Shown here piece after piece: positions 1 to 64,000 of a DNA stretch of 64,000 nt (its first letter is position 1; each line of letters starts with the position of its first letter). Origin of the DNA: Salinibacter pepae (GTDB lineage Bacteria; Bacteroidota; Rhodothermia; Rhodothermales; Salinibacteraceae). The notes beneath the pieces were generated by a model, which saw only the letters and a list, made by a program, of their open reading frames with translations, searched no databases and had not been told where the DNA came from. The stretch spans positions 930,001-994,000 of the forward strand of contig NZ_CAMTTE010000001.1 of the NCBI RefSeq assembly GCF_947077775.1. The letters are read 5' to 3'. The translations under genes were made by a program, and so were the position numbers.

Positions 1-569
1 AGATCATGGGTGTCAATGTAGGCGCGCACCGCCTCCGGCACCAGATACCGGATGGACCGGCCGGCCCGGCGGCGGGCGCGGACCTCGGTCCCCGAGATCT
101 CCATGACGGGCGCAGCCGCGTACCGGACGTCGTTCACAAAACGGGGATCGGCAACCGACTCGATTGCCCCCGGGCGCTTGTACACGATGAACGGCACGCG
201 CTCGGCAATCTCGTCGGGCCGGTGCCAATCGGCAAAGTGGTCCAGGCTGTCACTGCCGAGGATGAGGGCAAAGTCCGTGTCGGGATGCTGGTCCTGCAGG
301 ACACGGAGTGTCTCGACCGTGTACGACACGCCGTCCCGCTCCACCTCCACGCCGCACACGCGGAACGCCGGGTTGCCCTCCACCGTGCGCTCGGTCATCG
401 CCAGTCGATGCTGTACGGCCGCCAACTCGTCGTTCGGCTTGTGGGGCGGGGTGGCGTTGGGAATCCACCACACCTCGTCGAGCCCGAACTGGTCGCGGAC
501 GACCTCCGCGACGACGAGGTGGGCGACGTGGGGCGGGTTGAAAGACCCCCCAAAAAGACCAACAGTCAT
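1..569 (-). CDS. nadD: Nicotinate-nucleotide adenylyltransferase (partial, C-terminus cut)
   Basis: Transfers AMP from ATP to nicotinate mononucleotide, the cytoplasmic adenylation step of NAD synthesis. The N-terminus reads MTVGLFGGSFNPPHVAHL; the nucleotidyltransferase HxxH motif is H14-H17 and the second signature ISGTEVR lies at residues 158-164, a close variant of ISSTxxR. The frame is open to the left edge after 189 codons, close to the usual family length of about 190-210, so only a short tail is missing. The ATG lies 29 bases after the bamD stop, which suggests co-transcription with bamD. Confidence 0.95.
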   Translation of the reverse strand, partial: MTVGLFGGSFNPPHVAHLVVAEVVRDQFGLDEVWWIPNATPPHKPNDELAAVQHRLAMTERTVEGNPAFRVCGVEVERDGVSYTVETLRVLQDQHPDTDFALILGSDSLDHFADWHRPDEIAERVPFIVYKRPGAIESVADPRFVNDVRYAAAPVMEISGTEVRARRRAGRSIRYLVPEAVRAYIDTHD

Positions 570-598
570 GGGCACGATGGGCCTGCAAAATCCCTCCG

Positions 599-1453
599 TC
601 AATTGGAGCCGCTCGACGCATCTTCCTGCGCCAGCGACTGCTCACCCTGCTGCGCCTGGACGCGGTCGAGCTTCTCACGGGCCTCGCTGTAGAGGTCTTC
701 CGCCCGTCCGAGGAGGGTGCTCCCGGGGAAGAGCTGCGTGAGCCGGTTGTAGTTCTCGATCGCTTTCTGATAGCGCTCGGCCTGCTTGTTCTCCACGCTT
801 CGGTCCGCGTACCGAACGTACGTCCGGACCGCGCCGAGCAACGCGTCGTCGGCCCAGGGGGTATCCGGGTACTGATCGAAGGCCCGTTCGTAGACCGTCG
901 TCGCGGCCTGCCACATGTCGCGCTGCTCGTAGAGCCGGCCCGCCTCGTACTTCTTGCGGGCGAGCTTCGCTCGGAGCTCGTTGATTTTCTCTTCGGCCTC
1001 CGGCACGAGTTCGTGGTTCGGATGCCGGTCGATAAAGAGACGAAAGAGGGAGATGGCCTGCTCCGAGTCCGACTGGTCGAGCCGGTACGAGGGCGACCGG
1101 AGGTAGTACGAGTTGGCCCGTTCGAACTCGGCCCGAGGGAGAAGCTCGTCGTTGCGGTAGAGCTGGGTGAAGCGTTGAAACTCGTTCGCGGCCACCAGAT
1201 GCTTGTTCAGCCCACGCTGCGCCATGGCGAGCTTGAAGCGCGCGTCGGGGGCCCACTCGTTGCCCCGCCCGTACTCGAACACGGCCCGGAAGAAGCGAAT
1301 GGCCTGCTGGTGATCGCCCTCCTCCATCTCGGCGACCCCCTTCTTGTACGCCTCCTCCGGCCCACTGTAGGTAAGCTCGGTGCCCCCTGAGCATCCGACG
1401 AGGGCCCCGAGAAGCGCAAACAGCAAAGCGGGAACGAAAGCCGACGTACGCAT
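599..1453 (-). CDS. bamD: Outer membrane assembly lipoprotein BamD
   Basis: Lipoprotein of the beta-barrel assembly machinery, anchored in the inner leaflet of the outer membrane, where it works with BamA. Residues 1-21 form a lipoprotein signal ending in LVGC, with Cys21 the expected lipidation site. The rest (284 residues, a little longer than E. coli BamD) is helical with tetratricopeptide-like repeats, for example around AYKKGVAEMEEGDHQQAIRFF and the Tyr-rich segment EKYEAGRLYEQRDMWQAATT. The C-terminus is polar and Gln/Ser rich. It lies directly upstream of nadD and downstream of another TPR-containing envelope gene. Confidence 0.9.
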   Translation of the reverse strand: MRTSAFVPALLFALLGALVGCSGGTELTYSGPEEAYKKGVAEMEEGDHQQAIRFFRAVFEYGRGNEWAPDARFKLAMAQRGLNKHLVAANEFQRFTQLYRNDELLPRAEFERANSYYLRSPSYRLDQSDSEQAISLFRLFIDRHPNHELVPEAEEKINELRAKLARKKYEAGRLYEQRDMWQAATTVYERAFDQYPDTPWADDALLGAVRTYVRYADRSVENKQAERYQKAIENYNRLTQLFPGSTLLGRAEDLYSEAREKLDRVQAQQGEQSLAQEDASSGSN

Positions 1454-1622
1454 GAAGGGACCGCTACGATGAAGGCAGTCGACGAGAGGACCGCCCCTGC
1501 TTTCGATTGGGCATTTGGGGGCGAAGTGGCAACGCGGAGCCGAAACGACAGGGGGGAGGGTCTGTTCCTCTCCGCAGCTTTAAGCCCGGATGGATCGCGC
1601 CGCCCCCGCAGGGCCCTCGTGC

Positions 1623-3317
1623 CTAGCGGAGAAGCTCCGTCCGTTGGTCGCGGTACCGGTGGATGAACAGCGCCTGGTTTGCATTTTTTCCCTGGAAGCC
1701 GATGCGCATGCCAATCCCTTCGTACGTCGGGGCGGTGCGGAGCGCCCGGGGGGTAGGCCCGGTGCCCGACGGCGAGAGGGTGGTTAGCAAAAAGCGGGCG
1801 ACATCGTAGCCCACGTACGCCAGGCGACGGCCACTGGTGGCGAGTTCGTCCGGGGGGCTGCCCGTGAGCAGGCGGTACCGGCGGACGAACCGCTGCACGG
1901 CCGGCTGGTCCGTCTGCACGTAGAAGCCGTTCGTGTACGTGGCAACGGCCGTACTGGCCGCCTCCTTGAAGGGAAGGTCGTGCCACTCGGCGTTGCCGAG
2001 CACCCGTTTCCCGGGGAGAATTTGGCGAAGGCCGGTGAGGGCGCCCTGAATCTTCCCCGCCGTGCCCCGGCCCGACACGGGGAGGTAGAGCGCCTCCGTC
2101 TCGGCCAGCAGGGAGTCGATGGTGGCGGAGTCCCGCCGGGCCCGGCGGGAGCCGGTCTCGATGAGGGTCGAGTCTGTGAGGAGGGTGGGCAGCCGCGACC
2201 AGTCCCGCCCCCCTTGTAGCGGGATGCTGAGGGGCACCGTCAGGCCCTGCCGACGGGCTTCTTCCCGGAACCCTTCGGCCATGCGCGCACTCAGGCCGTT
2301 GCCCTCCTCGTAGACGATCCCGACGCGGTTGATGAGAAGCCCATTCTTTGCGGTCCGCGCCATAATTCGCCCGCGGTCCGGGATCGTGGGGTTGGCCTGG
2401 AAGACGTAGTTCTTCCCCTCGGAGACACTCTCGTCGGTGGCCATCGGCGCCACCAGGGGCACGCGGGCGGCCTCGGCCCGCTCCCCCGCCGGCCGCGCCA
2501 CGCGGCTCCGGATGGGCCCCAGAATCACGTCCACGTCGTCGAGCCGCACGAGGGAGTCCACCGCCGCCCGTGCGGCCTTGGGCCGCGGGCCCGTCCGGCG
2601 GAAGTACATCTTGGCGACCCAGTCCGGGCGCTCCACCTGCTCCGCCACGACCCGCAACGAGTCGACCCGGACCGTATCGGCCGGCGCCGCAACGGTGGTT
2701 TCCCCGTCCGCCGCCGCGAGGCTGTCCCCCGCAAGGCGGGCCGTGTCGTAGACCTCGAAGGTATCGGCCTCCGTCCGCAGGCCGGGCGGCCGGATGTACC
2801 GCCGCCGCAGGCCGTTGTGCTCGTCGACCGCGAGCCGAATGCCGTTGAACAGGGCCTGGGACAGGGACACCTCCGCGGCCCCCATCGGAAGCGTCACGCC
2901 GACGCGGAGGGTGTCTTGGGCCTGTGTCTCTTCCTGGAGGCGACGGCGGGCCCGCTCCAGGAGCCGCGCCGCCTCGTCCCGGTATGTCGTCTCCGCATAC
3001 TGGTTGAGGAGGGCCTCGAGCCGGCCGATCGCGTCCCGGTAGCGTCCCAGCTGCACGAGGGCCTTCCCGTCCATGAGCAGGGCGGCCGTGGTCTTGCGGT
3101 TGAGCGCGTACTCGCTCACCAACCGAAAGCGCTCGTGCGCCGTCTCGTACTCCCCCCGCTCGAACGCCGCGACCCCTTCCTCGAACAGCAGCTCCGCATT
3201 TTCGATTTCGGGGATGGCCCCCGCCTGCTGGGCGTGGCTCGGCGCCACCGGCATGCCGATGCTTAGAAGCAGAAGGAGCCCAAATACACAGACCGGTCCG
3301 GAGCGGCGAGTTGCCAT
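1623..3317 (-). CDS. Exported TPR plus type-1 periplasmic-binding fold protein (LpoA-like architecture)
   Basis: A 564-residue exported protein. Residues 1-29 are a signal peptide ending SHA before Gln30. Residues about 38-145 resemble tetratricopeptide repeats (ENAELLFEEGVAAFERGEYE). From about residue 150 (TLRVGVTLPMGAAE) it looks like a Leu/Ile/Val-binding type-1 periplasmic fold, with segments such as LGPIRSRVARPAGERAEAA and VPLVAPMATDESVSEG. TPR followed by this fold is the arrangement of LpoA, the penicillin-binding-protein activator, although this protein has no lipobox. It could instead be a ligand-binding protein of an ABC transporter; no permease or ATPase gene is adjacent. I chose the ATG at 3317 because it starts the signal peptide; an upstream ATG would run into guaA. 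Confidence 0.75.
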   Translation of the reverse strand: MATRRSGPVCVFGLLLLLSIGMPVAPSHAQQAGAIPEIENAELLFEEGVAAFERGEYETAHERFRLVSEYALNRKTTAALLMDGKALVQLGRYRDAIGRLEALLNQYAETTYRDEAARLLERARRRLQEETQAQDTLRVGVTLPMGAAEVSLSQALFNGIRLAVDEHNGLRRRYIRPPGLRTEADTFEVYDTARLAGDSLAAADGETTVAAPADTVRVDSLRVVAEQVERPDWVAKMYFRRTGPRPKAARAAVDSLVRLDDVDVILGPIRSRVARPAGERAEAARVPLVAPMATDESVSEGKNYVFQANPTIPDRGRIMARTAKNGLLINRVGIVYEEGNGLSARMAEGFREEARRQGLTVPLSIPLQGGRDWSRLPTLLTDSTLIETGSRRARRDSATIDSLLAETEALYLPVSGRGTAGKIQGALTGLRQILPGKRVLGNAEWHDLPFKEAASTAVATYTNGFYVQTDQPAVQRFVRRYRLLTGSPPDELATSGRRLAYVGYDVARFLLTTLSPSGTGPTPRALRTAPTYEGIGMRIGFQGKNANQALFIHRYRDQRTELLR

Positions 3318-3397
3318 GGAGACGAGAGACGATGTTGAAGAATTGACGCCAGGACGCGTGCCCCTTCTCCCTCCCAACGCGCCGCCCCCTCGCAGCA

Positions 3398-4978
3398 TTA
3401 TTCCCACTCGATGGTGGCCGGCGGCTTGGAGCTCACGTCGTAGACAATCCGGTTGATGCCGGGCACCTCGTTGACGATGCGATTCGAGACGTGCCCCAGG
3501 AAGTCGTGGGGGAGGTGGGCCCAGTCGGCCGTCATGCCGTCCACGCTGGTTACGGCGCGCAGGGCGCACACGTTTTCGTAGGTGCGCTCATCCCCCATCA
3601 CGCCCACCGCCTGCACCGGCAGGAGGACGGCGAAGGCCTGCCAGACCTCGTCGTAGAGGTCGTTGGCACGCAGCTCCTCGATGAAAATGGCGTCGGCCTC
3701 TCGCAGCAGGGCCAGCCGCTCCCGCGTAATTTGTCCGAGGATGCGAATGGCGAGGCCCGGCCCCGGGAAGGGATGCCGCCCCACGATGGGGGCGGGCACG
3801 TCCAGCAGGCGCCCGATCTCGCGCACCTCGTCCTTGAACAGCTCCCGAAAGGGCTCGATGAGGTCGAAGTCGAGCTCTTCGGGCAGCCCGCCGACGTTGT
3901 GGTGGGTTTTGATGGTGACGGACGGGCCCTTAAACGAGACGCTCTCGATGAGATCGGGGTAGAGCGTGCCCTGGGCGAGGTAGGTGGGGCGGTGTCCCAG
4001 GTCGGCCGCGATGGCCTCGGTCTGCTCCTCAAACACCTCGATGAACGTGTTGCCGACGATGGTTCGCTTCTCCTCCGGGTCCGTCACCCCGTCGAGCCGC
4101 TCCAGAAAGCGGTCCGTGGCGTCGGTGGTGCGCAGGTCCATCTCGAAGTGGCCGCGGAACGTCTCCTGCACCTGGTGCCACTCCCCCTTCCGCAGGAGGC
4201 CGTTGTTCACGAAGATGCAGTGGAGCTGATCGCCCAGGGCCCGCTGCAGAAGGGCGGCGGCGACCGACGAGTCCACGCCCCCGGAGAGCCCCAGGATGAC
4301 GTGGCGATCCCCCACTCGGTCCCGAATCGTCTCGGTCTGCTCTTCCACGAACGAGGCGGGGGTCCAGTCGCCGCTGCACCCGCAGATCGCGTGCGCAAAG
4401 TTCTCCAGAATCTGGCGGCCGTAGTCCGTGTGCACCACCTCTGGGTGAAACTGCACGCCGTAGTAGGGCCCGTCGGTGTCGCGCACGGCGGCCACCGGGG
4501 CGTTGTCGGTCCGGGCAATCACCTCGTAGCCGTCGGGGAGGTCGGTCAGGTGGTCGCTGTGGCTCATCCAGACGGTCGAGCCGCTCGGCACGCCTTCGAA
4601 GAGAGGCGACTTCTCCTGCCCGTCCGGCGGCACCTGCAGCTGCGCCCGCCCAAACTCGCGCCGGTCGGCCCGGGCCACCTCGCCCCCAAACTGGTGGGCC
4701 ATTGCCTGCAGGCCGTAGCAGATGCCCAGCAGCGGCACCGGGGTGCCGTCGGGGCGCTCCAGGTCGAGCAGGGCCGGGTCGAGGGCCGGCCCCGCCTCGT
4801 CGTAGACCGAGCAGGGCCCCCCCGACAGAATCACGCCGCTCGGGTTCAGGGCGTCGATCGCGTCCGCCGCGACGGTACAGGGGCGAATCTCCGAATACAC
4901 GCCGGTCTCCCGCACCCGACGCGCGATGAGTTGCGTGTATTGCGAGCCGAAGTCCAGAACAACGATCTTATCGTGCAT
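3398..4978 (-). CDS. guaA: GMP synthase (glutamine-hydrolysing)
   Basis: Converts XMP to GMP using ATP and glutamine, the last step of guanine nucleotide synthesis. The protein is 526 residues, the normal bacterial length. The N-terminal class I amidotransferase domain has nucleophile Cys87 in GICYGLQ and the His178/Glu180 pair in QFHPE. The ATP pyrophosphatase P-loop SGGVDSS is at residues 232-238 and the C-terminal dimerisation domain ends with PATIEWE, as in the family. The start at [13 protein letters not shown] matches known N-termini, so the slightly longer upstream ATG was not used. All key residues are present. Confidence 0.97.
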
Positions 4979-5095
4979 CGACACGGGGGTGGGGAGCGGC
5001 AAGTGTCAGCGTGCAGTGGCAATCAGGCGGGCCGTGCGCGCTCCGTCCCCAACGTAGCGGGGCGGGGCGCCACACGCAGCGTGTGCGGCGGGGAA

Positions 5096-5470
5096 TCACG
5101 TGACCTCCGCGTAGGCGTCGGCCCCCATCAGCGCCTCCGCCTCGTCGGGCGCTGCGAGCTCGATCTCAATCATCCATCCGTCCCCGTACGGATCCTCATT
5201 TACGACCTCCGGCGAGAGCTCAAGCTCCGTGTTAATCGCCGTAATGGTCCCCCCGACGGGCATGTACAGCTCCGACACCGTCTTAACCGCCTCGACGGTC
5301 CCAAAGATGTCGTCCTGCCCGAGCTCCGTCCCCTCCGGCTCCAGCTCGACAAACACAATGTCGCCGAGCTCGCTCTGTGCAAAGTCCGTGATGCCCACGG
5401 TGGCCGTGCCGTTCTCGACGCGCAGCCATTCGTGATCGTCTGTGTAGTAAAGGTCGTCCGGCGTGTCCAT
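5096..5470 (-). CDS. gcvH: Glycine cleavage system H protein
   Basis: Lipoyl carrier that shuttles the aminomethyl group between the P, T and L proteins of the glycine cleavage system. The 124-residue sequence is full length. The lipoylation site is Lys63 in GTVEAVKTVSELYMP, and the N-terminal signature YYTDDHEWLRVENG is typical. The composition is strongly acidic, as expected for a halophile. No gcvP, gcvT or lipoyl ligase gene lies nearby, so the rest of the system must be elsewhere. I see no glycine riboswitch in the 168 bases between this gene and coaD. Confidence 0.97.
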   Translation of the reverse strand: MDTPDDLYYTDDHEWLRVENGTATVGITDFAQSELGDIVFVELEPEGTELGQDDIFGTVEAVKTVSELYMPVGGTITAINTELELSPEVVNEDPYGDGWMIEIELAAPDEAEALMGADAYAEVT

Positions 5471-5638
5471 TCGTCACGTAGGGGTAAGTGAGAGGTGTGT
5501 GCGTGGGTGAAGGTACGGGACGCAGCGGCAAATCAAAAGACCGCGCGTCCGGCCATGCACGGTCCGGCCCGCCCACCGGATGCATGCGAGAGGCGTCACA
5601 AGCGCCGTCGGCCACGGGACGGCGGGGGCCAGGCGCCG

Positions 5639-6133
5639 TTACGACCGGGCCGGCACGCCCTTCTGCTCCAGCGCCTCCACGACCGGGGGCGGCACGAATT
5701 TCGAGACGTCTCCGTCCCACCGATGGGCGTCCCGCACCATCGAGGAGCTAATGAGGGCGTACTCCTCGGAGGTCATGAAGAACACGGTCTCCAGCTCCGG
5801 GGCCAGCTTCCGGTTGGCGAAGGCCATGCGGAATTCCGCGTCGAAGTCGCTCACCTGGCGGAGCCCCCGCACCAGGGCCACCGCCCCCACCTTCTGCGCC
5901 CGATCCACGATGAGCCCCTGGTGGGCCTGCACCTCCACCCCCTCCAGGTCGTCGGTGCACCGCCGCACGAGCGCCGTGCGCTCCTGGGTCGAGAAGAGGG
6001 TTTCTTTTTCGAGATTCACGCCCACGGTCACCTCCACACGGTCGAAGACGCGGAGGGCCCGCTCTAGAACGTCCCGGTGGCCGAACGTGAAGGGGTCAAA
6101 CGTGCCGGGGTACAGGGCAAAGTTCGGGTCCAT
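5639..6133 (-). CDS. coaD: Phosphopantetheine adenylyltransferase
   Basis: Catalyses the penultimate step of coenzyme A synthesis, adenylating 4'-phosphopantetheine. The 164-residue length is normal. The start YPGTFDPFTFGHRDV carries the TxGH motif (T16-H19), and the late signature ISSSMVR near residue 130 is the family ISST/S motif. It sits 33 bases downstream of rsmD on the same strand; coaD next to rsmD is a widespread bacterial arrangement and supports a small operon. Confidence 0.97.
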   Translation of the reverse strand: MDPNFALYPGTFDPFTFGHRDVLERALRVFDRVEVTVGVNLEKETLFSTQERTALVRRCTDDLEGVEVQAHQGLIVDRAQKVGAVALVRGLRQVSDFDAEFRMAFANRKLAPELETVFFMTSEEYALISSSMVRDAHRWDGDVSKFVPPPVVEALEQKGVPARS

Positions 6134-6166
6134 GCAGGGGCAGGTGGGGGCAGCGCGTGCAGCAGG

Positions 6167-6781
6167 CTAAGGCGTCGTCGGGGAGGACTCCGGGGCCGAC
6201 TCTACGTCGTCCGTCGCGTCCCCCGCGGCCTCGTCTTCGGGGGGGAGCGGGGGGCGAAACAGACTCACGATGGTGCGCCCGTAGGACCGACTCGTCATCA
6301 GCCGGGGATGCTCGTCGAACCAGTCGTGCGAGCTGTGTTCGAGCGTGAAGACCCCATCGGGATCGAGGTGGGGCACCGCCAGGTCGGGCATGTCCTGCAT
6401 GGCGTCCAGCTTGTAGGGCGGGTCCGCCATGATGAGGTCGAGGGCCGGCCCCTGGTAGGTCCGCAGGTACTCCACGGCATCCCCCTGTATGAAGATGCAT
6501 TTGTCCGCCACCCCGATCTTCTCGGCGTTTTCGCGGGCGTAGTTGATGACCTCACGCTTCCGCTCCACGAACGTCACGAGCTCCGCCCCCCGGCTGATGG
6601 CCTCCAGGCCGAGTGCACCCGTGCCGCAGAAGAGGTCGAGCACCTCTGCGCCTTCGAGGTAGATGCGGGCGTCGATGAGCCCGAACAGGGCCTCGCGCGT
6701 CCGGGCCGTCGAGGGGCGCGTCTCGTGGCCGGAGGGGGTCTTGAGACCGTGGCCGCCAAACCGGCCGGCAATGAGTTTCAT
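6167..6781 (-). CDS. rsmD: 16S rRNA (guanine(966)-N2)-methyltransferase RsmD
   Basis: Methylates G966 of 16S rRNA during small-subunit assembly. The 204-residue protein has the SAM-binding motif DLFCGTGALGLEA at residues 49-61 and the catalytic DPPY at 120-123 (DPPY instead of NPPY is common in the family). The start MKLIAGRFGGHGLKTP matches family N-termini and the chosen ATG is at 6781; an in-frame upstream extension has no family resemblance. The C-terminal 25 residues are an acidic, Pro/Ser-rich tail. Followed by coaD after 33 bases. Confidence 0.95.
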   Translation of the reverse strand: MKLIAGRFGGHGLKTPSGHETRPSTARTREALFGLIDARIYLEGAEVLDLFCGTGALGLEAISRGAELVTFVERKREVINYARENAEKIGVADKCIFIQGDAVEYLRTYQGPALDLIMADPPYKLDAMQDMPDLAVPHLDPDGVFTLEHSSHDWFDEHPRLMTSRSYGRTIVSLFRPPLPPEDEAAGDATDDVESAPESSPTTP

Positions 6782-6925
6782 GATGGATTGGACGTGACAG
6801 GTGAGCGGATGCGGTGAGGAGGTCCTGCAGCCGACAAGCCTTGAAAGTGGTAAACGGCTGTGGGGGGAAGAGATCCCCAACGGCGGTGCCGTCCGGGCTC
6901 CCCCTTCGGTCCTCGCGTCCCTCTT

Positions 6926-7864
6926 TCACTCCGCAGACAGGGCCAGGGCCCCGCCGATGCACGGCACGTACTCCCCGGGCTGCTCCGCGTCCGGCTCCCA
7001 GATGCGATGCAGGCGGCCGAACGGGTCAAGCAGAGTGGGGGCGTCCCCGAACACCGACTCGAAAGGGCCGCCGGCCACGGCGTCGACCTCCGACCCGTAC
7101 GCAACGAGGGCCTCAAGCGCATCCGGCGCCACCCCAATTCGGTTAAGCATCCCCACGGCGTAATAGGCTTGATCTTCGGCCGTCGGGGCGTTTTGGGCCG
7201 CGTGGGCGTGGTGCCAGCTGCCGTTCCGCGTCAGGGCGTATTCGGTGTGTCCTGCATACTGCCCAATTGCGAGTCGATACTCGTCTGCATCGTCCGCCGA
7301 CGTCGTCTGCGTTCCATCCTCCTCCGATATCTCCAACAGATGGGCCGCCGCCTCCGCGCTGAGGATGCGCCCGGTGGTGTCCATCCCAGGGACCTCGGCG
7401 AACAGGGTCTCCATGCGCGCCTCGACCTGCTGCGGCACGGCCAGCACATGCACCCATTCGATCGTCTCACCGTCCTCCACGACCGTACGCACCGGTCTCG
7501 ACACGGTATGGAGGGCGTCGGGCGACCGGGTGTTCGTGACCAGGGCCGCCTGGTACGCCACACGTCGATCGCGCTCCTCCGCCGAGAGCCCTTCGGGAAG
7601 CGGCATGAGAAAGCTGTAGGCATCCACCGGATGGAGCACCAGGCCCGCCGTCGATGCGTCGGTGTCGTCAAAAATGCGGGACAGGGCGGCCGTGATCGCG
7701 TCGAGGGGCTCAGGGCTGGTGTCGCCCCACAGGACACGCGCGACGTCCACCTCAAAGGTCTCTGCCCCAAACCGCCGGAGATCTACGTCCGCCCCGTCCC
7801 GCGTCACCTCGGCGTACCGCACCGTCGGGCCCTGAATGTGAACCGCGGCCGAGATCGACTGCAT
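6926..7864 (-). CDS. DUF3822-like protein with probable actin/PilM-type fold
   Basis: A 312-residue cytoplasmic protein with no signal peptide or membrane segment. The alternating hydrophobic strands at the N-terminus (SISAAVHIQGPTVRYAEVT) and the pattern in the second half (YRLAIGQYAGHTEYAL) resemble the RNase H/actin-like fold of PilM-type proteins. In Bacteroidota a DUF3822 protein often lies beside rsmD, and this gene is 144 bases upstream of rsmD on the same strand, so I favour that assignment from context. I see no clear ATP-binding motif and the molecular function is unknown. Start taken at the ATG at 7864. Confidence 0.55.
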   Translation of the reverse strand: MQSISAAVHIQGPTVRYAEVTRDGADVDLRRFGAETFEVDVARVLWGDTSPEPLDAITAALSRIFDDTDASTAGLVLHPVDAYSFLMPLPEGLSAEERDRRVAYQAALVTNTRSPDALHTVSRPVRTVVEDGETIEWVHVLAVPQQVEARMETLFAEVPGMDTTGRILSAEAAAHLLEISEEDGTQTTSADDADEYRLAIGQYAGHTEYALTRNGSWHHAHAAQNAPTAEDQAYYAVGMLNRIGVAPDALEALVAYGSEVDAVAGGPFESVFGDAPTLLDPFGRLHRIWEPDAEQPGEYVPCIGGALALSAE

Positions 7865-7936
7865 AGCTGTTCGGTCCTGCCTGCGTGCGTGCACGTCCTG
7901 CGTCCTCAGGCCCTCGGGCCGCCCCAGTCTACGGGG

Positions 7937-8398
7937 CTACTCCCAGCTGGCCGCGTTGGCCTGCGTGGGATCGCCGGTCAGGGTGCCAATCTGATCGTCG
8001 GTGTCCGGGTCTTCGAGCAGGTAGGTTTCAACCCGTCCCGTGTCGCTCACGGCGTACTGGAAGCGGTTGCCCGTCCGCGGCGAAAACAGCAGGGAGTCGA
8101 GGTTGATTGATCGTCCAAACACACTGTCCTGTCGGGCCGCCAGCACCGAATCGCTGCGAATGTGCTGGAGCAAAATATTCAGCGAATCCGGGTACGATGC
8201 GCTGTCCCGCTCGTAGTCGACGAGCGCCGTGCGAACGTTCGTCATGCGCTGGCGGGTCTGCTCCGTCAGTCGCTGCTCCCGCTCGATGCGCTCGTAGGGC
8301 TCGGTGATCGACTGGTATAAGAAGTAGGTAAGGCCGACAATTACGACCACCAGGAGGGCCTGAATGGCAGTCTGGATCGTTCCGCTGCTCGTAGCCAT
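7937..8398 (-). CDS. Small single-pass membrane protein of unknown function
   Basis: A 153-residue protein with one N-terminal membrane segment (about residues 9-27, IQTAIQALLVVVIVGLTYFLY), followed by a charged helical stretch rich in Glu/Arg/Gln (YERIEREQRLTEQTRQRM) and a soluble C-terminal part. This looks like a membrane-anchored protein with a short coiled coil. It lies 72 bases upstream of the DUF3822-like gene on the same strand and is probably co-transcribed with it. I do not recognise the family. The start is the first ATG that gives the hydrophobic N-terminus. Confidence 0.65.
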   Translation of the reverse strand: MATSSGTIQTAIQALLVVVIVGLTYFLYQSITEPYERIEREQRLTEQTRQRMTNVRTALVDYERDSASYPDSLNILLQHIRSDSVLAARQDSVFGRSINLDSLLFSPRTGNRFQYAVSDTGRVETYLLEDPDTDDQIGTLTGDPTQANAASWE

Positions 8399-8617
8399 GA
8401 AAGCCGTTCGTTCGTGTTGGCAAAAAGATGACCGGGTGAACTTTCCGCTCTGCGCGAAGTGGGGAGCGCGAAAAGGCGGAAAATGTGGTGACGGATCCGA
8501 AAATAGGGGGCTCTTCCGCGAAATGCAATTCCCTGCACGCCCTTCAAAAAACAAGAGGTCCGTGTTCGGAGTTGAAGCCGTCGCATTTGCACCCTCGCAA
8601 TCAGCCGTGTTTTCCTC

Positions 8618-9349
8618 GTGACGAACCTGCTCATCAACGTTGACCATGTGGGCACCCTCCGCAATGCCCGAGAGGAGACCTTCCCCGACCCTGTGCACGC
8701 CGCCGCGCGCTGTGAGCAGGCCGGGGCGGACGGGATTGTGTTCCACCTTCGTGAGGACCGCCGGCACATTACGGAACGGGACGTGCGGCTCCTGGCCGAG
8801 ACCGTAAATGGCAAGCTCGACTTTGAGCTGTCCACCGAGGAGGAGGTGGTCTCCATCTGCTGCGACGTGGTGCCGGATCTGGCCACGCTGGTGCCCGAGC
8901 GGCGCGAGGAGGTCACCACGGAGGGCGGGCTCGACGTCACGGCGAGCCGTCCCCGCCTCGACGCCGTTACGGACCGCCTCTACGACGCCGGCGTGGACCA
9001 GGTCAGCCTCTTCGTCGACCCGGTCCCGGCCCAAATCGAGGCCACCGCCGCGGTGGGCGCCAACTGCGTGGAGCTTCACACCGGCGACTTTGCCGAGGCC
9101 TCCACGGAGGCCGCCCGGCGCGAGGAGGCCGAGCGGTTGGCCGCGGCCGCCGACGCGGCCCACGAGGCAGGCCTTCGGGTGCACGCCGGGCACGGGCTGG
9201 ACTACAACAACTTTTCTCTCTTCCGGGGGACGGTCCCTCACGTCGCCGAGGTGTCCATCGGCTTTGCCGTGATGGCCCGCGCCATTCTCGTGGGCATGGA
9301 CCAGGCGGTTCGCGACATGCGTGCAACCGTCGCGAACGCTCAGCCGTAG
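8618..9349 (+). CDS. pdxJ: Pyridoxine 5'-phosphate synthase
   Basis: Condenses 1-deoxyxylulose 5-phosphate with 3-amino-2-oxopropyl phosphate to form pyridoxine 5'-phosphate in the DXP-dependent vitamin B6 pathway. The 243-residue TIM barrel begins LLINVDHVGTLRNAR and contains HLREDRRHI, DFELS, and the His-containing HAGHGLDYNN segment, all family signatures. The start is a GTG at 8618. pdxB, acting earlier in the same pathway, lies about 1 kb away on the opposite strand. Confidence 0.96.
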   Translation: MTNLLINVDHVGTLRNAREETFPDPVHAAARCEQAGADGIVFHLREDRRHITERDVRLLAETVNGKLDFELSTEEEVVSICCDVVPDLATLVPERREEVTTEGGLDVTASRPRLDAVTDRLYDAGVDQVSLFVDPVPAQIEATAAVGANCVELHTGDFAEASTEAARREEAERLAAAADAAHEAGLRVHAGHGLDYNNFSLFRGTVPHVAEVSIGFAVMARAILVGMDQAVRDMRATVANAQP

Positions 9350-9382
9350 ACCCTCCGTTCCCGATCACCTCCTCCTCTTTCC

Positions 9383-10297
9383 ATGGAGCACTCCGAGCCC
9401 CTCTTCGACGACATTTCCGACGACCACGCCAGCGGCTACGTCGCCATCGTGGGCAAGCCCAACGTGGGCAAGAGCACGTTGATGAACGCCCTGCTCGGCG
9501 AAAAGCTGTCGATCGTCACCAAAAAGCCGCAGACCACCCGGCACCGCGTCCTCGGCATCCACTCGGGGGCGGAGCACCAGGCCATCTTTCTGGACACGCC
9601 GGGCATCATCGAGCCGCGCTACGCGCTCCACGAAACCATGATGGGGCAGGTGCAGGGGGCCATTCGGGACGCCGACCTGCTGCTCTTTCTGCACGAGGCC
9701 ACCCAGGACGAGCCGGACACGCAGAGCCTGAAGAAAATTGGCGACACGCCGGCATTTCTGGTCCTCACCAAGATGGACCTGATCCCGAAGGAGCAAACCC
9801 TCCCCCTCGTGGAGTCCTACGAGGACCGCCGCGCCTTCGACGAGGTGGTGCCGACCTCGGCCAAGGAGGGCTTCAACCTCCAGACCCTCCTCCACCTCGT
9901 GCTGGACACCCTGCCGGAGGGCCCGCCCTTCTACCCGAAGGATCGGATCAGCGAGCACCCGGAGCGCTTCTTCGTCGCCGAGATGATCCGGGAGAAGGTG
10001 TACAAGCACTACCACCAGGAAATCCCCTACTCCGTGCAGGTCAACATCGTGGCCTACGAGGAACGGCCCGAGGGGACAAAGGACTACATCGACGCCGAGA
10101 TCGTCGTCATGGAGGAGTCGCACAAGGGCATCCTCATCGGCGAGGGGGGAAAGGCCCTCAAGAAGGTGGGCACAACGGCCCGCGAGGACATCGAGGCGTT
10201 CGTTCAAAGCCCCGTGTACCTGAACCTGCACGTGAAGGTGCAGGAGAACTGGCGCGACCGGAAGACCGTCCTCCGCTCCTACGGCTACCGGACGTAG
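9383..10297 (+). CDS. era: GTPase Era
   Basis: Ribosome-assembly GTPase that binds 16S rRNA near the 3' end. The 304-residue sequence has G1 GKPNVGKS at residues 24-31, G3 DTPG at 71-74, G4 TKMD near residue 130, and a C-terminal KH domain (KGILIGEGGKALKKVGTTAR). A short acidic extension of about 15 residues precedes the GTPase core. It follows pdxJ by 33 bases on the same strand, and its stop is only 12 bases from the stop of convergent pdxB. Confidence 0.97.
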   Translation: MEHSEPLFDDISDDHASGYVAIVGKPNVGKSTLMNALLGEKLSIVTKKPQTTRHRVLGIHSGAEHQAIFLDTPGIIEPRYALHETMMGQVQGAIRDADLLLFLHEATQDEPDTQSLKKIGDTPAFLVLTKMDLIPKEQTLPLVESYEDRRAFDEVVPTSAKEGFNLQTLLHLVLDTLPEGPPFYPKDRISEHPERFFVAEMIREKVYKHYHQEIPYSVQVNIVAYEERPEGTKDYIDAEIVVMEESHKGILIGEGGKALKKVGTTAREDIEAFVQSPVYLNLHVKVQENWRDRKTVLRSYGYRT

Positions 10298-10309
10298 CCT
10301 CGCAGGGCC

Positions 10310-11488
10310 TCAGTCGAGCTTCATCTTCAGCCCCTCCGTGACGGCCTGCTCGTGCTCGGCGGGAACGGCCGCCGCCGGGACCGTGTGTTGCTGCATCTCA
10401 CGTCGGCGGCGGTAGCCGGCTCGAAGTTGCGCGAATGCTTCGCCCCGTGCATCCGGCCCCAGTTTCACCAGGTCTCGGAGGGACGCGTCGTCGACCGCGG
10501 GGTCGTAGGCCTGTCGTGCGAGCTCGAAGCGCCACTCTGTCGCGGACAGCCGGGGGTCCGGGGCCCGGCCCCGCAGCGCGTCCGCCGAGGCGGGACGGAT
10601 GGCGTCCGTACCCGCCCACTGTGCCTCCGCCCCCAGCGCCTCACAGAGCGCCTCGTACAGCATTTCCGTGCCCCGCACCTTCCCGTCGTAGGCGTACCCG
10701 GCGATGTGGGGCGTTGCCAGGTCTACGGCCTCGATGAGCGCCGGGTTGGGCGACGGCTCATTCTCCCACACGTCCAGCACCGCCGCCGCCACGTCTCCCC
10801 GCCGCCGGGCCGCGAGGAGCGCATCCCCGTCCACGACCGCACCGCGCGAGGTGTTCAGGAGCCACGCCCCGTCGCCGAGCCGATCCAGGAACGCCGCGTC
10901 CACCAGATGATGGGTCGGATCGGGCCCGGACGCCTTCAGCGGAACGTGCAGCGTCACGACGTCGGCCGCCCCGAGCACCGTATCGAGAGGCACAAATTCG
11001 GGGCCCGGGCCGTCTGCGGCGGCGGCCCGCGCTCGGGGGGGATCATTTCGGAGGACTTCCATCCCCAGCGCCGAAAGCCGACGGGCGAGACGCCCTCCGA
11101 TGTTGCCGCATCCCACAATGCCGACCGTTCGCGCCTCCAACGCCCCCCCACGGCGACGAGCCAGTCCGAGCAGCGCCGCCACCACGTAATCGGCAACCGA
11201 GTCGGCGTTTGAGCCCGGGGCGTGCGCGAACGGGATGCCCTGTGCTCGCAGGTAGTCCCGGTCAACGTGGTCCGTCCCGATGGTCGCCGACCCGACGAAC
11301 CGGAGGGACGTTCCGTCCAGTAGCGCCGGCCCGACGGGCGTTACGCTCCGCACGAGGAGCACATCCGCCGCCGCGACGTCCGACGTCGTCATCTCGCGCC
11401 CGGGCATCCGGCGCACCGTCCCAAATTGCCCGAAGGCGTCCTCGACACGAGGAATGTTGGCGTCCGCAAGAATTTGCAGGCTGGTCAC
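10310..11488 (-). CDS. pdxB: Erythronate-4-phosphate dehydrogenase
   Basis: NAD-dependent oxidation of 4-phosphoerythronate, the second step of the DXP-dependent pyridoxal phosphate route. The 392-residue protein shows the D-2-hydroxyacid dehydrogenase fold: opening ILADANIPRVEDAF is typical of PdxB, the Rossmann motif GIVGCGNIGGRLARRL is near residue 122, catalytic Arg is in LLNTSRGAVVDG and His in ATPHIAGYAYDGK. The C-terminal dimerisation region is Arg/Ala rich. Start is a GTG. The gene converges on era. Confidence 0.93.
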   Translation of the reverse strand: MTSLQILADANIPRVEDAFGQFGTVRRMPGREMTTSDVAAADVLLVRSVTPVGPALLDGTSLRFVGSATIGTDHVDRDYLRAQGIPFAHAPGSNADSVADYVVAALLGLARRRGGALEARTVGIVGCGNIGGRLARRLSALGMEVLRNDPPRARAAAADGPGPEFVPLDTVLGAADVVTLHVPLKASGPDPTHHLVDAAFLDRLGDGAWLLNTSRGAVVDGDALLAARRRGDVAAAVLDVWENEPSPNPALIEAVDLATPHIAGYAYDGKVRGTEMLYEALCEALGAEAQWAGTDAIRPASADALRGRAPDPRLSATEWRFELARQAYDPAVDDASLRDLVKLGPDARGEAFAQLRAGYRRRREMQQHTVPAAAVPAEHEQAVTEGLKMKLD

Positions 11489-11833
11489 AGGTTTGAGAAC
11501 AAGGTGAGTTCACGAGTACATCGTAGGGGCCCGCCCGCAAAAAGCGCTTTTGTTAAGAACGTACTGAGGATAGATCAAGCATCAAGGAACGGATTGTCAA
11601 CGGCCGGACAACCGGGCATGAAGAAGAGACTTACCCTCACAAGTACCTGCTTTTTCAGAAGGTTACGGAGAATACCCACAGGAAACCTAGGTCGACCCCC
11701 ATGGTTTCTCATGATGCAGTCACGAAATGATTGCACGAAAACATATCTTGGCCGCGCACGCCTTTTGGCGGGTCTCAGGGCTTTGTGACCCCGGGCGGCG
11801 CCTCGATGGCCTTCGAATAGCACACACCGGTAT
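11489..11833. other. 345-base intergenic region without a recognisable gene
   Basis: Lies between the divergent pdxB and SleB-like genes, so it should hold both promoters. It is visibly richer in A and T than the surrounding coding sequence. I see no reading frame with convincing protein character and no clear consensus promoter; a weak candidate for pdxB on the minus strand is TTGATC followed 17 bases later by TAACAA (about 11554-11582). Confidence 0.5.
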
Positions 11834-12565
11834 ATGAGCAAACGTACGATTCTTCTCTGCGCATCCGTCGGCACGCTTGTCTTTTCGGCGGGGTCGGTGT
11901 CTCCGAACTCCGACCCCAGAACCGGCATCGGCGCTCCCCGGCACGCATCGGTTGCCGAGGCGAGCCCCGCCGGTGCAGGCGGCGACAAGGCCTCCGCCCT
12001 GCAGCAGCTGTCCGCCGCCTACGCTCCCGCCACGCCCCGCGCCGCGGGGGCGGGCGCAGGGCCCGAGCTCGATGCCCCCGGGGAAGAATCGTCCGTGTTG
12101 CTCCCTGCCCCGACCAACCTCGAAGAGCCCACCCTGTGGCTGGCCCGGGCCATCTACTCGGAGACGAAGCTGCCCCACGAGCAGGAGCTGGTCGCCTGGG
12201 TGGTGCGCAACCGCGTGGAGACCGCCTACCGGGGCCGCCGCACCTACCGGGCGGTCGTGCTGGATCCCTACCAGTTTAGCGCCTTCAACCCCGGGGCCGC
12301 GAAGCGGGCCCGCTACCTGCGGCTCCAGCCGGAGGCCCCGCTCCCGCGGTGGCGGCAGGCCCTCTGGGTGGCCCGCTACGTGCGGCACGCCGAGGGGCGG
12401 GCCTACCGTCCGTTTCCGGTCGAGACGCGGCATTTCTACAGCGAGCGGTCGATGCGGGGGCGGGCGGTGCCCTACTGGGCGGAGCGGGGGGGCTTTGTGG
12501 CGCCGGACCCCGGCCGGTACGCGGTCGAGGAGCGGCGCTTCCGGTTCTTTAAGCAGATCTCGTAG
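11834..12565 (+). CDS. SleB-family cell wall hydrolase, exported
   Basis: A 243-residue protein with an N-terminal signal-like segment (TILLCASVGTLVFSAG), a low-complexity Ala/Pro/Gly linker to about residue 95, then the cell wall hydrolase SleB domain. The proposed catalytic Glu is Glu110 in ARAIYSETK, followed by AWVVRNRVE, the Tyr/Phe segment DPYQFSAFN and a late ETRHFYSE motif, all characteristic of this lytic-transglycosylase-like family. It probably cuts peptidoglycan in the periplasm. Despite the spore-germination name, the domain is common in non-spore-formers. Confidence 0.85.
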   Translation: MSKRTILLCASVGTLVFSAGSVSPNSDPRTGIGAPRHASVAEASPAGAGGDKASALQQLSAAYAPATPRAAGAGAGPELDAPGEESSVLLPAPTNLEEPTLWLARAIYSETKLPHEQELVAWVVRNRVETAYRGRRTYRAVVLDPYQFSAFNPGAAKRARYLRLQPEAPLPRWRQALWVARYVRHAEGRAYRPFPVETRHFYSERSMRGRAVPYWAERGGFVAPDPGRYAVEERRFRFFKQIS

Positions 12566-12585
12566 GACCTGAGCCCACACAGCAC

Positions 12586-12617
12586 GGCCCGCCGTCGGAC
12601 GAAACCGACCGCGGGCC
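12586..12617. terminator. Hairpin between convergent genes, possible bidirectional terminator
   Basis: Two-part perfect stem: GGCCCGC pairs with GCGGGCC and GTCGG pairs with CCGAC, separated by one symmetric C/C mismatch, with a 6-base loop ACGAAA. It lies between the stop codons of the SleB-like gene and the outer-membrane barrel gene. There is no T tract on either side, so intrinsic termination is uncertain. Confidence 0.5.
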
Positions 12618-12651
12618 ATGAGGAAAGCTGTCGTATGTTTGTAACTGGGGC

Positions 12652-13308
12652 CTAGAACAGTACGTTTAGACGGAGGGCGTAGGCACTGAGCTGCCGATCG
12701 CTCGGCGAAAAGTTTTTGCCGGCAACCTGAAAGTCGCCACTGATGTAGTCGGACGCCCCGAACTCATACCGAAATTCCGGCTGAAGGGTCAATCCCACTC
12801 CCGGAACGGACACGTCGGCCCCAACACCAATGTTAAAGGTAAAGGATACGTCCTCGAAGTTATCGTCAAGGCTGTCTTCACTGCCTTGAGGAAGAAATAC
12901 GTTCGGCCCGCCCACGACATATGGACTTACGAACGGGAACGAGAAGACGGTTGCGCGAACATCGACCGGGACCTCGAAGGCCGTCACGTCGAGGTCGTCA
13001 ACGTTCGAATCCGGAACGTCTGAGAAGTCATAGCTCCCGACCTTTCGGTAGAACAGCCCGGGGCGCAGGCTCACGGGGCCAATGCTGAAATCATATACGG
13101 CCCCGACGTGGTATCCGGTCGAGGTGCTCTGCACGTCTTGGGCGTTTGCGGCGCCCTGAATATCACTCACGGAGTCGAAATGTGCACCAGCAGCGATTCC
13201 GAACTGGGCCTGCGCCGGAGCCGCACTGAGCCCGACCAGAAGAAGGACGAGGAGGGCGGAATACGCGGTCTGTTTCGTATACGCGGTCTGTTTCGTAGAA
13301 GCGTGCAT
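12652..13308 (-). CDS. Outer membrane beta-barrel protein
   Basis: A 218-residue exported protein. The signal peptide ends APAQA before Gln35. The mature part opens with AQFGIAAGAHFDSV and alternates hydrophobic and polar residues in strand-length blocks (YHVGAVYDFSIGPVSLRPGLFYRK), with Asp/Ser-rich loops, and ends with an aromatic residue (LRLNVLF), as expected for an 8-stranded barrel of the OmpA/OmpW/OMP_b-brl type. Function beyond a small outer-membrane barrel cannot be read. The signal peptide carries a duplicated KQTAYT segment. I chose the ATG at 13308 because it begins the signal peptide. Confidence 0.8.
   Translation of the reverse strand: MHASTKQTAYTKQTAYSALLVLLLVGLSAAPAQAQFGIAAGAHFDSVSDIQGAANAQDVQSTSTGYHVGAVYDFSIGPVSLRPGLFYRKVGSYDFSDVPDSNVDDLDVTAFEVPVDVRATVFSFPFVSPYVVGGPNVFLPQGSEDSLDDNFEDVSFTFNIGVGADVSVPGVGLTLQPEFRYEFGASDYISGDFQVAGKNFSPSDRQLSAYALRLNVLF
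13261..13296. repeat. Two perfect 18-bp tandem repeats inside the signal peptide
   Basis: The unit ATACGCGGTCTGTTTCGT occurs at 13261-13278 and again at 13279-13296. In the barrel gene it adds six in-frame residues to the n-region of the signal peptide. Confidence 0.95.
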
Positions 13309-13655
13309 GGGGGAACTGGGTTGACTGATCAAGAGTGTGCGTATGGGACGTGGGCCGTCAGTGTCGGGCCCCAGGGATTCTCTATCAGGAAGGGCGCGTC
13401 CTGCTTCCGAAAAGTAACGATTCCGGCGCAAAATTCCCACGCGTCCTGGGGGGCAGCCGGCCCCTTCTCTCTCCGACGGGACCGTACGGGGCCAGGCCGA
13501 GGCGACGCCGTGCTGTTACGATTTGCCGCCGAAACAGCCGCGGGAAACGGGACCTGCAACCTCCCTCCGGAGCACGAGTAGAGACCACGGGCCGCCCCGA
13601 AGCCCCGACGTTTCCTCCCACCGTTTTGTTGAGAAAGCCCCCGCTGTAGCCTCCC
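13309..13655. other. 347-base intergenic region
   Basis: Separates the divergent outer-membrane barrel gene and bshA. No convincing coding frame, RNA or promoter consensus was seen; it presumably carries promoters for both genes. Confidence 0.5.
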
Positions 13656-14804
13656 ATGAAAGTTGGAATCACGTGCTACCCCACCTACGGCGGTAGTGGG
13701 GTCGTGGCCACCGAACTCGGCAAGGCCCTCGCCGAGCGCGACCACGAAATCCACTTCATCGCCTCGGATCTTCCCTTCCGGCTCTCCCACGTGGCCGGCA
13801 ACATCTTCTTCCACGAGGTCAATGTCCAGAGCTACCCGCTCTTCGACTACCCGCCCTACACCCTCTCGCTCACCAGCAAGATGGTGGACATTGCCAAGCA
13901 CGTGGGGCTCGACCTGCTGCACGTGCACTACGCGCTGCCCCACGCGTCGAGCGCCGTGATGGCCCAGCAGATTCTGGGCGCGGAGGACCTGGACCTCCCC
14001 ATCGTGACCACCCTCCACGGCACCGACATCACACTCATTGGGCGGGACCCCTCGTTCGCCCCCGTCGTCACGTGGTCGATCAACGAGTCCGACGGGGTGA
14101 CCGCCGTCTCCGACTACCTCCGCCAGGAGACCTACGACCACTTTGAGGTCTCGGAGGACGTCGAGGTGATTCCCAACTTCATCGACACCGATCGCTTCGT
14201 GCGCCAGGACAAGGAGCACTTCAAGCAGGCGCTCTGCCCGAACGGAGAGAAGGTCATCGTGCACGTCTCCAATTTTCGCCCCGTCAAGAACACCGACCAG
14301 GTGGTGGAGGTCTTCCACCGACTGCAGAACGGGACGTCAAACGTGAAGCTGCTGCTGGTGGGCGACGGCCCGGACCGCGTGCCCACGGAGCGGAAGGCAC
14401 GGGAGCTTGGGGTGTACGACGACATCCGCTTCCTCGGAAAACAGGACCCGATCGAAGAGATTCTGTCGATCGCCGATGTCTTCCTGATGCCGAGCGGCTC
14501 GGAGACCTTCGGCCTGGCCGCCCTGGAGGCGATGGCCTGCGAGGTGCCCGTCGTGGCCAGCGACGTCGGCGGGCTGCCGGAGCTGGTCGTGCACGGGGAG
14601 ACCGGGTTCCTCTGCCCGCTCGATGACGTCGACGCGTTCACCGAACACACCCGGACGCTCCTCCACGACGAGGACCAGCACGCCGAGATGGCCGCGGCGG
14701 CACGGACGCGGGCGGTGGAGACCTTTGACATCGACCGCGTGGTGCCGCTGTACGAAGACTACTACGAGCGCGTCCGGTCGGGCACCGTTCACACCGGCGC
14801 CTAG
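13656..14804 (+). CDS. bshA: N-acetyl-alpha-D-glucosaminyl L-malate synthase (bacillithiol synthesis)
   Basis: Glycosyltransferase that joins UDP-GlcNAc and L-malate in the first step of making bacillithiol, a low-molecular-weight thiol. The 382-residue GT4 protein begins MKVGITCYPTYGGSGVVATE, the BshA signature, and contains HVHYALPHASSAVMA, LHGTDITLIGRDPSF and VIPNFIDTDRF. The EX7E motif of GT4 enzymes is in SGSETFGLAALEAMA. It shows the organism makes bacillithiol; bshB and bshC are not in the window. It converges on a metallo-beta-lactamase-fold gene 10 bases away. Confidence 0.93.
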   Translation: MKVGITCYPTYGGSGVVATELGKALAERDHEIHFIASDLPFRLSHVAGNIFFHEVNVQSYPLFDYPPYTLSLTSKMVDIAKHVGLDLLHVHYALPHASSAVMAQQILGAEDLDLPIVTTLHGTDITLIGRDPSFAPVVTWSINESDGVTAVSDYLRQETYDHFEVSEDVEVIPNFIDTDRFVRQDKEHFKQALCPNGEKVIVHVSNFRPVKNTDQVVEVFHRLQNGTSNVKLLLVGDGPDRVPTERKARELGVYDDIRFLGKQDPIEEILSIADVFLMPSGSETFGLAALEAMACEVPVVASDVGGLPELVVHGETGFLCPLDDVDAFTEHTRTLLHDEDQHAEMAAAARTRAVETFDIDRVVPLYEDYYERVRSGTVHTGA

Positions 14805-14814
14805 ACCGCGCCGA

Positions 14815-15465
14815 CTACGCCCGGAGGGCCTCCTGCACGAAGGGATTCTGGGCGCGCTCCCGGCCGATGGTCGTCGCGGGGCCGTGGCCGGGATAAATCG
14901 TGACGTCGTCGCCGAGGGGGAGCAGCGTCTCGGTCACCGAATCTAGGAGCTGTGCACGGGACGTTTCCGGAAGGCCCTGCGTCCGGCCGATCGAGTTCTG
15001 AAACAGGACGTCTCCCGTGAGCGCCTGTCGGCCCGGGCGGTCGACGAAGGAGATGGAGTCGGGGGAATGGCCCGGCGTGTGCAACACCTCGAGGGTGACG
15101 TCGCCGAACGAGACGGTGTCTCCCTCCGCGAGATGGGCCGTGGGCACCGACGGCGGGTCGACCTCCACCCCGAACGCCGTGGCCTGCTCCTCCGCTCGCT
15201 CGATGAAGGGCACGGCGGCCTCGTGGGCCTTGAACCGCTGCCCAAACGCCTCTTCGAAGAACGTGCACCCGAAGATGTGATCCACATGGGCGTGGGTGAG
15301 GAGCAGGTGCTGCACGTCAAGGCCCTGCTCCTCGATGACGGTCATCACCTGCTCGCATTCGGCCTCGGTCTCGCAACTCGCGTCGACGAGCACCGCCTCG
15401 CCCTGATCGTGGCAGAGATAGGCGTTCGTCATGAAGGAGCTGAACGTAAACGGCTCGACCTGCAT
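14815..15465 (-). CDS. Metallo-beta-lactamase-fold hydrolase (glyoxalase II/YcbL-like)
   Basis: A 216-residue cytoplasmic hydrolase. Metal ligands are visible in THAHVDHIFG (His58, His60, Asp62, His63), HTPGHSPDS, TGDVLF and YPGHGPAT, the pattern of the small glyoxalase II-like proteins. Such enzymes hydrolyse thioesters of low-molecular-weight thiols; in a bacillithiol producer the substrate may be an S-acyl-bacillithiol, which is inference supported only by the neighbouring bshA. The start at MQVEPFTFSS fits the family; an upstream start would add a poor 37-residue extension. Confidence 0.8.
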   Translation of the reverse strand: MQVEPFTFSSFMTNAYLCHDQGEAVLVDASCETEAECEQVMTVIEEQGLDVQHLLLTHAHVDHIFGCTFFEEAFGQRFKAHEAAVPFIERAEEQATAFGVEVDPPSVPTAHLAEGDTVSFGDVTLEVLHTPGHSPDSISFVDRPGRQALTGDVLFQNSIGRTQGLPETSRAQLLDSVTETLLPLGDDVTIYPGHGPATTIGRERAQNPFVQEALRA

Positions 15466-15638
15466 CCGGATCGTGGGGGATGTTGGGACGGGACTGGACG
15501 GATATCCCCAATTCCTCACGCCCTTCGAAGATCCAACGGCTGCCGGCCGGGCGCCGCCGAGGCCCGCCCCGAACATGCGATTTGCACCGGGCGTTTGTAC
15601 GCTCCTTCAAGCAGGGACCTCTACGACGATACGCCTGC

Positions 15639-17072
15639 ATGCTGCGCCGCCTCCACTGGATCGTACTGCGTCGGCTCCCGGGGCCCTTTTTCGGGTGGCT
15701 GGGCACGCTCATGTTTCTGCTGCTGATGCAGTTTTTGATTCGGTGGCTGCCTGAGATTGCGGGAAAAGGGATTCCCGTTTCCGTCATCGTTGAGCTAATC
15801 GCCTACAACCTGGCGTATATGGTGGTGCTGGCGGTGCCGATGTCGGTGCTGCTGGCCGCCCTGATGGCGTTCGGGGAGCTGGCCGAGTCGCAGTACTACA
15901 CCGTCATCAAGAGCACCGGCATCTCCTTCGGCCAGATCGTGTGGCCGGCGCTCGTGGTGGCCGCCCTCCTCATGGGGGGCATGCTCTACTTCAACAACGT
16001 CATGCTCCCGGAGGCAAACCACCGGGCCCGCCAGCTCTGGAGCGACATTCGGGGCAAGCGGCCCGGCTTCGAGCTCCGGCCGGGCATCTTCTACGAGGAC
16101 ATGGAGGACTACAGCATTCTGGTGCAGGACCGTCCGCCGGGAACCAACAAACTGATCGACGTGACCATCTACGACTACACCCAGGGGCGGGACCGGCAGG
16201 CCGTCATCAAGGCCGAGCGCGGCGTCATTGAGTCGAGGGCCGGGGGCGCCCGCCTCACCCTCTCCCTCCGGAACGGAGAGATGCATCGGCCTCTGCCCCC
16301 GGACGCGAACAACCGGTCGGAGCGGTACGAGCGGCTTACGTTCGACCGCCACCGCATTCGGTTTACCCTCTCGAACGTCGTCTTCCGGCGCTCGGAATCG
16401 GGAGAGACTGCCCGTTCCACCCGCACCATGCGCACCCCGCGGCTGCTCGACACGCTCGATTCCCTGAAGACGGAGCGAGACGCGCGGTACCAGACCCTCT
16501 ACGAGCGGACGCAGGACGAGCTGTCTCCGTCGGTCGCCGACTCGGCCGCCGCGGACACGTCGGCCCCGCCCCCCATCGCCCCGGCGCACCCGTCGTCCTA
16601 CCTGGCCCTCGCCGACCTCAACGCCGACGCGCGCCGGTCGGTGGTGTCGCCGGCGGTTCAACGCGCACGGTCGGCACAGTCCGCCATTCAAAACATCCGA
16701 CGGGACACGGAGTGGCAGAGCCGGCGCATTCGAAGCTACCAGGTTGAGTTCTACAAAAAGTTCTCGATCGCGCTCGCCTGTCTCATCTTTATGGTTGTGG
16801 GGGCGCCACTGGGCCTTGCGCTGCGCCGGGGCGGGCTCGCTACGATCGGGGCCGTCGCGCTTGGCATCTTCATGTTGTACTGGATTACGCTCGTGCAGGG
16901 GGAGAAGCTGTCGGAACGGGGCTTCTTCCCGCCGTGGCTGGGCATGTGGATCGCCAACCTCCTCATGTCCGGCGCGGGCCTCTGGCTGATCCTGTACGTC
17001 GTCCTCGACCTGGGCGCCACCCCGCCGCTGCGCCGGCGCCTCTGGGAGTGGCTGCGCTCGCTTCGGTCGTAG
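15639..17072 (+). CDS. LptF/LptG-family permease
   Basis: Inner-membrane permease of the YjgP/YjgQ family, which together with LptB extracts lipopolysaccharide and passes it to the periplasmic bridge. The 477-residue protein begins MLRRLHWIVLRRLPGPFFGW, has three N-terminal membrane segments (one includes IAYNLAYMVVLAVPMSVLLA), a long periplasmic region and three C-terminal segments beginning about KKFSIALACLIFMVVGAPLG. It is roughly 100 residues longer than E. coli LptF; the extra part is an Ala/Pro/Ser-rich insert (around PSVADSAAADTSAPPPIAPA) before the last membrane segments. Only one such gene is present, so whether it acts as LptF or LptG cannot be told. Confidence 0.85.
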   Translation: MLRRLHWIVLRRLPGPFFGWLGTLMFLLLMQFLIRWLPEIAGKGIPVSVIVELIAYNLAYMVVLAVPMSVLLAALMAFGELAESQYYTVIKSTGISFGQIVWPALVVAALLMGGMLYFNNVMLPEANHRARQLWSDIRGKRPGFELRPGIFYEDMEDYSILVQDRPPGTNKLIDVTIYDYTQGRDRQAVIKAERGVIESRAGGARLTLSLRNGEMHRPLPPDANNRSERYERLTFDRHRIRFTLSNVVFRRSESGETARSTRTMRTPRLLDTLDSLKTERDARYQTLYERTQDELSPSVADSAAADTSAPPPIAPAHPSSYLALADLNADARRSVVSPAVQRARSAQSAIQNIRRDTEWQSRRIRSYQVEFYKKFSIALACLIFMVVGAPLGLALRRGGLATIGAVALGIFMLYWITLVQGEKLSERGFFPPWLGMWIANLLMSGAGLWLILYVVLDLGATPPLRRRLWEWLRSLRS

Positions 17073-17121
17073 GCCCTCTCGGGACGCGATGCCCATCCCC
17101 TCTCTGCTCCCCCCCCCGCCT

Positions 17122-17790
17122 ATGCTCTATCTGGTGCCCACCCCCATCGGCAACCTGGACGACATTACGCTGCGCGCCCTCCGGGTCCTTCGGGAGGCGG
17201 ACCTGATTGCCTGTGAGGACACCCGGACCTCCGGCCGCCTTCTGGACCACCACGACGTGGACACCCCCACCACGAGCTACCACGAACACAACGAGCGCGA
17301 AAAGACGCCCGAACTGCTCACTCGCATGCGCGTGGGACGCGACATCGCCCTCATCAGCGACGCCGGCTCGCCCGGCATCTCGGATCCAGGGTTCTACATC
17401 GCCCGCGCCTGCTGGGAAGAAGACATCGAGGTGCAGGCCCTCCCCGGCCCCACGGCCCTCGTCCCGGCGCTCACCGCCAGTGCCCTCCCCAGCGACCGTT
17501 TCGTCTTCGAGGGCTTCCTGCCCAAAAAGCAAGGGCGCCAGACCCGCCTGACGACGCTGGCGGAGGAGCCGCGCACCGTCGTCCTCTACGAGTCCCCCCA
17601 CCGGCTGCTACGCACCCTCGACGATCTCATCGAGCACGTCGGGGCCGACCGCAGGGCCGCCGTGGCCCGGGAGCTCACGAAAAAATACGAAGAAGTCGAA
17701 CGAGGAACGCTCAAAGAGGTGCGGTCGTATTTCGGGGGGTATAAGAAAGTACGGGGCGAGTGCGTTGTGGTCGTTGACGGGGCATCCTGA
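17122..17790 (+). CDS. rsmI: 16S rRNA (cytidine(1402)-2'-O)-methyltransferase RsmI
   Basis: Adds the 2'-O-methyl group to C1402 in the ribosomal decoding centre. The 222-residue sequence begins MLYLVPTPIGNLDDITLRAL and has CEDTRTSGRLLDHH, SYHEHNE, SDAGSPGISDPGF and LPGPTALVPALTAS, all signatures of this tetrapyrrole-methylase-fold family. It is shorter than E. coli RsmI because it lacks the extra C-terminal domain. The start is the ATG before LYLVPTP; an upstream in-frame ATG gives only a Pro-rich extension. It follows the LptF/G-like gene by about 50 bases. Confidence 0.95.
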   Translation: MLYLVPTPIGNLDDITLRALRVLREADLIACEDTRTSGRLLDHHDVDTPTTSYHEHNEREKTPELLTRMRVGRDIALISDAGSPGISDPGFYIARACWEEDIEVQALPGPTALVPALTASALPSDRFVFEGFLPKKQGRQTRLTTLAEEPRTVVLYESPHRLLRTLDDLIEHVGADRRAAVARELTKKYEEVERGTLKEVRSYFGGYKKVRGECVVVVDGAS

Positions 17791-17860
17791 CTCCGTGTGT
17801 CGCTCGCCCTGGGCGCCCCCGAAGACACCCTCCCGAAGCCTCCGTGCACCCGCACCAATC

Positions 17861-18508
17861 GTGCTCGTGAGATCGTCTCTCCTTGCTCTTCTGAGTCTCG
17901 CCCTCATGGCGGTCGCCCCCGCCCACGCGCAGGAGGCGTCGGAAGAGTGTACGGTCGGCCAACTGGAAATGACGAGCTCGTCTTCGTCCTCCGCGTCCCC
18001 GGGCAGGCGCCCCGACTCGTCCGCCACGCGGGCCAAGCGGTCCGCCGTCACCGATCCACGCCCCGCCGTGTCGGTAGCCCCCACGACAGAGGCGGAGTCC
18101 TTCGTGCAGAACCGCATCGAGGAGGACGGCCTCCACGTGGTCCACTTCTGGGCCCCCTGGTGTGCCAATTCACGGAACGAGCTGGACAACGGCTGGGCCG
18201 GCCTCGTCGCCGACAACCCGGACGTCACGTTTACGTTCGTCACTGTATGGAACGACGACGAGAGCGGGGCCGCGATGCTGAACGACTACAACCTTCCGGA
18301 CCGGGTCGTCGAGGTGACCCAGCCGGACCTCGGCCCGAGCGACACAGAGGCAAATCGGCGGTACGCCTTCCTCGGGCTCCCCGTCACCTGGATTCCGTCG
18401 ACCTGGATTTTTCACAGCAACGGGGAACTCGCCTTCGCCATGAACTACGGCGAGATGGAGATGCAGACTGTTCAGAGGCTCCTCAACGCGACGAGCGCAG
18501 ACTGGTAG
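17861..18508 (+). CDS. Exported thioredoxin-fold protein with CxxS active site
   Basis: About 215 residues. The N-terminus is a signal peptide ending AHAQ, followed by a Ser/Arg/Pro-rich linker of about 50 residues, then a thioredoxin/TlpA-like domain beginning near TEAESFVQNRIEEDGLHVVHFW. The active site is WAPWCANS (Cys101, Ser104), so the resolving Cys of the usual CxxC is Ser. The later GLPVTWIPSTWIFHSNGEL segment carries the expected cis-Pro region. A CxxS site suggests a monothiol or isomerase-like role, or binding without redox turnover. The start is uncertain: GTG at 17861 or 17867, or an ATG at 17765 overlapping rsmI. Confidence 0.65.
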   Translation: MLVRSSLLALLSLALMAVAPAHAQEASEECTVGQLEMTSSSSSSASPGRRPDSSATRAKRSAVTDPRPAVSVAPTTEAESFVQNRIEEDGLHVVHFWAPWCANSRNELDNGWAGLVADNPDVTFTFVTVWNDDESGAAMLNDYNLPDRVVEVTQPDLGPSDTEANRRYAFLGLPVTWIPSTWIFHSNGELAFAMNYGEMEMQTVQRLLNATSADW

Positions 18509-18590
18509 CCTTCGTCCTCGGGGCGGCCGTGCCCCGCCCCGTACCTCCCGATATTCGCGCGCTTCTCGACACCAACGCCGTTCCGTTAGG

Positions 18591-21527
18591 ATGAATCGGA
18601 AGAGGATTGACCGTCTTACCGCTGGGCTCGTCTTTCTTTGGGCGCTCGGCCTGTACGTGGCGACCGTTGCACCGACCGTCTCGTTTTGGGACCCCGGGGA
18701 GCGCATCGCAAGTGCCTACACCCTCCAGGTAATGCACCCGCCGGGGGCACCGTTCTACCTGCTGTTGGGCCGGCTCTTCGCCATGCTGGCCCCGTCGCAG
18801 GAAACGGTCGCCCTGGCAGTCAACCTGCTCTCGGTCCTGGCCAGCGCCGGGACGGTCCTGCTCGCCCACCTGGTCATCGTCCGCCTCGTGCGGCGATGGC
18901 AGGGCGATCGGAGTGCGCTCGACACGGGGCCCTACGTCATTTCCCTCGCGAGCGGGGTGGTCGGGGCCGTGGCCTTTTCGGTGAGCGACTCCTTCTGGTT
19001 CAACGCGGGCATTGCCGAGGTCTACGCCCTCTCAACCTTCTTTACCGCGCTGGTCGTGTGGCTCGTGTTGCGGTGGAGCGACGCGGCCCGTGCGGAGGAG
19101 GCGCAGCGGGGCGGCAGCCGACAGCCGTTCCAACTCAACGCCAACCGCTACCTCGTCCTCATTGCCTTTCTTTTCGGCATGGCCACCGGGGTCCACCTCC
19201 TGAGCCTGCTGGCGTTCTTCTTCGTCGCGTTCATCGTGTTCTTTACGGAGTTTGACCGCGAGCACTGGACCTCCCGCCAGCGCTGGCTCCGCATCGTCGG
19301 GGCGGGGGCCGTCGCCTCCCTCCTGTTCTTCAGCATCTATCCGGGCCTCATCGTGGGGCTGCCCAGCCTCTTCGCGTCCGTCGGGGCCCCGTTCCTCACG
19401 GCAATCGTCCTCGGCCTCGTCCTCGCCTACGGGGTCTATGCCACCCACCAGCGGCGCATGCCGGTGGCCAACCTGGCCTTCATGTGCGTCACGGTGATCT
19501 TTATCGGCTACGCGTCCTACGCGCTCGTCTTCGTCCGGAGCGCGACCGATCCGCCGATCGACATGAACGACCCGGACACCATCGAGAAGTTCATCTCGTA
19601 TCTGGAGCGGGAGCAGTACGGCGACACGCCGCTCCTGCAGGGCGTCACCTTCAACGACGAGACCGGCCAGGTGAGCCGCCGCGACGGCGAGTCGACCCTC
19701 TTCCCCCGGCGCCACTCCGTAGACCCTCAGCACTGGAAGGTCTACAAACGCTACGACTCCGACCTGGAGTTCTTCGTCGACTACCAGGTGGGGTACATGT
19801 ACGTCCGGTACTTCCTCTGGAACTTCTCGGGGCGCGCGAGCGACGTGCAGGGGGCGCCCTGGATCACCGGCATCCCCGGGCTCGACCAGCACGCCAACAC
19901 CCAATCGCTGGAGACCCCGAGCGAGAAGGAGTCGCGGAACGTGTACTTCGCCCTGCCGCTCCTTCTGGGGCTGTTCGGCGCCTTCTACCACTTCGGCCGC
20001 GACTGGCGGCGGGCATTTAGCGTCTTCGTGCTGTTCTTTATCACGGGCATCGGCATCATCATCTACCTGAACCAGACGCCGATGCAGCCGCGCGAGCGGC
20101 ACTACTCGTACGTCGGGAGCTTTTTCGCCTTTAGCCTGTGGATCGGGATTGGGGCCGGGGGGGTGATGCAGATGGCCTACGAATCCGTCCGCGACTCGCT
20201 GTCCGGAGTCGCCCGGCTGATGCCGGCCCTCGGGGCCGGGCTGCTCGTCTTCATGGCCGTCCCCGGCTGGATGACGCTGGAGAACTACGGCGACCACGAC
20301 CGCTCCGAGAACTACGTGCCGCGCGACTACGCGCACAACATGCTCACCAGCGTCGAGGAGAACGGCATTCTGTTCACCAACGGCGACAACGACACCTACC
20401 CGCTGTGGTACCTGCAGACCGTCGAGGGGGTGCGGAAGGACGTGCGCGTGGTGAACCTGTCGCTGCTGAACACGAAGTGGTACGTGCGCCAGCTCAAGAA
20501 CGAGGCCGCGTACGCGTCGGAGCCCCTGCCCATCTCCCTGTCGGAGGACCGGATCGACCAACTGGGCTACCGGCGTTGGAAGCCCAAGCAGATGAAACTG
20601 CCGGTGGACACCGACGCCCTCCAGTCCGACCTTGCCGCCTACCTGCCCGACTCCTCCGCCGCCTCGCGCCTCGAAAGCCCAATGGCCTGGGAGCTGAAGG
20701 GCCGTCCGTTCCGGCAGGACACGCGCATCCTGCAGACCGCCGACGTGGTCACCTACGACATGCTGCGGACCAACGCGCAGAACGGATGGTCCCGCCCCCT
20801 GTACTTCGCCGTCACGGTGGCTCGCTCCGGACAGCTTGGCCTCAGCAACTACTTTCAACTGGAGGGCCAGGCCTACCGCGTGCTTCCCATCAAGCACAAC
20901 AGCCCCCTCGGCCGGGTCATTCCGGGCCTGACCGACGAGCGCATGGCGGACTTCCGGTTCACCAACCTGAGTGACTCAACCGTCTACTACAACGAAAATG
21001 CACGGCGGATGATCGACGGGTATCGCCTGCACTACTCCCACGCCGCCGAACAGCTGGGGCAGAAGGGCCACTCGGACACCGCCGGGCGCCTCCTGACCGA
21101 CTTTACGGAGGCGGTGCCGTTCTCGACCATCCCGGCCGACATGCAGACGCTCTTCTTTACCGCCCGGGCCTACCAGAGCCTGGGCCGAACCGACAAGGTG
21201 GCCGGCCTCCTCGCCGACGCCGAACCCATGGTGTTCGATCGGCTCCGGTCGGCAAGCTCGCGCCGCCGGTTCAGCCGGGCCCTCCAGTACGCGGGCCGGG
21301 TTCGCTCTTCCTACCTGAAGGCCAACCAGACGGGCGCCCTCGAGTCTTTCGACCAGGAACTTGAGCGGGTGCTGGCCGACGCCTCCTTCCAGGTCCCCGC
21401 CCGGGTGCGTCAGGCGTACGGCCTCGCCAGTGACTCGGCACGGGAGCCGTCCCGGATGCCCGCCGTGCCGGGCGCTCCGCCGAGCACTCCATCCCAACAG
21501 CCCGACCAGCCCGCCTCGAATGAGTAG
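18591..21527 (+). CDS. DUF2723 polytopic membrane protein, probable protein O-glycosyltransferase
   Basis: A 978-residue inner-membrane protein. The N-terminal half has about 10-12 membrane segments and the DUF2723 signatures FWDPGE (residues 32-37) and MHPPGAPFYLLLGRLFA. The family includes eukaryotic TMEM260, an O-mannosyltransferase, and has the GT-C-like layout in which the acidic residue of the first loop is catalytic; Asp34 or Glu37 is the candidate here. The second half is soluble (NYVPRDYAHNMLTSVEENG, NGDNDTYPLWYLQTVEGV) and ends in a helical, TPR-like region. I infer transfer of a lipid-linked sugar to exported proteins; the donor and targets are unknown. Confidence 0.75.
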   Translation: MNRKRIDRLTAGLVFLWALGLYVATVAPTVSFWDPGERIASAYTLQVMHPPGAPFYLLLGRLFAMLAPSQETVALAVNLLSVLASAGTVLLAHLVIVRLVRRWQGDRSALDTGPYVISLASGVVGAVAFSVSDSFWFNAGIAEVYALSTFFTALVVWLVLRWSDAARAEEAQRGGSRQPFQLNANRYLVLIAFLFGMATGVHLLSLLAFFFVAFIVFFTEFDREHWTSRQRWLRIVGAGAVASLLFFSIYPGLIVGLPSLFASVGAPFLTAIVLGLVLAYGVYATHQRRMPVANLAFMCVTVIFIGYASYALVFVRSATDPPIDMNDPDTIEKFISYLEREQYGDTPLLQGVTFNDETGQVSRRDGESTLFPRRHSVDPQHWKVYKRYDSDLEFFVDYQVGYMYVRYFLWNFSGRASDVQGAPWITGIPGLDQHANTQSLETPSEKESRNVYFALPLLLGLFGAFYHFGRDWRRAFSVFVLFFITGIGIIIYLNQTPMQPRERHYSYVGSFFAFSLWIGIGAGGVMQMAYESVRDSLSGVARLMPALGAGLLVFMAVPGWMTLENYGDHDRSENYVPRDYAHNMLTSVEENGILFTNGDNDTYPLWYLQTVEGVRKDVRVVNLSLLNTKWYVRQLKNEAAYASEPLPISLSEDRIDQLGYRRWKPKQMKLPVDTDALQSDLAAYLPDSSAASRLESPMAWELKGRPFRQDTRILQTADVVTYDMLRTNAQNGWSRPLYFAVTVARSGQLGLSNYFQLEGQAYRVLPIKHNSPLGRVIPGLTDERMADFRFTNLSDSTVYYNENARRMIDGYRLHYSHAAEQLGQKGHSDTAGRLLTDFTEAVPFSTIPADMQTLFFTARAYQSLGRTDKVAGLLADAEPMVFDRLRSASSRRRFSRALQYAGRVRSSYLKANQTGALESFDQELERVLADASFQVPARVRQAYGLASDSAREPSRMPAVPGAPPSTPSQQPDQPASNE

Positions 21528-21562
21528 CCCCTGGGGGCCTTCGGCGTCGCTGCGTCTTTGCC

Positions 21563-21591
21563 TTGACAGAGGGACCGACCCAGACTATATT
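21563..21591 (+). promoter_or_regulatory. Sigma70-type promoter for the cold-shock gene
   Basis: TTGACA at 21563-21568 and TATATT at 21586-21591 with a 17-base spacer. This is the best consensus promoter in the window. A transcript would start near 21598, giving a leader of about 213 bases before the cold-shock ATG. Confidence 0.75.
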
Positions 21592-21597
21592 TAGCGG

Positions 21598-21810
21598 CAG
21601 TTATCACGTCGCGTCGTACCTTCCCGTGTTTTGCAGGGTGCCGCGTGCGTGAGACTGCGTGTGACCGTTTCCTGATCTTTCTGGGATTCACCTCACACCA
21701 CCCTAGACATCCGCCGGGGCCCGGTGCGTACTGGTATTTCGCCGCATCCCTTTTCCCCCGCGCGGACGAATCTTTCGGGACGATCCAGTCACTGTGATTG
21801 AATCGATATT
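21598..21810 (+). promoter_or_regulatory. Long 5' leader of the cold-shock gene, possible RNA thermosensor
   Basis: About 213 untranslated bases lie between the predicted transcription start and the ATG at 21811. No reading frame in it looks coding. The length resembles the 5' leaders of enterobacterial cspA mRNAs, whose fold changes with temperature. No sequence match to those leaders is claimed; the regulatory role is inference. Confidence 0.45.
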
Positions 21811-22143
21811 ATGAGGACAAGCACGGTCAAGTGGTTCGACGCCAAGAAAGGGTACGGATTTATTCATCACCCCGACGACGGCGAGGACGTCTTCGTCCAC
21901 TACTCGAATATTCAGTCGGACGACGATTTCAAGACCCTGAAGAGCGACCAGCCCGTCCGCTTCGAGATGAACGATGGGCCGAAGGGCCTCCATGCCCTGG
22001 AGGTGTCTCCCCTGGACGACGAGGAGACGCCTTCTGCGGACGACGACAATGAGCCGGAACTCACGCCCGCGGACGTCGACCCCACCGCCACCGTCGATCC
22101 GTCTCCGTCCGGCAACGAATCCTCGTCGGATTCGTCGTGGTAG
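21811..22143 (+). CDS. Cold-shock domain protein with acidic C-terminal tail
   Basis: Single-stranded nucleic-acid chaperone. Residues 1-68 form a CspA-type domain with RNP1 KKGYGFIHH (residues 12-20) and RNP2 VFVHY (27-31). Unlike standard 65-70 residue Csp proteins, this one has a roughly 40-residue tail rich in Asp, Glu, Pro and Ser (EETPSADDDNEPELTPADVD). The tail may be a halophilic solubility feature or may modulate RNA binding. It is preceded by a strong promoter and a long leader, and followed after 39 bases by ybeY. Confidence 0.92.
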   Translation: MRTSTVKWFDAKKGYGFIHHPDDGEDVFVHYSNIQSDDDFKTLKSDQPVRFEMNDGPKGLHALEVSPLDDEETPSADDDNEPELTPADVDPTATVDPSPSGNESSSDSSW

Positions 22144-22182
22144 CCTTCTCGCGTACTCCCTCCAGTCCACCCGTCCGGCGCC

Positions 22183-22656
22183 GTGCCCCCCGAGTACCCG
22201 GAGCCCCTTTCGATTGAACAAGACCATCCCTCCCGTGAACTCGATGCAGGGACCCTTCGGCACGTAATCCGCCATGTGGTGGACGCGGAGGGGGCGTCAC
22301 TGACCCACTTGAGCCTGGTGCTCACCGACCACGATACGGTTCGCCGCCTGAACCAGTCGTACCTCGACCACGACTACGACACGGATGTGCTCTCCTTCTC
22401 GCTCCGGGAGGGGCCCGCCCCTTCGTCTGGGGCCTCCGGGGCGGGGGTTGAGGGGGAGGTGTACGTGGATCTGGACACGGCGGCCGAGCGCCACGACGAG
22501 TTCGATGCGTCGTTCGAGCGCGAGGCCTACCGGTACGTCGTGCACGGCCTTCTGCACCTCGTCGGGTACGACGACGCACAGCCGGCGGGGCAGGACGAGA
22601 TGCGGGAGAAAGAGGACCAGTACCTCAACGCCGTGCTGCCGGCCCCTTCCTCTTGA
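22183..22656 (+). CDS. ybeY: Endoribonuclease YbeY (rRNA maturation factor)
   Basis: Metal-dependent single-strand endoribonuclease needed for 16S rRNA 3'-end processing and ribosome quality control. The 157-residue protein has the family core LNQSYLDHDYDTDVLSF and the metal site HGLLHLVGYDD (His121, His125, Asp131). The third ligand is Asp where E. coli has His; I recall the same substitution in other Bacteroidota, so it is probably lineage-typical. A short Pro/Ser/Gly insert follows LREG. The start is a GTG at 22183, 39 bases after the cold-shock stop. Confidence 0.9.
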   Translation: MPPEYPEPLSIEQDHPSRELDAGTLRHVIRHVVDAEGASLTHLSLVLTDHDTVRRLNQSYLDHDYDTDVLSFSLREGPAPSSGASGAGVEGEVYVDLDTAAERHDEFDASFEREAYRYVVHGLLHLVGYDDAQPAGQDEMREKEDQYLNAVLPAPSS

Positions 22657-22834
22657 CGGGCGGGCCTGTGAGGAGGTTGGGCTTCAGTGCGGGCCGGAAG
22701 GCCCCCGGAATCCACCGCCGGTCGTGCCCGTGGAACCATTTCCCGTATCTTAGAATGTGAAAATGTCCCTTCGGGCACAGAGGGGAGCGGCGGGGGCTGC
22801 CTCGTCTACCCACTCACAACAGAGGGCCCGCCTT

Positions 22835-23155
22835 ATGGCTTTCCAGACCCAAGTCACGACCCGTCACGTCGACGTGAGCGATCGCGTCCACGAGTATGCC
22901 CGGGACCGCACCGCCAAGCTGGAGCAGTTCTACGACGGGATTACCGGCGCACACGTCATTCTCGGGAAGGACAACTCCCCCGCCGAGAACAAGACCGCCT
23001 CAATCAACATCGACGTGTATCAGAAGCGCCTCTCGGCCGAGGACGCGGCGAGCAGCCACGAGGAGGCGATCAACCTATGCGTGGACCACCTGCGCCGGCA
23101 GCTTGAAAAATACAAGGCCAAGCTCCGAAGCAAAGACAAGGACGCCCACCGATAG
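22835..23155 (+). CDS. hpf: Ribosome hibernation promoting factor, short form
   Basis: Binds the 30S subunit at the mRNA and tRNA sites to inactivate ribosomes in stationary phase. The 106-residue protein has the HPF/YfiA fold: MAFQTQVTTRHVDVSDRVHE at the start, then the basic helix-containing segment EEAINLCVDHLRRQLEKYKAKLR. It lacks the C-terminal dimerisation domain of long HPF. I chose the ATG at 22835 to match family N-termini; an in-frame ATG 78 bases upstream adds unrelated residues. Followed by an intrinsic terminator. Confidence 0.88.
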   Translation: MAFQTQVTTRHVDVSDRVHEYARDRTAKLEQFYDGITGAHVILGKDNSPAENKTASINIDVYQKRLSAEDAASSHEEAINLCVDHLRRQLEKYKAKLRSKDKDAHR

Positions 23156-23181
23156 CACCTGCCGACAACGACATCCCTTTC

Positions 23182-23225
23182 GACGGGCTCGGCACCGGCA
23201 TCCCGGCCGCCGGGCCCGTCTTTTG
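23182..23225 (+). terminator. Intrinsic terminator after hpf
   Basis: Stem GACGGGC (23182-23188) pairs with GCCCGTC (23214-23220), with further GC pairing inside the loop, followed directly by TTTT. Confidence 0.75.
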
Positions 23226-23263
23226 TTCTGGAGGTGGGCCCCCTCCTGCGCCACCTCTCCCTC

Positions 23264-24223
23264 CTACGCCACCTCTTCGTGCATGGGCTCCACGACCTTC
23301 TTGACCGTGTCCGCGCTCGACATGATGTAGAAGTGGATGCCCGGAACCCCCGCTTCCATCAGTTCTCGGGCCTGGCGGATCGCCCAGTTGACACCAATTC
23401 GCTCCACGTCGTCGGGGTCCGCCGCGTCCACCTCCGCAGCGAGCTCCTCCGGAATCTCCGTGTGAAAGTACTTCGGCAGGAGCCGCAGGTGACGCTTCCG
23501 CTTCAGGATCTTTAGTCCGGGGACGATGGGGACTTCGATGCCCACCTCTCGGCACTTGTCGACGAAGTTGAAGAAGTACTCGTTGTCGAAGAACATCTGC
23601 GTCACGATGTAGTCGGCCCCCGCGTCGACCTGCTCCTTGAGCCGCATGATGTCCCAGGCGAGGTTCGGGGCTTCGAAGTGCGTTTCGGGGTATCCCCCCA
23701 CGCCCACGCAGAAGTCCGTCGGCTCGGCGTCCATGAGGTCCTCCAGGTACGTCCCCTCATTCATGTCCTGAATCTGCCGCACGAGGTCCATCGCGTATTC
23801 GTTGCGCGACCGGTTGCCCGAGATGGACTTCTCGTAGCCGTTGTCGTCCCCCCGAATGGCAAGCACGTTCTCGACCCCGAGGTAGTTAAGCTCGATGAGG
23901 GCATCCTCCGTTTCCTCGCGCGTGAATCCCTTGCAGAGGATGTGGGGAACGGTATCGATGTCGAAGCGTGCCTCGATGGCCGCGCAGAGGCCGATCGTTC
24001 CGGGCCGCTTCCGCTTTACGCAGCGCGTCCAGGTTCCGTCGTCTTTCTGCTTGTATTCCACCTCCGCCGAGTGACTGGTAACGTCGATGAACGGCGGCTC
24101 GTAAGGCATCAACTCCTCAACCACGCCTAGAATCTGGTCCGCCGACCCGCCCCGCTTGGGGGGAATGATTTCGTACGAAATCAGGGGCTCCGATTCGCGA
24201 TCAAAATGCTCGGTAACCTTCAT
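23264..24223 (-). CDS. metF: Methylenetetrahydrofolate reductase
   Basis: FAD-dependent reduction of 5,10-methylene- to 5-methyl-tetrahydrofolate, supplying methyl groups for methionine synthesis. The 319-residue TIM barrel shows EIIPPKRGGSADQI at the start (Glu of the FPPK-like motif), DVTSHSAEV, LCKGFTREETEDAL, VLAIRGDDNGYEKS and the FAD/folate segment YIVTQMFFDNEYFFNFVD. It ends with VPGIHFYIMSSADTVKKV. Divergent from a nucleosidase gene that would also serve the methionine/SAM cycle. Confidence 0.94.
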   Translation of the reverse strand: MKVTEHFDRESEPLISYEIIPPKRGGSADQILGVVEELMPYEPPFIDVTSHSAEVEYKQKDDGTWTRCVKRKRPGTIGLCAAIEARFDIDTVPHILCKGFTREETEDALIELNYLGVENVLAIRGDDNGYEKSISGNRSRNEYAMDLVRQIQDMNEGTYLEDLMDAEPTDFCVGVGGYPETHFEAPNLAWDIMRLKEQVDAGADYIVTQMFFDNEYFFNFVDKCREVGIEVPIVPGLKILKRKRHLRLLPKYFHTEIPEELAAEVDAADPDDVERIGVNWAIRQARELMEAGVPGIHFYIMSSADTVKKVVEPMHEEVA

Positions 24224-24315
24224 GCGGTCCGTGATATTCGGTTACGAATTTGCTTGATTGTAGCCGGACGTCATTGTACGCCAACCGTCATACTTTCCAA
24301 AATCCGGGGTGTTCG

Positions 24316-24927
24316 ATGCTCGGCGTTATATTCTCTACACCTAATGAGGCTGCTCCCTTTGTTGAACAGTACGCCGGAGATCGGCTCGGGGAGCTGGAGG
24401 AAGGAGCCCACCTGCAGACTGACGCCGTGGTCGCTACCGTAGTCGGCCCCGGCAAAATCAAGGCCACCCTCGGAACCGAGCGCCTCCTCCACGAGCACGA
24501 CGTCGACACGCTCGTGCATGCGGGCGGGGCCGTCGCGCTCGCCGACGAGCTTGAGGTGGGGGCGGTCGTGGAGACGGCCTTCGTTTTGGAAGGCGACCGC
24601 GTGGAGCTAGAGGCCCCGGACTATCCCCGGATGCCCCTCGAATGCCCTTTCGACCTCGATGTGGAGGGCACGCTCGTCTCGCAGGATCACGTGCGTGGAG
24701 ACGCGGACGCGTCGAGCTACTGGGAGCGCATTGCGGACATGCGGGACGCCACCGGGTATGCCGTGGCCTACGTGGCGGCCCAGCACGGGACCTCGTGCCA
24801 CATCGTGAAGGGCATCACCGGCCGGGCCGACGGGGACGCCGGCACGGTCGCGGATCGGCGGGAGGCACACCGGGCCGTGGCCGCGTTCCTTCAACGGCAC
24901 GTAGACGCTGGCTTCCCCGCGTCGTAG
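24316..24927 (+). CDS. Nucleosidase of the phosphorylase superfamily (MTA/SAH nucleosidase-like)
   Basis: A 203-residue cytoplasmic enzyme with the PNP/MTAN fold: MLGVIFSTPNEAAPF at the start, the Gly-rich HAGGAVALADELEVGAVVE, a mid-domain DMRDATGYAVAYVA that corresponds to the EMEAAA region, and VKGITGRADGDAG that corresponds to the KxISDxAD segment with catalytic Asp. The exact substrate (methylthioadenosine, S-adenosylhomocysteine or futalosine) cannot be fixed because the substrate-binding residues differ from E. coli Pfs. The position beside metF favours the methionine cycle. Composition is acidic. Confidence 0.7.
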   Translation: MLGVIFSTPNEAAPFVEQYAGDRLGELEEGAHLQTDAVVATVVGPGKIKATLGTERLLHEHDVDTLVHAGGAVALADELEVGAVVETAFVLEGDRVELEAPDYPRMPLECPFDLDVEGTLVSQDHVRGDADASSYWERIADMRDATGYAVAYVAAQHGTSCHIVKGITGRADGDAGTVADRREAHRAVAAFLQRHVDAGFPAS

Positions 24928-24946
24928 CGCCTCCGGGTCGCCTTCG

Positions 24947-25312
24947 TCAGTTGCGGCGGGTCCACAGGTCCTCACGCCAGGATTCCGGGATGTCCTCGGA
25001 TCGGCCCCAGACGTAGTCGCGGCGGCTCTCGCCATCCCGACGCGCGCGGCGCCGATCGGCCCGAATCTCGCGCACCCCCACCGATACGTATTCCCCCTCC
25101 GCGGTGGCTTGCTCCCGCTGAACGACGGGGTGTTCGCGGAAGGGGCGCGGGTGTTCGGGATTGTAGAGGCGGTACACCATGGTGCCGGCCCACACCAGCA
25201 GCGCGAAGAACGTAACTCCGACAAGTCCAGCGAACAGAACAACCATGGGCAGCGGCAGCCCCGTGTGATCGAGACGAAACTGAAGCCTCAGCGGATCGTC
25301 ATCCCCCTTCAA
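24947..25312 (-). CDS. Small membrane protein at the end of the oxidase cluster
   Basis: A 121-residue protein with one hydrophobic segment (about residues 20-46, PMVVLFAGLVGVTFFALLVWAG) followed by a charged cytoplasmic tail rich in Arg and Glu (EIRADRRRARRDGESRRDY). It lies 86 bases downstream of subunit IV on the same strand, so it is likely the last gene of the respiratory cluster. It may be an accessory oxidase subunit or assembly factor; I do not recognise the family. Confidence 0.6.
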   Translation of the reverse strand: MKGDDDPLRLQFRLDHTGLPLPMVVLFAGLVGVTFFALLVWAGTMVYRLYNPEHPRPFREHPVVQREQATAEGEYVSVGVREIRADRRRARRDGESRRDYVWGRSEDIPESWREDLWTRRN

Positions 25313-25398
25313 ATCGCTGCTTCGTAGTACCTCGATGGACCGAGAAAGTTCGTGTCCGTCGTGTCACATATCCCCCTTCGGGGCGCCCAGTGCCGCGT

Positions 25399-25848
25399 TT
25401 ACGAGCCGTCGTCGGACGACATGGTCGCTCCGCGGTTTTGATTCGGGTAGTCCGACGGGGCGATCCGCAATGAATCCGACGGAATCGCGTCCTGGCGCTG
25501 CTGGGCGCGCTCCTGCTCGGCCTGAATCTCCTCCACCGTCTGGGCGGTCACGTTCCCCAGGTCGCCCCGGAACGCCGTGTCGAGAAGCGTGATGGTGACG
25601 AACACGACGACAAAGATCGTCCCGATCGTAAAGGTGAGGGCGTTCACCGGGTTGTCGTACTTCAGGTGCATAAAGAAGAGCACCACCAGCGTGGCCTTCA
25701 TCCCCGCAACCCCGAGGGCCACGGGCACGGTGAGGGGGCCGAGGGGGACGTAGGCCACCCCGACCGTCAGGCCGGTCAGGACAATGAGCGCCCCGAACAC
25801 CTTCAGCAGGGTGGACTTGGGAACGATGTGTGGGCCGTCGTGCGCCAT
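25399..25848 (-). CDS. Cytochrome c oxidase subunit IV (prokaryotic type)
   Basis: A 149-residue membrane protein with three hydrophobic segments (about residues 13-31, 38-60, 69-88), including the family pattern VAGMKATLVVLFFMHLKYDN, in which the Lys-Ala and the HLKY-type pair are conserved in COX4/CyoD-like subunits. The roughly 50-residue soluble C-terminus is Gln/Glu rich and longer than usual. It stabilises the oxidase core. It follows ctaE after 220 bases that hold an inverted repeat. The start at 25848 gives the family N-terminus; earlier ATGs lie in the repeat region. Confidence 0.85.
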   Translation of the reverse strand: MAHDGPHIVPKSTLLKVFGALIVLTGLTVGVAYVPLGPLTVPVALGVAGMKATLVVLFFMHLKYDNPVNALTFTIGTIFVVVFVTITLLDTAFRGDLGNVTAQTVEEIQAEQERAQQRQDAIPSDSLRIAPSDYPNQNRGATMSSDDGS

Positions 25849-25944
25849 AACGTCGTGAACGTGTTGGGAATCTCGGTTGATGGACCGAAGGCAACCTCTT
25901 TCCGGCATCATTCCCCGCTCCGGAACGAAGACGGAGCACGTGAA

Positions 25945-25990
25945 ACGTGATGCGTGAAGGCGTTCTGATCTCACGCGTCACGCATCACGT
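25945..25990. repeat. Perfect 13-bp inverted repeat in the ctaE-subunit IV gap
   Basis: ACGTGATGCGTGA (25945-25957) and TCACGCATCACGT (25978-25990), loop of 20 bases. The same core occurs in other intergenic regions of this window. It may act as an attenuator or RNA stabiliser between the oxidase genes; there is no long T tract. Confidence 0.85.
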
Positions 25991-26068
25991 CTTTACTGAT
26001 TTCCGGGAAGCAGCAAGTGATACCGTCATGCAGTTCCGCGTACGGATGCGGCTCCAGTTCAACGCGGC

Positions 26069-26770
26069 TCAGATGAGGTAGAGCAGCGGGAACAGGAAAA
26101 TCCAGACGATGTCGACGAGGTGCCAGTAGAGCCCCGTAAGCTCCACCGGGGTGTACCATTCGCTACTGAACGATCCGCGCCACGCCATGACCGCAAGCGC
26201 GCCGATGACGATCATGCCGATGACCACGTGCACCCCGTGGATGCCCGTCATGACGAAGTAGATGCTGAAGAATTGAGGCGCCATGGCCATTTCCGCCAGG
26301 TGTTCGTAGTGGGCCCCGTGCGGGTCGAACGCCCCGCCGGGGTAGACCCCGTGCTCGAACTTGGCCATGTACTCGAAGTACTTGACCACCATGAATCCGC
26401 CCGCCAGCCCGAGCGTGCCCAGCAGGTAGTAGATGCACCGCTTCACCTTGTCCTGCTTGATGGCGTGGATCGACAGGGCCACCGTCAGGGACGAGGTGAG
26501 AAGCACAACGGTGTTGAGCGCCCCCATCGTTTGGTTCAGCGTCCCGCTGGCCGCCGCGAACACCTCGGGGTTCCACTGGCGGAAGACGGCGTAGGCGACG
26601 AACATGCCGCTAAAGAGAAGCACCTCGGTGATAAGAAACACCCACATCCCAAGCTTCGCCGAGTCGAACTGCTGCTCCGACGAGACGAAGTGGTGCTCCA
26701 GGTGCTCCGGGTGATGGTCGTCGTGCGCGGCCTCCGTCTCGGTGGGGGCCGGGGCTGTTTCCGTTGCCAT
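26069..26770 (-). CDS. ctaE: Cytochrome c oxidase subunit III
   Basis: A 233-residue polytopic subunit of the caa3 oxidase. After a polar, His-rich start (EAAHDDHHPEHLEHH) it has about five membrane segments, with family signatures KLGMWVFLITEVLLFSGMF, MTGIHGVHVVIGMIVIGA and the end GLYWHLVDIVWIFLFPLLYL. It probably helps stability and proton uptake. It lies 41 bases downstream of ctaD, in the usual ctaC-D-E order. Confidence 0.95.
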   Translation of the reverse strand: MATETAPAPTETEAAHDDHHPEHLEHHFVSSEQQFDSAKLGMWVFLITEVLLFSGMFVAYAVFRQWNPEVFAAASGTLNQTMGALNTVVLLTSSLTVALSIHAIKQDKVKRCIYYLLGTLGLAGGFMVVKYFEYMAKFEHGVYPGGAFDPHGAHYEHLAEMAMAPQFFSIYFVMTGIHGVHVVIGMIVIGALAVMAWRGSFSSEWYTPVELTGLYWHLVDIVWIFLFPLLYLI

Positions 26771-26811
26771 GGGGTCGGGAGATCTCGTGAGACAAGGCGT
26801 GGAGCCGCTGC

Positions 26812-28557
<1,746 letters not shown>

Positions 28558-28639
28558 GGCGTCTCGATCTGATGTATGACAAGCGTGCACGGCTGAAAAA
28601 CAGCATCCGGGGCCCGAGCGTCCCCTCGGGCTCTGGCCG

Positions 28640-29587
28640 TTACTCCTCGGAGACCTCCTTGTCGCTCTGCTCCTTGATGAACTCAACGAGACCGGTCACC
28701 TCTCGCTCCGAAAGGCTGGCGTACGACGGCATTACGTTCTGGTAGCCCTCCACCACCTTCGCCCCCGATTGCAGAATGGATTCGCGAAGATAGTTCGCAT
28801 CCGCCGTGACCGTCGACCCGTCGGCCATTTGGTGGTCGGTCTTGCCGTAGAGGCCCTTCCAGGTGGGCCCCACCATGTCGGAGCCATCGAGGCTGTGGCA
28901 ACCCTGACAGCCCTGTTGCGTGTAGAGCTTTTCTCCCAACTCCGGAAGCGGAATGTCGTCCGGTGTTGCGGCGCTTTCCAGCCACTGGTCGAAGCGGGCG
29001 CGGGAAACGACCTTCACCTCCGCGTCCATCTCGGAGTGGTTCCGGCCGCAGTACTCGGTGCAAAACAAGTCGTACGTTCCTTCTTTCGTCGCCTCAAACC
29101 ACACCGACGTGTAGCGGTTGGGCAGCACGTCCTGCTTTACCCGAAACGCCGGGACGTAGAAGCTGTGGATCACGTCCTGGCTGCTCATGGTGGTCTTCAC
29201 CGGCTCGTCGGCCGGCACGTACAGGGTGTCCGTCGTAACGCCGTTCGGATACTCGAACGACCACCCCCACGACCGCGCCTGCACCCGAATCTCGTATGCA
29301 TTGTCCGGGATCGTCTTCTGCGCCACGAACGACTTGAACCCCCAGTTGAAGACGAGGAGGACGAGAATCGTGGGAATTACGATCCAGGAAATCTCCAGCA
29401 GCTTGCTCTCCTTGACGGGACTGGGCCGCTCGGCGGGGTCCTGACGGCGATAGCGGTACATAAACCAGAGCATCGCCGCAACCACGCCGACGAGGAGAAT
29501 CCCGCTGACGACGTTTACGAAGGTAAAGAGACTATCAATCTTCGGCGCCATCGTAGACGCCGCTTCGGGAAGCCAAAAATCACCCAT
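28640..29587 (-). CDS. ctaC: Cytochrome c oxidase subunit II fused to cytochrome c (caa3 type)
   Basis: Accepts electrons and passes them to subunit I. The 315-residue protein has two membrane segments (about 21-43 and 63-81), a cupredoxin domain with the CuA ligands His141, Cys176, Glu178, Cys180, His184 and Met187 ([12 protein letters not shown]), and a C-terminal cytochrome c domain with CQGCH at 227-231 and likely axial Met286 (VMPSYASL). The fused cytochrome makes it caa3 type. It sits 82 bases upstream of ctaD. No typical signal peptide is seen; the first membrane segment probably acts as one. Confidence 0.96.
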
Positions 29588-29698
29588 GTCGTGATTGGTC
29601 GTTGGTGGAGACGAATCGCTGCCTCATGTCAAAAGGGCGGCCGATGGGGGGTCGTGCGCCGCCGTGCGGGGTGCCCCCCGTACCCGCCGTCCGGGTTG

Positions 29699-30442
29699 TC
29701 ATTCCGGCTGCTGCCGCTGCTGATACTCCTCCCTCGCGACGAGGTCCATGGCACGGTCAATCGGGATCCGATAGGTGCCCTCCTCCTCGTCCACGACCTC
29801 ATACTGTTGCAACTCCTGTGCCGCCTCCATCTCGGCCTGCTTGATGTCACGGTACTGCATCCGCTCGGCGGCCGCCCCCTCCGCGCTTTGGCTCACCTGT
29901 CCAAACCACCCGAACAGGATGGCGACGGCGGTCAGCACAACGGCAATGATCGAGGCCGAGATGCCCATAATCTGGCTCGCAGCCACGCCTTCGTACGCCA
30001 CGCCACGCTCCTTCTCCTTCTCGATCTGATCCTCGAAATCAAAGGGTTGGGCGGTGGCTTCTTGACGGGCGGCGCGCGCAAGTTCCGTCACGGGCTCCTC
30101 GTCGGCGGCCTCGGCGGGCCCCTGCTCGGCCTCCGCCTCCGTGGTCGCGACGAAGCTCTCCACGGGGCTCGGGGGTCCCCACTCGCCGTCCCTCTCAACG
30201 AGCACCCGCCAGAAGAACGTCTGCCCGTCCGTGGGCAGCTTGTTGCCGACCGTTACCGCCGTTTGGGTCCCCACCTCGGCGTCCACGACAGGCGTGTCGA
30301 AGCGCGCCGTCTCGGCCACCTGCAGGCGGTACGCGTCGCCGTCCTCGACGGGGGACCAGACGAACGTCACTGCACTCCCGTCCGCCGAGACGGTGTCAAC
30401 GGGCGTGACCAGTGAGGGCGTGGGGCCGTCGTCGGAAGCCAT
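29699..30442 (-). CDS. Fibronectin-III-like domain plus single membrane segment, respiratory cluster protein
   Basis: A 247-residue protein lying between actF and ctaC on the same strand (111 and 135 bases from its neighbours). Residues about 10-100 look like a fibronectin type III domain (FVWSPVEDGDAYRLQVAETA and FFWRVLVERDGEWGPPSPV). An acidic linker leads to one membrane segment at about 160-181, followed by a helical tail and RIPIDRAM at 225-232. Short membrane proteins with a similar RIPI(D/E)RAM ending occur in oxidase clusters of other phyla, as I recall. I infer a structural or assembly role linking complex III and the oxidase. Function is unproven. Confidence 0.65.
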   Translation of the reverse strand: MASDDGPTPSLVTPVDTVSADGSAVTFVWSPVEDGDAYRLQVAETARFDTPVVDAEVGTQTAVTVGNKLPTDGQTFFWRVLVERDGEWGPPSPVESFVATTEAEAEQGPAEAADEEPVTELARAARQEATAQPFDFEDQIEKEKERGVAYEGVAASQIMGISASIIAVVLTAVAILFGWFGQVSQSAEGAAAERMQYRDIKQAEMEAAQELQQYEVVDEEEGTYRIPIDRAMDLVAREEYQQRQQPE

Positions 30443-30577
30443 GTGTCGTGCGCAGGGTTGGTGCCAGAGTGCCTACTTACGAACGCAGGGGGGTCGGGAG
30501 AGGGTCACCGCACCGGGTGAAATCACCGGAAAAGCCCATTCGTTCCGCCCTCCCCCAGCCCCGACGCGGGGCGTTCG

Positions 30578-31840
30578 CTACATGTTTTCGAACTGGAGGG
30601 AGTCCCGCAGGGACGGATGGTTCTGGGGCACGAGGGGATGCCGGCCGAGGCGATACATCAATCCCCCGGCAAAGATTCCCGTCAACCCCAACCAACACGT
30701 AAAGTCGAGCCAGTGAAAGCCCCCGCCCTCCCGAAGCACCGGGAGCACCACCCAGTGCAGATCAAACCAGTGCATGCCAAGCAGCCACACGGACAGCACG
30801 GCCATCACCGTCCCGGCCCGTTTCGTCGCCTGTGGCAGGAGGATCAGGAACGGGAGGAGGAAATGGAAGATCACGAGGGCGGCGCTGTGCCAGGCCCACC
30901 CCCCCTGGAGCCGGTGTTGGAACCACACCGTCTCTTCCGGAATCCCCCCGTACCAGTACAGCATGTACTGGCTAAACGCGATGTACGCCCAGAAGACGAC
31001 GAAGCCGAAGAGGTACTTGCCCAGGTCGTGGTCGTGCTCCGGCGTGATGACCCCCTCCAGCACCCCGCCGGTTCGTCGGAGCAGGAGCGATACGAGGGTG
31101 ATCGTGGCGACGGCCCCCAGGATGCCCCCCGAGAAGAAGTAGATCCCGAAGATGGTCGAGAACCAGTGCGGGTCGGTGGACATCAGGATGTCGTAGCTCG
31201 CGAAGGCGGTGGTCACCGCCAGGAGGGGAAGCCCCCAGGCACTGGTGCTCCGCAGCGCCGCCGGAATCTCAGGGTCCGCATCCACGTCCTGCCGGAGGGA
31301 GAGGGTGTAGAGGCGGTACGAGATCACCGTCCACACCGCAAAGTACACCACCATCCGGACCGACCAGAACGGCGTGTTCAGGTACGCACGCTTCCCCGCC
31401 AGGATCTCGTCGTATTGGGGACTGCTCGGGTCGTAGAGCTCGGCGTGCGTCCAGTGATACAGGTCGTGCATCCCGAACAGCAACGGCAGCCCCAGCAGGA
31501 ACAGCAACGGAAACGCCCACACCAGGGCCTCATTGATGCGGTTTACGACCACGCTCCAGTTCGCCCGCGTGAGGTGGTTGAACACGAGGAAGAAAAGCCC
31601 CCCCAGGGCTATGGTTAAAAGAAACGACCATCCCACCAGGTAGGCGAAAAAGAAGTCGTCCGGGCTCTCCCAGAGGCCCAGGAGGCTGATGGTCAGGAGC
31701 GCGATCCCCAGCGCCATCGGCACGAGCCAGGCGCGCCGGTCCCCCACGAACCGGTAGGCTCGTTTCGCAACGTCGCTCGTCGGCTGGACCGGATCGACCA
31801 GCCACTTCAGAAAGGAACTGCGATTGATGGAGTCGGGCAT
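30578..31840 (-). CDS. actF: Alternative complex III subunit ActF (quinol:cytochrome c oxidoreductase)
   Basis: Polytopic membrane subunit, 420 residues and about ten membrane segments, homologous to ActC and to NrfD/PsrC proteins. Recognisable segments include RANWSVVVNRINEALVWAFPL, ASYDILMSTDPHWFSTIFGI, FAYIAFSQYMLYWYGGIPEE-like sequence and WFDLHWVVLPVLREGG. It is the second quinone-interacting subunit of the complex that replaces bc1. It is the last act gene, 97 bases after actE. Confidence 0.93.
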   Translation of the reverse strand: MPDSINRSSFLKWLVDPVQPTSDVAKRAYRFVGDRRAWLVPMALGIALLTISLLGLWESPDDFFFAYLVGWSFLLTIALGGLFFLVFNHLTRANWSVVVNRINEALVWAFPLLFLLGLPLLFGMHDLYHWTHAELYDPSSPQYDEILAGKRAYLNTPFWSVRMVVYFAVWTVISYRLYTLSLRQDVDADPEIPAALRSTSAWGLPLLAVTTAFASYDILMSTDPHWFSTIFGIYFFSGGILGAVATITLVSLLLRRTGGVLEGVITPEHDHDLGKYLFGFVVFWAYIAFSQYMLYWYGGIPEETVWFQHRLQGGWAWHSAALVIFHFLLPFLILLPQATKRAGTVMAVLSVWLLGMHWFDLHWVVLPVLREGGGFHWLDFTCWLGLTGIFAGGLMYRLGRHPLVPQNHPSLRDSLQFENM

Positions 31841-31937
31841 GGCGTTGAGACGTCGGTTCGGAGCCGCAAGGGCCCTGCGAGAAGTTGGTTCAGAGGTCCG
31901 CAGCAGTGAGGGGGCCGTAGAGACGGTGAAGACGAGA

Positions 31938-32588
31938 CTACTCCGTGCCGGCCTGCGCCGTCGCGCCGCCTTCGGGCGCCGCGCCCAGCTCGGCCCGCTC
32001 TCCCGGCGGCAGGTCGTCAGGCGTGGCGTTCTGGCTGCGCTGCAGGGCGCGAATGTACGCGACGATGGCCCAGCGGTCCATCACGGACACCTTCTGTCCG
32101 TAGGCCGGCATGCTGCGCACGCCGTTCGCGATCACGTCGTAGAGGTACCCGTCCGGCGACTCCCGGAGCCGGCCAACATGGTAGCTCGGGGCGGGGGTGT
32201 ATCCGTAGTCGCCCCGCATGATGACCCCATTCCCGTCTCCGGTTTTCCCGTGGCAGACTGAGCACTGGATCTCGTATCGCTCCCGGCCTCGCTCCAAGAC
32301 CTTCCGGTTGACCGCGATGGGAATCTGGTCTACGTAATCGCCGTCTGCCGTCCGCCCCTGGTAGAGGGCGGAGCTGTCCCGGAGCTCGCCCCGCGGCACC
32401 GTGCCCGAGACCGGCGCCCGCATGGCGGCGCCGTCTTCAAAGTACGGATTCGCCTCCTGCGGCCCGAACTTGGGCTGGAAGTCCATGTCCAGGTTCATGT
32501 GGAAGGGCGGATTGTCCGACTGGGTGCCCCGGCACCCCGCCAGGAGCAGGGCGACGAGCATCAAGCCGGTAACGAACAGGCGTCGCAT
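31938..32588 (-). CDS. actE: Alternative complex III subunit ActE, monohaem cytochrome c lipoprotein
   Basis: Periplasmic electron carrier of the complex. Signal ends LLLAGC with lipidated Cys19; the haem site is CSVCH at residues 109-113 and the likely axial Met is Met160 in SMPAYGQ. A conserved N-terminal stretch MNLDMDFQPKFGPQEANPYF precedes the cytochrome fold. The C-terminal 25 residues are an Ala/Gly/Glu-rich tail. The ATG at 32588 is 53 bases after the actD stop; an upstream ATG lacks the signal. Confidence 0.93.
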   Translation of the reverse strand: MRRLFVTGLMLVALLLAGCRGTQSDNPPFHMNLDMDFQPKFGPQEANPYFEDGAAMRAPVSGTVPRGELRDSSALYQGRTADGDYVDQIPIAVNRKVLERGRERYEIQCSVCHGKTGDGNGVIMRGDYGYTPAPSYHVGRLRESPDGYLYDVIANGVRSMPAYGQKVSVMDRWAIVAYIRALQRSQNATPDDLPPGERAELGAAPEGGATAQAGTE

Positions 32589-32630
32589 TGGTCGTGCAGG
32601 AAAATCGAGGGAGAATGCGGACGGGACCAA

Positions 32631-32652
32631 TCGATGCGGCATCACGCATCGA
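32631..32652. repeat. Inverted repeat spanning the actD stop codon
   Basis: Arms TCGATGCG (32631-32638) and CGCATCGA (32645-32652) with loop GCATCA, which contains the actD stop codon on the minus strand. It shares the GCATCACGCATC core with other inverted repeats in the window. Confidence 0.8.
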
Positions 32653-33247
32653 CCGTCCCGTCGTCTTTGACGAGCTCAAGGTGGTGTGCCCCGAGCCGCT
32701 GGAGCATCGCGGCGCTGTCCTTCACGTCGAACTCATCGTCGCTGGCCGCAATGTGCAGAAAAAACCGATCGTCCGACGCCCCCTTGAAGCGATCGGAGTA
32801 GAACAGGGGGTTGTAGGGCCGTGGCAATCCGTTCAGCGCAAACATGCCCGCCACGGCGCCGAACGCCGCGAACAGGATCGTCAACTCAAACATGATGGGC
32901 ACCGAGGGCTCCACGGCAAAGAACGGCTTGCCGCTGATGTTGAGCGGGTAGTCCACCGCGGCCGTCCACCACTGCAGGAGATACGCAACCACGCACCCCG
33001 TAATCCCGCCAAAAAACGTGAGCACACCGACGGCGGACGCGTTGCCCAGCCCCATCGCCTCGTCCATTCCGTGAATCGGAAACGGGCTGTGCGTGTCGAA
33101 GTGGCGGTAGCCTTCCTCCCGGACCGCCTCGGCGGCGTGCAGCAGCGCGCCCGGATCCGGGAACTCGGCGAGCAGGCCGTGGACCTGGTCGGCGTCGCTC
33201 TCGAAGATCCCTGCCTGGGCCTTCAGGTCTTGGATCAGCGTGGACAT
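32642..33247 (-). CDS. actD: Alternative complex III subunit ActD (DUF3341)
   Basis: Membrane subunit of 201 residues with two membrane segments, the first around VLTFFGGITGCVVAYLLQWW and the second around FELTILFAAFGAVAGMFALN. The DUF3341 signatures are GIFESDADQVHGLLAEF and THSPFPIHGMDEAMGL near the N-terminus and PLFYSDRFKGASDDRFFLHI near the C-terminus. Its role is structural; it has no cofactor motifs. It follows actC by 59 bases. Confidence 0.93.
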   Translation of the reverse strand: MSTLIQDLKAQAGIFESDADQVHGLLAEFPDPGALLHAAEAVREEGYRHFDTHSPFPIHGMDEAMGLGNASAVGVLTFFGGITGCVVAYLLQWWTAAVDYPLNISGKPFFAVEPSVPIMFELTILFAAFGAVAGMFALNGLPRPYNPLFYSDRFKGASDDRFFLHIAASDDEFDVKDSAAMLQRLGAHHLELVKDDGTVDA

Positions 33248-33306
33248 GGTGTCGCGCGGTGCTCAATGGAAAACAGCGATGAGTGATGACGGCGAGGCCG
33301 CCTCGT

Positions 33307-34827
33307 CTACCCGGAGGCGTCGGCCCCGTCGTTGCGGTACGCCTCGGCCAGGGCCGGCTCCGCCGGCTTGATGTAGGGCTCGCCGTCGCCCTCGGCGTGC
33401 CCGTTGCCCCCGTGGTCGTAGTGGTGCGGATCGGCCTCCGGCATTACCCCCTTCACCTCCGCCATCGCCACCATCGGCACGAACCGAAGGAAGAGCAGGA
33501 AGAGGGTAAAGAAGAGCCCGAACGACCCCACGAACGTACCGATGTCGACCCACGTGGCCGTGAAGTAGCCCCACGAGCTCGGCAGGAAGTCGCGGTGGAG
33601 CGACGTGATCGTAATCACGAACCGCTCGAACCACATCCCGATGTTCACCACGATCGACAGGGCAAACATGACCGGGATGGAGCGCCGAAGCCGCTTCGAC
33701 CAGAAGAGCTGCGGCGTGACCAGATTACAGGTCATCATGATCCAGTACGCCCAGGCGTACGGCCCGAAGGCGCGGTTGATGAAGGCGTACTGCTCGTACT
33801 CGACCCCCGAGTACCAGGCCATGAAGAACTCCGTGATGTAGGCAAAGCCCACGATCGACCCGGTCACCAGGATGATGATGTTCATCTTCTCCAGGTGGTC
33901 GATCGTAATCAGGTTCTTCAGGCCGTAGATCTCTCGGGTAATCACCATGAGCGTAACCACCATGGCGAAGCCGGAGAAGATGGCCCCGGCCACGAAGTAG
34001 GGCGGGAAGATCGTCGTGTGCCACCCCGGGATGACCGACACCGCAAAGTCGAACGACACGACCGAGTGGACCGACAGCACGAGCGGCGTGGCGAGGCCTG
34101 CGAGCAGCAGGTATGCCTTTTCGTAGTTGCGCCAGTGGCGGTTCGAGCCCGTCCACCCCAGCGAAAAGAAGGCGAGAATGCGCTGCCGCCAGAAGTTCTT
34201 GGCGCGGTCGCGGAGCGTGGCGAGATCCGGAACGAGCCCCACGTACCAGAAGAGGGTCGACACGATGAAGTAGCTCGACACCGCGAACACGTCCCACAGC
34301 AGCGGGCTCTTAAACTGCGGCCACATGGCCATCTGGTTCGGAATCGGGAGCGTCCAGTAGATGGCCCAGACGCGCCCGACGTGGAAGGTCGGCCAGATGA
34401 GGGCACAGATCACCGCGAAGATCGTCATCGCCTCCGCGGCCCGGTTGATCGCCGTCCGCCAGTGCTGCCGGAAGAGGTAGAGAATGGCGGAAATCAGCGT
34501 CCCGGCGTGGCCGATCCCGACCCAGAACACGAAGTTGACAATCGGCCAGCCCCACCCGACGGGCTGGTTGTTGCCCCACACCCCGATGCCGTTCCACACC
34601 ACGTAGGCGAGCAGCCCAATCAGCAGAAGCGCCCCGGACAGCGACACGGCAAAGGCCACGTACCACGCCAGCGGCGCCTTCTTCTCCGCGTGCCGCGACA
34701 CCATCTCGGTGATGTCGTGAAACGACAGGTTGCCCTTGACGAGACGCTCCGGGTCGGCCGCACCATCCCCTGCGGGCGACGGGGGCGACTCGGACGGGTC
34801 CGTTGGAAGCTTCTTGGATGACTCCAC
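33307..34827 (-). CDS. actC: Alternative complex III subunit ActC (NrfD/PsrC-like, quinol-binding)
   Basis: Integral membrane subunit of 506 residues with about ten membrane segments; with ActF it forms the quinol-oxidising membrane part. Family features include [61 protein letters not shown]-type sequence and [14 protein letters not shown]-like segments. A short hydrophilic N-terminus ([21 protein letters not shown]) and an acidic His-rich C-terminus ([16 protein letters not shown]) flank the core. It starts 49 bases after actB. Confidence 0.95.
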
Positions 34828-34876
34828 GAATGGCTCAGATCAATTCGACGAGTTCGTGCAGGGGGCGGCCCCGAGG

Positions 34877-37800
34877 CTAGGCCTCAACGGGCGCCTCCTC
34901 TTCCGCCTCGGTCTCCGAGAGGGCCTCCTCCAGGCGGGAATTCGTGTTGCGCACACGGCCGAGGTAGGAGAGGCGGGGCTTCGTGTTCAGGTAGGACAGC
35001 AGCTCGTACCGGCGCGGGTTCTTCTTCTCCTCCACCACGTCGCTCTCGGGATTGTTGAGGTCCCCAAACGTGATGGCGTCGGTGGGGCATGCCTCCTGGC
35101 AGGCCGTCTCGACCTCGTTGGGCCGTAGGTCGCGATCCTCGTTGTCGGCCTGCTGCTGGTGCTTCCGGATCCGCTGGACGCACCACGTGCACTTCTCCAT
35201 GACGCCCCGGTTGCGCACGGTGACGTCGGGGTTCTGCGCCATCTGCACCTCCGTCGGCAGCGTCTTGGTCCAGTCGTAAAAGTTGAAGCGGCGGACCTTG
35301 TACGGGCAGTTGTTCTGGCAGTAGCGCGTCCCGATGCAGCGGTTGTAGACCATCTGGTTCGTGCCGTCCGGCGAGTGCACCGTCGCCGCCACCGGACACA
35401 CCGACTCACACGGCGCGTTTTCGCAGTGCTGGCACATCACCGGCTGCGTGAGCATCTCGGGGTTGTCGCCCCCCTCCTCCTCGCTCACGTAGTACCGGTC
35501 GTTCCGAATCCAGTACATGTGCCGCCCCTTGCTCACCTCGTCCTTCCCCACCACCTGCACGTTGTTCTCGCTCGTGCAGGCCACCACACAGGCGTTGCAG
35601 CCCGTGCACGTGTTGAGGTCCACGGTCATGCCCCACTGGTTCTGGTAGTAGGGGTTGTTTTTGAAGGCCGCCTGGTCCTTCGGATGGTTTTCCTCCCAGG
35701 CCATGGGGTACTCCTGCTGCTTCTCCACAGGGCCCGGCTCGTCGGCGCCGGCGCCGCCGTGCTGACCGGCGCCGTCGCCCCCATGAGCGGCCTGTTCGGG
35801 CATCTCGTCCGCCCCGTGAGCGTCGGCGCCCGGCCCCGCCTCCAGGCCTTGCCCCGACACGGTACCGGCCGCCCCGTCGCCACTGTGCCCGTCCCCGCCG
35901 CCGTGGCCGCCCTCATCGCCATGGCCGCCGTCTCCGTGGCCGTCGCCCCCGTGACCCAGGTCCGGCACGGGCGGTTGCGACTCGTTGACAAACTCCGGGT
36001 TCTCTTTAAACTCGTCCAGGGTTGCCCAGCGCACAATCGGACGCCCCTGCATGCTTCCCTCCTCCTGGGTCGTGGCGAGGAGGTACCCACTGCCGACCTG
36101 CGTAACGTTGGCCCCGGTGGCGACCCGCCCCCCGTTCGGGCGCATCGGCGCCACGTTGCCCCCCACCACGTCCACCGGCTCCCCGGACGAGTCGACCCCC
36201 CCTGCGATGGGGCTGCCGTTGTAGATGTTGGTTTGATCGCTGGTGTCCCAGAACGGCGTGCTCTCCGACTCGCGGGTCGAGGCGATGGTGCGCCCGTAGC
36301 CCATCGACACCCCGATGGAGCCGTCCGGGTAGCCCGGCTGCACCCACACGGGCAGCTCGACGGACTGGCCGTCGAGGGTCAACTCCACCCGGTCGGCGTA
36401 GAAGCTGCCCTCGCGGCGCTGGACCTCCACCCCCAGCTCGTCCGCCGTCGCCCGGCTCATGACGGCAACGTTGTCCCACACAATTTTCGAGATCGGATCC
36501 GGCAGCTCCTGCATCCACGGGTTGTTGGAGAATCGCCCCGCCAGCAGCTTCGAATCCGTGCGGAAGACGACCTCAATCTCGTCCGGGTCGGACGCCGGGG
36601 CGTCAATCGACGGCACGGTCGCCGTGCCCACCGACGCCGTCTCGTACCCGGATCCTTCGAGGTATCCGTCGTGCAACGCCTTGCGCCACCGCTCCTGGAA
36701 GGGGGCCGGAAGCTGGGCCCGCCACTGCTCGCGGACCAGGTCGTGGCCGCTGGCGTCCACGCCCGTCGCCGCCAGGTTGAGCACCTCGATGAGCGAGTGC
36801 GCGTCGTCGTAGAGCGGCCGGATGAGCGGCTGGACGATCGACTTCGTGCCGTCGTAGGCCCGGCCGTCGCCCCACTGTTCGAGGTAGTGGGTGCGGGGCA
36901 GGTGCCAGCGGGCCGCCTGGGCCGTTTCGTTCCGGAGGCGCCCCAGGTGGACCGTGTCGCGTACGTTCGAGAGCGCCTCCTCAAAGCCCAGCTCAGACGG
37001 GGCGTCGTAAACGGGGTTCACGCCCAGCATGAACAAGGTGTCCACCTCGCCCGCCCGCATCGACGCGGTCAGGTCGGCCAGGGCCTCGTCCTGCGGCTGG
37101 ATCTCGTCGTCTCCGGGATCGAAGAGCGTGACGGTGGTGCCGAGCCCCCCGAGTCGCTGGTTGACCGCCATGGCGAGGGCGTGCACCTCGGGCGGCTGTG
37201 CCTCCCCCGCCATTACCACGCCGTGCTCGCCCGCCGCTCGCAGGTCCCGGGCCATCTCCCGAACGTGCAGGCGCTCCCGCTCGCTCCACGAGACGTCCGG
37301 CGCCTCCCCCACCCCCAGCTCCGCCGCGAGGGCGGCCGCGAGGGCGGGAATGCGCCCGGCCCGCATCGCGAGCCGGTGGTCCGAGCTGCCGCCCGTGGTG
37401 GAATAACGGCTCTCCACCGTGTAGAGCCGGCTCATGGTGTCCTCCGCGTCGTCTAGGCGCCGCCCCTCCGCAAACCCCTGCGTGTGGTACCCAAAGTCGT
37501 GGGTGCGCCCGTCGAGGAAGTTGGCGTCGAGGCTTACGATGACCTCCGCCTCCCCAAGCTCGAAGCGCGGCCGAAGGGGGCGCCCGAAGGCCTGCTGCGT
37601 GCCGAGCCGCCGCGGGTCGGTCCCCGTCGGGGCGTACGGCACCCACTGCAGGTTCGGAAAGCGATCCGCCATGCGCTGGCGCATCGCCTGTACGGTCGGG
37701 GACGAGGTCTTCTCCGCCAGAACCGCCACTTGGCGCTGGTCGGCCTCGTTGCCCAGCTGGCGGCAAAACGAGACGAAGTCGCTCCAGGAGGCGGTGCGCC

Positions 37801-38299
37801 CCTCCTGGCGGACGGACCGGGAGCGATCGGGGTCGTATAGGTTGAGCACCGAGGCCTGCTCGTACGGGCTGGTGCCACTCTGTCCCGACGGATGGTCACT
37901 GTTGCCCTTGATTTTGGTCGGGCGCCCTTCGTTGCTCTGGGCCACGACCGGGCGCAGCACCCCCCGAAACGGCATGCTCGTGGCGTAGTGGTCCTCAATG
38001 CCGGGCGTCACCGTTTCCGGCTCGCGGGCATACGGCAGAATTTTCTCCTCCGGCCGCCGGCAGCCGGCCAGCCCCGCCATGGCCATGGCCGCCCCCATCA
38101 GCTGCAGAAACTGTCGCCGCGACGCCCCGCTCGGGGGCTCGCTGTCTCCCGGCACGAATTCCGTGAGGTCGTCGCCGTCCTCGTCGGCGTCCGACTCGGA
38201 CCAGTGGCGCCAAAAGGTCGGCTCCGACGACCCATCACGCGCCCCCGATTCGTCGTCGCGGGCGGCCGTTTCCGAATCTATGACGTCTAGTTCGATCAT
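34877..38299 (-). CDS. actB: Alternative complex III subunit ActB (molybdopterin-oxidoreductase-like plus iron-sulfur domain)
   Basis: A 1140-residue periplasmic subunit combining a molybdopterin oxidoreductase-like domain (which in studied complexes binds no molybdenum) with an iron-sulfur domain that passes electrons from quinol. A twin-arginine signal, SRRQFLQLMGAAMAMAGLAGC, is preceded by 59 residues, with Cys80 as possible lipidation site. Fe-S motifs: CTGCNACVVAC near 897, CQHCENAPCESVCP near 955-968, RYCQNNCPYK near 990, KCTWC near 1034 and ACQEACP near 1060. Residues about 781-852 are a Gly/His/Asp insert with eight His between the two domains. Between actA and actC. Confidence 0.95.
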   Translation of the reverse strand: MIELDVIDSETAARDDESGARDGSSEPTFWRHWSESDADEDGDDLTEFVPGDSEPPSGASRRQFLQLMGAAMAMAGLAGCRRPEEKILPYAREPETVTPGIEDHYATSMPFRGVLRPVVAQSNEGRPTKIKGNSDHPSGQSGTSPYEQASVLNLYDPDRSRSVRQEGRTASWSDFVSFCRQLGNEADQRQVAVLAEKTSSPTVQAMRQRMADRFPNLQWVPYAPTGTDPRRLGTQQAFGRPLRPRFELGEAEVIVSLDANFLDGRTHDFGYHTQGFAEGRRLDDAEDTMSRLYTVESRYSTTGGSSDHRLAMRAGRIPALAAALAAELGVGEAPDVSWSERERLHVREMARDLRAAGEHGVVMAGEAQPPEVHALAMAVNQRLGGLGTTVTLFDPGDDEIQPQDEALADLTASMRAGEVDTLFMLGVNPVYDAPSELGFEEALSNVRDTVHLGRLRNETAQAARWHLPRTHYLEQWGDGRAYDGTKSIVQPLIRPLYDDAHSLIEVLNLAATGVDASGHDLVREQWRAQLPAPFQERWRKALHDGYLEGSGYETASVGTATVPSIDAPASDPDEIEVVFRTDSKLLAGRFSNNPWMQELPDPISKIVWDNVAVMSRATADELGVEVQRREGSFYADRVELTLDGQSVELPVWVQPGYPDGSIGVSMGYGRTIASTRESESTPFWDTSDQTNIYNGSPIAGGVDSSGEPVDVVGGNVAPMRPNGGRVATGANVTQVGSGYLLATTQEEGSMQGRPIVRWATLDEFKENPEFVNESQPPVPDLGHGGDGHGDGGHGDEGGHGGGDGHSGDGAAGTVSGQGLEAGPGADAHGADEMPEQAAHGGDGAGQHGGAGADEPGPVEKQQEYPMAWEENHPKDQAAFKNNPYYQNQWGMTVDLNTCTGCNACVVACTSENNVQVVGKDEVSKGRHMYWIRNDRYYVSEEEGGDNPEMLTQPVMCQHCENAPCESVCPVAATVHSPDGTNQMVYNRCIGTRYCQNNCPYKVRRFNFYDWTKTLPTEVQMAQNPDVTVRNRGVMEKCTWCVQRIRKHQQQADNEDRDLRPNEVETACQEACPTDAITFGDLNNPESDVVEEKKNPRRYELLSYLNTKPRLSYLGRVRNTNSRLEEALSETEAEEEAPVEA

Positions 38300-38415
38300 A
38301 CTGCGCTGTGACGTGGCGGGTTGAGGGTCTGGCGTTGAGCGTTGGGCGTTGAGTATCGTGCGTTGCAGAAGTCTCGCTACAGAACACTGAACGCAACACG
38401 CTCACCCCGAAACAA

Positions 38416-39069
38416 CTAATAGTGGCAGGCCGAGCAGTTGGAGGGCGGCTGGATGCCCTCCTCTTCGATGCGCTCCAGGTTGCGCTCGACGAAGTTGGCC
38501 GGCTGGGTGTACCCCATCGTCGTGATCTGATCGTTGGGCCGGAGGTACTTCTCCGGCTGCCGGTGGCAATCCAGACACCACCCCATCGACAGGGGTTCGG
38601 CCTGGTACACGCCGTCCGCGCCCATCTGGTCGATCCGGCCGTGACACGTCTCGCACCCGACCCCCTTGTTGACGTGCGACGCGTGGCTGAAGTGGGCGTA
38701 GTCTGGCAGGTGGTGCACCTTCGTCCACTCAATGGGTTCGTTGTTCGCCCAGCTCTCACGCACCGGCAGCAGCTTGGGGGAGTTGGTTTTCACCTGGCTG
38801 TGGCACGTCATGCAGGTCTGCGTGGAGGGCACGTTGGCGTGCTTGGAGTTGGCCACGTTGGTGTGGCAGTACTGACAGTCCATCCCCAGCTTCTCAACGT
38901 GGGTCTCGTGGCTGTACGGCACGGGCTGCTCCGGTTGGTAGCCCACCACCTTGAACTCGGGCGAGAAGTAGTACCAAACCAAAAACACCAGGAGAACGCC
39001 CCCGAGGACCGAAGCCCCTAGGGAAAGAACGGGCAGCGCATTGGCCTTCTTGGGAAAGAATTGCGGCAT
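38416..39069 (-). CDS. actA: Alternative complex III subunit ActA, pentahaem cytochrome c
   Basis: First gene of the respiratory cluster. The 217-residue protein has one N-terminal membrane anchor (about residues 12-35) and five CxxCH haem sites at 65-69, 86-90, 139-143, 165-169 and 212-216, the last right at the C-terminus. This is the classic ActA layout. It carries electrons from ActB toward ActE. A promoter lies upstream at 39131-39159; 116 bases separate it from actB and include GCGTTGAG repeats. Confidence 0.96.
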   Translation of the reverse strand: MPQFFPKKANALPVLSLGASVLGGVLLVFLVWYYFSPEFKVVGYQPEQPVPYSHETHVEKLGMDCQYCHTNVANSKHANVPSTQTCMTCHSQVKTNSPKLLPVRESWANNEPIEWTKVHHLPDYAHFSHASHVNKGVGCETCHGRIDQMGADGVYQAEPLSMGWCLDCHRQPEKYLRPNDQITTMGYTQPANFVERNLERIEEEGIQPPSNCSACHY

Positions 39070-39130
39070 ACTAGCGCATCATTCGACAGTGAGCAATCGG
39101 GCACCGCTGTTCTCCCGTCCAGACAAGAGA

Positions 39131-39159
39131 AATATACGATGTAACGATCAACAAGCCAA
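39131..39159 (-). promoter_or_regulatory. Candidate promoter for actA and the respiratory cluster
   Basis: On the minus strand, TTGGCT (39154-39159) and TATATT (39131-39136) with a 17-base spacer. Predicted start near 39124 gives a leader of about 55 bases to the actA ATG. Confidence 0.6.
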
Positions 39160-40133
39160 GCCCCCCGGTGGCTTTCCACCAGATCCTACCAGATCTATGC
39201 TGAACCTTAACGTTCTTGACGGGTGGTCACTCGGTGGGACGTACTGTACTTATCTCCAGGGGGTGCGATCAGAAGATGTGACTAATTTAATACGTATTCA
39301 CGCCACTCTCTGTCCTGAAGACGGGCGGGTGATTGCAGAAACAACGCGGACTCGTTGAATCACGGCTCTCTCCACGTCGGGCCCGTGCGCTGGCGGGAGG
39401 GGGCCGGGGCTACGCCGTCCCTGTGGAGAAAAACCCTTCCGGTCGTTCTCGGCGCGGACCCTTTTCGTTGATGCCCGGACGCCCCAATGACGCGGAATTC
39501 TTCTCGCGGGTTGTTCGCTCCCCCCAGGAATGCCCAAACGGATTGCGGTGCCATGTGTCGTACACATATCATACACGCACCGCAACGTTACGTTCGTCGG
39601 TCGCGTCCGACGTTCTAAGCAGGCCGACGTCCGTCCTATCGGGACGCCTATCGGGACGCCTATCGGGACGCGGCCCAGGCCCGGCGGGCTGCCTCCGCCC
39701 GGGATTAACGTCTTCAGCAAATTGCACGCCAGACGTTGGGCGCCCGGGCCACTGTGCCCTGCTCCCAGAAGCCGCCGCCGGTCTCGTCTCGCAGGACGTG
39801 CCCTCGGCGGTGGGCGCTCGGTTCCGGCGCCTCAGACGGTGCCAACCTGGGAGGCACGAACGCACCCGCGAGTCCGAAGGCGGTGTCGGTGCCTCCGTCG
39901 TGGGACAGGGGGCCCAGGCCCGCGATCGCGATCCGGGACAGTCGTCTGGAGTAGGGATCTGGCGGGCACCAGTGCGCCGTTGCCGGCAGGCAGGACGGCT
40001 GCGGGCCGGCAATCGCCCGCAGGCCAGAGGCCGGCCTGCCACTGAGGACGCACTGCTCTCGATTCGCCCCGCCCCCTGACTGCCACACCGCCGCTTGAGG
40101 CACAGGGCCCCTCCCCAGATCAGTGTTCCGCAG
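39160..40133. other. About 970 bases without a convincing gene
   Basis: Between the actA promoter and the 3' end of the TonB receptor gene. Several open frames exist on both strands, but all are Arg/Pro/Gly-rich and none resembles a protein family or shows codon-position bias like the neighbours. The first about 180 bases are AT-richer. It contains a 12-bp tandem repeat (39637-39672) and GC-rich self-complementary segments near 39975-40040. It may be a decayed gene or hold a small RNA. Confidence 0.5.
39637..39672. repeat. Three tandem copies of a 12-bp unit
   Basis: Unit TATCGGGACGCC at 39637-39648 and 39649-39660 (identical) and 39661-39672 (last base changed). Located in the gene-poor stretch. 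Confidence 0.9.
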
Positions 40134-42500
40134 TCAGAAGGCATAGTTAACCCCCGCAAAGAAGATGCGGCCTGTTTCCGGAATGGGCGTTCCGGAGTAT
40201 GGATTCTTTGCGTTCAGGTGATTGACGTAGTCGGCATCGGTAAGATTGGTTACGCCCCCCTCGACGGAAATGCCGCGTCCCACCGCAAGGCCGCCCCGGA
40301 GGTCAAGGGTGACGTATCCCTCGGTGGGGGTCTCGCCAAGTATCGACGCCACACGGTCTTGCTCCGTCACGCCCCCCAGTGTGCCCTCTATGTAGAAGCG
40401 GCCCTGGGGCGGTTCGTAGCGAACCCCGATGTCTCCGGTCAGGGGCGCAACGCCCAACGCCGGCTGATCGGTCTCTAGGTTTTTCCCCCAGAGGTAGCTC
40501 CCGCTCACGCTCGCGGTAAGCGATCGGAGCACCGCCACCGACGCCGACATCTCGCCGCCGTAGAAGGTCGCCGTGCCGTTGGCGTAGCGGAACGGCCCTT
40601 CCGCGAAGATGGGCAGTGGCAGCATGGGCTCCACGTCCGGCGCATCCTGGAGGGTGATGTAGTTGGAGATCCGCCGCGCAAAGCCGCCCACCGCGAACGA
40701 GACGCGGTCGTAGCGGGCTTCCAGTTCGAGATCGGCCTGCCAGGACCGCTCGGGGTCCAGGCGCGGGGTGCCGATGAACTCGGCACTCGTTTGTGCCTTG
40801 TTCGACGGGAAGCGGTCCGCGTAGCGCTCCAGGGCACCGGCGGAGCGCACCGCCGTCCCGCCCCCGGCCGAAAGCGTCCAGGCCTGTGAGAGCGGCGCCG
40901 TGAGCATCAGTGCACCGCTCACGTTGAACTCCCGTCGGTCGAGCGCATCCGCATCCAGCGCCCCGTCGCCCGGCTTGGCAATGTCGAGATACACGTCGGT
41001 CACCTGCTCCTCGTCAGCCCCGGCCCAGACCATGTCCGCGCGGACGGCGCCCGTGGCCTCAACGGGCCCGAGCAGGCGCGTGGCCTGCGCAAAGACGCCC
41101 GCATCGGCGGTGACAACCCCGGGCCAGATTTGCTTGCTCTCGTAGAAGCCCGGCGTCGTCGGCTCGCCGTTCTTGACGACCTGGAAGGGACGCTCGGCAT
41201 CGCGGTGGGCACGATAGCCGTCAGCGCCCACCTTGAGCCGCAGGTCCTGGGAGGGCGCCAGCTGCGTCACCACGCGTCCGCCGAGCGTCGTGATGTCGGA
41301 ATTGACGGCGACGCGCAGCGGGGGCCCCGGAAAATTCTCCGAGGCGTAGGTCACCTTCCCCTCGTTGTTCATCGTGTGCAGGGTCTGGTAGCCATACGCC
41401 TTTGCCTCCACCGAACGCACCAGGCCGGTGCCTGAGGCGTACTCGTACCCGAGACGCGCGCGGCCGGTTTTGAAAAACTGGGCGTTGAGCAGGCGGCCGG
41501 GGTAGTCGACGTCATCCTGTCGCTGGTATCCGCCTCCGGCGGTCAGGCGCTGATTGTTCCCAAGTTTGTAGCCGACCTTCGCACGGAGCTCGCGGTTCAG
41601 AAAGTCTGCGGGCACCGACGTGCCGTCGCCGGTCTCGTAGTCGTTGCCCGTTCTGTAGGCCCCATCAACCCGGTAGGCGAACGCGTCGCTTCGCCCGCTG
41701 ACCGTGCCCGTCACGTCGTAGGAGCCGAAGTTGCTGTCGTAGCCGGTCTGTAGCTGTCCGCTCAGACGCTCGCCACGGGCCACGTTGAAGAGGTCATTGG
41801 TCTCGACGCGAATGGCGCTAAGCTGGCCGCCCCCCCAGGTGAGCGCGTACGGGCCCTTGGCAACCTCGATGCTCTGCATGGTCGAGGGGCCGGTGTGGCT
41901 CAGCGGCGAGTCCATGCGCGCCGGGCCGGCCGGGAAGGTGCGCATTCCGTCTACGTAGACGCCCACCTGCCCGGAGCGCAGCCCCCGCACAACTGGATCG
42001 AGGCCGACCGGGCCCCGTCGCACCGCACTCACCCCCGACATCGTGCGCAGAAGCTCACCGCCGTCCCGCGGATTGGCCTCCTGAATGTCAGCCTCCCGGA
42101 GTTGCTCGGCGGTCTCGGAAACGGTGGGCGCGGCCGTTACCTCAACGGCGTCGAGGCCGACGGTCCGTGGAGCAAGTGCAAACCGGACCCGGGCGGATTC
42201 GGCGGCGGCCACCGCCACCTCACGCGAGCGGGACGCAAAGCCGACGAAGCGCGCCCGGATGACGTACATGCCAGGGGCGAGTCCGTCGACGGTAAAGCGC
42301 CCCTGTGGCCCGGTACTCGTGCCGCGCGGCTGGGCACCGTCATCGGTGCTCTCGACGATTACATTGACGCTGGGCAAGGGGCGACCCGTCTCCCCATTGG
42401 TAACGCGACCGGTCACGGTCCCCGACGGCTGGGCCGCGGCGGGCGGAATGAAAGCGAACGCAATGAAAAAGATGCATGCAAAAACGACGTAGCGATCCAT
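40134..42500 (-). CDS. TonB-dependent outer membrane receptor, copper-receptor-like
   Basis: A 788-residue receptor for energy-dependent uptake. Signal peptide ends AAAQ (residue 24); residues 27-110 are a carboxypeptidase-regulatory-like domain (GRVTNGETGRPLPSVNVIVE); the plug follows (DGGELLRTMSGVSAVRRGP, IEVAKGPYALTWGGGQLSAI) and the barrel ends FFAGVNYAF with the terminal Phe. The plug segment AGPARMDSPLSH at 191-202 resembles the CPNRMDPPTSY region of OprC/NosA copper receptors; the Met (Met196) is kept while the Cys is Gly. I infer a metal, possibly copper, substrate. A His/Cys-rich exported protein gene lies 92 bases upstream. Confidence 0.9.
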   Translation of the reverse strand: MDRYVVFACIFFIAFAFIPPAAAQPSGTVTGRVTNGETGRPLPSVNVIVESTDDGAQPRGTSTGPQGRFTVDGLAPGMYVIRARFVGFASRSREVAVAAAESARVRFALAPRTVGLDAVEVTAAPTVSETAEQLREADIQEANPRDGGELLRTMSGVSAVRRGPVGLDPVVRGLRSGQVGVYVDGMRTFPAGPARMDSPLSHTGPSTMQSIEVAKGPYALTWGGGQLSAIRVETNDLFNVARGERLSGQLQTGYDSNFGSYDVTGTVSGRSDAFAYRVDGAYRTGNDYETGDGTSVPADFLNRELRAKVGYKLGNNQRLTAGGGYQRQDDVDYPGRLLNAQFFKTGRARLGYEYASGTGLVRSVEAKAYGYQTLHTMNNEGKVTYASENFPGPPLRVAVNSDITTLGGRVVTQLAPSQDLRLKVGADGYRAHRDAERPFQVVKNGEPTTPGFYESKQIWPGVVTADAGVFAQATRLLGPVEATGAVRADMVWAGADEEQVTDVYLDIAKPGDGALDADALDRREFNVSGALMLTAPLSQAWTLSAGGGTAVRSAGALERYADRFPSNKAQTSAEFIGTPRLDPERSWQADLELEARYDRVSFAVGGFARRISNYITLQDAPDVEPMLPLPIFAEGPFRYANGTATFYGGEMSASVAVLRSLTASVSGSYLWGKNLETDQPALGVAPLTGDIGVRYEPPQGRFYIEGTLGGVTEQDRVASILGETPTEGYVTLDLRGGLAVGRGISVEGGVTNLTDADYVNHLNAKNPYSGTPIPETGRIFFAGVNYAF

Positions 42501-42506
42501 AGAAGT

Positions 42507-42511
42507 CCTCC
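42507..42511 (-). promoter_or_regulatory. Shine-Dalgarno sequence of the TonB receptor
   Basis: GGAGG on the minus strand, six bases before the ATG. Most genes here have no such site, so it stands out and also fixes the start. Confidence 0.8.
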
Positions 42512-42592
42512 AAGGTTGTGGGAATGCACGGACGACCTCATCCGTGCGGGCATCCGAACGACAGAAATACGGGGGCACGCCCGCCGGTCAAC

Positions 42593-43024
42593 TCAGGCGT
42601 ACAGGGGCGTCGTTCGGGGAGGACGAAAGATGTCGTCGCCAAGGCGCTCCGGCGGTGGGGACGGCGACAGGGCCAGAAGTGTCGTTTCGGATGTGAGCGG
42701 GCTTGGAACGGCAGCCGGAGCACTCGGGGACTGCCACCGGGGCACCGGCGTGGGCCCCAGAACCTCCGATCCGCTATGGCACGCCTGCATGATCGGGCCC
42801 TCGGGGCTGGTGTCGGAATCGGTATGGGCGCAGGTGCACGGCCCGTCGGGATTGCGCGGACACATGTCGTGCTGGGCATGCGCACACCGGTGGGTGCCCA
42901 GTGCTTCGTGGGCCGCCTGCAGGAGGCCCTGAACGGGTCCCTGCATCAGCAACGCCCCGACGACCAGGGCGGACAGAATCCGCCCCCACCGAGGAAGCCG
43001 GAATGTGCGCAATCCTGAACGCAT
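42593..43024 (-). CDS. Exported His/Cys-rich protein, possible metal-binding partner of the receptor
   Basis: A 143-residue protein with an N-terminal hydrophobic segment (ILSALVVGALLMQG), then a cluster of potential metal ligands: His39, His45, Cys47, His49, His52, Cys55, Cys63, Cys65, His67, Cys82 and His83. The rest is Pro/Ser rich with no known domain. It precedes the TonB receptor on the same strand and is probably co-transcribed. I infer periplasmic metal binding; it could also be a small structural exported protein. Start at 43024 chosen because it places the hydrophobic segment near the N-terminus. Confidence 0.65.
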   Translation of the reverse strand: MRSGLRTFRLPRWGRILSALVVGALLMQGPVQGLLQAAHEALGTHRCAHAQHDMCPRNPDGPCTCAHTDSDTSPEGPIMQACHSGSEVLGPTPVPRWQSPSAPAAVPSPLTSETTLLALSPSPPPERLGDDIFRPPRTTPLYA

Positions 43025-43208
43025 GATGGACGGGATTCCCGGAAATGAGCAATAATCGTTACGTCCTTTCACGCTCGTGGATCAACCTACGCCTCCCGTT
43101 TCCGTGTCATTCAGCGCATTTTCGTGGAAGCAGGGGCATACCGAAACATTTTGGCCCCCAGTCCCCCATACCCTCCACACCGCCGTTGCACTCATCCCCC
43201 ACGCCTCC

Positions 43209-43766
43209 ATGGACCGCAAAACCTTTCTCAAGCATCTGGGGTGGGCCGCCGTGGCGCCCTTGGCGCTGACCGCGTGCACCCCGAGCCGGTCGACCCCGGC
43301 CTCCACTTCGGCCCCCGACACGCTCGGCGTACACACCCTCCCCGAGGATTTCCCCCCGCTGGACAAGTCTGAGGAGGAGTGGCGACGCCTCTTGACGAAA
43401 AGCGAGTACCAGATTCTTTTCGAAGAGGGCACCGAGCCGCGCAGGTCAAGCCCATTGCTCAACGAAACCCGGACCGGGACCTACATCTGCGCGGCCTGCC
43501 GCCTGCCGCTGTTTTCGTCGAAGACCAAGTACGAGAGCGGAACGGGCTGGCCAAGCTTCTGGGCTCCGCTCGACGGCCAGGTGGACACGAAGAAGGACAC
43601 AAAGCTGGGCTACACCCGCACCGAATACCACTGCGCTCGCTGCGGCGGCCACCAGGGCCACGTCTTCGAGGATGGCCCGGACCCCACTGGCCTCCGCTAC
43701 TGCAACAACGGCCTCGCCCTCTCCTTCGTCCCGGCCGATGCCTCGCTGCCTGCCCTTCGCACCTGA
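43209..43766 (+). CDS. msrB: Peptide methionine-(R)-sulfoxide reductase, exported
   Basis: Repairs R-methionine sulfoxide in proteins. The 185-residue protein has an export signal MDRKTFLKHLGWAAVAPLAL followed by TAC, so it is a probable lipoprotein (Cys23) and the RK pair plus FLK hints at twin-arginine export. The MsrB domain has two zinc CxxC motifs (CAAC, CARC), YESGTGWPSFW, and the catalytic Cys in RYCNNGLALSF. This puts the repair activity in the envelope. It diverges from the His/Cys-rich gene, 184 bases away. Confidence 0.93.
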   Translation: MDRKTFLKHLGWAAVAPLALTACTPSRSTPASTSAPDTLGVHTLPEDFPPLDKSEEEWRRLLTKSEYQILFEEGTEPRRSSPLLNETRTGTYICAACRLPLFSSKTKYESGTGWPSFWAPLDGQVDTKKDTKLGYTRTEYHCARCGGHQGHVFEDGPDPTGLRYCNNGLALSFVPADASLPALRT

Positions 43767-43795
43767 CGCACGCCGACTGGCCCGGCGTCTCGCGC

Positions 43796-44200
43796 TCACG
43801 CGTCCGGAGACGCATCGTCCGACGACGGCGCATCGACGGCGTGGGCCTTCAGCACCTCCAGGTCCACAGCCTTGAGCGCCGCCTCGCTGGTGGCCGCCAG
43901 GACGACGGGCGGGGCCACGCCGGCCTCCATCGCCTCCCGCCACCGCGCCGCACAGAGGCACCACCGGTCGCCAGGCTCCAGCCCCGGAAAGTCCATCTCT
44001 GGGCGCGGCGTCATCAGGTCGTTGCCCTGGCGCTTCGTGTACTCCAGGAACGCCTCCGTCATCTCGGCACACACCACGTGGCTGCCCGTGTCGCGCGGCC
44101 CGGTTCGGCAGTGGCCATCCCGGTAAAATCCGGTCTCGGGATCCATCGAACACGCGCGAAGAACCCCGCCGAGGACGTTTTGCGATTGCTGAACCTTCAT
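43796..44200 (-). CDS. DUF2237 family protein
   Basis: A 134-residue cytoplasmic protein. Family signatures are NVLGGVLRACSMDPETGFYR, HVVCAEMTEAFLEYTKRQGNDL and PGDRWCLCAARWREA, with conserved Cys residues in each. The family has no established function. The C-terminal tail is acidic and Ser rich. It converges on msrB (29 bases between stops). Confidence 0.85.
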   Translation of the reverse strand: MKVQQSQNVLGGVLRACSMDPETGFYRDGHCRTGPRDTGSHVVCAEMTEAFLEYTKRQGNDLMTPRPEMDFPGLEPGDRWCLCAARWREAMEAGVAPPVVLAATSEAALKAVDLEVLKAHAVDAPSSDDASPDA

Positions 44201-44490
44201 GGGACGGGTTGATTTGGAAGCACGTTAGTGAGTCGTTCGAAACCATTTGGGCCGTTCCCAACGCGCTGGCGGAGGCGGAGTTTTTCGGGGGGGCGCAACG
44301 GGGGAACCCGCGTCCAGCCCCCTTCCAGACGCCATCGCGGGGGCGAAAGCGCTTGCGTTCGTCCGAACGGACCCTTTTTTCGCATTCCCCCTGCACACTT
44401 TCGGGCCCCCACTCATAAGACCACTGACCAAAATCGGGATCGTGGCCCCGCGCCCGCTTCGGTTCTGCTCGCCAATCCCCGCGCCGTTCC

Positions 44491-45630
44491 ATGCCCAGTG
44501 ACTCTCTCCGCGTCGGCGTCCTGACCGGGGGGGGCGACTGCCCCGGCATCAACGCTGCGCTCCGTGCCGTAACCAAGAGCCTCACCCTCCAGCACGATGC
44601 GGAGGTGCTCGGCTTCCTGGACGGATTTCGCGGCGTCGTTGACCGCAACGTCGAGCCCCTCCACTACCGCGATGTGAGCGGCATCCTCACCCGGGGCGGC
44701 ACCATCCTCGGGGCCAGCAACAAGGCCGACCCCTTCAACTACCTTCCCCGGGGCGGCGCCGACGTGTCGGCCCAGGTGATGAAGACCTACCGCACCCTCG
44801 ACCTGGACGCCCTCGTGGCGATTGGCGGCGACGGCACCATGTCCATCGCCCACCGCCTCACCGACCTCGGCGTCGACATCGTGGGCGTGCCCAAGACCAT
44901 CGACAACGACCTGGTGGGCACCGACCGGACGGTCGGCTTCGACACGGCCGTCAGCACCGCGACCGACGCGATCGACCGCATCCACACGACGGCACAGAGC
45001 CACCACCGGGTGATGATCGTCGAGACGATGGGCCGGTACTCGGGCTGGATTGCGCTCCACGCGGGGGTCGCCAGTGGCACCGACGTGATTCTTCTGCCCG
45101 AAATTGAGTACGAGGTGGGGACGGTTGCCGACGTGTGCCGCGACCGGGAGCGGAGTGGGCAGCGCTTCACGATCGTGGCGGTGGCGGAGGGGGCCCGGCG
45201 TAAGGAGGGCGACTACGTGGTCCAGGAGCGGGGCGACGAGTACACCGACTCCATCCGCCTCGGCGGCATCAGCCGCGTCCTCGCCGACCAGCTCCGGGAG
45301 CACCTCGACACCAGCATCCGGACCACCGTCCTGGGCCACATGCAGCGGGGCGGGTCCCCCACGGCGTACGACCGCACCCTCGCCACGACCCTCGGCACCC
45401 GCGCAGCCGCCCTGGTCGCGGAGGGAACCACGGGCGTCATGGTTGCCGTCCAGAACGACACATTCACGCAGGTCCCACTCGACGAGATCGCCGGCAAGAC
45501 CCGCACCGTGCCCCTGGACGATCCGCTCATTGCCTCGGGGCTGGATGTGGGCACGTCGTTCGGGGTCGCCGTATCGGACATGTCGGAGGCGGCCTCCCAC
45601 ACCGAGCCTGCCTCCCCCATCCAGCCCTAG
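44491..45630 (+). CDS. pfkA: 6-phosphofructokinase
   Basis: Phosphorylates fructose 6-phosphate in glycolysis. The 379-residue protein has GVLTGGGDCPGINAALR at the start, GGDGT at residues 112-116 and PKTIDND at 134-140, then MGRYSGWIALHAGVA and LGHMQRGGSPTAYD. Gly at the third position after GGD favours ATP rather than pyrophosphate, while Lys in PKTIDND is the feature of the mixed group III enzymes. It is longer than E. coli PfkA and ends with an Ala/Pro/Ser tail. It is 46 bases upstream of the Nif3-like gene. Confidence 0.92.
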   Translation: MPSDSLRVGVLTGGGDCPGINAALRAVTKSLTLQHDAEVLGFLDGFRGVVDRNVEPLHYRDVSGILTRGGTILGASNKADPFNYLPRGGADVSAQVMKTYRTLDLDALVAIGGDGTMSIAHRLTDLGVDIVGVPKTIDNDLVGTDRTVGFDTAVSTATDAIDRIHTTAQSHHRVMIVETMGRYSGWIALHAGVASGTDVILLPEIEYEVGTVADVCRDRERSGQRFTIVAVAEGARRKEGDYVVQERGDEYTDSIRLGGISRVLADQLREHLDTSIRTTVLGHMQRGGSPTAYDRTLATTLGTRAAALVAEGTTGVMVAVQNDTFTQVPLDEIAGKTRTVPLDDPLIASGLDVGTSFGVAVSDMSEAASHTEPASPIQP

Positions 45631-45676
45631 CGGCAACCGCACCGCCCTTCACTCCGAAACACTTTTCCCCTCGCCC

Positions 45677-46834
45677 ATGCCCGACGCACCCGCCATCGAT
45701 GACATCACCACCGCCCTCGAAGACTGGGCCCCGCCCGGCTCGGCGCAGGACTACGACAACGTCGGCCTGCAGGTGGGCGATGCGTCTCGATCCGTCACGT
45801 CCGCCGTGCTGGCCCTCGACGCGACGCCCCAGGTGCTGGCGGAGGCGAAGGCACACGACGCGGAGCTCGTCGTGACCCACCACCCCCTCCTCTTCCGGCC
45901 GCTCGACGGCGTGACGGCCGACGGGTACGTGTCCAACCTGGCCCTCCGGTTTGCCGAGGCGGGCATCGCGCTCTACAGCAGCCACACGAACCTCGACGCC
46001 GCGCCGGAGGGCGTCTCGTTTGCGCTGGCCGAGCGCCTGGGCCTCACCGACGTGGGCTTCCTCGACGGGTTCGAGGACACGCTGTATAAGCTGGTCGTCT
46101 TCGTGCCGGAGGACGCGTTCGACGAGGTGCGGCGGGCCCTCGCCGATGCGGGCGCCGGCCGGATCGGCGACTACGAGGCCTGCGCGTTCGCGACGGCGGG
46201 CACCGGCTTCTTCAAGCCCGGGGCCGGCGCCGATCCGCACATCGGCACCGCGGGGGGCGACGTGGAGTCGGCCCCGGAGCGCAAGCTGGAGGTGGAGGTC
46301 GCCCGCTGGAACTTGAGGTCCGTGATGGCCGCCCTGCAGGAGGCCCACCCGTACGAGGAAGTGGCCCACGACCTCTACCCGGTCAAGCAAAAGAACTCGC
46401 GGGCCGGGCTTGGCGCCCTGGGCCACCTGGAGGCCCCAATGCCACTGTCGGCATTTCTCAACCGCGTGGCGACGCGCCTCGACGCCGAAAGCCTGCGCTA
46501 CGCGGGCGCTCCCGACGCGACCGTGGAGCGCGTGGCCGTCTGTGGCGGCGCCGGGAGCGACTTCATCGGCACGGCCCGGGGCGCCGGGGCCGACGCCTAC
46601 GTCACCGCGGACGTCAAGTACCACGAGTTCTTCGAGACGCTCGGCCGCGACGGCACGCCCCAGATGGCCCTCGTCGACCCCGGCCACTACGAGACCGAGG
46701 CCCTCACCGAGGCCCTGCTCCGCGACCGGCTTCGGAAGGCGTTTCCGCAGGTCGACTGGCACCGGACCGACACCACCACCAGTCCCGTGCGCACGTTCGT
46801 GCCCGAAGGGAATGCAGGAACCGTGTCTTCTTAA
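45677..46834 (+). CDS. Nif3-like dinuclear metal centre protein
   Basis: A 385-residue cytoplasmic protein of the YbgI/YqfO family. Metal-site segments are VTHHPLLFRPL, YSSHTNLDAAPEGV and, near the C-terminus, VTADVKYHEFFE. It has the inserted PII-like domain (about residues 130-235, KLVVFVPEDAFDEVRRAL and HPYEEVAHDLYPV) seen in longer Gram-positive and Bacteroidota members. It is proposed to be a GTP cyclohydrolase-related or metal-dependent hydrolase; the exact activity is unsettled. The true start is the ATG at 45677; the frame is open upstream only across pfkA. Confidence 0.88.
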   Translation: MPDAPAIDDITTALEDWAPPGSAQDYDNVGLQVGDASRSVTSAVLALDATPQVLAEAKAHDAELVVTHHPLLFRPLDGVTADGYVSNLALRFAEAGIALYSSHTNLDAAPEGVSFALAERLGLTDVGFLDGFEDTLYKLVVFVPEDAFDEVRRALADAGAGRIGDYEACAFATAGTGFFKPGAGADPHIGTAGGDVESAPERKLEVEVARWNLRSVMAALQEAHPYEEVAHDLYPVKQKNSRAGLGALGHLEAPMPLSAFLNRVATRLDAESLRYAGAPDATVERVAVCGGAGSDFIGTARGAGADAYVTADVKYHEFFETLGRDGTPQMALVDPGHYETEALTEALLRDRLRKAFPQVDWHRTDTTTSPVRTFVPEGNAGTVSS

Positions 46835-47158
46835 GCATCACCGCCAGCGTTGGCGGCACGTGCCGTCACAGAAGTGGCCGCATTGCGTGATGCGTATTGC
46901 ATGAATGCCCTTTCCCATCCGAAGCTGCCCATCCCTCCCGCAGTACGAAGTACGCAATACGAGGCACGCAACACGAAATACTCGGGAACGCCAGTGTGCC
47001 CCCTCCCGCCGCCCGTTTCATGGCCGTTTGGCAACCGTCCCTGGTGTTTTTGCATGAAATGGAAGAAGTCCCATATGGAGGTACGAACCTCCGCCCAGTG
47101 TGAATGTACATGTTGGATGGTGTTCATCCGCGCTCAAATGATCAAAAACAGCTAGTCT
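46835..47158. other. 324-base intergenic region with an inverted repeat
   Basis: Contains an imperfect inverted repeat: GCGTGATGCGTATTGC (46885-46900) pairs 13 of 16 with GCAATACGAGGCACGC (46954-46969). A short hairpin CCGCCA/TGGCGG lies at about 46841-46856. No gene or clear promoter was seen. Confidence 0.65.
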
Positions 47159-47935
47159 ATGCCGACTGCTCGAAAGAAAAAGACGGATGTGGAAGATCAG
47201 CTCCGTGCCCTGGTCCGGCTCCAACATATTGACAACCGGATTGACCAAATCCAAAAGCTCCGCGGCGACCTCCCCGCCGAGATTCGCGACCTGGAGGACG
47301 AGAAGGCGGGCCTCGAAACGCGCCTCGACAACTACGAGGAGGAGGTTCAGGAGCAGAAGGTGGCCAAGCGGCAGGCCGAGCTCGACATCAAGGAGGCTGA
47401 GGGCCTCATTGACAAGTACGAGGAGCAGCAACTCGAAGTCCGCAACAACCGCGAGTTCGACGCGCTCACGAAAGAAATTGAAAGCCAGGAGGAGCGCATC
47501 GCCGAGGCCGAAGAGACCATCGAGGAGGCCGAGGAGACCATCGAATCGAACGAGGGGGCCATCGAGGAGACGCAGGAACGCCTCGACGAGCTCGAGAAGG
47601 TGCTCGACGAGAAGCAGGACGAGCTCGAAGAGGTGGTCGACGATACGGAGGACGAGGAGAAAACCCTCGAGGAGCTCCGTGACGAGGCGTCCGAGAAGGT
47701 GGACAGCCGCTACCTCAAGGCCTACTCGAAGCTCCGCGATCGCCTCCGCGACGGCCGGGCCGTCGTGCCGCTCAAGCGAGGCGCCGCCGCCGGCTTTGCC
47801 GTCCCGCCGCAGCGACAGGTCGAGATCCGGAAGCGAAAGACCGTCGTCGCCTGCGAACACACCGGACGCATCATCGTCGACCAGGACCTCTACAACGAGA
47901 CGGTCGACGAGATGAAGGACACCCTCGACCTCTAG
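47159..47935 (+). CDS. Coiled-coil protein with degenerate C4 zinc ribbon
   Basis: A 258-residue protein of the family annotated as C4-type zinc-ribbon or DUF164. Residues 10-185 form a long antiparallel coiled coil rich in Glu, Lys, Arg and Gln. In homologues the C-terminus has two pairs of Cys binding zinc around VPPQRQ; here the segment at 208-241 reads RGAAAGFAVPPQRQ and VVACEHTGRIIVD, so only Cys232 remains and zinc binding should be lost. PPQRQ and GRIIVD are still conserved. Function of the family is not established. Followed by an intrinsic terminator and RNase P RNA. Confidence 0.88.
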   Translation: MPTARKKKTDVEDQLRALVRLQHIDNRIDQIQKLRGDLPAEIRDLEDEKAGLETRLDNYEEEVQEQKVAKRQAELDIKEAEGLIDKYEEQQLEVRNNREFDALTKEIESQEERIAEAEETIEEAEETIESNEGAIEETQERLDELEKVLDEKQDELEEVVDDTEDEEKTLEELRDEASEKVDSRYLKAYSKLRDRLRDGRAVVPLKRGAAAGFAVPPQRQVEIRKRKTVVACEHTGRIIVDQDLYNETVDEMKDTLDL

Positions 47936-47971
47936 AAGCGCAGCCGCCCGCCGGGGCCGCTGCGCTTTTTT
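47936..47971 (+). terminator. Intrinsic terminator after the coiled-coil gene
   Basis: Stem AAGCGCAGC (47936-47944) and GCTGCGCTT (47959-47967), followed by a run of T to 47971. Confidence 0.85.
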
Positions 47972-48045
47972 GCATGGGCCGCATCGTGAGGGGAGAGAGG
48001 GATACGTAGGACCTTCTTCCGGCCGACACGGTACATACGGGGGAC

Positions 48046-48468
48046 GTGCGAATCGGGTCATCGCTCCGTCACATCCCGTCCGTGTGTGGTCGGGACGGCG
48101 GTGAGGAAAGTCCGAACACCACAGGGCCCCGTACTTCCTAACGGGAAGGCGTGCCAGTCGCCACTGGCGCGACGGCCCGTGCAACAGAGAGCAGTCCCGC
48201 CCCGGCGGCCGTCGGGGTAAGGGGTGCAAGGGTGCGGTAAGAGCGCACCGGCGTTCCGGGCGACCGGAGCGGCCCGGCAAACCCTACGGGGTGCAAGGCC
48301 AAGCGGCACCGGCCCCGGTGACCACCGGGGCAGAAGGCTGCCCGCCTCATCGGTGCAGGTAGGCCGCTCGAGGCGACCGGCGACGGTCGTCCCAGATAGA
48401 TGATGACCTCCTCGTCGTCCGGCGCGAAGCCGGGGCGAGCAGACCAAATTCGGCTTATAGATTTGCAC
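48046..48468 (+). ncRNA. rnpB: RNase P RNA (class A)
   Basis: Catalytic RNA that removes 5' leaders from pre-tRNA. The conserved core reads GAGGAAAGTCCGAACACC at 48102-48119, later ACAGAGAGCAGTCCCG, GGTGCGGTAAGAGCGCACC, GCAAGGCCAAGCGGC and the 3' core CAAATTCGGCTTATAG. The 5' end GTGCGAATC (48046-48054) pairs with GATTTGCAC (48460-48468) to form helix P1, which sets the ends. A TACATA at 48032-48037 is a possible -10 element. A terminator follows at 48485. Confidence 0.95.
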
Positions 48469-48484
48469 GATCCGCCCGAACACG

Positions 48485-48517
48485 AGCGGCAGTCCCGAGT
48501 CGGGGCTGCCGCTTTTT
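48485..48517 (+). terminator. Intrinsic terminator after rnpB
   Basis: Stem AGCGGCAG (48485-48492) pairs with CTGCCGCT (48506-48513), followed by a T run to 48517. Confidence 0.88.
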
Positions 48518-48629
48518 ATGTGTCCCCGTTCCGAAGAGAAAGGGCGAGATACCCGAAGGACACCTCGCCGCGCCGTCCACGTGTTCCGACGTCGTCCGGC
48601 TCTACCGGCCGCCGCCGAATGCCCGAGGG

Positions 48630-49013
48630 CTAGTTCCCACCGCCCCCACTCTGGCCGCTTCCGTCCCCCGGACCGCCGCCCTGACCAGGAAGCGGTGCGG
48701 CGCCGCCTCCCTGGCTCGGGGGCGTCTGTCCCTGCTGAGACGGGGTGTCCTGGGCTCGCTGCTGGATGACGCTTTCCTGTTCGCCGGTGTCGATAAAGAA
48801 GTTGGTGATGACGCACAGGGAAATAAACACCGCCGCGAGGGTCCACGTCGCCTTCTCAAGCATGTCGGGGGCCTGTCGGGTGCCGAGCACCTGGCGGGTG
48901 GCCCCGCCGGAGGCGATGCCCGAGAGGCCCTGCCCCTGGCCGCTCTGCATGAGGATCACCAGGATGAGAACGGCCGCAATGAGGGCGATGAGGACGACCA
49001 TGAATGAAAACAT
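48630..49013 (-). CDS. secG: Preprotein translocase subunit SecG
   Basis: Small membrane subunit of the SecYEG channel. The 127-residue protein has two membrane segments (about 1-20 and 55-75), the loop VLILVILMQSGQGQGLSGIA with the conserved QSG, and GGATRQVLGTRQAPDMLEKATW. The C-terminal about 45 residues are Gly/Gln/Pro rich, longer than in E. coli but as seen in Bacteroidota. It is followed by a short gap to rnpB, which is on the other strand. Confidence 0.93.
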   Translation of the reverse strand: MFSFMVVLIALIAAVLILVILMQSGQGQGLSGIASGGATRQVLGTRQAPDMLEKATWTLAAVFISLCVITNFFIDTGEQESVIQQRAQDTPSQQGQTPPSQGGGAAPLPGQGGGPGDGSGQSGGGGN

Positions 49014-49083
49014 GTTGACCCGTCCGCTTTGTCAGAAAGAAATTGATGGCGGAAATGCTTGCGTGCCTCAACGGCGACGTACG

Positions 49084-49641
49084 CTACGGGGCCGCGGATG
49101 ATTCGTTCAGGTGCGCCGCGGCGTAGACGAGCGCGGTAACCGTCTTCATGTCTTGGAGGTCCCCCTGGCGGGCCCGCGCAAGTGCCGTCTCGACGCCCAT
49201 CTCGACGACCTCTACAAACTCCCCATCCGCGAGGGCCTGCGTCCCACGGTCCAGGTCGTGCGCGGTGAACACGTGGATCTGCTCGTTGCTGTAGCCGATG
49301 CACGGGTAGGCCGTCCCCACGTGCTCGAACCGACCGGCCCGCCACCCCGTCTCCTCCTCCAGTTCTCGCGCCGCCACGTCCACAGGGGCCTCCCCCGGCT
49401 CGTCAATCTTGCCGGCCGGCACCTCCAGGAAGGCACGCCGGGGCGGGTAGCGGAACTGGCGCACCAACAGCGTCCGTCCATCCTCGAACACCGGGACGAT
49501 GGCCGACGCACCCGGGTGATCGATCCACTCGCGGACCGACGTCTGGCCGTTGGACAGACGCACCTCGTCGCGAAACGCCTTCAACAGGACCCCGTCGACG
49601 AGTTGCTCGGAAGAGAGGGACGTTTCGGTAAGGTCGGCCAT
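49084..49641 (-). CDS. Nudix hydrolase, ADP-ribose pyrophosphatase-like
   Basis: A 185-residue hydrolase of the ADP-sugar pyrophosphatase group. The Nudix box reads GKIDEPGEAPVDVAARELEEETGW, one residue longer before the first Glu than the canonical GX5E spacing; the REx2EE core is intact. The preceding VPVFEDGRTLLVRQFRYPPR and the AFLEVPAG strand match ADP-ribose pyrophosphatases. The substrate is inferred from similarity. It lies upstream of secG on the same strand, with 70 bases between. Confidence 0.85.
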   Translation of the reverse strand: MADLTETSLSSEQLVDGVLLKAFRDEVRLSNGQTSVREWIDHPGASAIVPVFEDGRTLLVRQFRYPPRRAFLEVPAGKIDEPGEAPVDVAARELEEETGWRAGRFEHVGTAYPCIGYSNEQIHVFTAHDLDRGTQALADGEFVEVVEMGVETALARARQGDLQDMKTVTALVYAAAHLNESSAAP

Positions 49642-49691
49642 TGGACGTGCGGCGTGTGGGGGCTGGGGGTGTGGGCGCTGAAGCGGGGGGA

Positions 49692-49770
49692 GTGATGCGG
49701 GACAGGTGATGCGGGACAGGTGATGCGTGAAGAATGGTGCATGACTTATTTGCTTCTGCGCGCATCACGT
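49692..49770. repeat. Direct and inverted GTGATGCG repeats
   Basis: GTGATGCGGGACAG occurs at 49692-49705 and 49706-49719, followed by the related GTGATGCGTGAAGA (49720-49733). The inverted arm GCGCATCACGT ends at 49770, so the third copy can pair with it. The element sits between rsmE and the Nudix gene. Confidence 0.8.
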
Positions 49771-49849
49771 TCTGCAGGCCTCATGATCAGGCCCCATGCC
49801 CGTACGGGCTACGAATCCGTGGGGGCCGCGCTCCGCGTCGTCTCGGTTT

Positions 49850-50608
49850 TCATCCGTTTTGCCCGTGCCCCCCCGGCGCCCCGTCCACGTCGTTCGGGGG
49901 TGCTCCCACGACAGAGTGCAGCACTGCGAGGGCCGCCGTCTCGGCCCGCAGCCGACGGGCCCCGAGCGACACGGACACACATTCGGCCTCGGCCGCGTCC
50001 TCGACCTCCGACGCCGAAAAGCCCCCCTCCGGCCCCACGAGCGCGAGCGCCGACGCGACCGGCGCCGCCTCGGCCGCCGCCTGTCGGATCGGCACAGCGC
50101 CGGCCCCGGCGTGACACACGAGCCGCAGCTCCGCCTCTGCCCCCCCGAGCAGGGCCTCCGGCGACTGCGGCGCGGCCAGATCCGGCAGCCGACTGCGGCG
50201 ACACTGCTTCATGGCCGCCACCATGACGTTGCGGAGCCGCTCCTCGCGGATTGAGTCGCGCTCGGTGCGTTCCGTCCGCAGTGGCACAACGCGCCGCGCG
50301 CCCAGCTCCACCGCCTTCTCCACGAACGTCTCGAAGCGCGACCGCTTTTTCAGGATGCCCAGGGCCACCGTCACGTCCATGTCGGGCTCGCCCACGTTGT
50401 CCCGTTCTTCCGTGATCGTCCCCACCACTTGGTCCGGCCCCACGTGGTCGATCCGTGCGCGGTACCAGCCGCCCGTCCCGTCCACCACCGTTATTTCGTC
50501 GCCTTCGTCTCCGCGGAGCACCGTGCGCAGGTGCCGCGCTTCCTCTTCCGGCAACACGATGCGGCCGGCCCGAATGGCGGAGGGCGGGGCGTAAAAGTTC
50601 GTGGTCAT
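49850..50608 (-). CDS. rsmE: 16S rRNA (uracil(1498)-N3)-methyltransferase
   Basis: SPOUT-class methyltransferase that modifies U1498 of 16S rRNA. The 252-residue protein has the N-terminal PUA-like domain (ARHLRTVLRGDEGDEITVVDG), the RNA-binding EKAVELGARRVVPLRTERTE, and the knot motifs LALVGPEGGFSASEVEDA and VSLGARRLRAETAALAVL. The family length and all SPOUT motifs are present. A short hydrophilic C-terminal tail follows. Confidence 0.94.
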   Translation of the reverse strand: MTTNFYAPPSAIRAGRIVLPEEEARHLRTVLRGDEGDEITVVDGTGGWYRARIDHVGPDQVVGTITEERDNVGEPDMDVTVALGILKKRSRFETFVEKAVELGARRVVPLRTERTERDSIREERLRNVMVAAMKQCRRSRLPDLAAPQSPEALLGGAEAELRLVCHAGAGAVPIRQAAAEAAPVASALALVGPEGGFSASEVEDAAEAECVSVSLGARRLRAETAALAVLHSVVGAPPNDVDGAPGGHGQNG

Positions 50609-50695
50609 TGCACGCGACGGCTGTGGGGATGGCTCTGCACTGCCCCAACGAATGTGGCACGCCAGGAAACGGTCCGTTGCTCAGACCGGCGACGC

Positions 50696-52525
50696 TCAGA
50701 GCCCGACGGAGAGTCCCAGGTGCACGCGTCCGTTGGCCGGGCTCTGCACCTGTGGGTTGAGGGCATAGCTGGCCGAGATGCGCCCGAGGGCCGTCTGCAG
50801 CCGCATCCCCAGCCCGTAACCGGGGTGCCAGCCCTGCGTGGCCGTCGTGGCCCCCAGTGCCGGGCGCCCGACGTATCCGAGGTCGAAGAAGGCGTGCGCG
50901 TACGAGGCCCGGTCCAACTGCAGGCGATACTCCACGAGCCCGCGCGCCACGACATTTCCCGCGAACCGGTCTTCGTCGTAGCCCCGAAGCGAGGTGGCCC
51001 CGCCGAGCCGGAACAGGTCGCTCCGGTCGTAGTCCCGGCTGAGAAGTACGGAGCCGTCGCCCCCCGCAACAAAGACCTGCCGGCCAAAGAGCGGGAGGTA
51101 GGTTCGCACGCGCCCCCGCAGGCGCTCCTGGCGGAACGAATCGGAGACCCGCGTCGTGTCGCCGGCGGCCGCAACGCGGCGGAGCCGGCGTTCCTTGCGG
51201 CCCTGCGAGAGTTGGACGTTGAGCGAGACGCCACGCCGCGGATTCCGAGAGCGGTCGAGCTGCCGGTAGCGCACGCCCACGCCATAGAACAGGGTCGTGG
51301 CCCGAGGAATTTGCTGGCGGGCGCCGCGCACCTGCGTCCCGGCCGGGCCGGGCCGCACCGCTTCGCGGCTGAGGGTGGCCGTCAGCTCCAGCCCGTTGCC
51401 CAGCCGGTACCCGCCCTCAAGTTCGTAGATCCGTTCTCCATACGTCGAGTCCCGCTGCTCGCCCCGAAACCGACCGGCCAGCCGGACCGGACGCCCAAAC
51501 AGGTACGGATCCGCGACGGAGACGTCGACAATGCTCGTTCGTCCGGGCCGCCGGTCGAGGGCAAATTCGGCCCGTCGCCCTCCGCCGAACAGGTGCTGCA
51601 GCACCAGGTGCCCACTGCCGACGAGCTGTCCCGAATCACGGGTCTGAGACGCGGGCAGGTAGCCGAGCACGGCGTCAAACGCCCCCGGCGGGGCCTCCTC
51701 GATTGGAATCTGAAGAACAGCCCCGCCGTCGTCCGCAACCCGCAGCTGGGGAGGCCCGACCGTCTCAAAGAGGTCGTGTGCTTGGAGGCGACGCTGGATG
51801 GCGTCCGGGTCGTAGCCGCGCAGGGCTTCCTCCTCCTCCAGCCCCGCCAGGGACGCCAGAAGCTCCGGGGTGGCGCGGGCGTCGTCCGGGGCTTCAACAC
51901 GCCGGAGCCACAGCGCGGGCCCCTCGTCGATCTGGAGCGTAACCCGGAGGGCGGCCCTCTCGGCCGCGGGGGCCGTCGTCTCCGCCACGCGGATCTGCGC
52001 AAGCGGGTGACCGGCCTCCTCGTACCGATCCAGAAGCCGTTGCACGTCCGCCTCCAGCCGGTCGGGGCGGAGCGGCGCGCCCTCCTCGGTCTCCATGAGC
52101 GCGCGCAGTTCGGCCGCCGGCACGGCGCTGTCCCCTCTGAGGCGAAGCGTTCCCACCCGCACCTGCGGCCCGCGGCGGGCATAGACTCGAACGTCGAACC
52201 CGGCGCTGCTCGTATCGACGGACACCGAGTCGATCGTGGCGTAGTAGTGGCCCTTCCGACGAAGGTGGCGCAGGACGCGCCGGCCGGTCGCCCGTACCCG
52301 GTCGGGGGGCGCAGTCGCAACCGTATCCGGCCACGCCACCCGCTCTCCGTCCAGCACCAGCCGCCCCTGCCCCGCTCGCGGGTCGGGGCTGGACGCCGAT
52401 GCCTGGGCGCGCCCCGCCTGCTGCCCACCGGCGCACAGCAGTCCCCCGAGGACGAGCAACACCGTCCCGACGGTTGGGTATATGACGTGTCGCCGGTGAC
52501 CACTCACTGTGAGACCCTGCATCAT
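50696..52525 (-). CDS. Omp85-family outer membrane protein (BamA/TamA-like)
   Basis: A 609-residue outer-membrane protein. A signal-like segment (TVGTVLLVLGGLLCAGG) is followed by two or three POTRA domains (to about residue 260, with VGTLRLRGDSAVPAAELRAL and LEADVQRLLDRYEEAGHPLA) and a C-terminal barrel. The L6-loop motif LRGYDEDRF is the Omp85 signature. With fewer POTRA domains than BamA, it looks closer to TamA or a general surface antigen. The start is at tandem ATGs (52525 and 52522), overlapping the divergent gene start by two bases; GTG 52507 is possible. It is separated from rsmE by 87 bases. Confidence 0.85.
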   Translation of the reverse strand: MMQGLTVSGHRRHVIYPTVGTVLLVLGGLLCAGGQQAGRAQASASSPDPRAGQGRLVLDGERVAWPDTVATAPPDRVRATGRRVLRHLRRKGHYYATIDSVSVDTSSAGFDVRVYARRGPQVRVGTLRLRGDSAVPAAELRALMETEEGAPLRPDRLEADVQRLLDRYEEAGHPLAQIRVAETTAPAAERAALRVTLQIDEGPALWLRRVEAPDDARATPELLASLAGLEEEEALRGYDPDAIQRRLQAHDLFETVGPPQLRVADDGGAVLQIPIEEAPPGAFDAVLGYLPASQTRDSGQLVGSGHLVLQHLFGGGRRAEFALDRRPGRTSIVDVSVADPYLFGRPVRLAGRFRGEQRDSTYGERIYELEGGYRLGNGLELTATLSREAVRPGPAGTQVRGARQQIPRATTLFYGVGVRYRQLDRSRNPRRGVSLNVQLSQGRKERRLRRVAAAGDTTRVSDSFRQERLRGRVRTYLPLFGRQVFVAGGDGSVLLSRDYDRSDLFRLGGATSLRGYDEDRFAGNVVARGLVEYRLQLDRASYAHAFFDLGYVGRPALGATTATQGWHPGYGLGMRLQTALGRISASYALNPQVQSPANGRVHLGLSVGL

Positions 52526-52910
52526 GACGCTCCTCCATCGCCTCTTCCTCCCCGTTCTCGCGGCCGGCCTGCTGGGCGTGACGGGATCCGAGGCCGGGCC
52601 GCCATCGACGGCCCTTGAACCCGGCGGCAGTGCATGGGTTGCATCGGCGCCTTCCCCCCCGCCCGACACGGTGCGTGCCTCGGCCGATGCGGGCACGCCG
52701 CTCATCCTTCCGCTCCCGAACTCCCTGAATGAGCACCCGGTGGCCCGCTACACGCTCCTCCGCGGCCCCGCCCTGAGCGGCGTCGCCGGCCGCTCCTTCA
52801 CTTGGATTCCCGAAGGGGCCGCCCCCGGCATCCACCGCGCCCTCCTCCAAGCCGAATTCGGGGCCGCTCCCCCCGACACCCTCGTCGTCCAGATTCGTTT
52901 TCGGCCGTAG
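52524..52910 (+). CDS. Small exported protein with Ig-like C-terminal segment
   Basis: A 128-residue protein with a signal-like N-terminus (MTLLHRLFLPVLAAGLLGVTG), a Pro/Ala/Ser-rich linker and a strand-rich end (VARYTLLRGPALSGVAGRSF, then FTWIPEGAAPGIHRALLQA) that resembles an immunoglobulin-like repeat. No function can be assigned. Its ATG overlaps that of the divergent Omp85 gene. It could be an exported partner, but this rests only on location. Confidence 0.5.
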   Translation: MTLLHRLFLPVLAAGLLGVTGSEAGPPSTALEPGGSAWVASAPSPPPDTVRASADAGTPLILPLPNSLNEHPVARYTLLRGPALSGVAGRSFTWIPEGAAPGIHRALLQAEFGAAPPDTLVVQIRFRP

Positions 52911-53031
52911 GCCGACCCTCCGTAATCGGGCCCCACTCGTCTGTTCTCCCGCCCACGCCGCCTTCCACATTCCCATTCCCACACTCCCTCTCTCCCCCAC
53001 CGACCGCCAGCGTCAGGCCTTCCGTACCGAT

Positions 53032-54096
53032 GTGCTCGACTGGTACGACGAGCACAAGCGGTCGATGCCCTGGCGCGAGACGGACGACCCGTACCGCATT
53101 TGGGTCTCGGAAATTATGCTTCAGCAAACGCGGGTCGACACCGTACGCGACTACTATCCCCGCTTTCTGGAGGCCTTTCCCACGGTTGAGGCCCTCGCGG
53201 ACGCCGATCGGGACGCCGTCCTCAAGCACTGGGAAGGCCTCGGGTTCTACGCCCGGGCCCGTCACCTCCACGAGGCCGCCCGTCGCGTCGTCGACGAGCA
53301 CGACGGCGCCGTCCCCAGTACGATGGACGCCATTAAGGACCTGAAGGGCGTGGGCCCGTACACCGCCGCCGCGGTGCTCTCGATCGCGTACCGGAAGCCC
53401 CACGCCGTTCTCGACGGCAACGTGACACGCGTGCTGAGTCGCGTGTTCGCGGTGGACGAGGACGCCACCACGAGCGCCGCCGAGGGCCACCTCCGCGACC
53501 TCGCCAACGAACTCCTCCCCCCCGACCGCCCCGGCGACTTCAACCAGGCGATGATGGAGCTCGGCGCGCTGGTCTGCACCCCCCGCACGCCCCACTGCGA
53601 CCGCTGCCCACTCACCGCGGTGTGCCGCGCCCACGACGCCGGAACGGAGGAGGACTACCCCATCACCCCCGAGTCCCAGCCGGTGCCCCACAAAGACATC
53701 GCCGTGGGCCTCGTATTCGACGACAACGACCGGCTCCTCATCCAGCGCCGCCCCGACGAGGGGCTGCTCGGCGGGCTCTGGGAATTTCCGGGCGGAAAGC
53801 AGGAGGGCGAGGAGTCGATGGAGGGGGCGTGTCGGCGGGAGGTCCGGGAGGAACTCGGCGTCGGAATGACGGACGTGGAGCCCTTCTACACCCTCTCCCA
53901 CGCCTACTCCCACTTCAAAATCACCCTCCACGCCTTCCGCGGCCGCCTCGCCGACGGCCCCCCCGAGGCCCGCGAGGACCAACCGGTCCGCTGGGTCACG
54001 GTCGACGAGCTGGACGACTACGCCTTTCCCCGGGCCAACCGGCGGTTGATCGAGGAGCTGGAGCGGCGGCAGACCGAGCCCTCGCTCTTCGATTGA
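53032..54096 (+). CDS. mutY: Adenine glycosylase MutY with intact C-terminal Nudix box
   Basis: Removes adenine mispaired with 8-oxoguanine. The 354-residue protein has the catalytic Glu27 in SEIMLQQT, the helix-hairpin-helix LKGVGPYTAAAVL (104-116), Asp128 in VLDGN and the 4Fe-4S cysteines Cys182, Cys189, Cys192 and Cys198. The C-terminal domain carries a complete Nudix box, GGKQEGEESMEGACRREVRE with EELGV (about 254-277), which in most MutY proteins is degenerate. The start is GTG at 53032; the frame stays open upstream with plausible residues (PTDRQRQAFRTD), so a non-standard upstream start is possible. Confidence 0.94.
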   Translation: MLDWYDEHKRSMPWRETDDPYRIWVSEIMLQQTRVDTVRDYYPRFLEAFPTVEALADADRDAVLKHWEGLGFYARARHLHEAARRVVDEHDGAVPSTMDAIKDLKGVGPYTAAAVLSIAYRKPHAVLDGNVTRVLSRVFAVDEDATTSAAEGHLRDLANELLPPDRPGDFNQAMMELGALVCTPRTPHCDRCPLTAVCRAHDAGTEEDYPITPESQPVPHKDIAVGLVFDDNDRLLIQRRPDEGLLGGLWEFPGGKQEGEESMEGACRREVREELGVGMTDVEPFYTLSHAYSHFKITLHAFRGRLADGPPEAREDQPVRWVTVDELDDYAFPRANRRLIEELERRQTEPSLFD

Positions 54097-54107
54097 GCGG
54101 GGCGGGC

Positions 54108-54632
54108 CTACTCGTCAATCCCCTCGGCCTCCACGGCCTGTTCCGTCCCCGGCCCTCCCGCCTCGTCCTCCCCGAAGAGCGTCGTCCCGAGGGCGCCCCC
54201 AATTGCGCCGAAGATGGCGAACACGACGACGTTCAGCAGCAGGAGCGCAATCCCCATCGCGGACAAAAGGCCGGGCGCGTCTCCCTGCATCTGCTGCATC
54301 ATGTCCGGAGACATTCCCTGGCCGCCCATGTTCTGCATGACCTGCTCCTGCAGGGCTTGCTGGACCGACTGGGAGTCAAGCCCGAGCGGGCGCAGCATCA
54401 CGTCGAACAGGGCGGAGAAGACGGCCCCGGCCGCCCCGGCCGACGCCCCGAGCACCGCCCCGTCCCCCGACGCAATGGCCCCCGAGCTCCGGGCCGCGTA
54501 CTGCTGCGTGGTGACGATCCCGCCCACGATGACGCCGAGGCAACAGATCGTGTTGATGAGCCCGAGGTAGGATGTGCTGAGAAGGCCGGTGACGACGGCG
54601 CCGACCAAGATCGATTGCTGTCGCGGGGTCAT
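54108..54632 (-). CDS. Membrane protein of unknown function with Met/Gln-rich loop
   Basis: A 174-residue protein with about four membrane segments, two at the N-terminus (ILVGAVVTGLLSTSYLGLIN; CCLGVIVGGIVTTQQYAA), a Gly/Ala-rich segment, and one near the C-terminus (LLSAMGIALLLLNVVVFAIF). Between them is a loop rich in Met, Gln and Gly (QNMGGQGMSPDMMQQMQGD). The C-terminus is acidic. I do not recognise the family. It converges on mutY with 11 bases between stops. Confidence 0.65.
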   Translation of the reverse strand: MTPRQQSILVGAVVTGLLSTSYLGLINTICCLGVIVGGIVTTQQYAARSSGAIASGDGAVLGASAGAAGAVFSALFDVMLRPLGLDSQSVQQALQEQVMQNMGGQGMSPDMMQQMQGDAPGLLSAMGIALLLLNVVVFAIFGAIGGALGTTLFGEDEAGGPGTEQAVEAEGIDE

Positions 54633-54752
54633 GGGGGTACGAGAGACGTGTGGTGCGATTGAACGAGTGGGGCCCTGCGAAGACGCGGCGTGCCCCGGAG
54701 AAAGGTCGCACGAAATTAAGCATAAGCCCCACCAACCGAAAGGAGAGCGGTC

Positions 54753-55232
54753 CTAGTCGGGACCACCCGTGCCGGAGGCCCGTGCCTTCCGGTGGAGCAG
54801 TCGGGCCGTGACGTAACTGGCCGCCACACTTCCGAAAAGAAGCCCAGTGAGCGCGCGGCTCACGGGCCCGTTGCCCCAGAGCGACAACAGGGGCCCCATC
54901 CAGTCGAGCCCCAGCGGGACGAGCGCCCCGAGCAATGCATATCGACTGTACGGCCCGAGCGTGGCCCACAGGCTGTGCCCCCAGCCCGTCCCCGCCACGC
55001 CCACGACGAGCCCAGCGTAAATGCCGCTGCAGCGGTCACAGAGCGCCACCGGGACGCCCCCGACGTGGAGCGAACGCCCCGGCAGCTGGTGGCACACCGG
55101 CGCGAAGCCCTCCCGAACCACGCCCTGAAGCGAGGCCGGCAGGACGGGCGGAAGCATTGCCAGGACGAACACCCCGCTCGTAACCGCCAGCAGGCCGTAC
55201 CAGACGAGTCTTGTGCCGCGTGCGTCTGCCAT
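54753..55232 (-). CDS. DUF2085 family membrane protein
   Basis: A 159-residue protein with about four membrane segments and the family motif APVCHQLPGRSLHVGGVPVALCDRCSGIYAG, in which Cys-His and CxRCxG are conserved. The Cys/His pattern suggests metal or haem binding, but no function is established for the family. The start at 55232 is chosen; an ATG seven codons upstream is an alternative. It lies 120 bases from the preceding membrane-protein gene. Confidence 0.82.
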   Translation of the reverse strand: MADARGTRLVWYGLLAVTSGVFVLAMLPPVLPASLQGVVREGFAPVCHQLPGRSLHVGGVPVALCDRCSGIYAGLVVGVAGTGWGHSLWATLGPYSRYALLGALVPLGLDWMGPLLSLWGNGPVSRALTGLLFGSVAASYVTARLLHRKARASGTGGPD

Positions 55233-55441
55233 GCATTTTGGAGAGGTCGGCATCGCTTCTAGCCAGGCCAGGATCGGGCCCCGCTTTGCCTCAACTCACA
55301 CACCAAGGCCGCCTCGTTGTTCGGAACGCCAGCGCGACACGACGCGAAGGGCCACCCGAGTGTCGCTAAGGGATCTTCACCCTCAGCCTCACCGCAATCA
55401 GGAACACAGAAAAGGACCCGGTGTTAGCTGACCTGGAGTTA

Positions 55442-55468
55442 TTATCACTCGCCACTGGTGAGTGATAA
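55442..55468. promoter_or_regulatory. CIRCE-type operator (HrcA binding) before groES
   Basis: TTATCACTC (55442-55450), nine-base spacer, GAGTGATAA (55460-55468): a perfect inverted repeat with the CIRCE layout TTAGCACTC-N9-GAGTGCTAA, differing by two substitutions that are symmetric in the two arms. Located 52 bases upstream of the groES ATG, it should repress groES-groEL under non-stress conditions. No hrcA gene is in the window. Confidence 0.88.
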
Positions 55469-55520
55469 CAGTCTCCGGAGCCTCATCCACACATCCCTCA
55501 CAAGGCATTCCGAACAGATC

Positions 55521-57589
<2,069 letters not shown>

Positions 57590-57642
57590 CGCCCCCCTGC
57601 ACGCTCGCGCCCACTCGGCGCGCGCCCCTGCAACCGAACACC

Positions 57643-57684
57643 AAAAGGCTGCTCCTTCCCGCTCGGGAGGGAGCAGCCTTTTTT
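57643..57684 (+). terminator. Intrinsic terminator of the groES-groEL operon
   Basis: Long stem AAAAGGCTGCTCC and TTCCC pairing with GGGAG and GGAGCAGCC (loop GCTC), followed by TTTTTT. Confidence 0.93.
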
Positions 57685-57751
57685 ATTTGTCGCCGTCGTG
57701 TTCTGTGCCTCTCGTTGTGGGCGCGCTCCGCCCCATCGCGAGGGACAGTCG

Positions 57752-60502
57752 TCAGAGGGTCTTTACGGCCTGCACCATTTCTCGCCCGTCGCCCCGCACG
57801 ACCTCGAACCCAAGCTTCTCGCAGACCCGCTGCATGGCGTGGTTCTGCTGCAGGATGTCGGCCGTGATGCGGTCAAGGCCCTCCGTCTTGCCCACCTCCA
57901 CGAGGCGGCGCAGCAGCTCAGTCCCAATGCCCTCCCCCTGATACTCGTCAATTACGAGCATCGCAAACTCCGCCTCGTTGCGCCCGGGCTGTTGGGTGAG
58001 GCGTCCCACCCCAATGATTCGGTCGTCTCCATCCTCGGTGGGCCGCTCGGCGACCAGGGCCATCTCACGGTCGTAATCGATGAAGCAGATGCGGGCGAGC
58101 CGGTCGTGGGCCACCCGCTGCTCCAGCTTCATCAGGTTGGCGTACCGCAGATACACGCTCCGCTCGGACAGGCGCTCGTGGAAGGTCACCAGCTTGGGCT
58201 CATCCTCGGGCCGGATGGGACGAATGGTGACCTCCTCACTGTCGGCCACCGCGTGGGTGCCGACGTACTGCCGCGGGTAGGGCCGGATTGCGGGCGTCGG
58301 CAGCTCGTCGTCGTCTTTCGTGTAGGGATGCAGCACCACCCGGGCGTCAAGGGCAAGCAGCCCGTCGTCGCCCGGCCGGGCCAACAGTGGGTTCACGTCG
58401 ATCTCCTTCACGCGCGGCTGCTCCACCACCAGTTGGCTAAAGCGGACCAGCAGGGTTTCCAGGGCGTCGAGGTCGACCGCCTCACGGCCCCGCACCCCCT
58501 GCAGCGCCTCGTAGATCTGGGTCTGCTCCATCATGCGGCGGGCCAGGGTGCGGTTGAGCGGCGGCAGGCCGAGGGCACGGTCCTGATAGACCTCCACCAG
58601 CTGCCCCCCGGAGCCGAAGAGCAGTACCGGCCCGAACTGCTCGTCCATGCTGCTGCCGATGATGAGCTCGTACCCGTCGCTCCGGTCGATCATGGGCTGC
58701 ACCGTGACCCCGTCGAAGCCCTCCGCCACGTTGTTTTCGACCTGGGCAAAGGCGGCCTCAACGTCCGCGTCGCTCGTGAGGCCCAGGTGCACGCCGCCCA
58801 CATCCGATTTGTGCGTGATGGAGGTGGAATGGAGCTTCACCACCACCGGATACCCAATCTCCTGCGCCGCCGCGACCGCCTCCTCGGGGGTCTCCGCCAC
58901 CGGCGAGTCGACGGTGGGAATGCCGTAGGCCGCCAGCAGCTCCTTCGACGCGTGCTCGGTCATCAGCACGCGACCGGACTCGTGGGTGGCCTGCACGATG
59001 CCGGCGGCCGCCTCGCGGTCGGGGAGCCCCGGCTCGTCCTCCGGCAGGCTCGGCGTCTCGTAGAGGGCGCGCAGGTTGTAGCTGTAGCGCCACATGTGGT
59101 TGAACACGCGCGCTGCGGTGTCCGGGTACGCAAAGGTAGGCAGGCCGGACTCGTTGAGGATGTTCTCACCGGAGGCCACCGCGTCGCCCCCCATCCAGCT
59201 GGCCAGGATGGGCTTGTCGTTGTCGCGGGCGTAGGGCCGGAGGTGCTCGGCCGTCTTCGTGGGCTCGGTCATGGCCTGGGGCGTCAGGACGACCAGCAGC
59301 CCGTCGCTGTTTTCGTCGTTGGCCGCCACCTCCAGGGACTCCGCGTAGCGCTCCGGGTCGGCGTCCCCCAGAATGTCGACGGGGTTGCCGTGGCTCCACG
59401 CCCCCGGCAGGATGTCGTCGAACGCGTCCGTCGCGTCTTCGGAGATCGGCGTCAGCTCACCGCCGCCCCCAATCAGGGCGTCGGTGGCCAGCACGCCAGG
59501 CCCGCCCGCGTTGGTAAGGATGGTGAGGTTGCGCCCCTCCGGACGGGGCTGCTTGCTGAGCACCTCGGCCATGTAGAAGAGGTCGTTGATGTCGTCGACC
59601 CGCAGCACGCCACTGCGGCGGAAGGCCGCGTTCAGCACGGCGTCGCTGCCGGTGAGCGTGCCGGTGTGGGAGGCCGCCGCCTCCGCCGCCGCGTCGGTGC
59701 GCCCCGCCTTGATGACGATGATGGGCTTGCTCTGGGCCACGTCCCGCGCCGCCGAGAGAAACGACCGCGCGTTGCCGATGGACTCCATGTAGAGCACAAT
59801 GCTCTCGGTCTTCGGGTCGTCGCCCAGGTATTCGATCATGTCGCCCCAGTCCACGTCGAGCATCGAGCCGATGGAGACGAACGAACTGAAGCCCACGTTC
59901 TCGCGGAAGCTCCAGTCGAGAATTGACGTAAGGAGCGCACCACTTTGGCTGACGAACGCCACGTCGCCCTCGTTGGCCATCGACCCGGCAAAGGTGGCGT
60001 TGAGGCCGTTGGGCGGCCGCATAATGCCCAGGCAGTTCGGCCCCACGATGCGGATGCCGTGCGTCCGCGCAATGTCCTTGATGTCCCGCTCGAGTGCCGC
60101 CCCCTCCTCGCCCACCTCGCGGAAGCCGGCGGACACGATGACGAGCCCCTCCACGCCCGCCTCGCCGCACTGCTCTACAATTCTGGGCACCGTCGGTGCA
60201 GGGGTAGCGATCACGGCCAGATCGACGTCCGCCTCCACGGCCCCGATGCCCTCGTACGCCTCGATGCCGAGCACGCTGTCCCGCTTCGGGTTCACCGGAA
60301 AGACGGTGCCCCCAAACGGGTTGCTCACAAGATTCCAAAGCAGGGTCCGCCCCACGCTGCCGGGCGACTCGCTCGCCCCAATCACCGCCACGTTTTTCGG
60401 TTCAAAGATGGCGTCGAGCGGCTGACGGCGGGAGCCGACCAGGTCGTACGACGGGTCGCTCGTGGGGGTGGCGTCGGGGGAGACGCTAGACGAGTCGGGC
60501 AT
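57752..60502 (-). CDS. Acyl-CoA synthetase (NDP-forming) fused to GNAT acetyltransferase
   Basis: A 916-residue cytoplasmic enzyme. Residues about 27-150 are a CoA-binding domain ([20 protein letters not shown]), followed by succinyl-CoA-ligase-like domains with the phosphorylated-His candidate His279 in [10 protein letters not shown], an ATP-grasp domain (residues about 500-720, [19 protein letters not shown]), and a C-terminal GNAT domain with the acetyl-CoA motif [15 protein letters not shown]. The layout is that of Pat/YfiQ protein acetyltransferases and may regulate metabolic enzymes such as acetyl-CoA synthetase. The start at 60502 is preferred; an upstream ATG gives an unrelated extension. 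Confidence 0.88.
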
Positions 60503-60783
60503 CGGACGGGGGACATCGTTGGAAGAGACGTTCTCCCGCGCTGGGGAGAGTGGCCCTACAGAACGGACGAGCACGACCCGGTCGTTTCAAATCAAAATGT
60601 GCCCCGCCTCGATTTTGCCCAAACTCCGCATCCTGCCACGAGGCTCATCGCCCCTTCCGGGCGTCTCGTTTCCCCTCAAATTTCTGGCACGCCGCTTGCT
60701 CTGAACTAATTACAGAATGAGTTTTTCGCAAAACGCCACTCCCGGTGCCCTTTCGTTCCGTCTGACCTGTCCCTTCTCCTGCC

Positions 60784-60996
60784 ATGAACGACCGCCTGCC
60801 GTCCCTGCCCATCGAGGCCCGAGAGCAACACCCGTACCGCAGCCTCTACGCCGCCCTGCTGCTACAGAACGTTCAGGATGCAATCAGCGACGCCCTCCCC
60901 GACGACGATTCCCACGATTCCGGGGACGGCGGGGCGTCTCCCCGTCCCACCTCCCGTCCCGCCAGCACATCATTTTCTTCGGTGACGCGGGCCTAG
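60784..60996 (+). CDS. Small hypothetical protein
   Basis: A 70-residue frame. The first about 45 codons are strongly GC-biased at the third position (for example HPYRSLYAALLLQNVQDAIS), which suggests real coding, followed by a low-complexity Ser/Pro/Arg end. No domain is recognised. It sits alone between the divergent or convergent larger genes, without a visible Shine-Dalgarno. Confidence 0.4.
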   Translation: MNDRLPSLPIEAREQHPYRSLYAALLLQNVQDAISDALPDDDSHDSGDGGASPRPTSRPASTSFSSVTRA

Positions 60997-61093
60997 GCCG
61001 GCCCGGCACCGGTTCGGATCCGGAGACGTCTGCCGCGGGCCCCTCCCGACGCGCTGCACGTAGCACGGGGCTCGCCGCCCGGCCCGGCGAGGG

Positions 61094-62779
61094 TTAATAG
61101 AACAGGTCTTCCATTTCTGCATCCGGGTCGGCCTCCCCGTCGACGCTGCTCGCTGCGGGGTGGCTACGGAGCGCGTCGTAGAAGTCCTGGTCGTAGGTTC
61201 GCGTCTTGACGACGATCGGCATGGGCACGGCGTGCCCCAGCAGGAGGGCCTGCTGTTTCGCGTCGAGGGAGGCGAGAATTTCGCGGAGGGACGACGCGTC
61301 GCTCGTGCCCACGAGGGCGGCCCCGATGTCTTTGTCGTCGCTCAGCTTGGCCACCATCTTGGTGCCGATCTGGCTGAGCACCTCCTCGTCGATCGCGCTC
61401 GGGCGCTGGTCCACCACCAGCAGGCTCACGAAGAACTTCCGCATCTCGCGCGCAATCTTGCCGAACGGCGTCTCGTGCGCAATGTCCGGCGACAGGAATT
61501 TGTGTGCCTCCTCGATCGTGATCATGAGGGGCTGCGGCTTGTCCCCCTCGTTCTGGGTCTGGCGGTAGCGGTTCGTCTTCGCCTCGTAGGCCCGCCGGAT
61601 GCGGCGCGTGAGGGCGTTAGCCACCAGCAGATAGACGCGCAGGTCGTCGTACTGCCCGAACTCCAACACCACCGACTTGCCACCGTCCAAGTTTTCGAGC
61701 AGGGCGTCGAGGACGTCGTAGTCGTCGGGCGAGGGCTGGGTGGTAAAAAAGTCGTACTCCTGAAACGGGGCCAGCTTGCGCCGCAGCGCCTCGATCGAGT
61801 TCTTGTGGGCGCCGGTCTCGTCGGCCAGCCGCTCGAAGTCGTCCCCGCTCTGCGCCTCCAGGAGGGTGGTGAGCCACCGGTCGCCGTACTGGTTTTTGAG
61901 GAGGTAGCTGCTCTCGGCGGCGGTGGCGTTGAGGTTGAGCGTGTCGCGCAGCGGCAGGATGTCGGCCGGCTGAATCTGGTCGGCGTGGAGGTGCACGTCG
62001 TGGTCCGGCGTGTGCCCGCGCTGGCGGGTGGTGGAGGGGTCGAGCGAGAAGAGGCTCACCCGGCTCGGAAACAGATCGCGCAGCCCTTTCACGAACTGCG
62101 CCTGCCCGTCCGCCCCCTCCGCCTGGCTGCCGTAGCCGTACTCGGAGTGCATGTCGAACACGAGGTTGACGGCGCGCCCCGTCACGATCGTCCCCGCCAG
62201 CAGCAGCCGCGTGAGGAAGGTTTTGCCGGTCCCCGTCTTGCCGAAGATGGCGTTCGAGCGCTCGGCAAACTTCGCGAGGTCGATGCACACCGGGCTCTCC
62301 TCCATCCCGATCGGGTGGCCCACATGGAAGTACGTCCGCCCGTCGTCCCACGTCTCGTCGCCAAAGACGCGGGCCACGTCGTCGGCCTCCGCGGGCGCGA
62401 CCGGCGAGAAGTGCGCGGGGATGGTCTTCACCGACGCCGGCTCCTCGTCCGTCAGCTCCGGATGGTCGGCGTTCGGCATCATGAGCATCGGCTTCAGCTG
62501 GACGGTCACGTAGGTGCCAGACCCCTGCATCACCTCGCGCAGCAGGTCGTCGGACGGGTCGGGCGGGTTGAGCAGGATCTGCTCGTTGGCCGCCTCGATC
62601 TCGATGTCCGTGATCATGCAAAAGAAGTCGTGCTTCTCCCCCTGAATCACGACGAACGTCCCGGCCACCACGTCCTCCACGGACTCCGCCGAATCGAGCT
62701 TCATCTCGATGCCCTCGTTCAGCGACCCGTGCGTAATGACACCGAGGTGCTCGGATCGAAAGCCTGTCTCTTCAAACAT
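61094..62779 (-). CDS. HerA-like ATPase (DUF87)
   Basis: A 561-residue hexameric ATPase-type protein. An N-terminal HAS-barrel-like region (to about residue 110) is followed by a RecA-like core with Walker A GKTGTGKT (180-187) and Walker B LMITIEEAH (418-426); a late segment RPSAIDEEVLSQIGT matches HerA/FtsK-related motors. HerA proteins work with the nuclease NurA in DNA end processing in archaea and some bacteria; no NurA-like gene is visible here. It may instead be a bacterial DNA-translocating or defence-related ATPase. The acidic C-terminus ends AEMEDLFY. Confidence 0.8.
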   Translation of the reverse strand: MFEETGFRSEHLGVITHGSLNEGIEMKLDSAESVEDVVAGTFVVIQGEKHDFFCMITDIEIEAANEQILLNPPDPSDDLLREVMQGSGTYVTVQLKPMLMMPNADHPELTDEEPASVKTIPAHFSPVAPAEADDVARVFGDETWDDGRTYFHVGHPIGMEESPVCIDLAKFAERSNAIFGKTGTGKTFLTRLLLAGTIVTGRAVNLVFDMHSEYGYGSQAEGADGQAQFVKGLRDLFPSRVSLFSLDPSTTRQRGHTPDHDVHLHADQIQPADILPLRDTLNLNATAAESSYLLKNQYGDRWLTTLLEAQSGDDFERLADETGAHKNSIEALRRKLAPFQEYDFFTTQPSPDDYDVLDALLENLDGGKSVVLEFGQYDDLRVYLLVANALTRRIRRAYEAKTNRYRQTQNEGDKPQPLMITIEEAHKFLSPDIAHETPFGKIAREMRKFFVSLLVVDQRPSAIDEEVLSQIGTKMVAKLSDDKDIGAALVGTSDASSLREILASLDAKQQALLLGHAVPMPIVVKTRTYDQDFYDALRSHPAASSVDGEADPDAEMEDLFY

Positions 62780-62856
62780 GACAGCGTTGGATCAGGCGGG
62801 AGAGGACGAGAATCCGGAGATACGGCTTCTTCCGAACCGCGTCATGAGCGCATGAG

Positions 62857-63150
62857 TCACGAGGTGGGATCTCCGTTGCGCGGGGCACGTCCCCTTGCTT
62901 GTCTTTTCCGATCGCTCTTTTCTGCCGGCGCGGTGTTCCTGGAGCGGGGGCGCTCGGTGGCGCGGCGCGTCAGGAAGAGGCCGAGGGCCACGAGGAGAAT
63001 CTCCCCGATGAGGCCGAACAGGAAGCGGCGCGTCATGCTCTTCAGCACGCGCGGCAGGAGCCGGACGGCGGCGTAGACCCCGAGGAGGCCGAGCAGCCCC
63101 TGAACGAGGCGGCTGAGCCAGTCGGGGGCGTCGGAGAACGGATGGGCCAT
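62857..63150 (-). CDS. Small membrane protein of unknown function
   Basis: A 97-residue protein with two hydrophobic segments (about residues 14-30, GLLGLLGVYAAVRLLP, and 42-58, FLFGLIGEILLVALGLFL) and a basic C-terminal tail (RKRQARGRAPRNGDP). It lies 77 bases upstream of the HerA-like gene on the same strand. No function can be assigned. The start at 63150 (MAHPFSDAPDW) is preferred over an upstream ATG. Confidence 0.6.
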   Translation of the reverse strand: MAHPFSDAPDWLSRLVQGLLGLLGVYAAVRLLPRVLKSMTRRFLFGLIGEILLVALGLFLTRRATERPRSRNTAPAEKSDRKRQARGRAPRNGDPTS

Positions 63151-63268
63151 AATCGAATCAAGGACGGGGATGAGCGAAATGGATGCTGGGACGGCGGCCA
63201 AGCCACCAAGCGCGCGCGTCTGTCGTCAGGGGAGGCAGTGGTCCCCCAGAAGCGACCCGCGTTCTCCC

Positions 63269-64000
63269 CTACGCGTTCTCCTCTTCGTTGGCGAGCTGCC
63301 CGCAGGCCGCGTCGATGTCCTGCCCGCGGCTGCGCCGCACCGTCACGGTCACGCCCTCCTGCACGAGCACCTGCACAAACCGGTCGAGCTGGGCCTCCGA
63401 CGTCCGTTCGAAGTTGAGGCCCTCGACCGGGTTGTACATGAGCAGATTCACTTTGCTCGGGGCCCAGCGTGTGATTTCGGCCAGGTTGCGGGCGTCCGCT
63501 TCGCTGTCGTTCACGCCCTTGAAGAGGCAGTACTCGTACGTAATCTGGCGGCCGGTCTTGTCGAAGTAGTACTGGAGCGCCTCTTTCAGCGCGGGGAGGC
63601 TCGTCTTCTCCGCCTCGTTCACCGGCATGATGCGGCTGCGCGTCTCGTTGTCCGGCGCGTGCAGGGAGACGGCCAGGTTGGTACGCAGCTGGTCGTCGGC
63701 CAGGTCCTTGATGCGGCGGGCGAGGCCGACGGTGGAGACGGTGATCTTCTGGGCCGAGAGGTTGAGGCTGTCCTCGTCGGTCAGAATGGAAATGCTGTCG
63801 AGCACCGCGTCGTAGTTGAGGAGCGGCTCCCCCATTCCCATGAACACGATGTTGGTCACGGGCCGCCCGAAGTGCTCCTGGGCGACCTCGTTCATGTGCC
63901 ACACCTGGTCGAAGATGGCCCCGGGCGTGAGGTTTTCGCGGAAGCCCATGCGGCCGGTGGCGCAGAACTCACACCCCATCGCGCAGCCGACTTCACTCGA
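63269..64000 (-). CDS. rlmN: 23S rRNA (adenine(2503)-C2)-methyltransferase RlmN (partial, N-terminus cut)
   Basis: Radical SAM enzyme that methylates C2 of A2503 in 23S rRNA (and A37 of some tRNAs). The visible part opens with SSEVGCAMGCEFCATGRMGF, holding the CxxxCxxC iron-sulfur motif, then VFMGMGEPLLNYD, KITVSTVGLARRIK, LAVSLHAPDNETRSRIMPVN and the catalytic Cys in GQDIDAACGQLA near the end. The N-terminal about 110 residues lie beyond the right edge. Confidence 0.97.
   Translation of the reverse strand, partial: SSEVGCAMGCEFCATGRMGFRENLTPGAIFDQVWHMNEVAQEHFGRPVTNIVFMGMGEPLLNYDAVLDSISILTDEDSLNLSAQKITVSTVGLARRIKDLADDQLRTNLAVSLHAPDNETRSRIMPVNEAEKTSLPALKEALQYYFDKTGRQITYEYCLFKGVNDSEADARNLAEITRWAPSKVNLLMYNPVEGLNFERTSEAQLDRFVQVLVQEGVTVTVRRSRGQDIDAACGQLANEEENA

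Follow-up and report, generated by a model that had tools for sequence, protein, structure and literature searches.

A probable ActG subunit with a lineage-specific fibronectin-III-like N-terminal domain between the act and cta genes of Salinibacter pepae

In the window analyzed here, the whole stretch of 64,000 nucleotides from Salinibacter pepae, the genes of an alternative complex III (ACIII) are separated from those of a caa3 oxidase by a single small gene. What is the protein encoded at this position, and does it connect the two respiratory complexes? The gene (P0001) occupies positions 29699..30442 on the minus strand, with an ATG start at 30442 and its stop at 29699, and encodes 247 residues; this agrees with the first-pass annotation, in which the strand was unstated. 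Its upstream neighbor is actF (P0003, 30578..31840, minus strand) at a distance of about 135 bp, and about 111 bp downstream follows ctaC (P0002, 28640..29587, minus strand), encoding caa3 subunit II with a cytochrome c domain. Gene order on the minus strand is actB, actC, actD, actE, actF, P0001, ctaC, ctaD, ctaE and a COX4-like gene. Pfam identified COX2 with cytochrome c, COX1, COX3, COX4_pro, ActD (3.6e-66) and NrfD among the neighbors. The actF product had no Pfam match and was named because of its place after actE and its homology to the corresponding gene in the clusters of relatives. At 29588-29698, between P0001 and ctaC, there is no SCO1/SenC gene, which R. marinus carries between actG and ctaC (L048 4418-5251); in some relatives of the genus (L015 and L017), actG and ctaC stand about 950 bp apart.

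P0001 is a real gene, as seen from its conservation across genomes and from dN/dS ratios of 0.12-0.21 over the whole gene in comparison with four relatives. Calculated by part for the same four relatives, the ratios were 0.16-0.35 for the N-terminal fibronectin-III-like (FN3) half and 0-0.16 for the C-terminal core, showing that both halves are under purifying selection, the FN3 half more loosely. An antisense ORF at 28769-30415 on the plus strand, longer than P0001, had no comparable support. Searches of P0001 with Pfam and NCBIfam returned nothing at cut-off, tblastn against plasmids gave no match, and promoter and terminator scans provided no useful boundary.

The conserved C-terminal part (profile A1, residues 139-247, 29702..30028, minus strand) was recovered from 67 distinct loci. 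It contains the only hydrophobic stretch of the protein, in line with the one membrane segment annotated earlier; hydropathy places this transmembrane segment at residues about 158-181 (29900..29971), inside a helix that spans residues 155-212 in the predicted model. The motif RIPIDRAM (residues 225-232, 29747..29770), which the first-pass annotation had taken for the end of the protein, is present as a strand-to-helix motif that stops 15 residues short of the C terminus. Its P and A were invariant in 68/68 aligned rows (one locus was entered twice). P0001 has no cysteine, hence no CXXCH, and no redox cofactor motif.

When a profile built from 23 cores was compared with 177,635 PDB sequences, the best match was 8k9e_G, a chain labelled ActG (E 0.0011), and the ActG chains of three more PDB entries were matched as well. 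We take the 8k9e complex to be the alternative complex III of Chloroflexus aurantiacus, structures of which are cited in the literature. The match to 8k9e_G is weak (22 bits over about 37 residues), though specific as to its target, and consists essentially of the stretch L..Y...G...IPIDRAMDL; a larger core profile, run at equal search-space size with a typed fragment as target, gave an E value of 0.0008. Whole P0001 had no relative in the PDB by phmmer, and the core folded alone was poorly predicted (mean pLDDT 64), with no Foldseek match in the PDB.

A second link to ActG comes from R. marinus, which we equate with genome G017 because its ActD and 6f0k_D, a chain of the R. marinus complex, agree at every one of 217 residues. 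In this genome, actF is followed by a gene (L048) for a 130-aa, core-only protein without FN3, which by itself matched 8k9e_G with an E value of 0.021. PMC5928083 counts seven subunits in R. marinus ACIII, among them ActG, for which one transmembrane helix and no cofactor are predicted; ActG was detected in the purified complex by peptide mass fingerprinting, the map has no density for it, and some act clusters lack actG. PMC9316378 contains the contrary statement that R. marinus ACIII does not contain the Chloroflexus ActG, so that the two sources conflict on this point. Since both proteins share the motif by profile match, the comparison suggests that the R. marinus and Chloroflexus ActGs form a single family, linked by a short motif.

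On the basis of the core, the place between actF and ctaC and the relation to the solved ActG chain, we propose with a probability of roughly 0.78 that P0001 is ActG, the single-helix, cofactor-free seventh subunit of ACIII, here with an N-terminal FN3-like extension. A structural, cofactor-free role in a respiratory complex is likely, because the C-terminal half falls into this family and the R. marinus protein was detected in purified ACIII.

A protein search of 99 genomes of the order returned matches in 96, which were of three kinds. The own family and a few others were matched over the full length; elsewhere, short ORFs matched the C-terminal hundred or so residues only; and other proteins matched FN3 alone. 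From all core matches, a subset of 68 order-level loci (L009-L034, L038-L078 and L081) had been picked by core match, independently of neighboring genes. All 65 loci with both neighbors visible had the core between actF and ctaC on the same strand; of the other three, L013 and L045 were cut by contig ends, and L034, a second copy, lies apart from the act-cta cluster. The same position was found for all of another 20 loci, sampled at class and phylum level. A core-profile search of the phylum gave 108 hits in 107 of 394 genomes, with 103 of these hits 2.3-3.4 kb from the ActD gene; for three the place of ActD was not given, and the two located away from it were one extra copy and one hit on another contig. 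In G113 and G164, two genomes of the own class with sizes of about 2.1-2.4 Mb, ActD was present and the profile detected no ActG core, with 96 other class members matched.

The FN3-like part has a narrower distribution. It was present in the same ORF as the core in 27/68 order-level loci and lacking in 41/68, and was found in 0/20 of the class and phylum loci. The search for both parts in other act/cta clusters, which the first-pass annotation had suggested, thus located the core there and FN3 in these 27 loci; homologues confined to non-respiratory clusters, named in the same annotation as evidence against its proposal, were not what was found. Genes with FN3 and core also occur as extra copies. 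Five of them lie outside the 68 loci (L079 4325-5266, L080 4207-4869, L128 4009-4644, L139 1078-1911 and L140 175-1050), and another is the second copy L034/L083 (1551-2387). No act or cta genes were found near L079, L080 and L034/L083, where they were searched for; such copies count against the reading as ActG. Genome G021 has an act-cta copy without FN3 (L047) and an extra copy with FN3.

On a quick ActF tree with 66 rows, the FN3 label required 5 changes, compared to 20.7 in shuffles, and a single FN3 clade was rejected (p-AU 0.019). Considered alone, the strongly supported branches force only one change and would allow one FN3 origin. The proteins of L061-L063 are without FN3, yet carry a linker resembling that of the FN3 forms (GPxxxL...EV...G, read by eye), and this retained FN3-type linker hints that FN3 may have been lost in their family.

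Residues 10-100 (30143..30415, minus strand) form the lineage-specific N-terminal domain, which the first-pass annotation had described as fibronectin-III-like. AlphaFold2 with nine sequences predicted a beta-sandwich for this region with a pLDDT of mostly 82-91 for the block, the rest of the protein being weak (mean 65), and the model has the seven strands of an fn3 beta-sandwich. Foldseek searches with the predicted domain returned fibronectin-III domains (best E 1.5e-5), as did VIA-align (Z 11.0, 90 residues, 2.2 A). Pfam fn3 gave no hit in P0001 at E<=1 and matched 0/9 of the members tested, and NCBIfam likewise gave no fn3. The earlier description therefore holds at the level of the predicted fold, by which the domain is FN3-like, outside Pfam fn3. 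With a profile built on the FN3 part, strong matches were obtained to further membrane proteins of the order (E values down to 2.8e-33); of the ordinary fn3 regions in the own genome (L001-L008), one was matched, weakly (1e-5).

The position of the gene exactly between the two gene sets raises the possibility that the FN3 domain physically holds ACIII and caa3 oxidase together. Such a bridge gains some plausibility from R. marinus, in which ACIII and caa3 do associate, a supercomplex with a 20 A map being reported in PMC5928083. That supercomplex, however, was reported for an organism whose ActG (L048) is without FN3, and for F. johnsoniae, PMC8361435 attributes the contact to oxidase subunit III; for these two reasons FN3 would not be a general bridge. 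The absence of FN3 from more than half of the order-level cores (the 41 loci given above) and the occurrence of related FN3-membrane proteins outside act/cta, half of them (12/24) beside cbb3-oxidase assembly genes, argue against it as well. We consider the bridging function very improbable. Of the earlier proposal of a structural or assembly factor bridging the complexes, the structural role is retained through membership in the ActG family, but FN3 as the bridge is not, given the many cores without it, R. marinus included.

FN3-membrane proteins outside the usual act-cta copies were examined at 24 loci. Located upstream on the same strand were ccoS in 12 of these loci and ccoI in 11; where the stretch reaches far enough, ccoG and ccoH precede them. 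The loci with a one-helix FN3-like protein after ccoG-ccoH-ccoI-ccoS were L124-L127, L131-L133, L136-L138, L142 and L143 (for example L137 4077-4610). A DsbD_2/SafE gene sometimes adjoins the gene of the cbb3-linked FN3 protein. Pfam searches, each on a single representative, confirmed FixG, FixH, a P-ATPase of the copper type, FixS and DsbD_2. The other 12 loci, that of the own genome included, were without cco genes. The own genome encodes a double-FN3 membrane protein at about 2781771-2782742 of contig C1 (G000; L082 3272-4243, plus strand); this gene adjoins a malate/lactate dehydrogenase gene, the cco genes of its L127 and L132 relatives are not beside it, and it lies 467 kb from a cbb3 subunit gene found with FixO.

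These arrangements bear on another reading, in which P0001 would be an assembly or maturation factor of heme-copper oxidases and the FN3-helix module would be common to the caa3 and cbb3 systems. The location of FN3-profile-matched membrane proteins after ccoS and ccoI is consistent with this, and so is the SCO1/SenC gene that comes next in R. marinus. P0001 itself falls outside the cbb3-operon group, as it sits in act-cta and carries the RIPIxxAM tail, which the cbb3-linked proteins lack. The detection of ActG in purified R. marinus ACIII (PMC5928083), the C. aurantiacus ActG as a chain of a purified and solved complex, and the loci devoid of cco genes all weigh against a maturation factor, and we regard it as unlikely. 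If the cbb3-linked proteins share partners with P0001, this would point to a common oxidase accessory module.

On which side of the membrane would the FN3 domain of the proposed ActG be located? The FN3 modules known from bacteria are mostly exported, and a periplasmic domain making cell-surface or matrix contacts would match them. The distribution of lysine and arginine around the helix was dropped as a decider, since it gave opposite answers in different clades. In the 41 FN3-less proteins of the order, K+R was higher after the helix (29/41 within 12 residues), a net positive charge on the C-terminal side that points towards N-out and would suit a periplasmic domain; in the 20 proteins from the class and phylum it was higher before the helix (14/20 within 6 residues, 0 opposite), which points towards N-in. 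Evidence against a periplasmic location is that no signal peptide precedes FN3 and that, in the related FN3 proteins, the helix is mostly at the very C terminus in the style of tail anchors.

A further argument is provided by a helix-turn-helix (HTH)-like stretch before the ActG core, in the same place as FN3, in 8 of the 20 class and phylum loci (L145, L146, L149-L152, L155 and L164). Pfam HTH_Tnp_1 was above cut-off for L150 (28.2 bits vs 24.1) and matched five of the eight stretches when these were searched in isolation (E<=0.1, the best being 2.9e-7); the best E value of an HTH profile against the PDB was an unconvincing 0.19. The stretch is called transposase-type because of the Pfam HTH_Tnp_1 matches and the alignment read by eye, and a domain of this type would be expected in the cytoplasm. 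With no signal peptide and an HTH in the same place in relatives, we lean towards a cytoplasmic FN3 domain with the N terminus inside; a periplasmic domain with cell-surface or matrix contacts appears improbable.

For ActG with an added FN3 domain, the following arrangement can be envisaged. The helix would pack against the membrane module of ACIII, and the conserved YRIPIDxAM tail, a strand plus a helix, may dock on one face of the complex. On the opposite face, FN3 would be held by an acidic linker and could provide an extra protein-protein contact, with an influence on stability, on assembly or on the binding of additional partners. FN3 would be dispensable for electron transfer and for the joining of ACIII and caa3.

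ActG has so far been a blank in function and is described as Chloroflexus-specific in one paper; the core profile ties the R. marinus and Chloroflexus proteins together by one motif, with the gene almost always beside that of ActD. New here are the variable N terminus of ActG and the FN3-membrane proteins after cbb3-oxidase assembly genes. Neither FN3-extended nor HTH-extended ActG, nor the cbb3-linked FN3 proteins, were found in the literature searched, which included few subscription papers; for FN3 together with ACIII it held a bare listing in a paper on iron oxidizers. A tentative generalization is that ActG may be a membrane anchor with an interchangeable cytoplasmic N-terminal adaptor slot, filled by an FN3-like domain in Salinibacter-type bacteria or by a captured transposase-type HTH in others of the class, and that the same FN3-helix module, serving cbb3 from the end of the ccoGHIS operon, might be a shared docking or assembly module for terminal oxidases; the literature searched held no description of such a module. 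The variable N-terminal domains offer a testable handle on the role of ActG and on possible contacts of the ACIII-oxidase assembly with other proteins.

Among known systems, R. marinus ActG, from the same order of bacteria, agrees with P0001 in gene position, single helix and a core of the YGVVDxExGVYRVPIDRAM type; in contrast, it comprises 130 aa without FN3, and SCO1/SenC lies between its gene and ctaC. The C. aurantiacus ActG (chain G of 8k9e, 8k9f, 8x2j and 9ilt) is likewise a small subunit with a single membrane segment, and its LNSYGYTMEGKVHIPIDRAMDLIVE stretch was aligned to the core profile. It differs in its 112 aa, the lack of FN3, low overall identity and its origin in a photosynthetic ACIII of another phylum. 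Fibronectin type III domains such as 5e53_B and 3mpc_A have the predicted fold in common with P0001 (Z about 11 over 90-94 residues), but the domain of P0001 is not recognized by Pfam fn3 and belongs to a membrane-anchored respiratory subunit rather than a multi-domain surface protein. The cbb3-linked proteins encoded after ccoGHIS in the same order share the FN3-like domain by profile and the one helix that follows it, whereas their helix is at or near the C terminus, the RIPIxxAM core is missing and the operon is another. P0001 is thus best read as a variant of the known ActG family, extended by a lineage-specific N-terminal domain.
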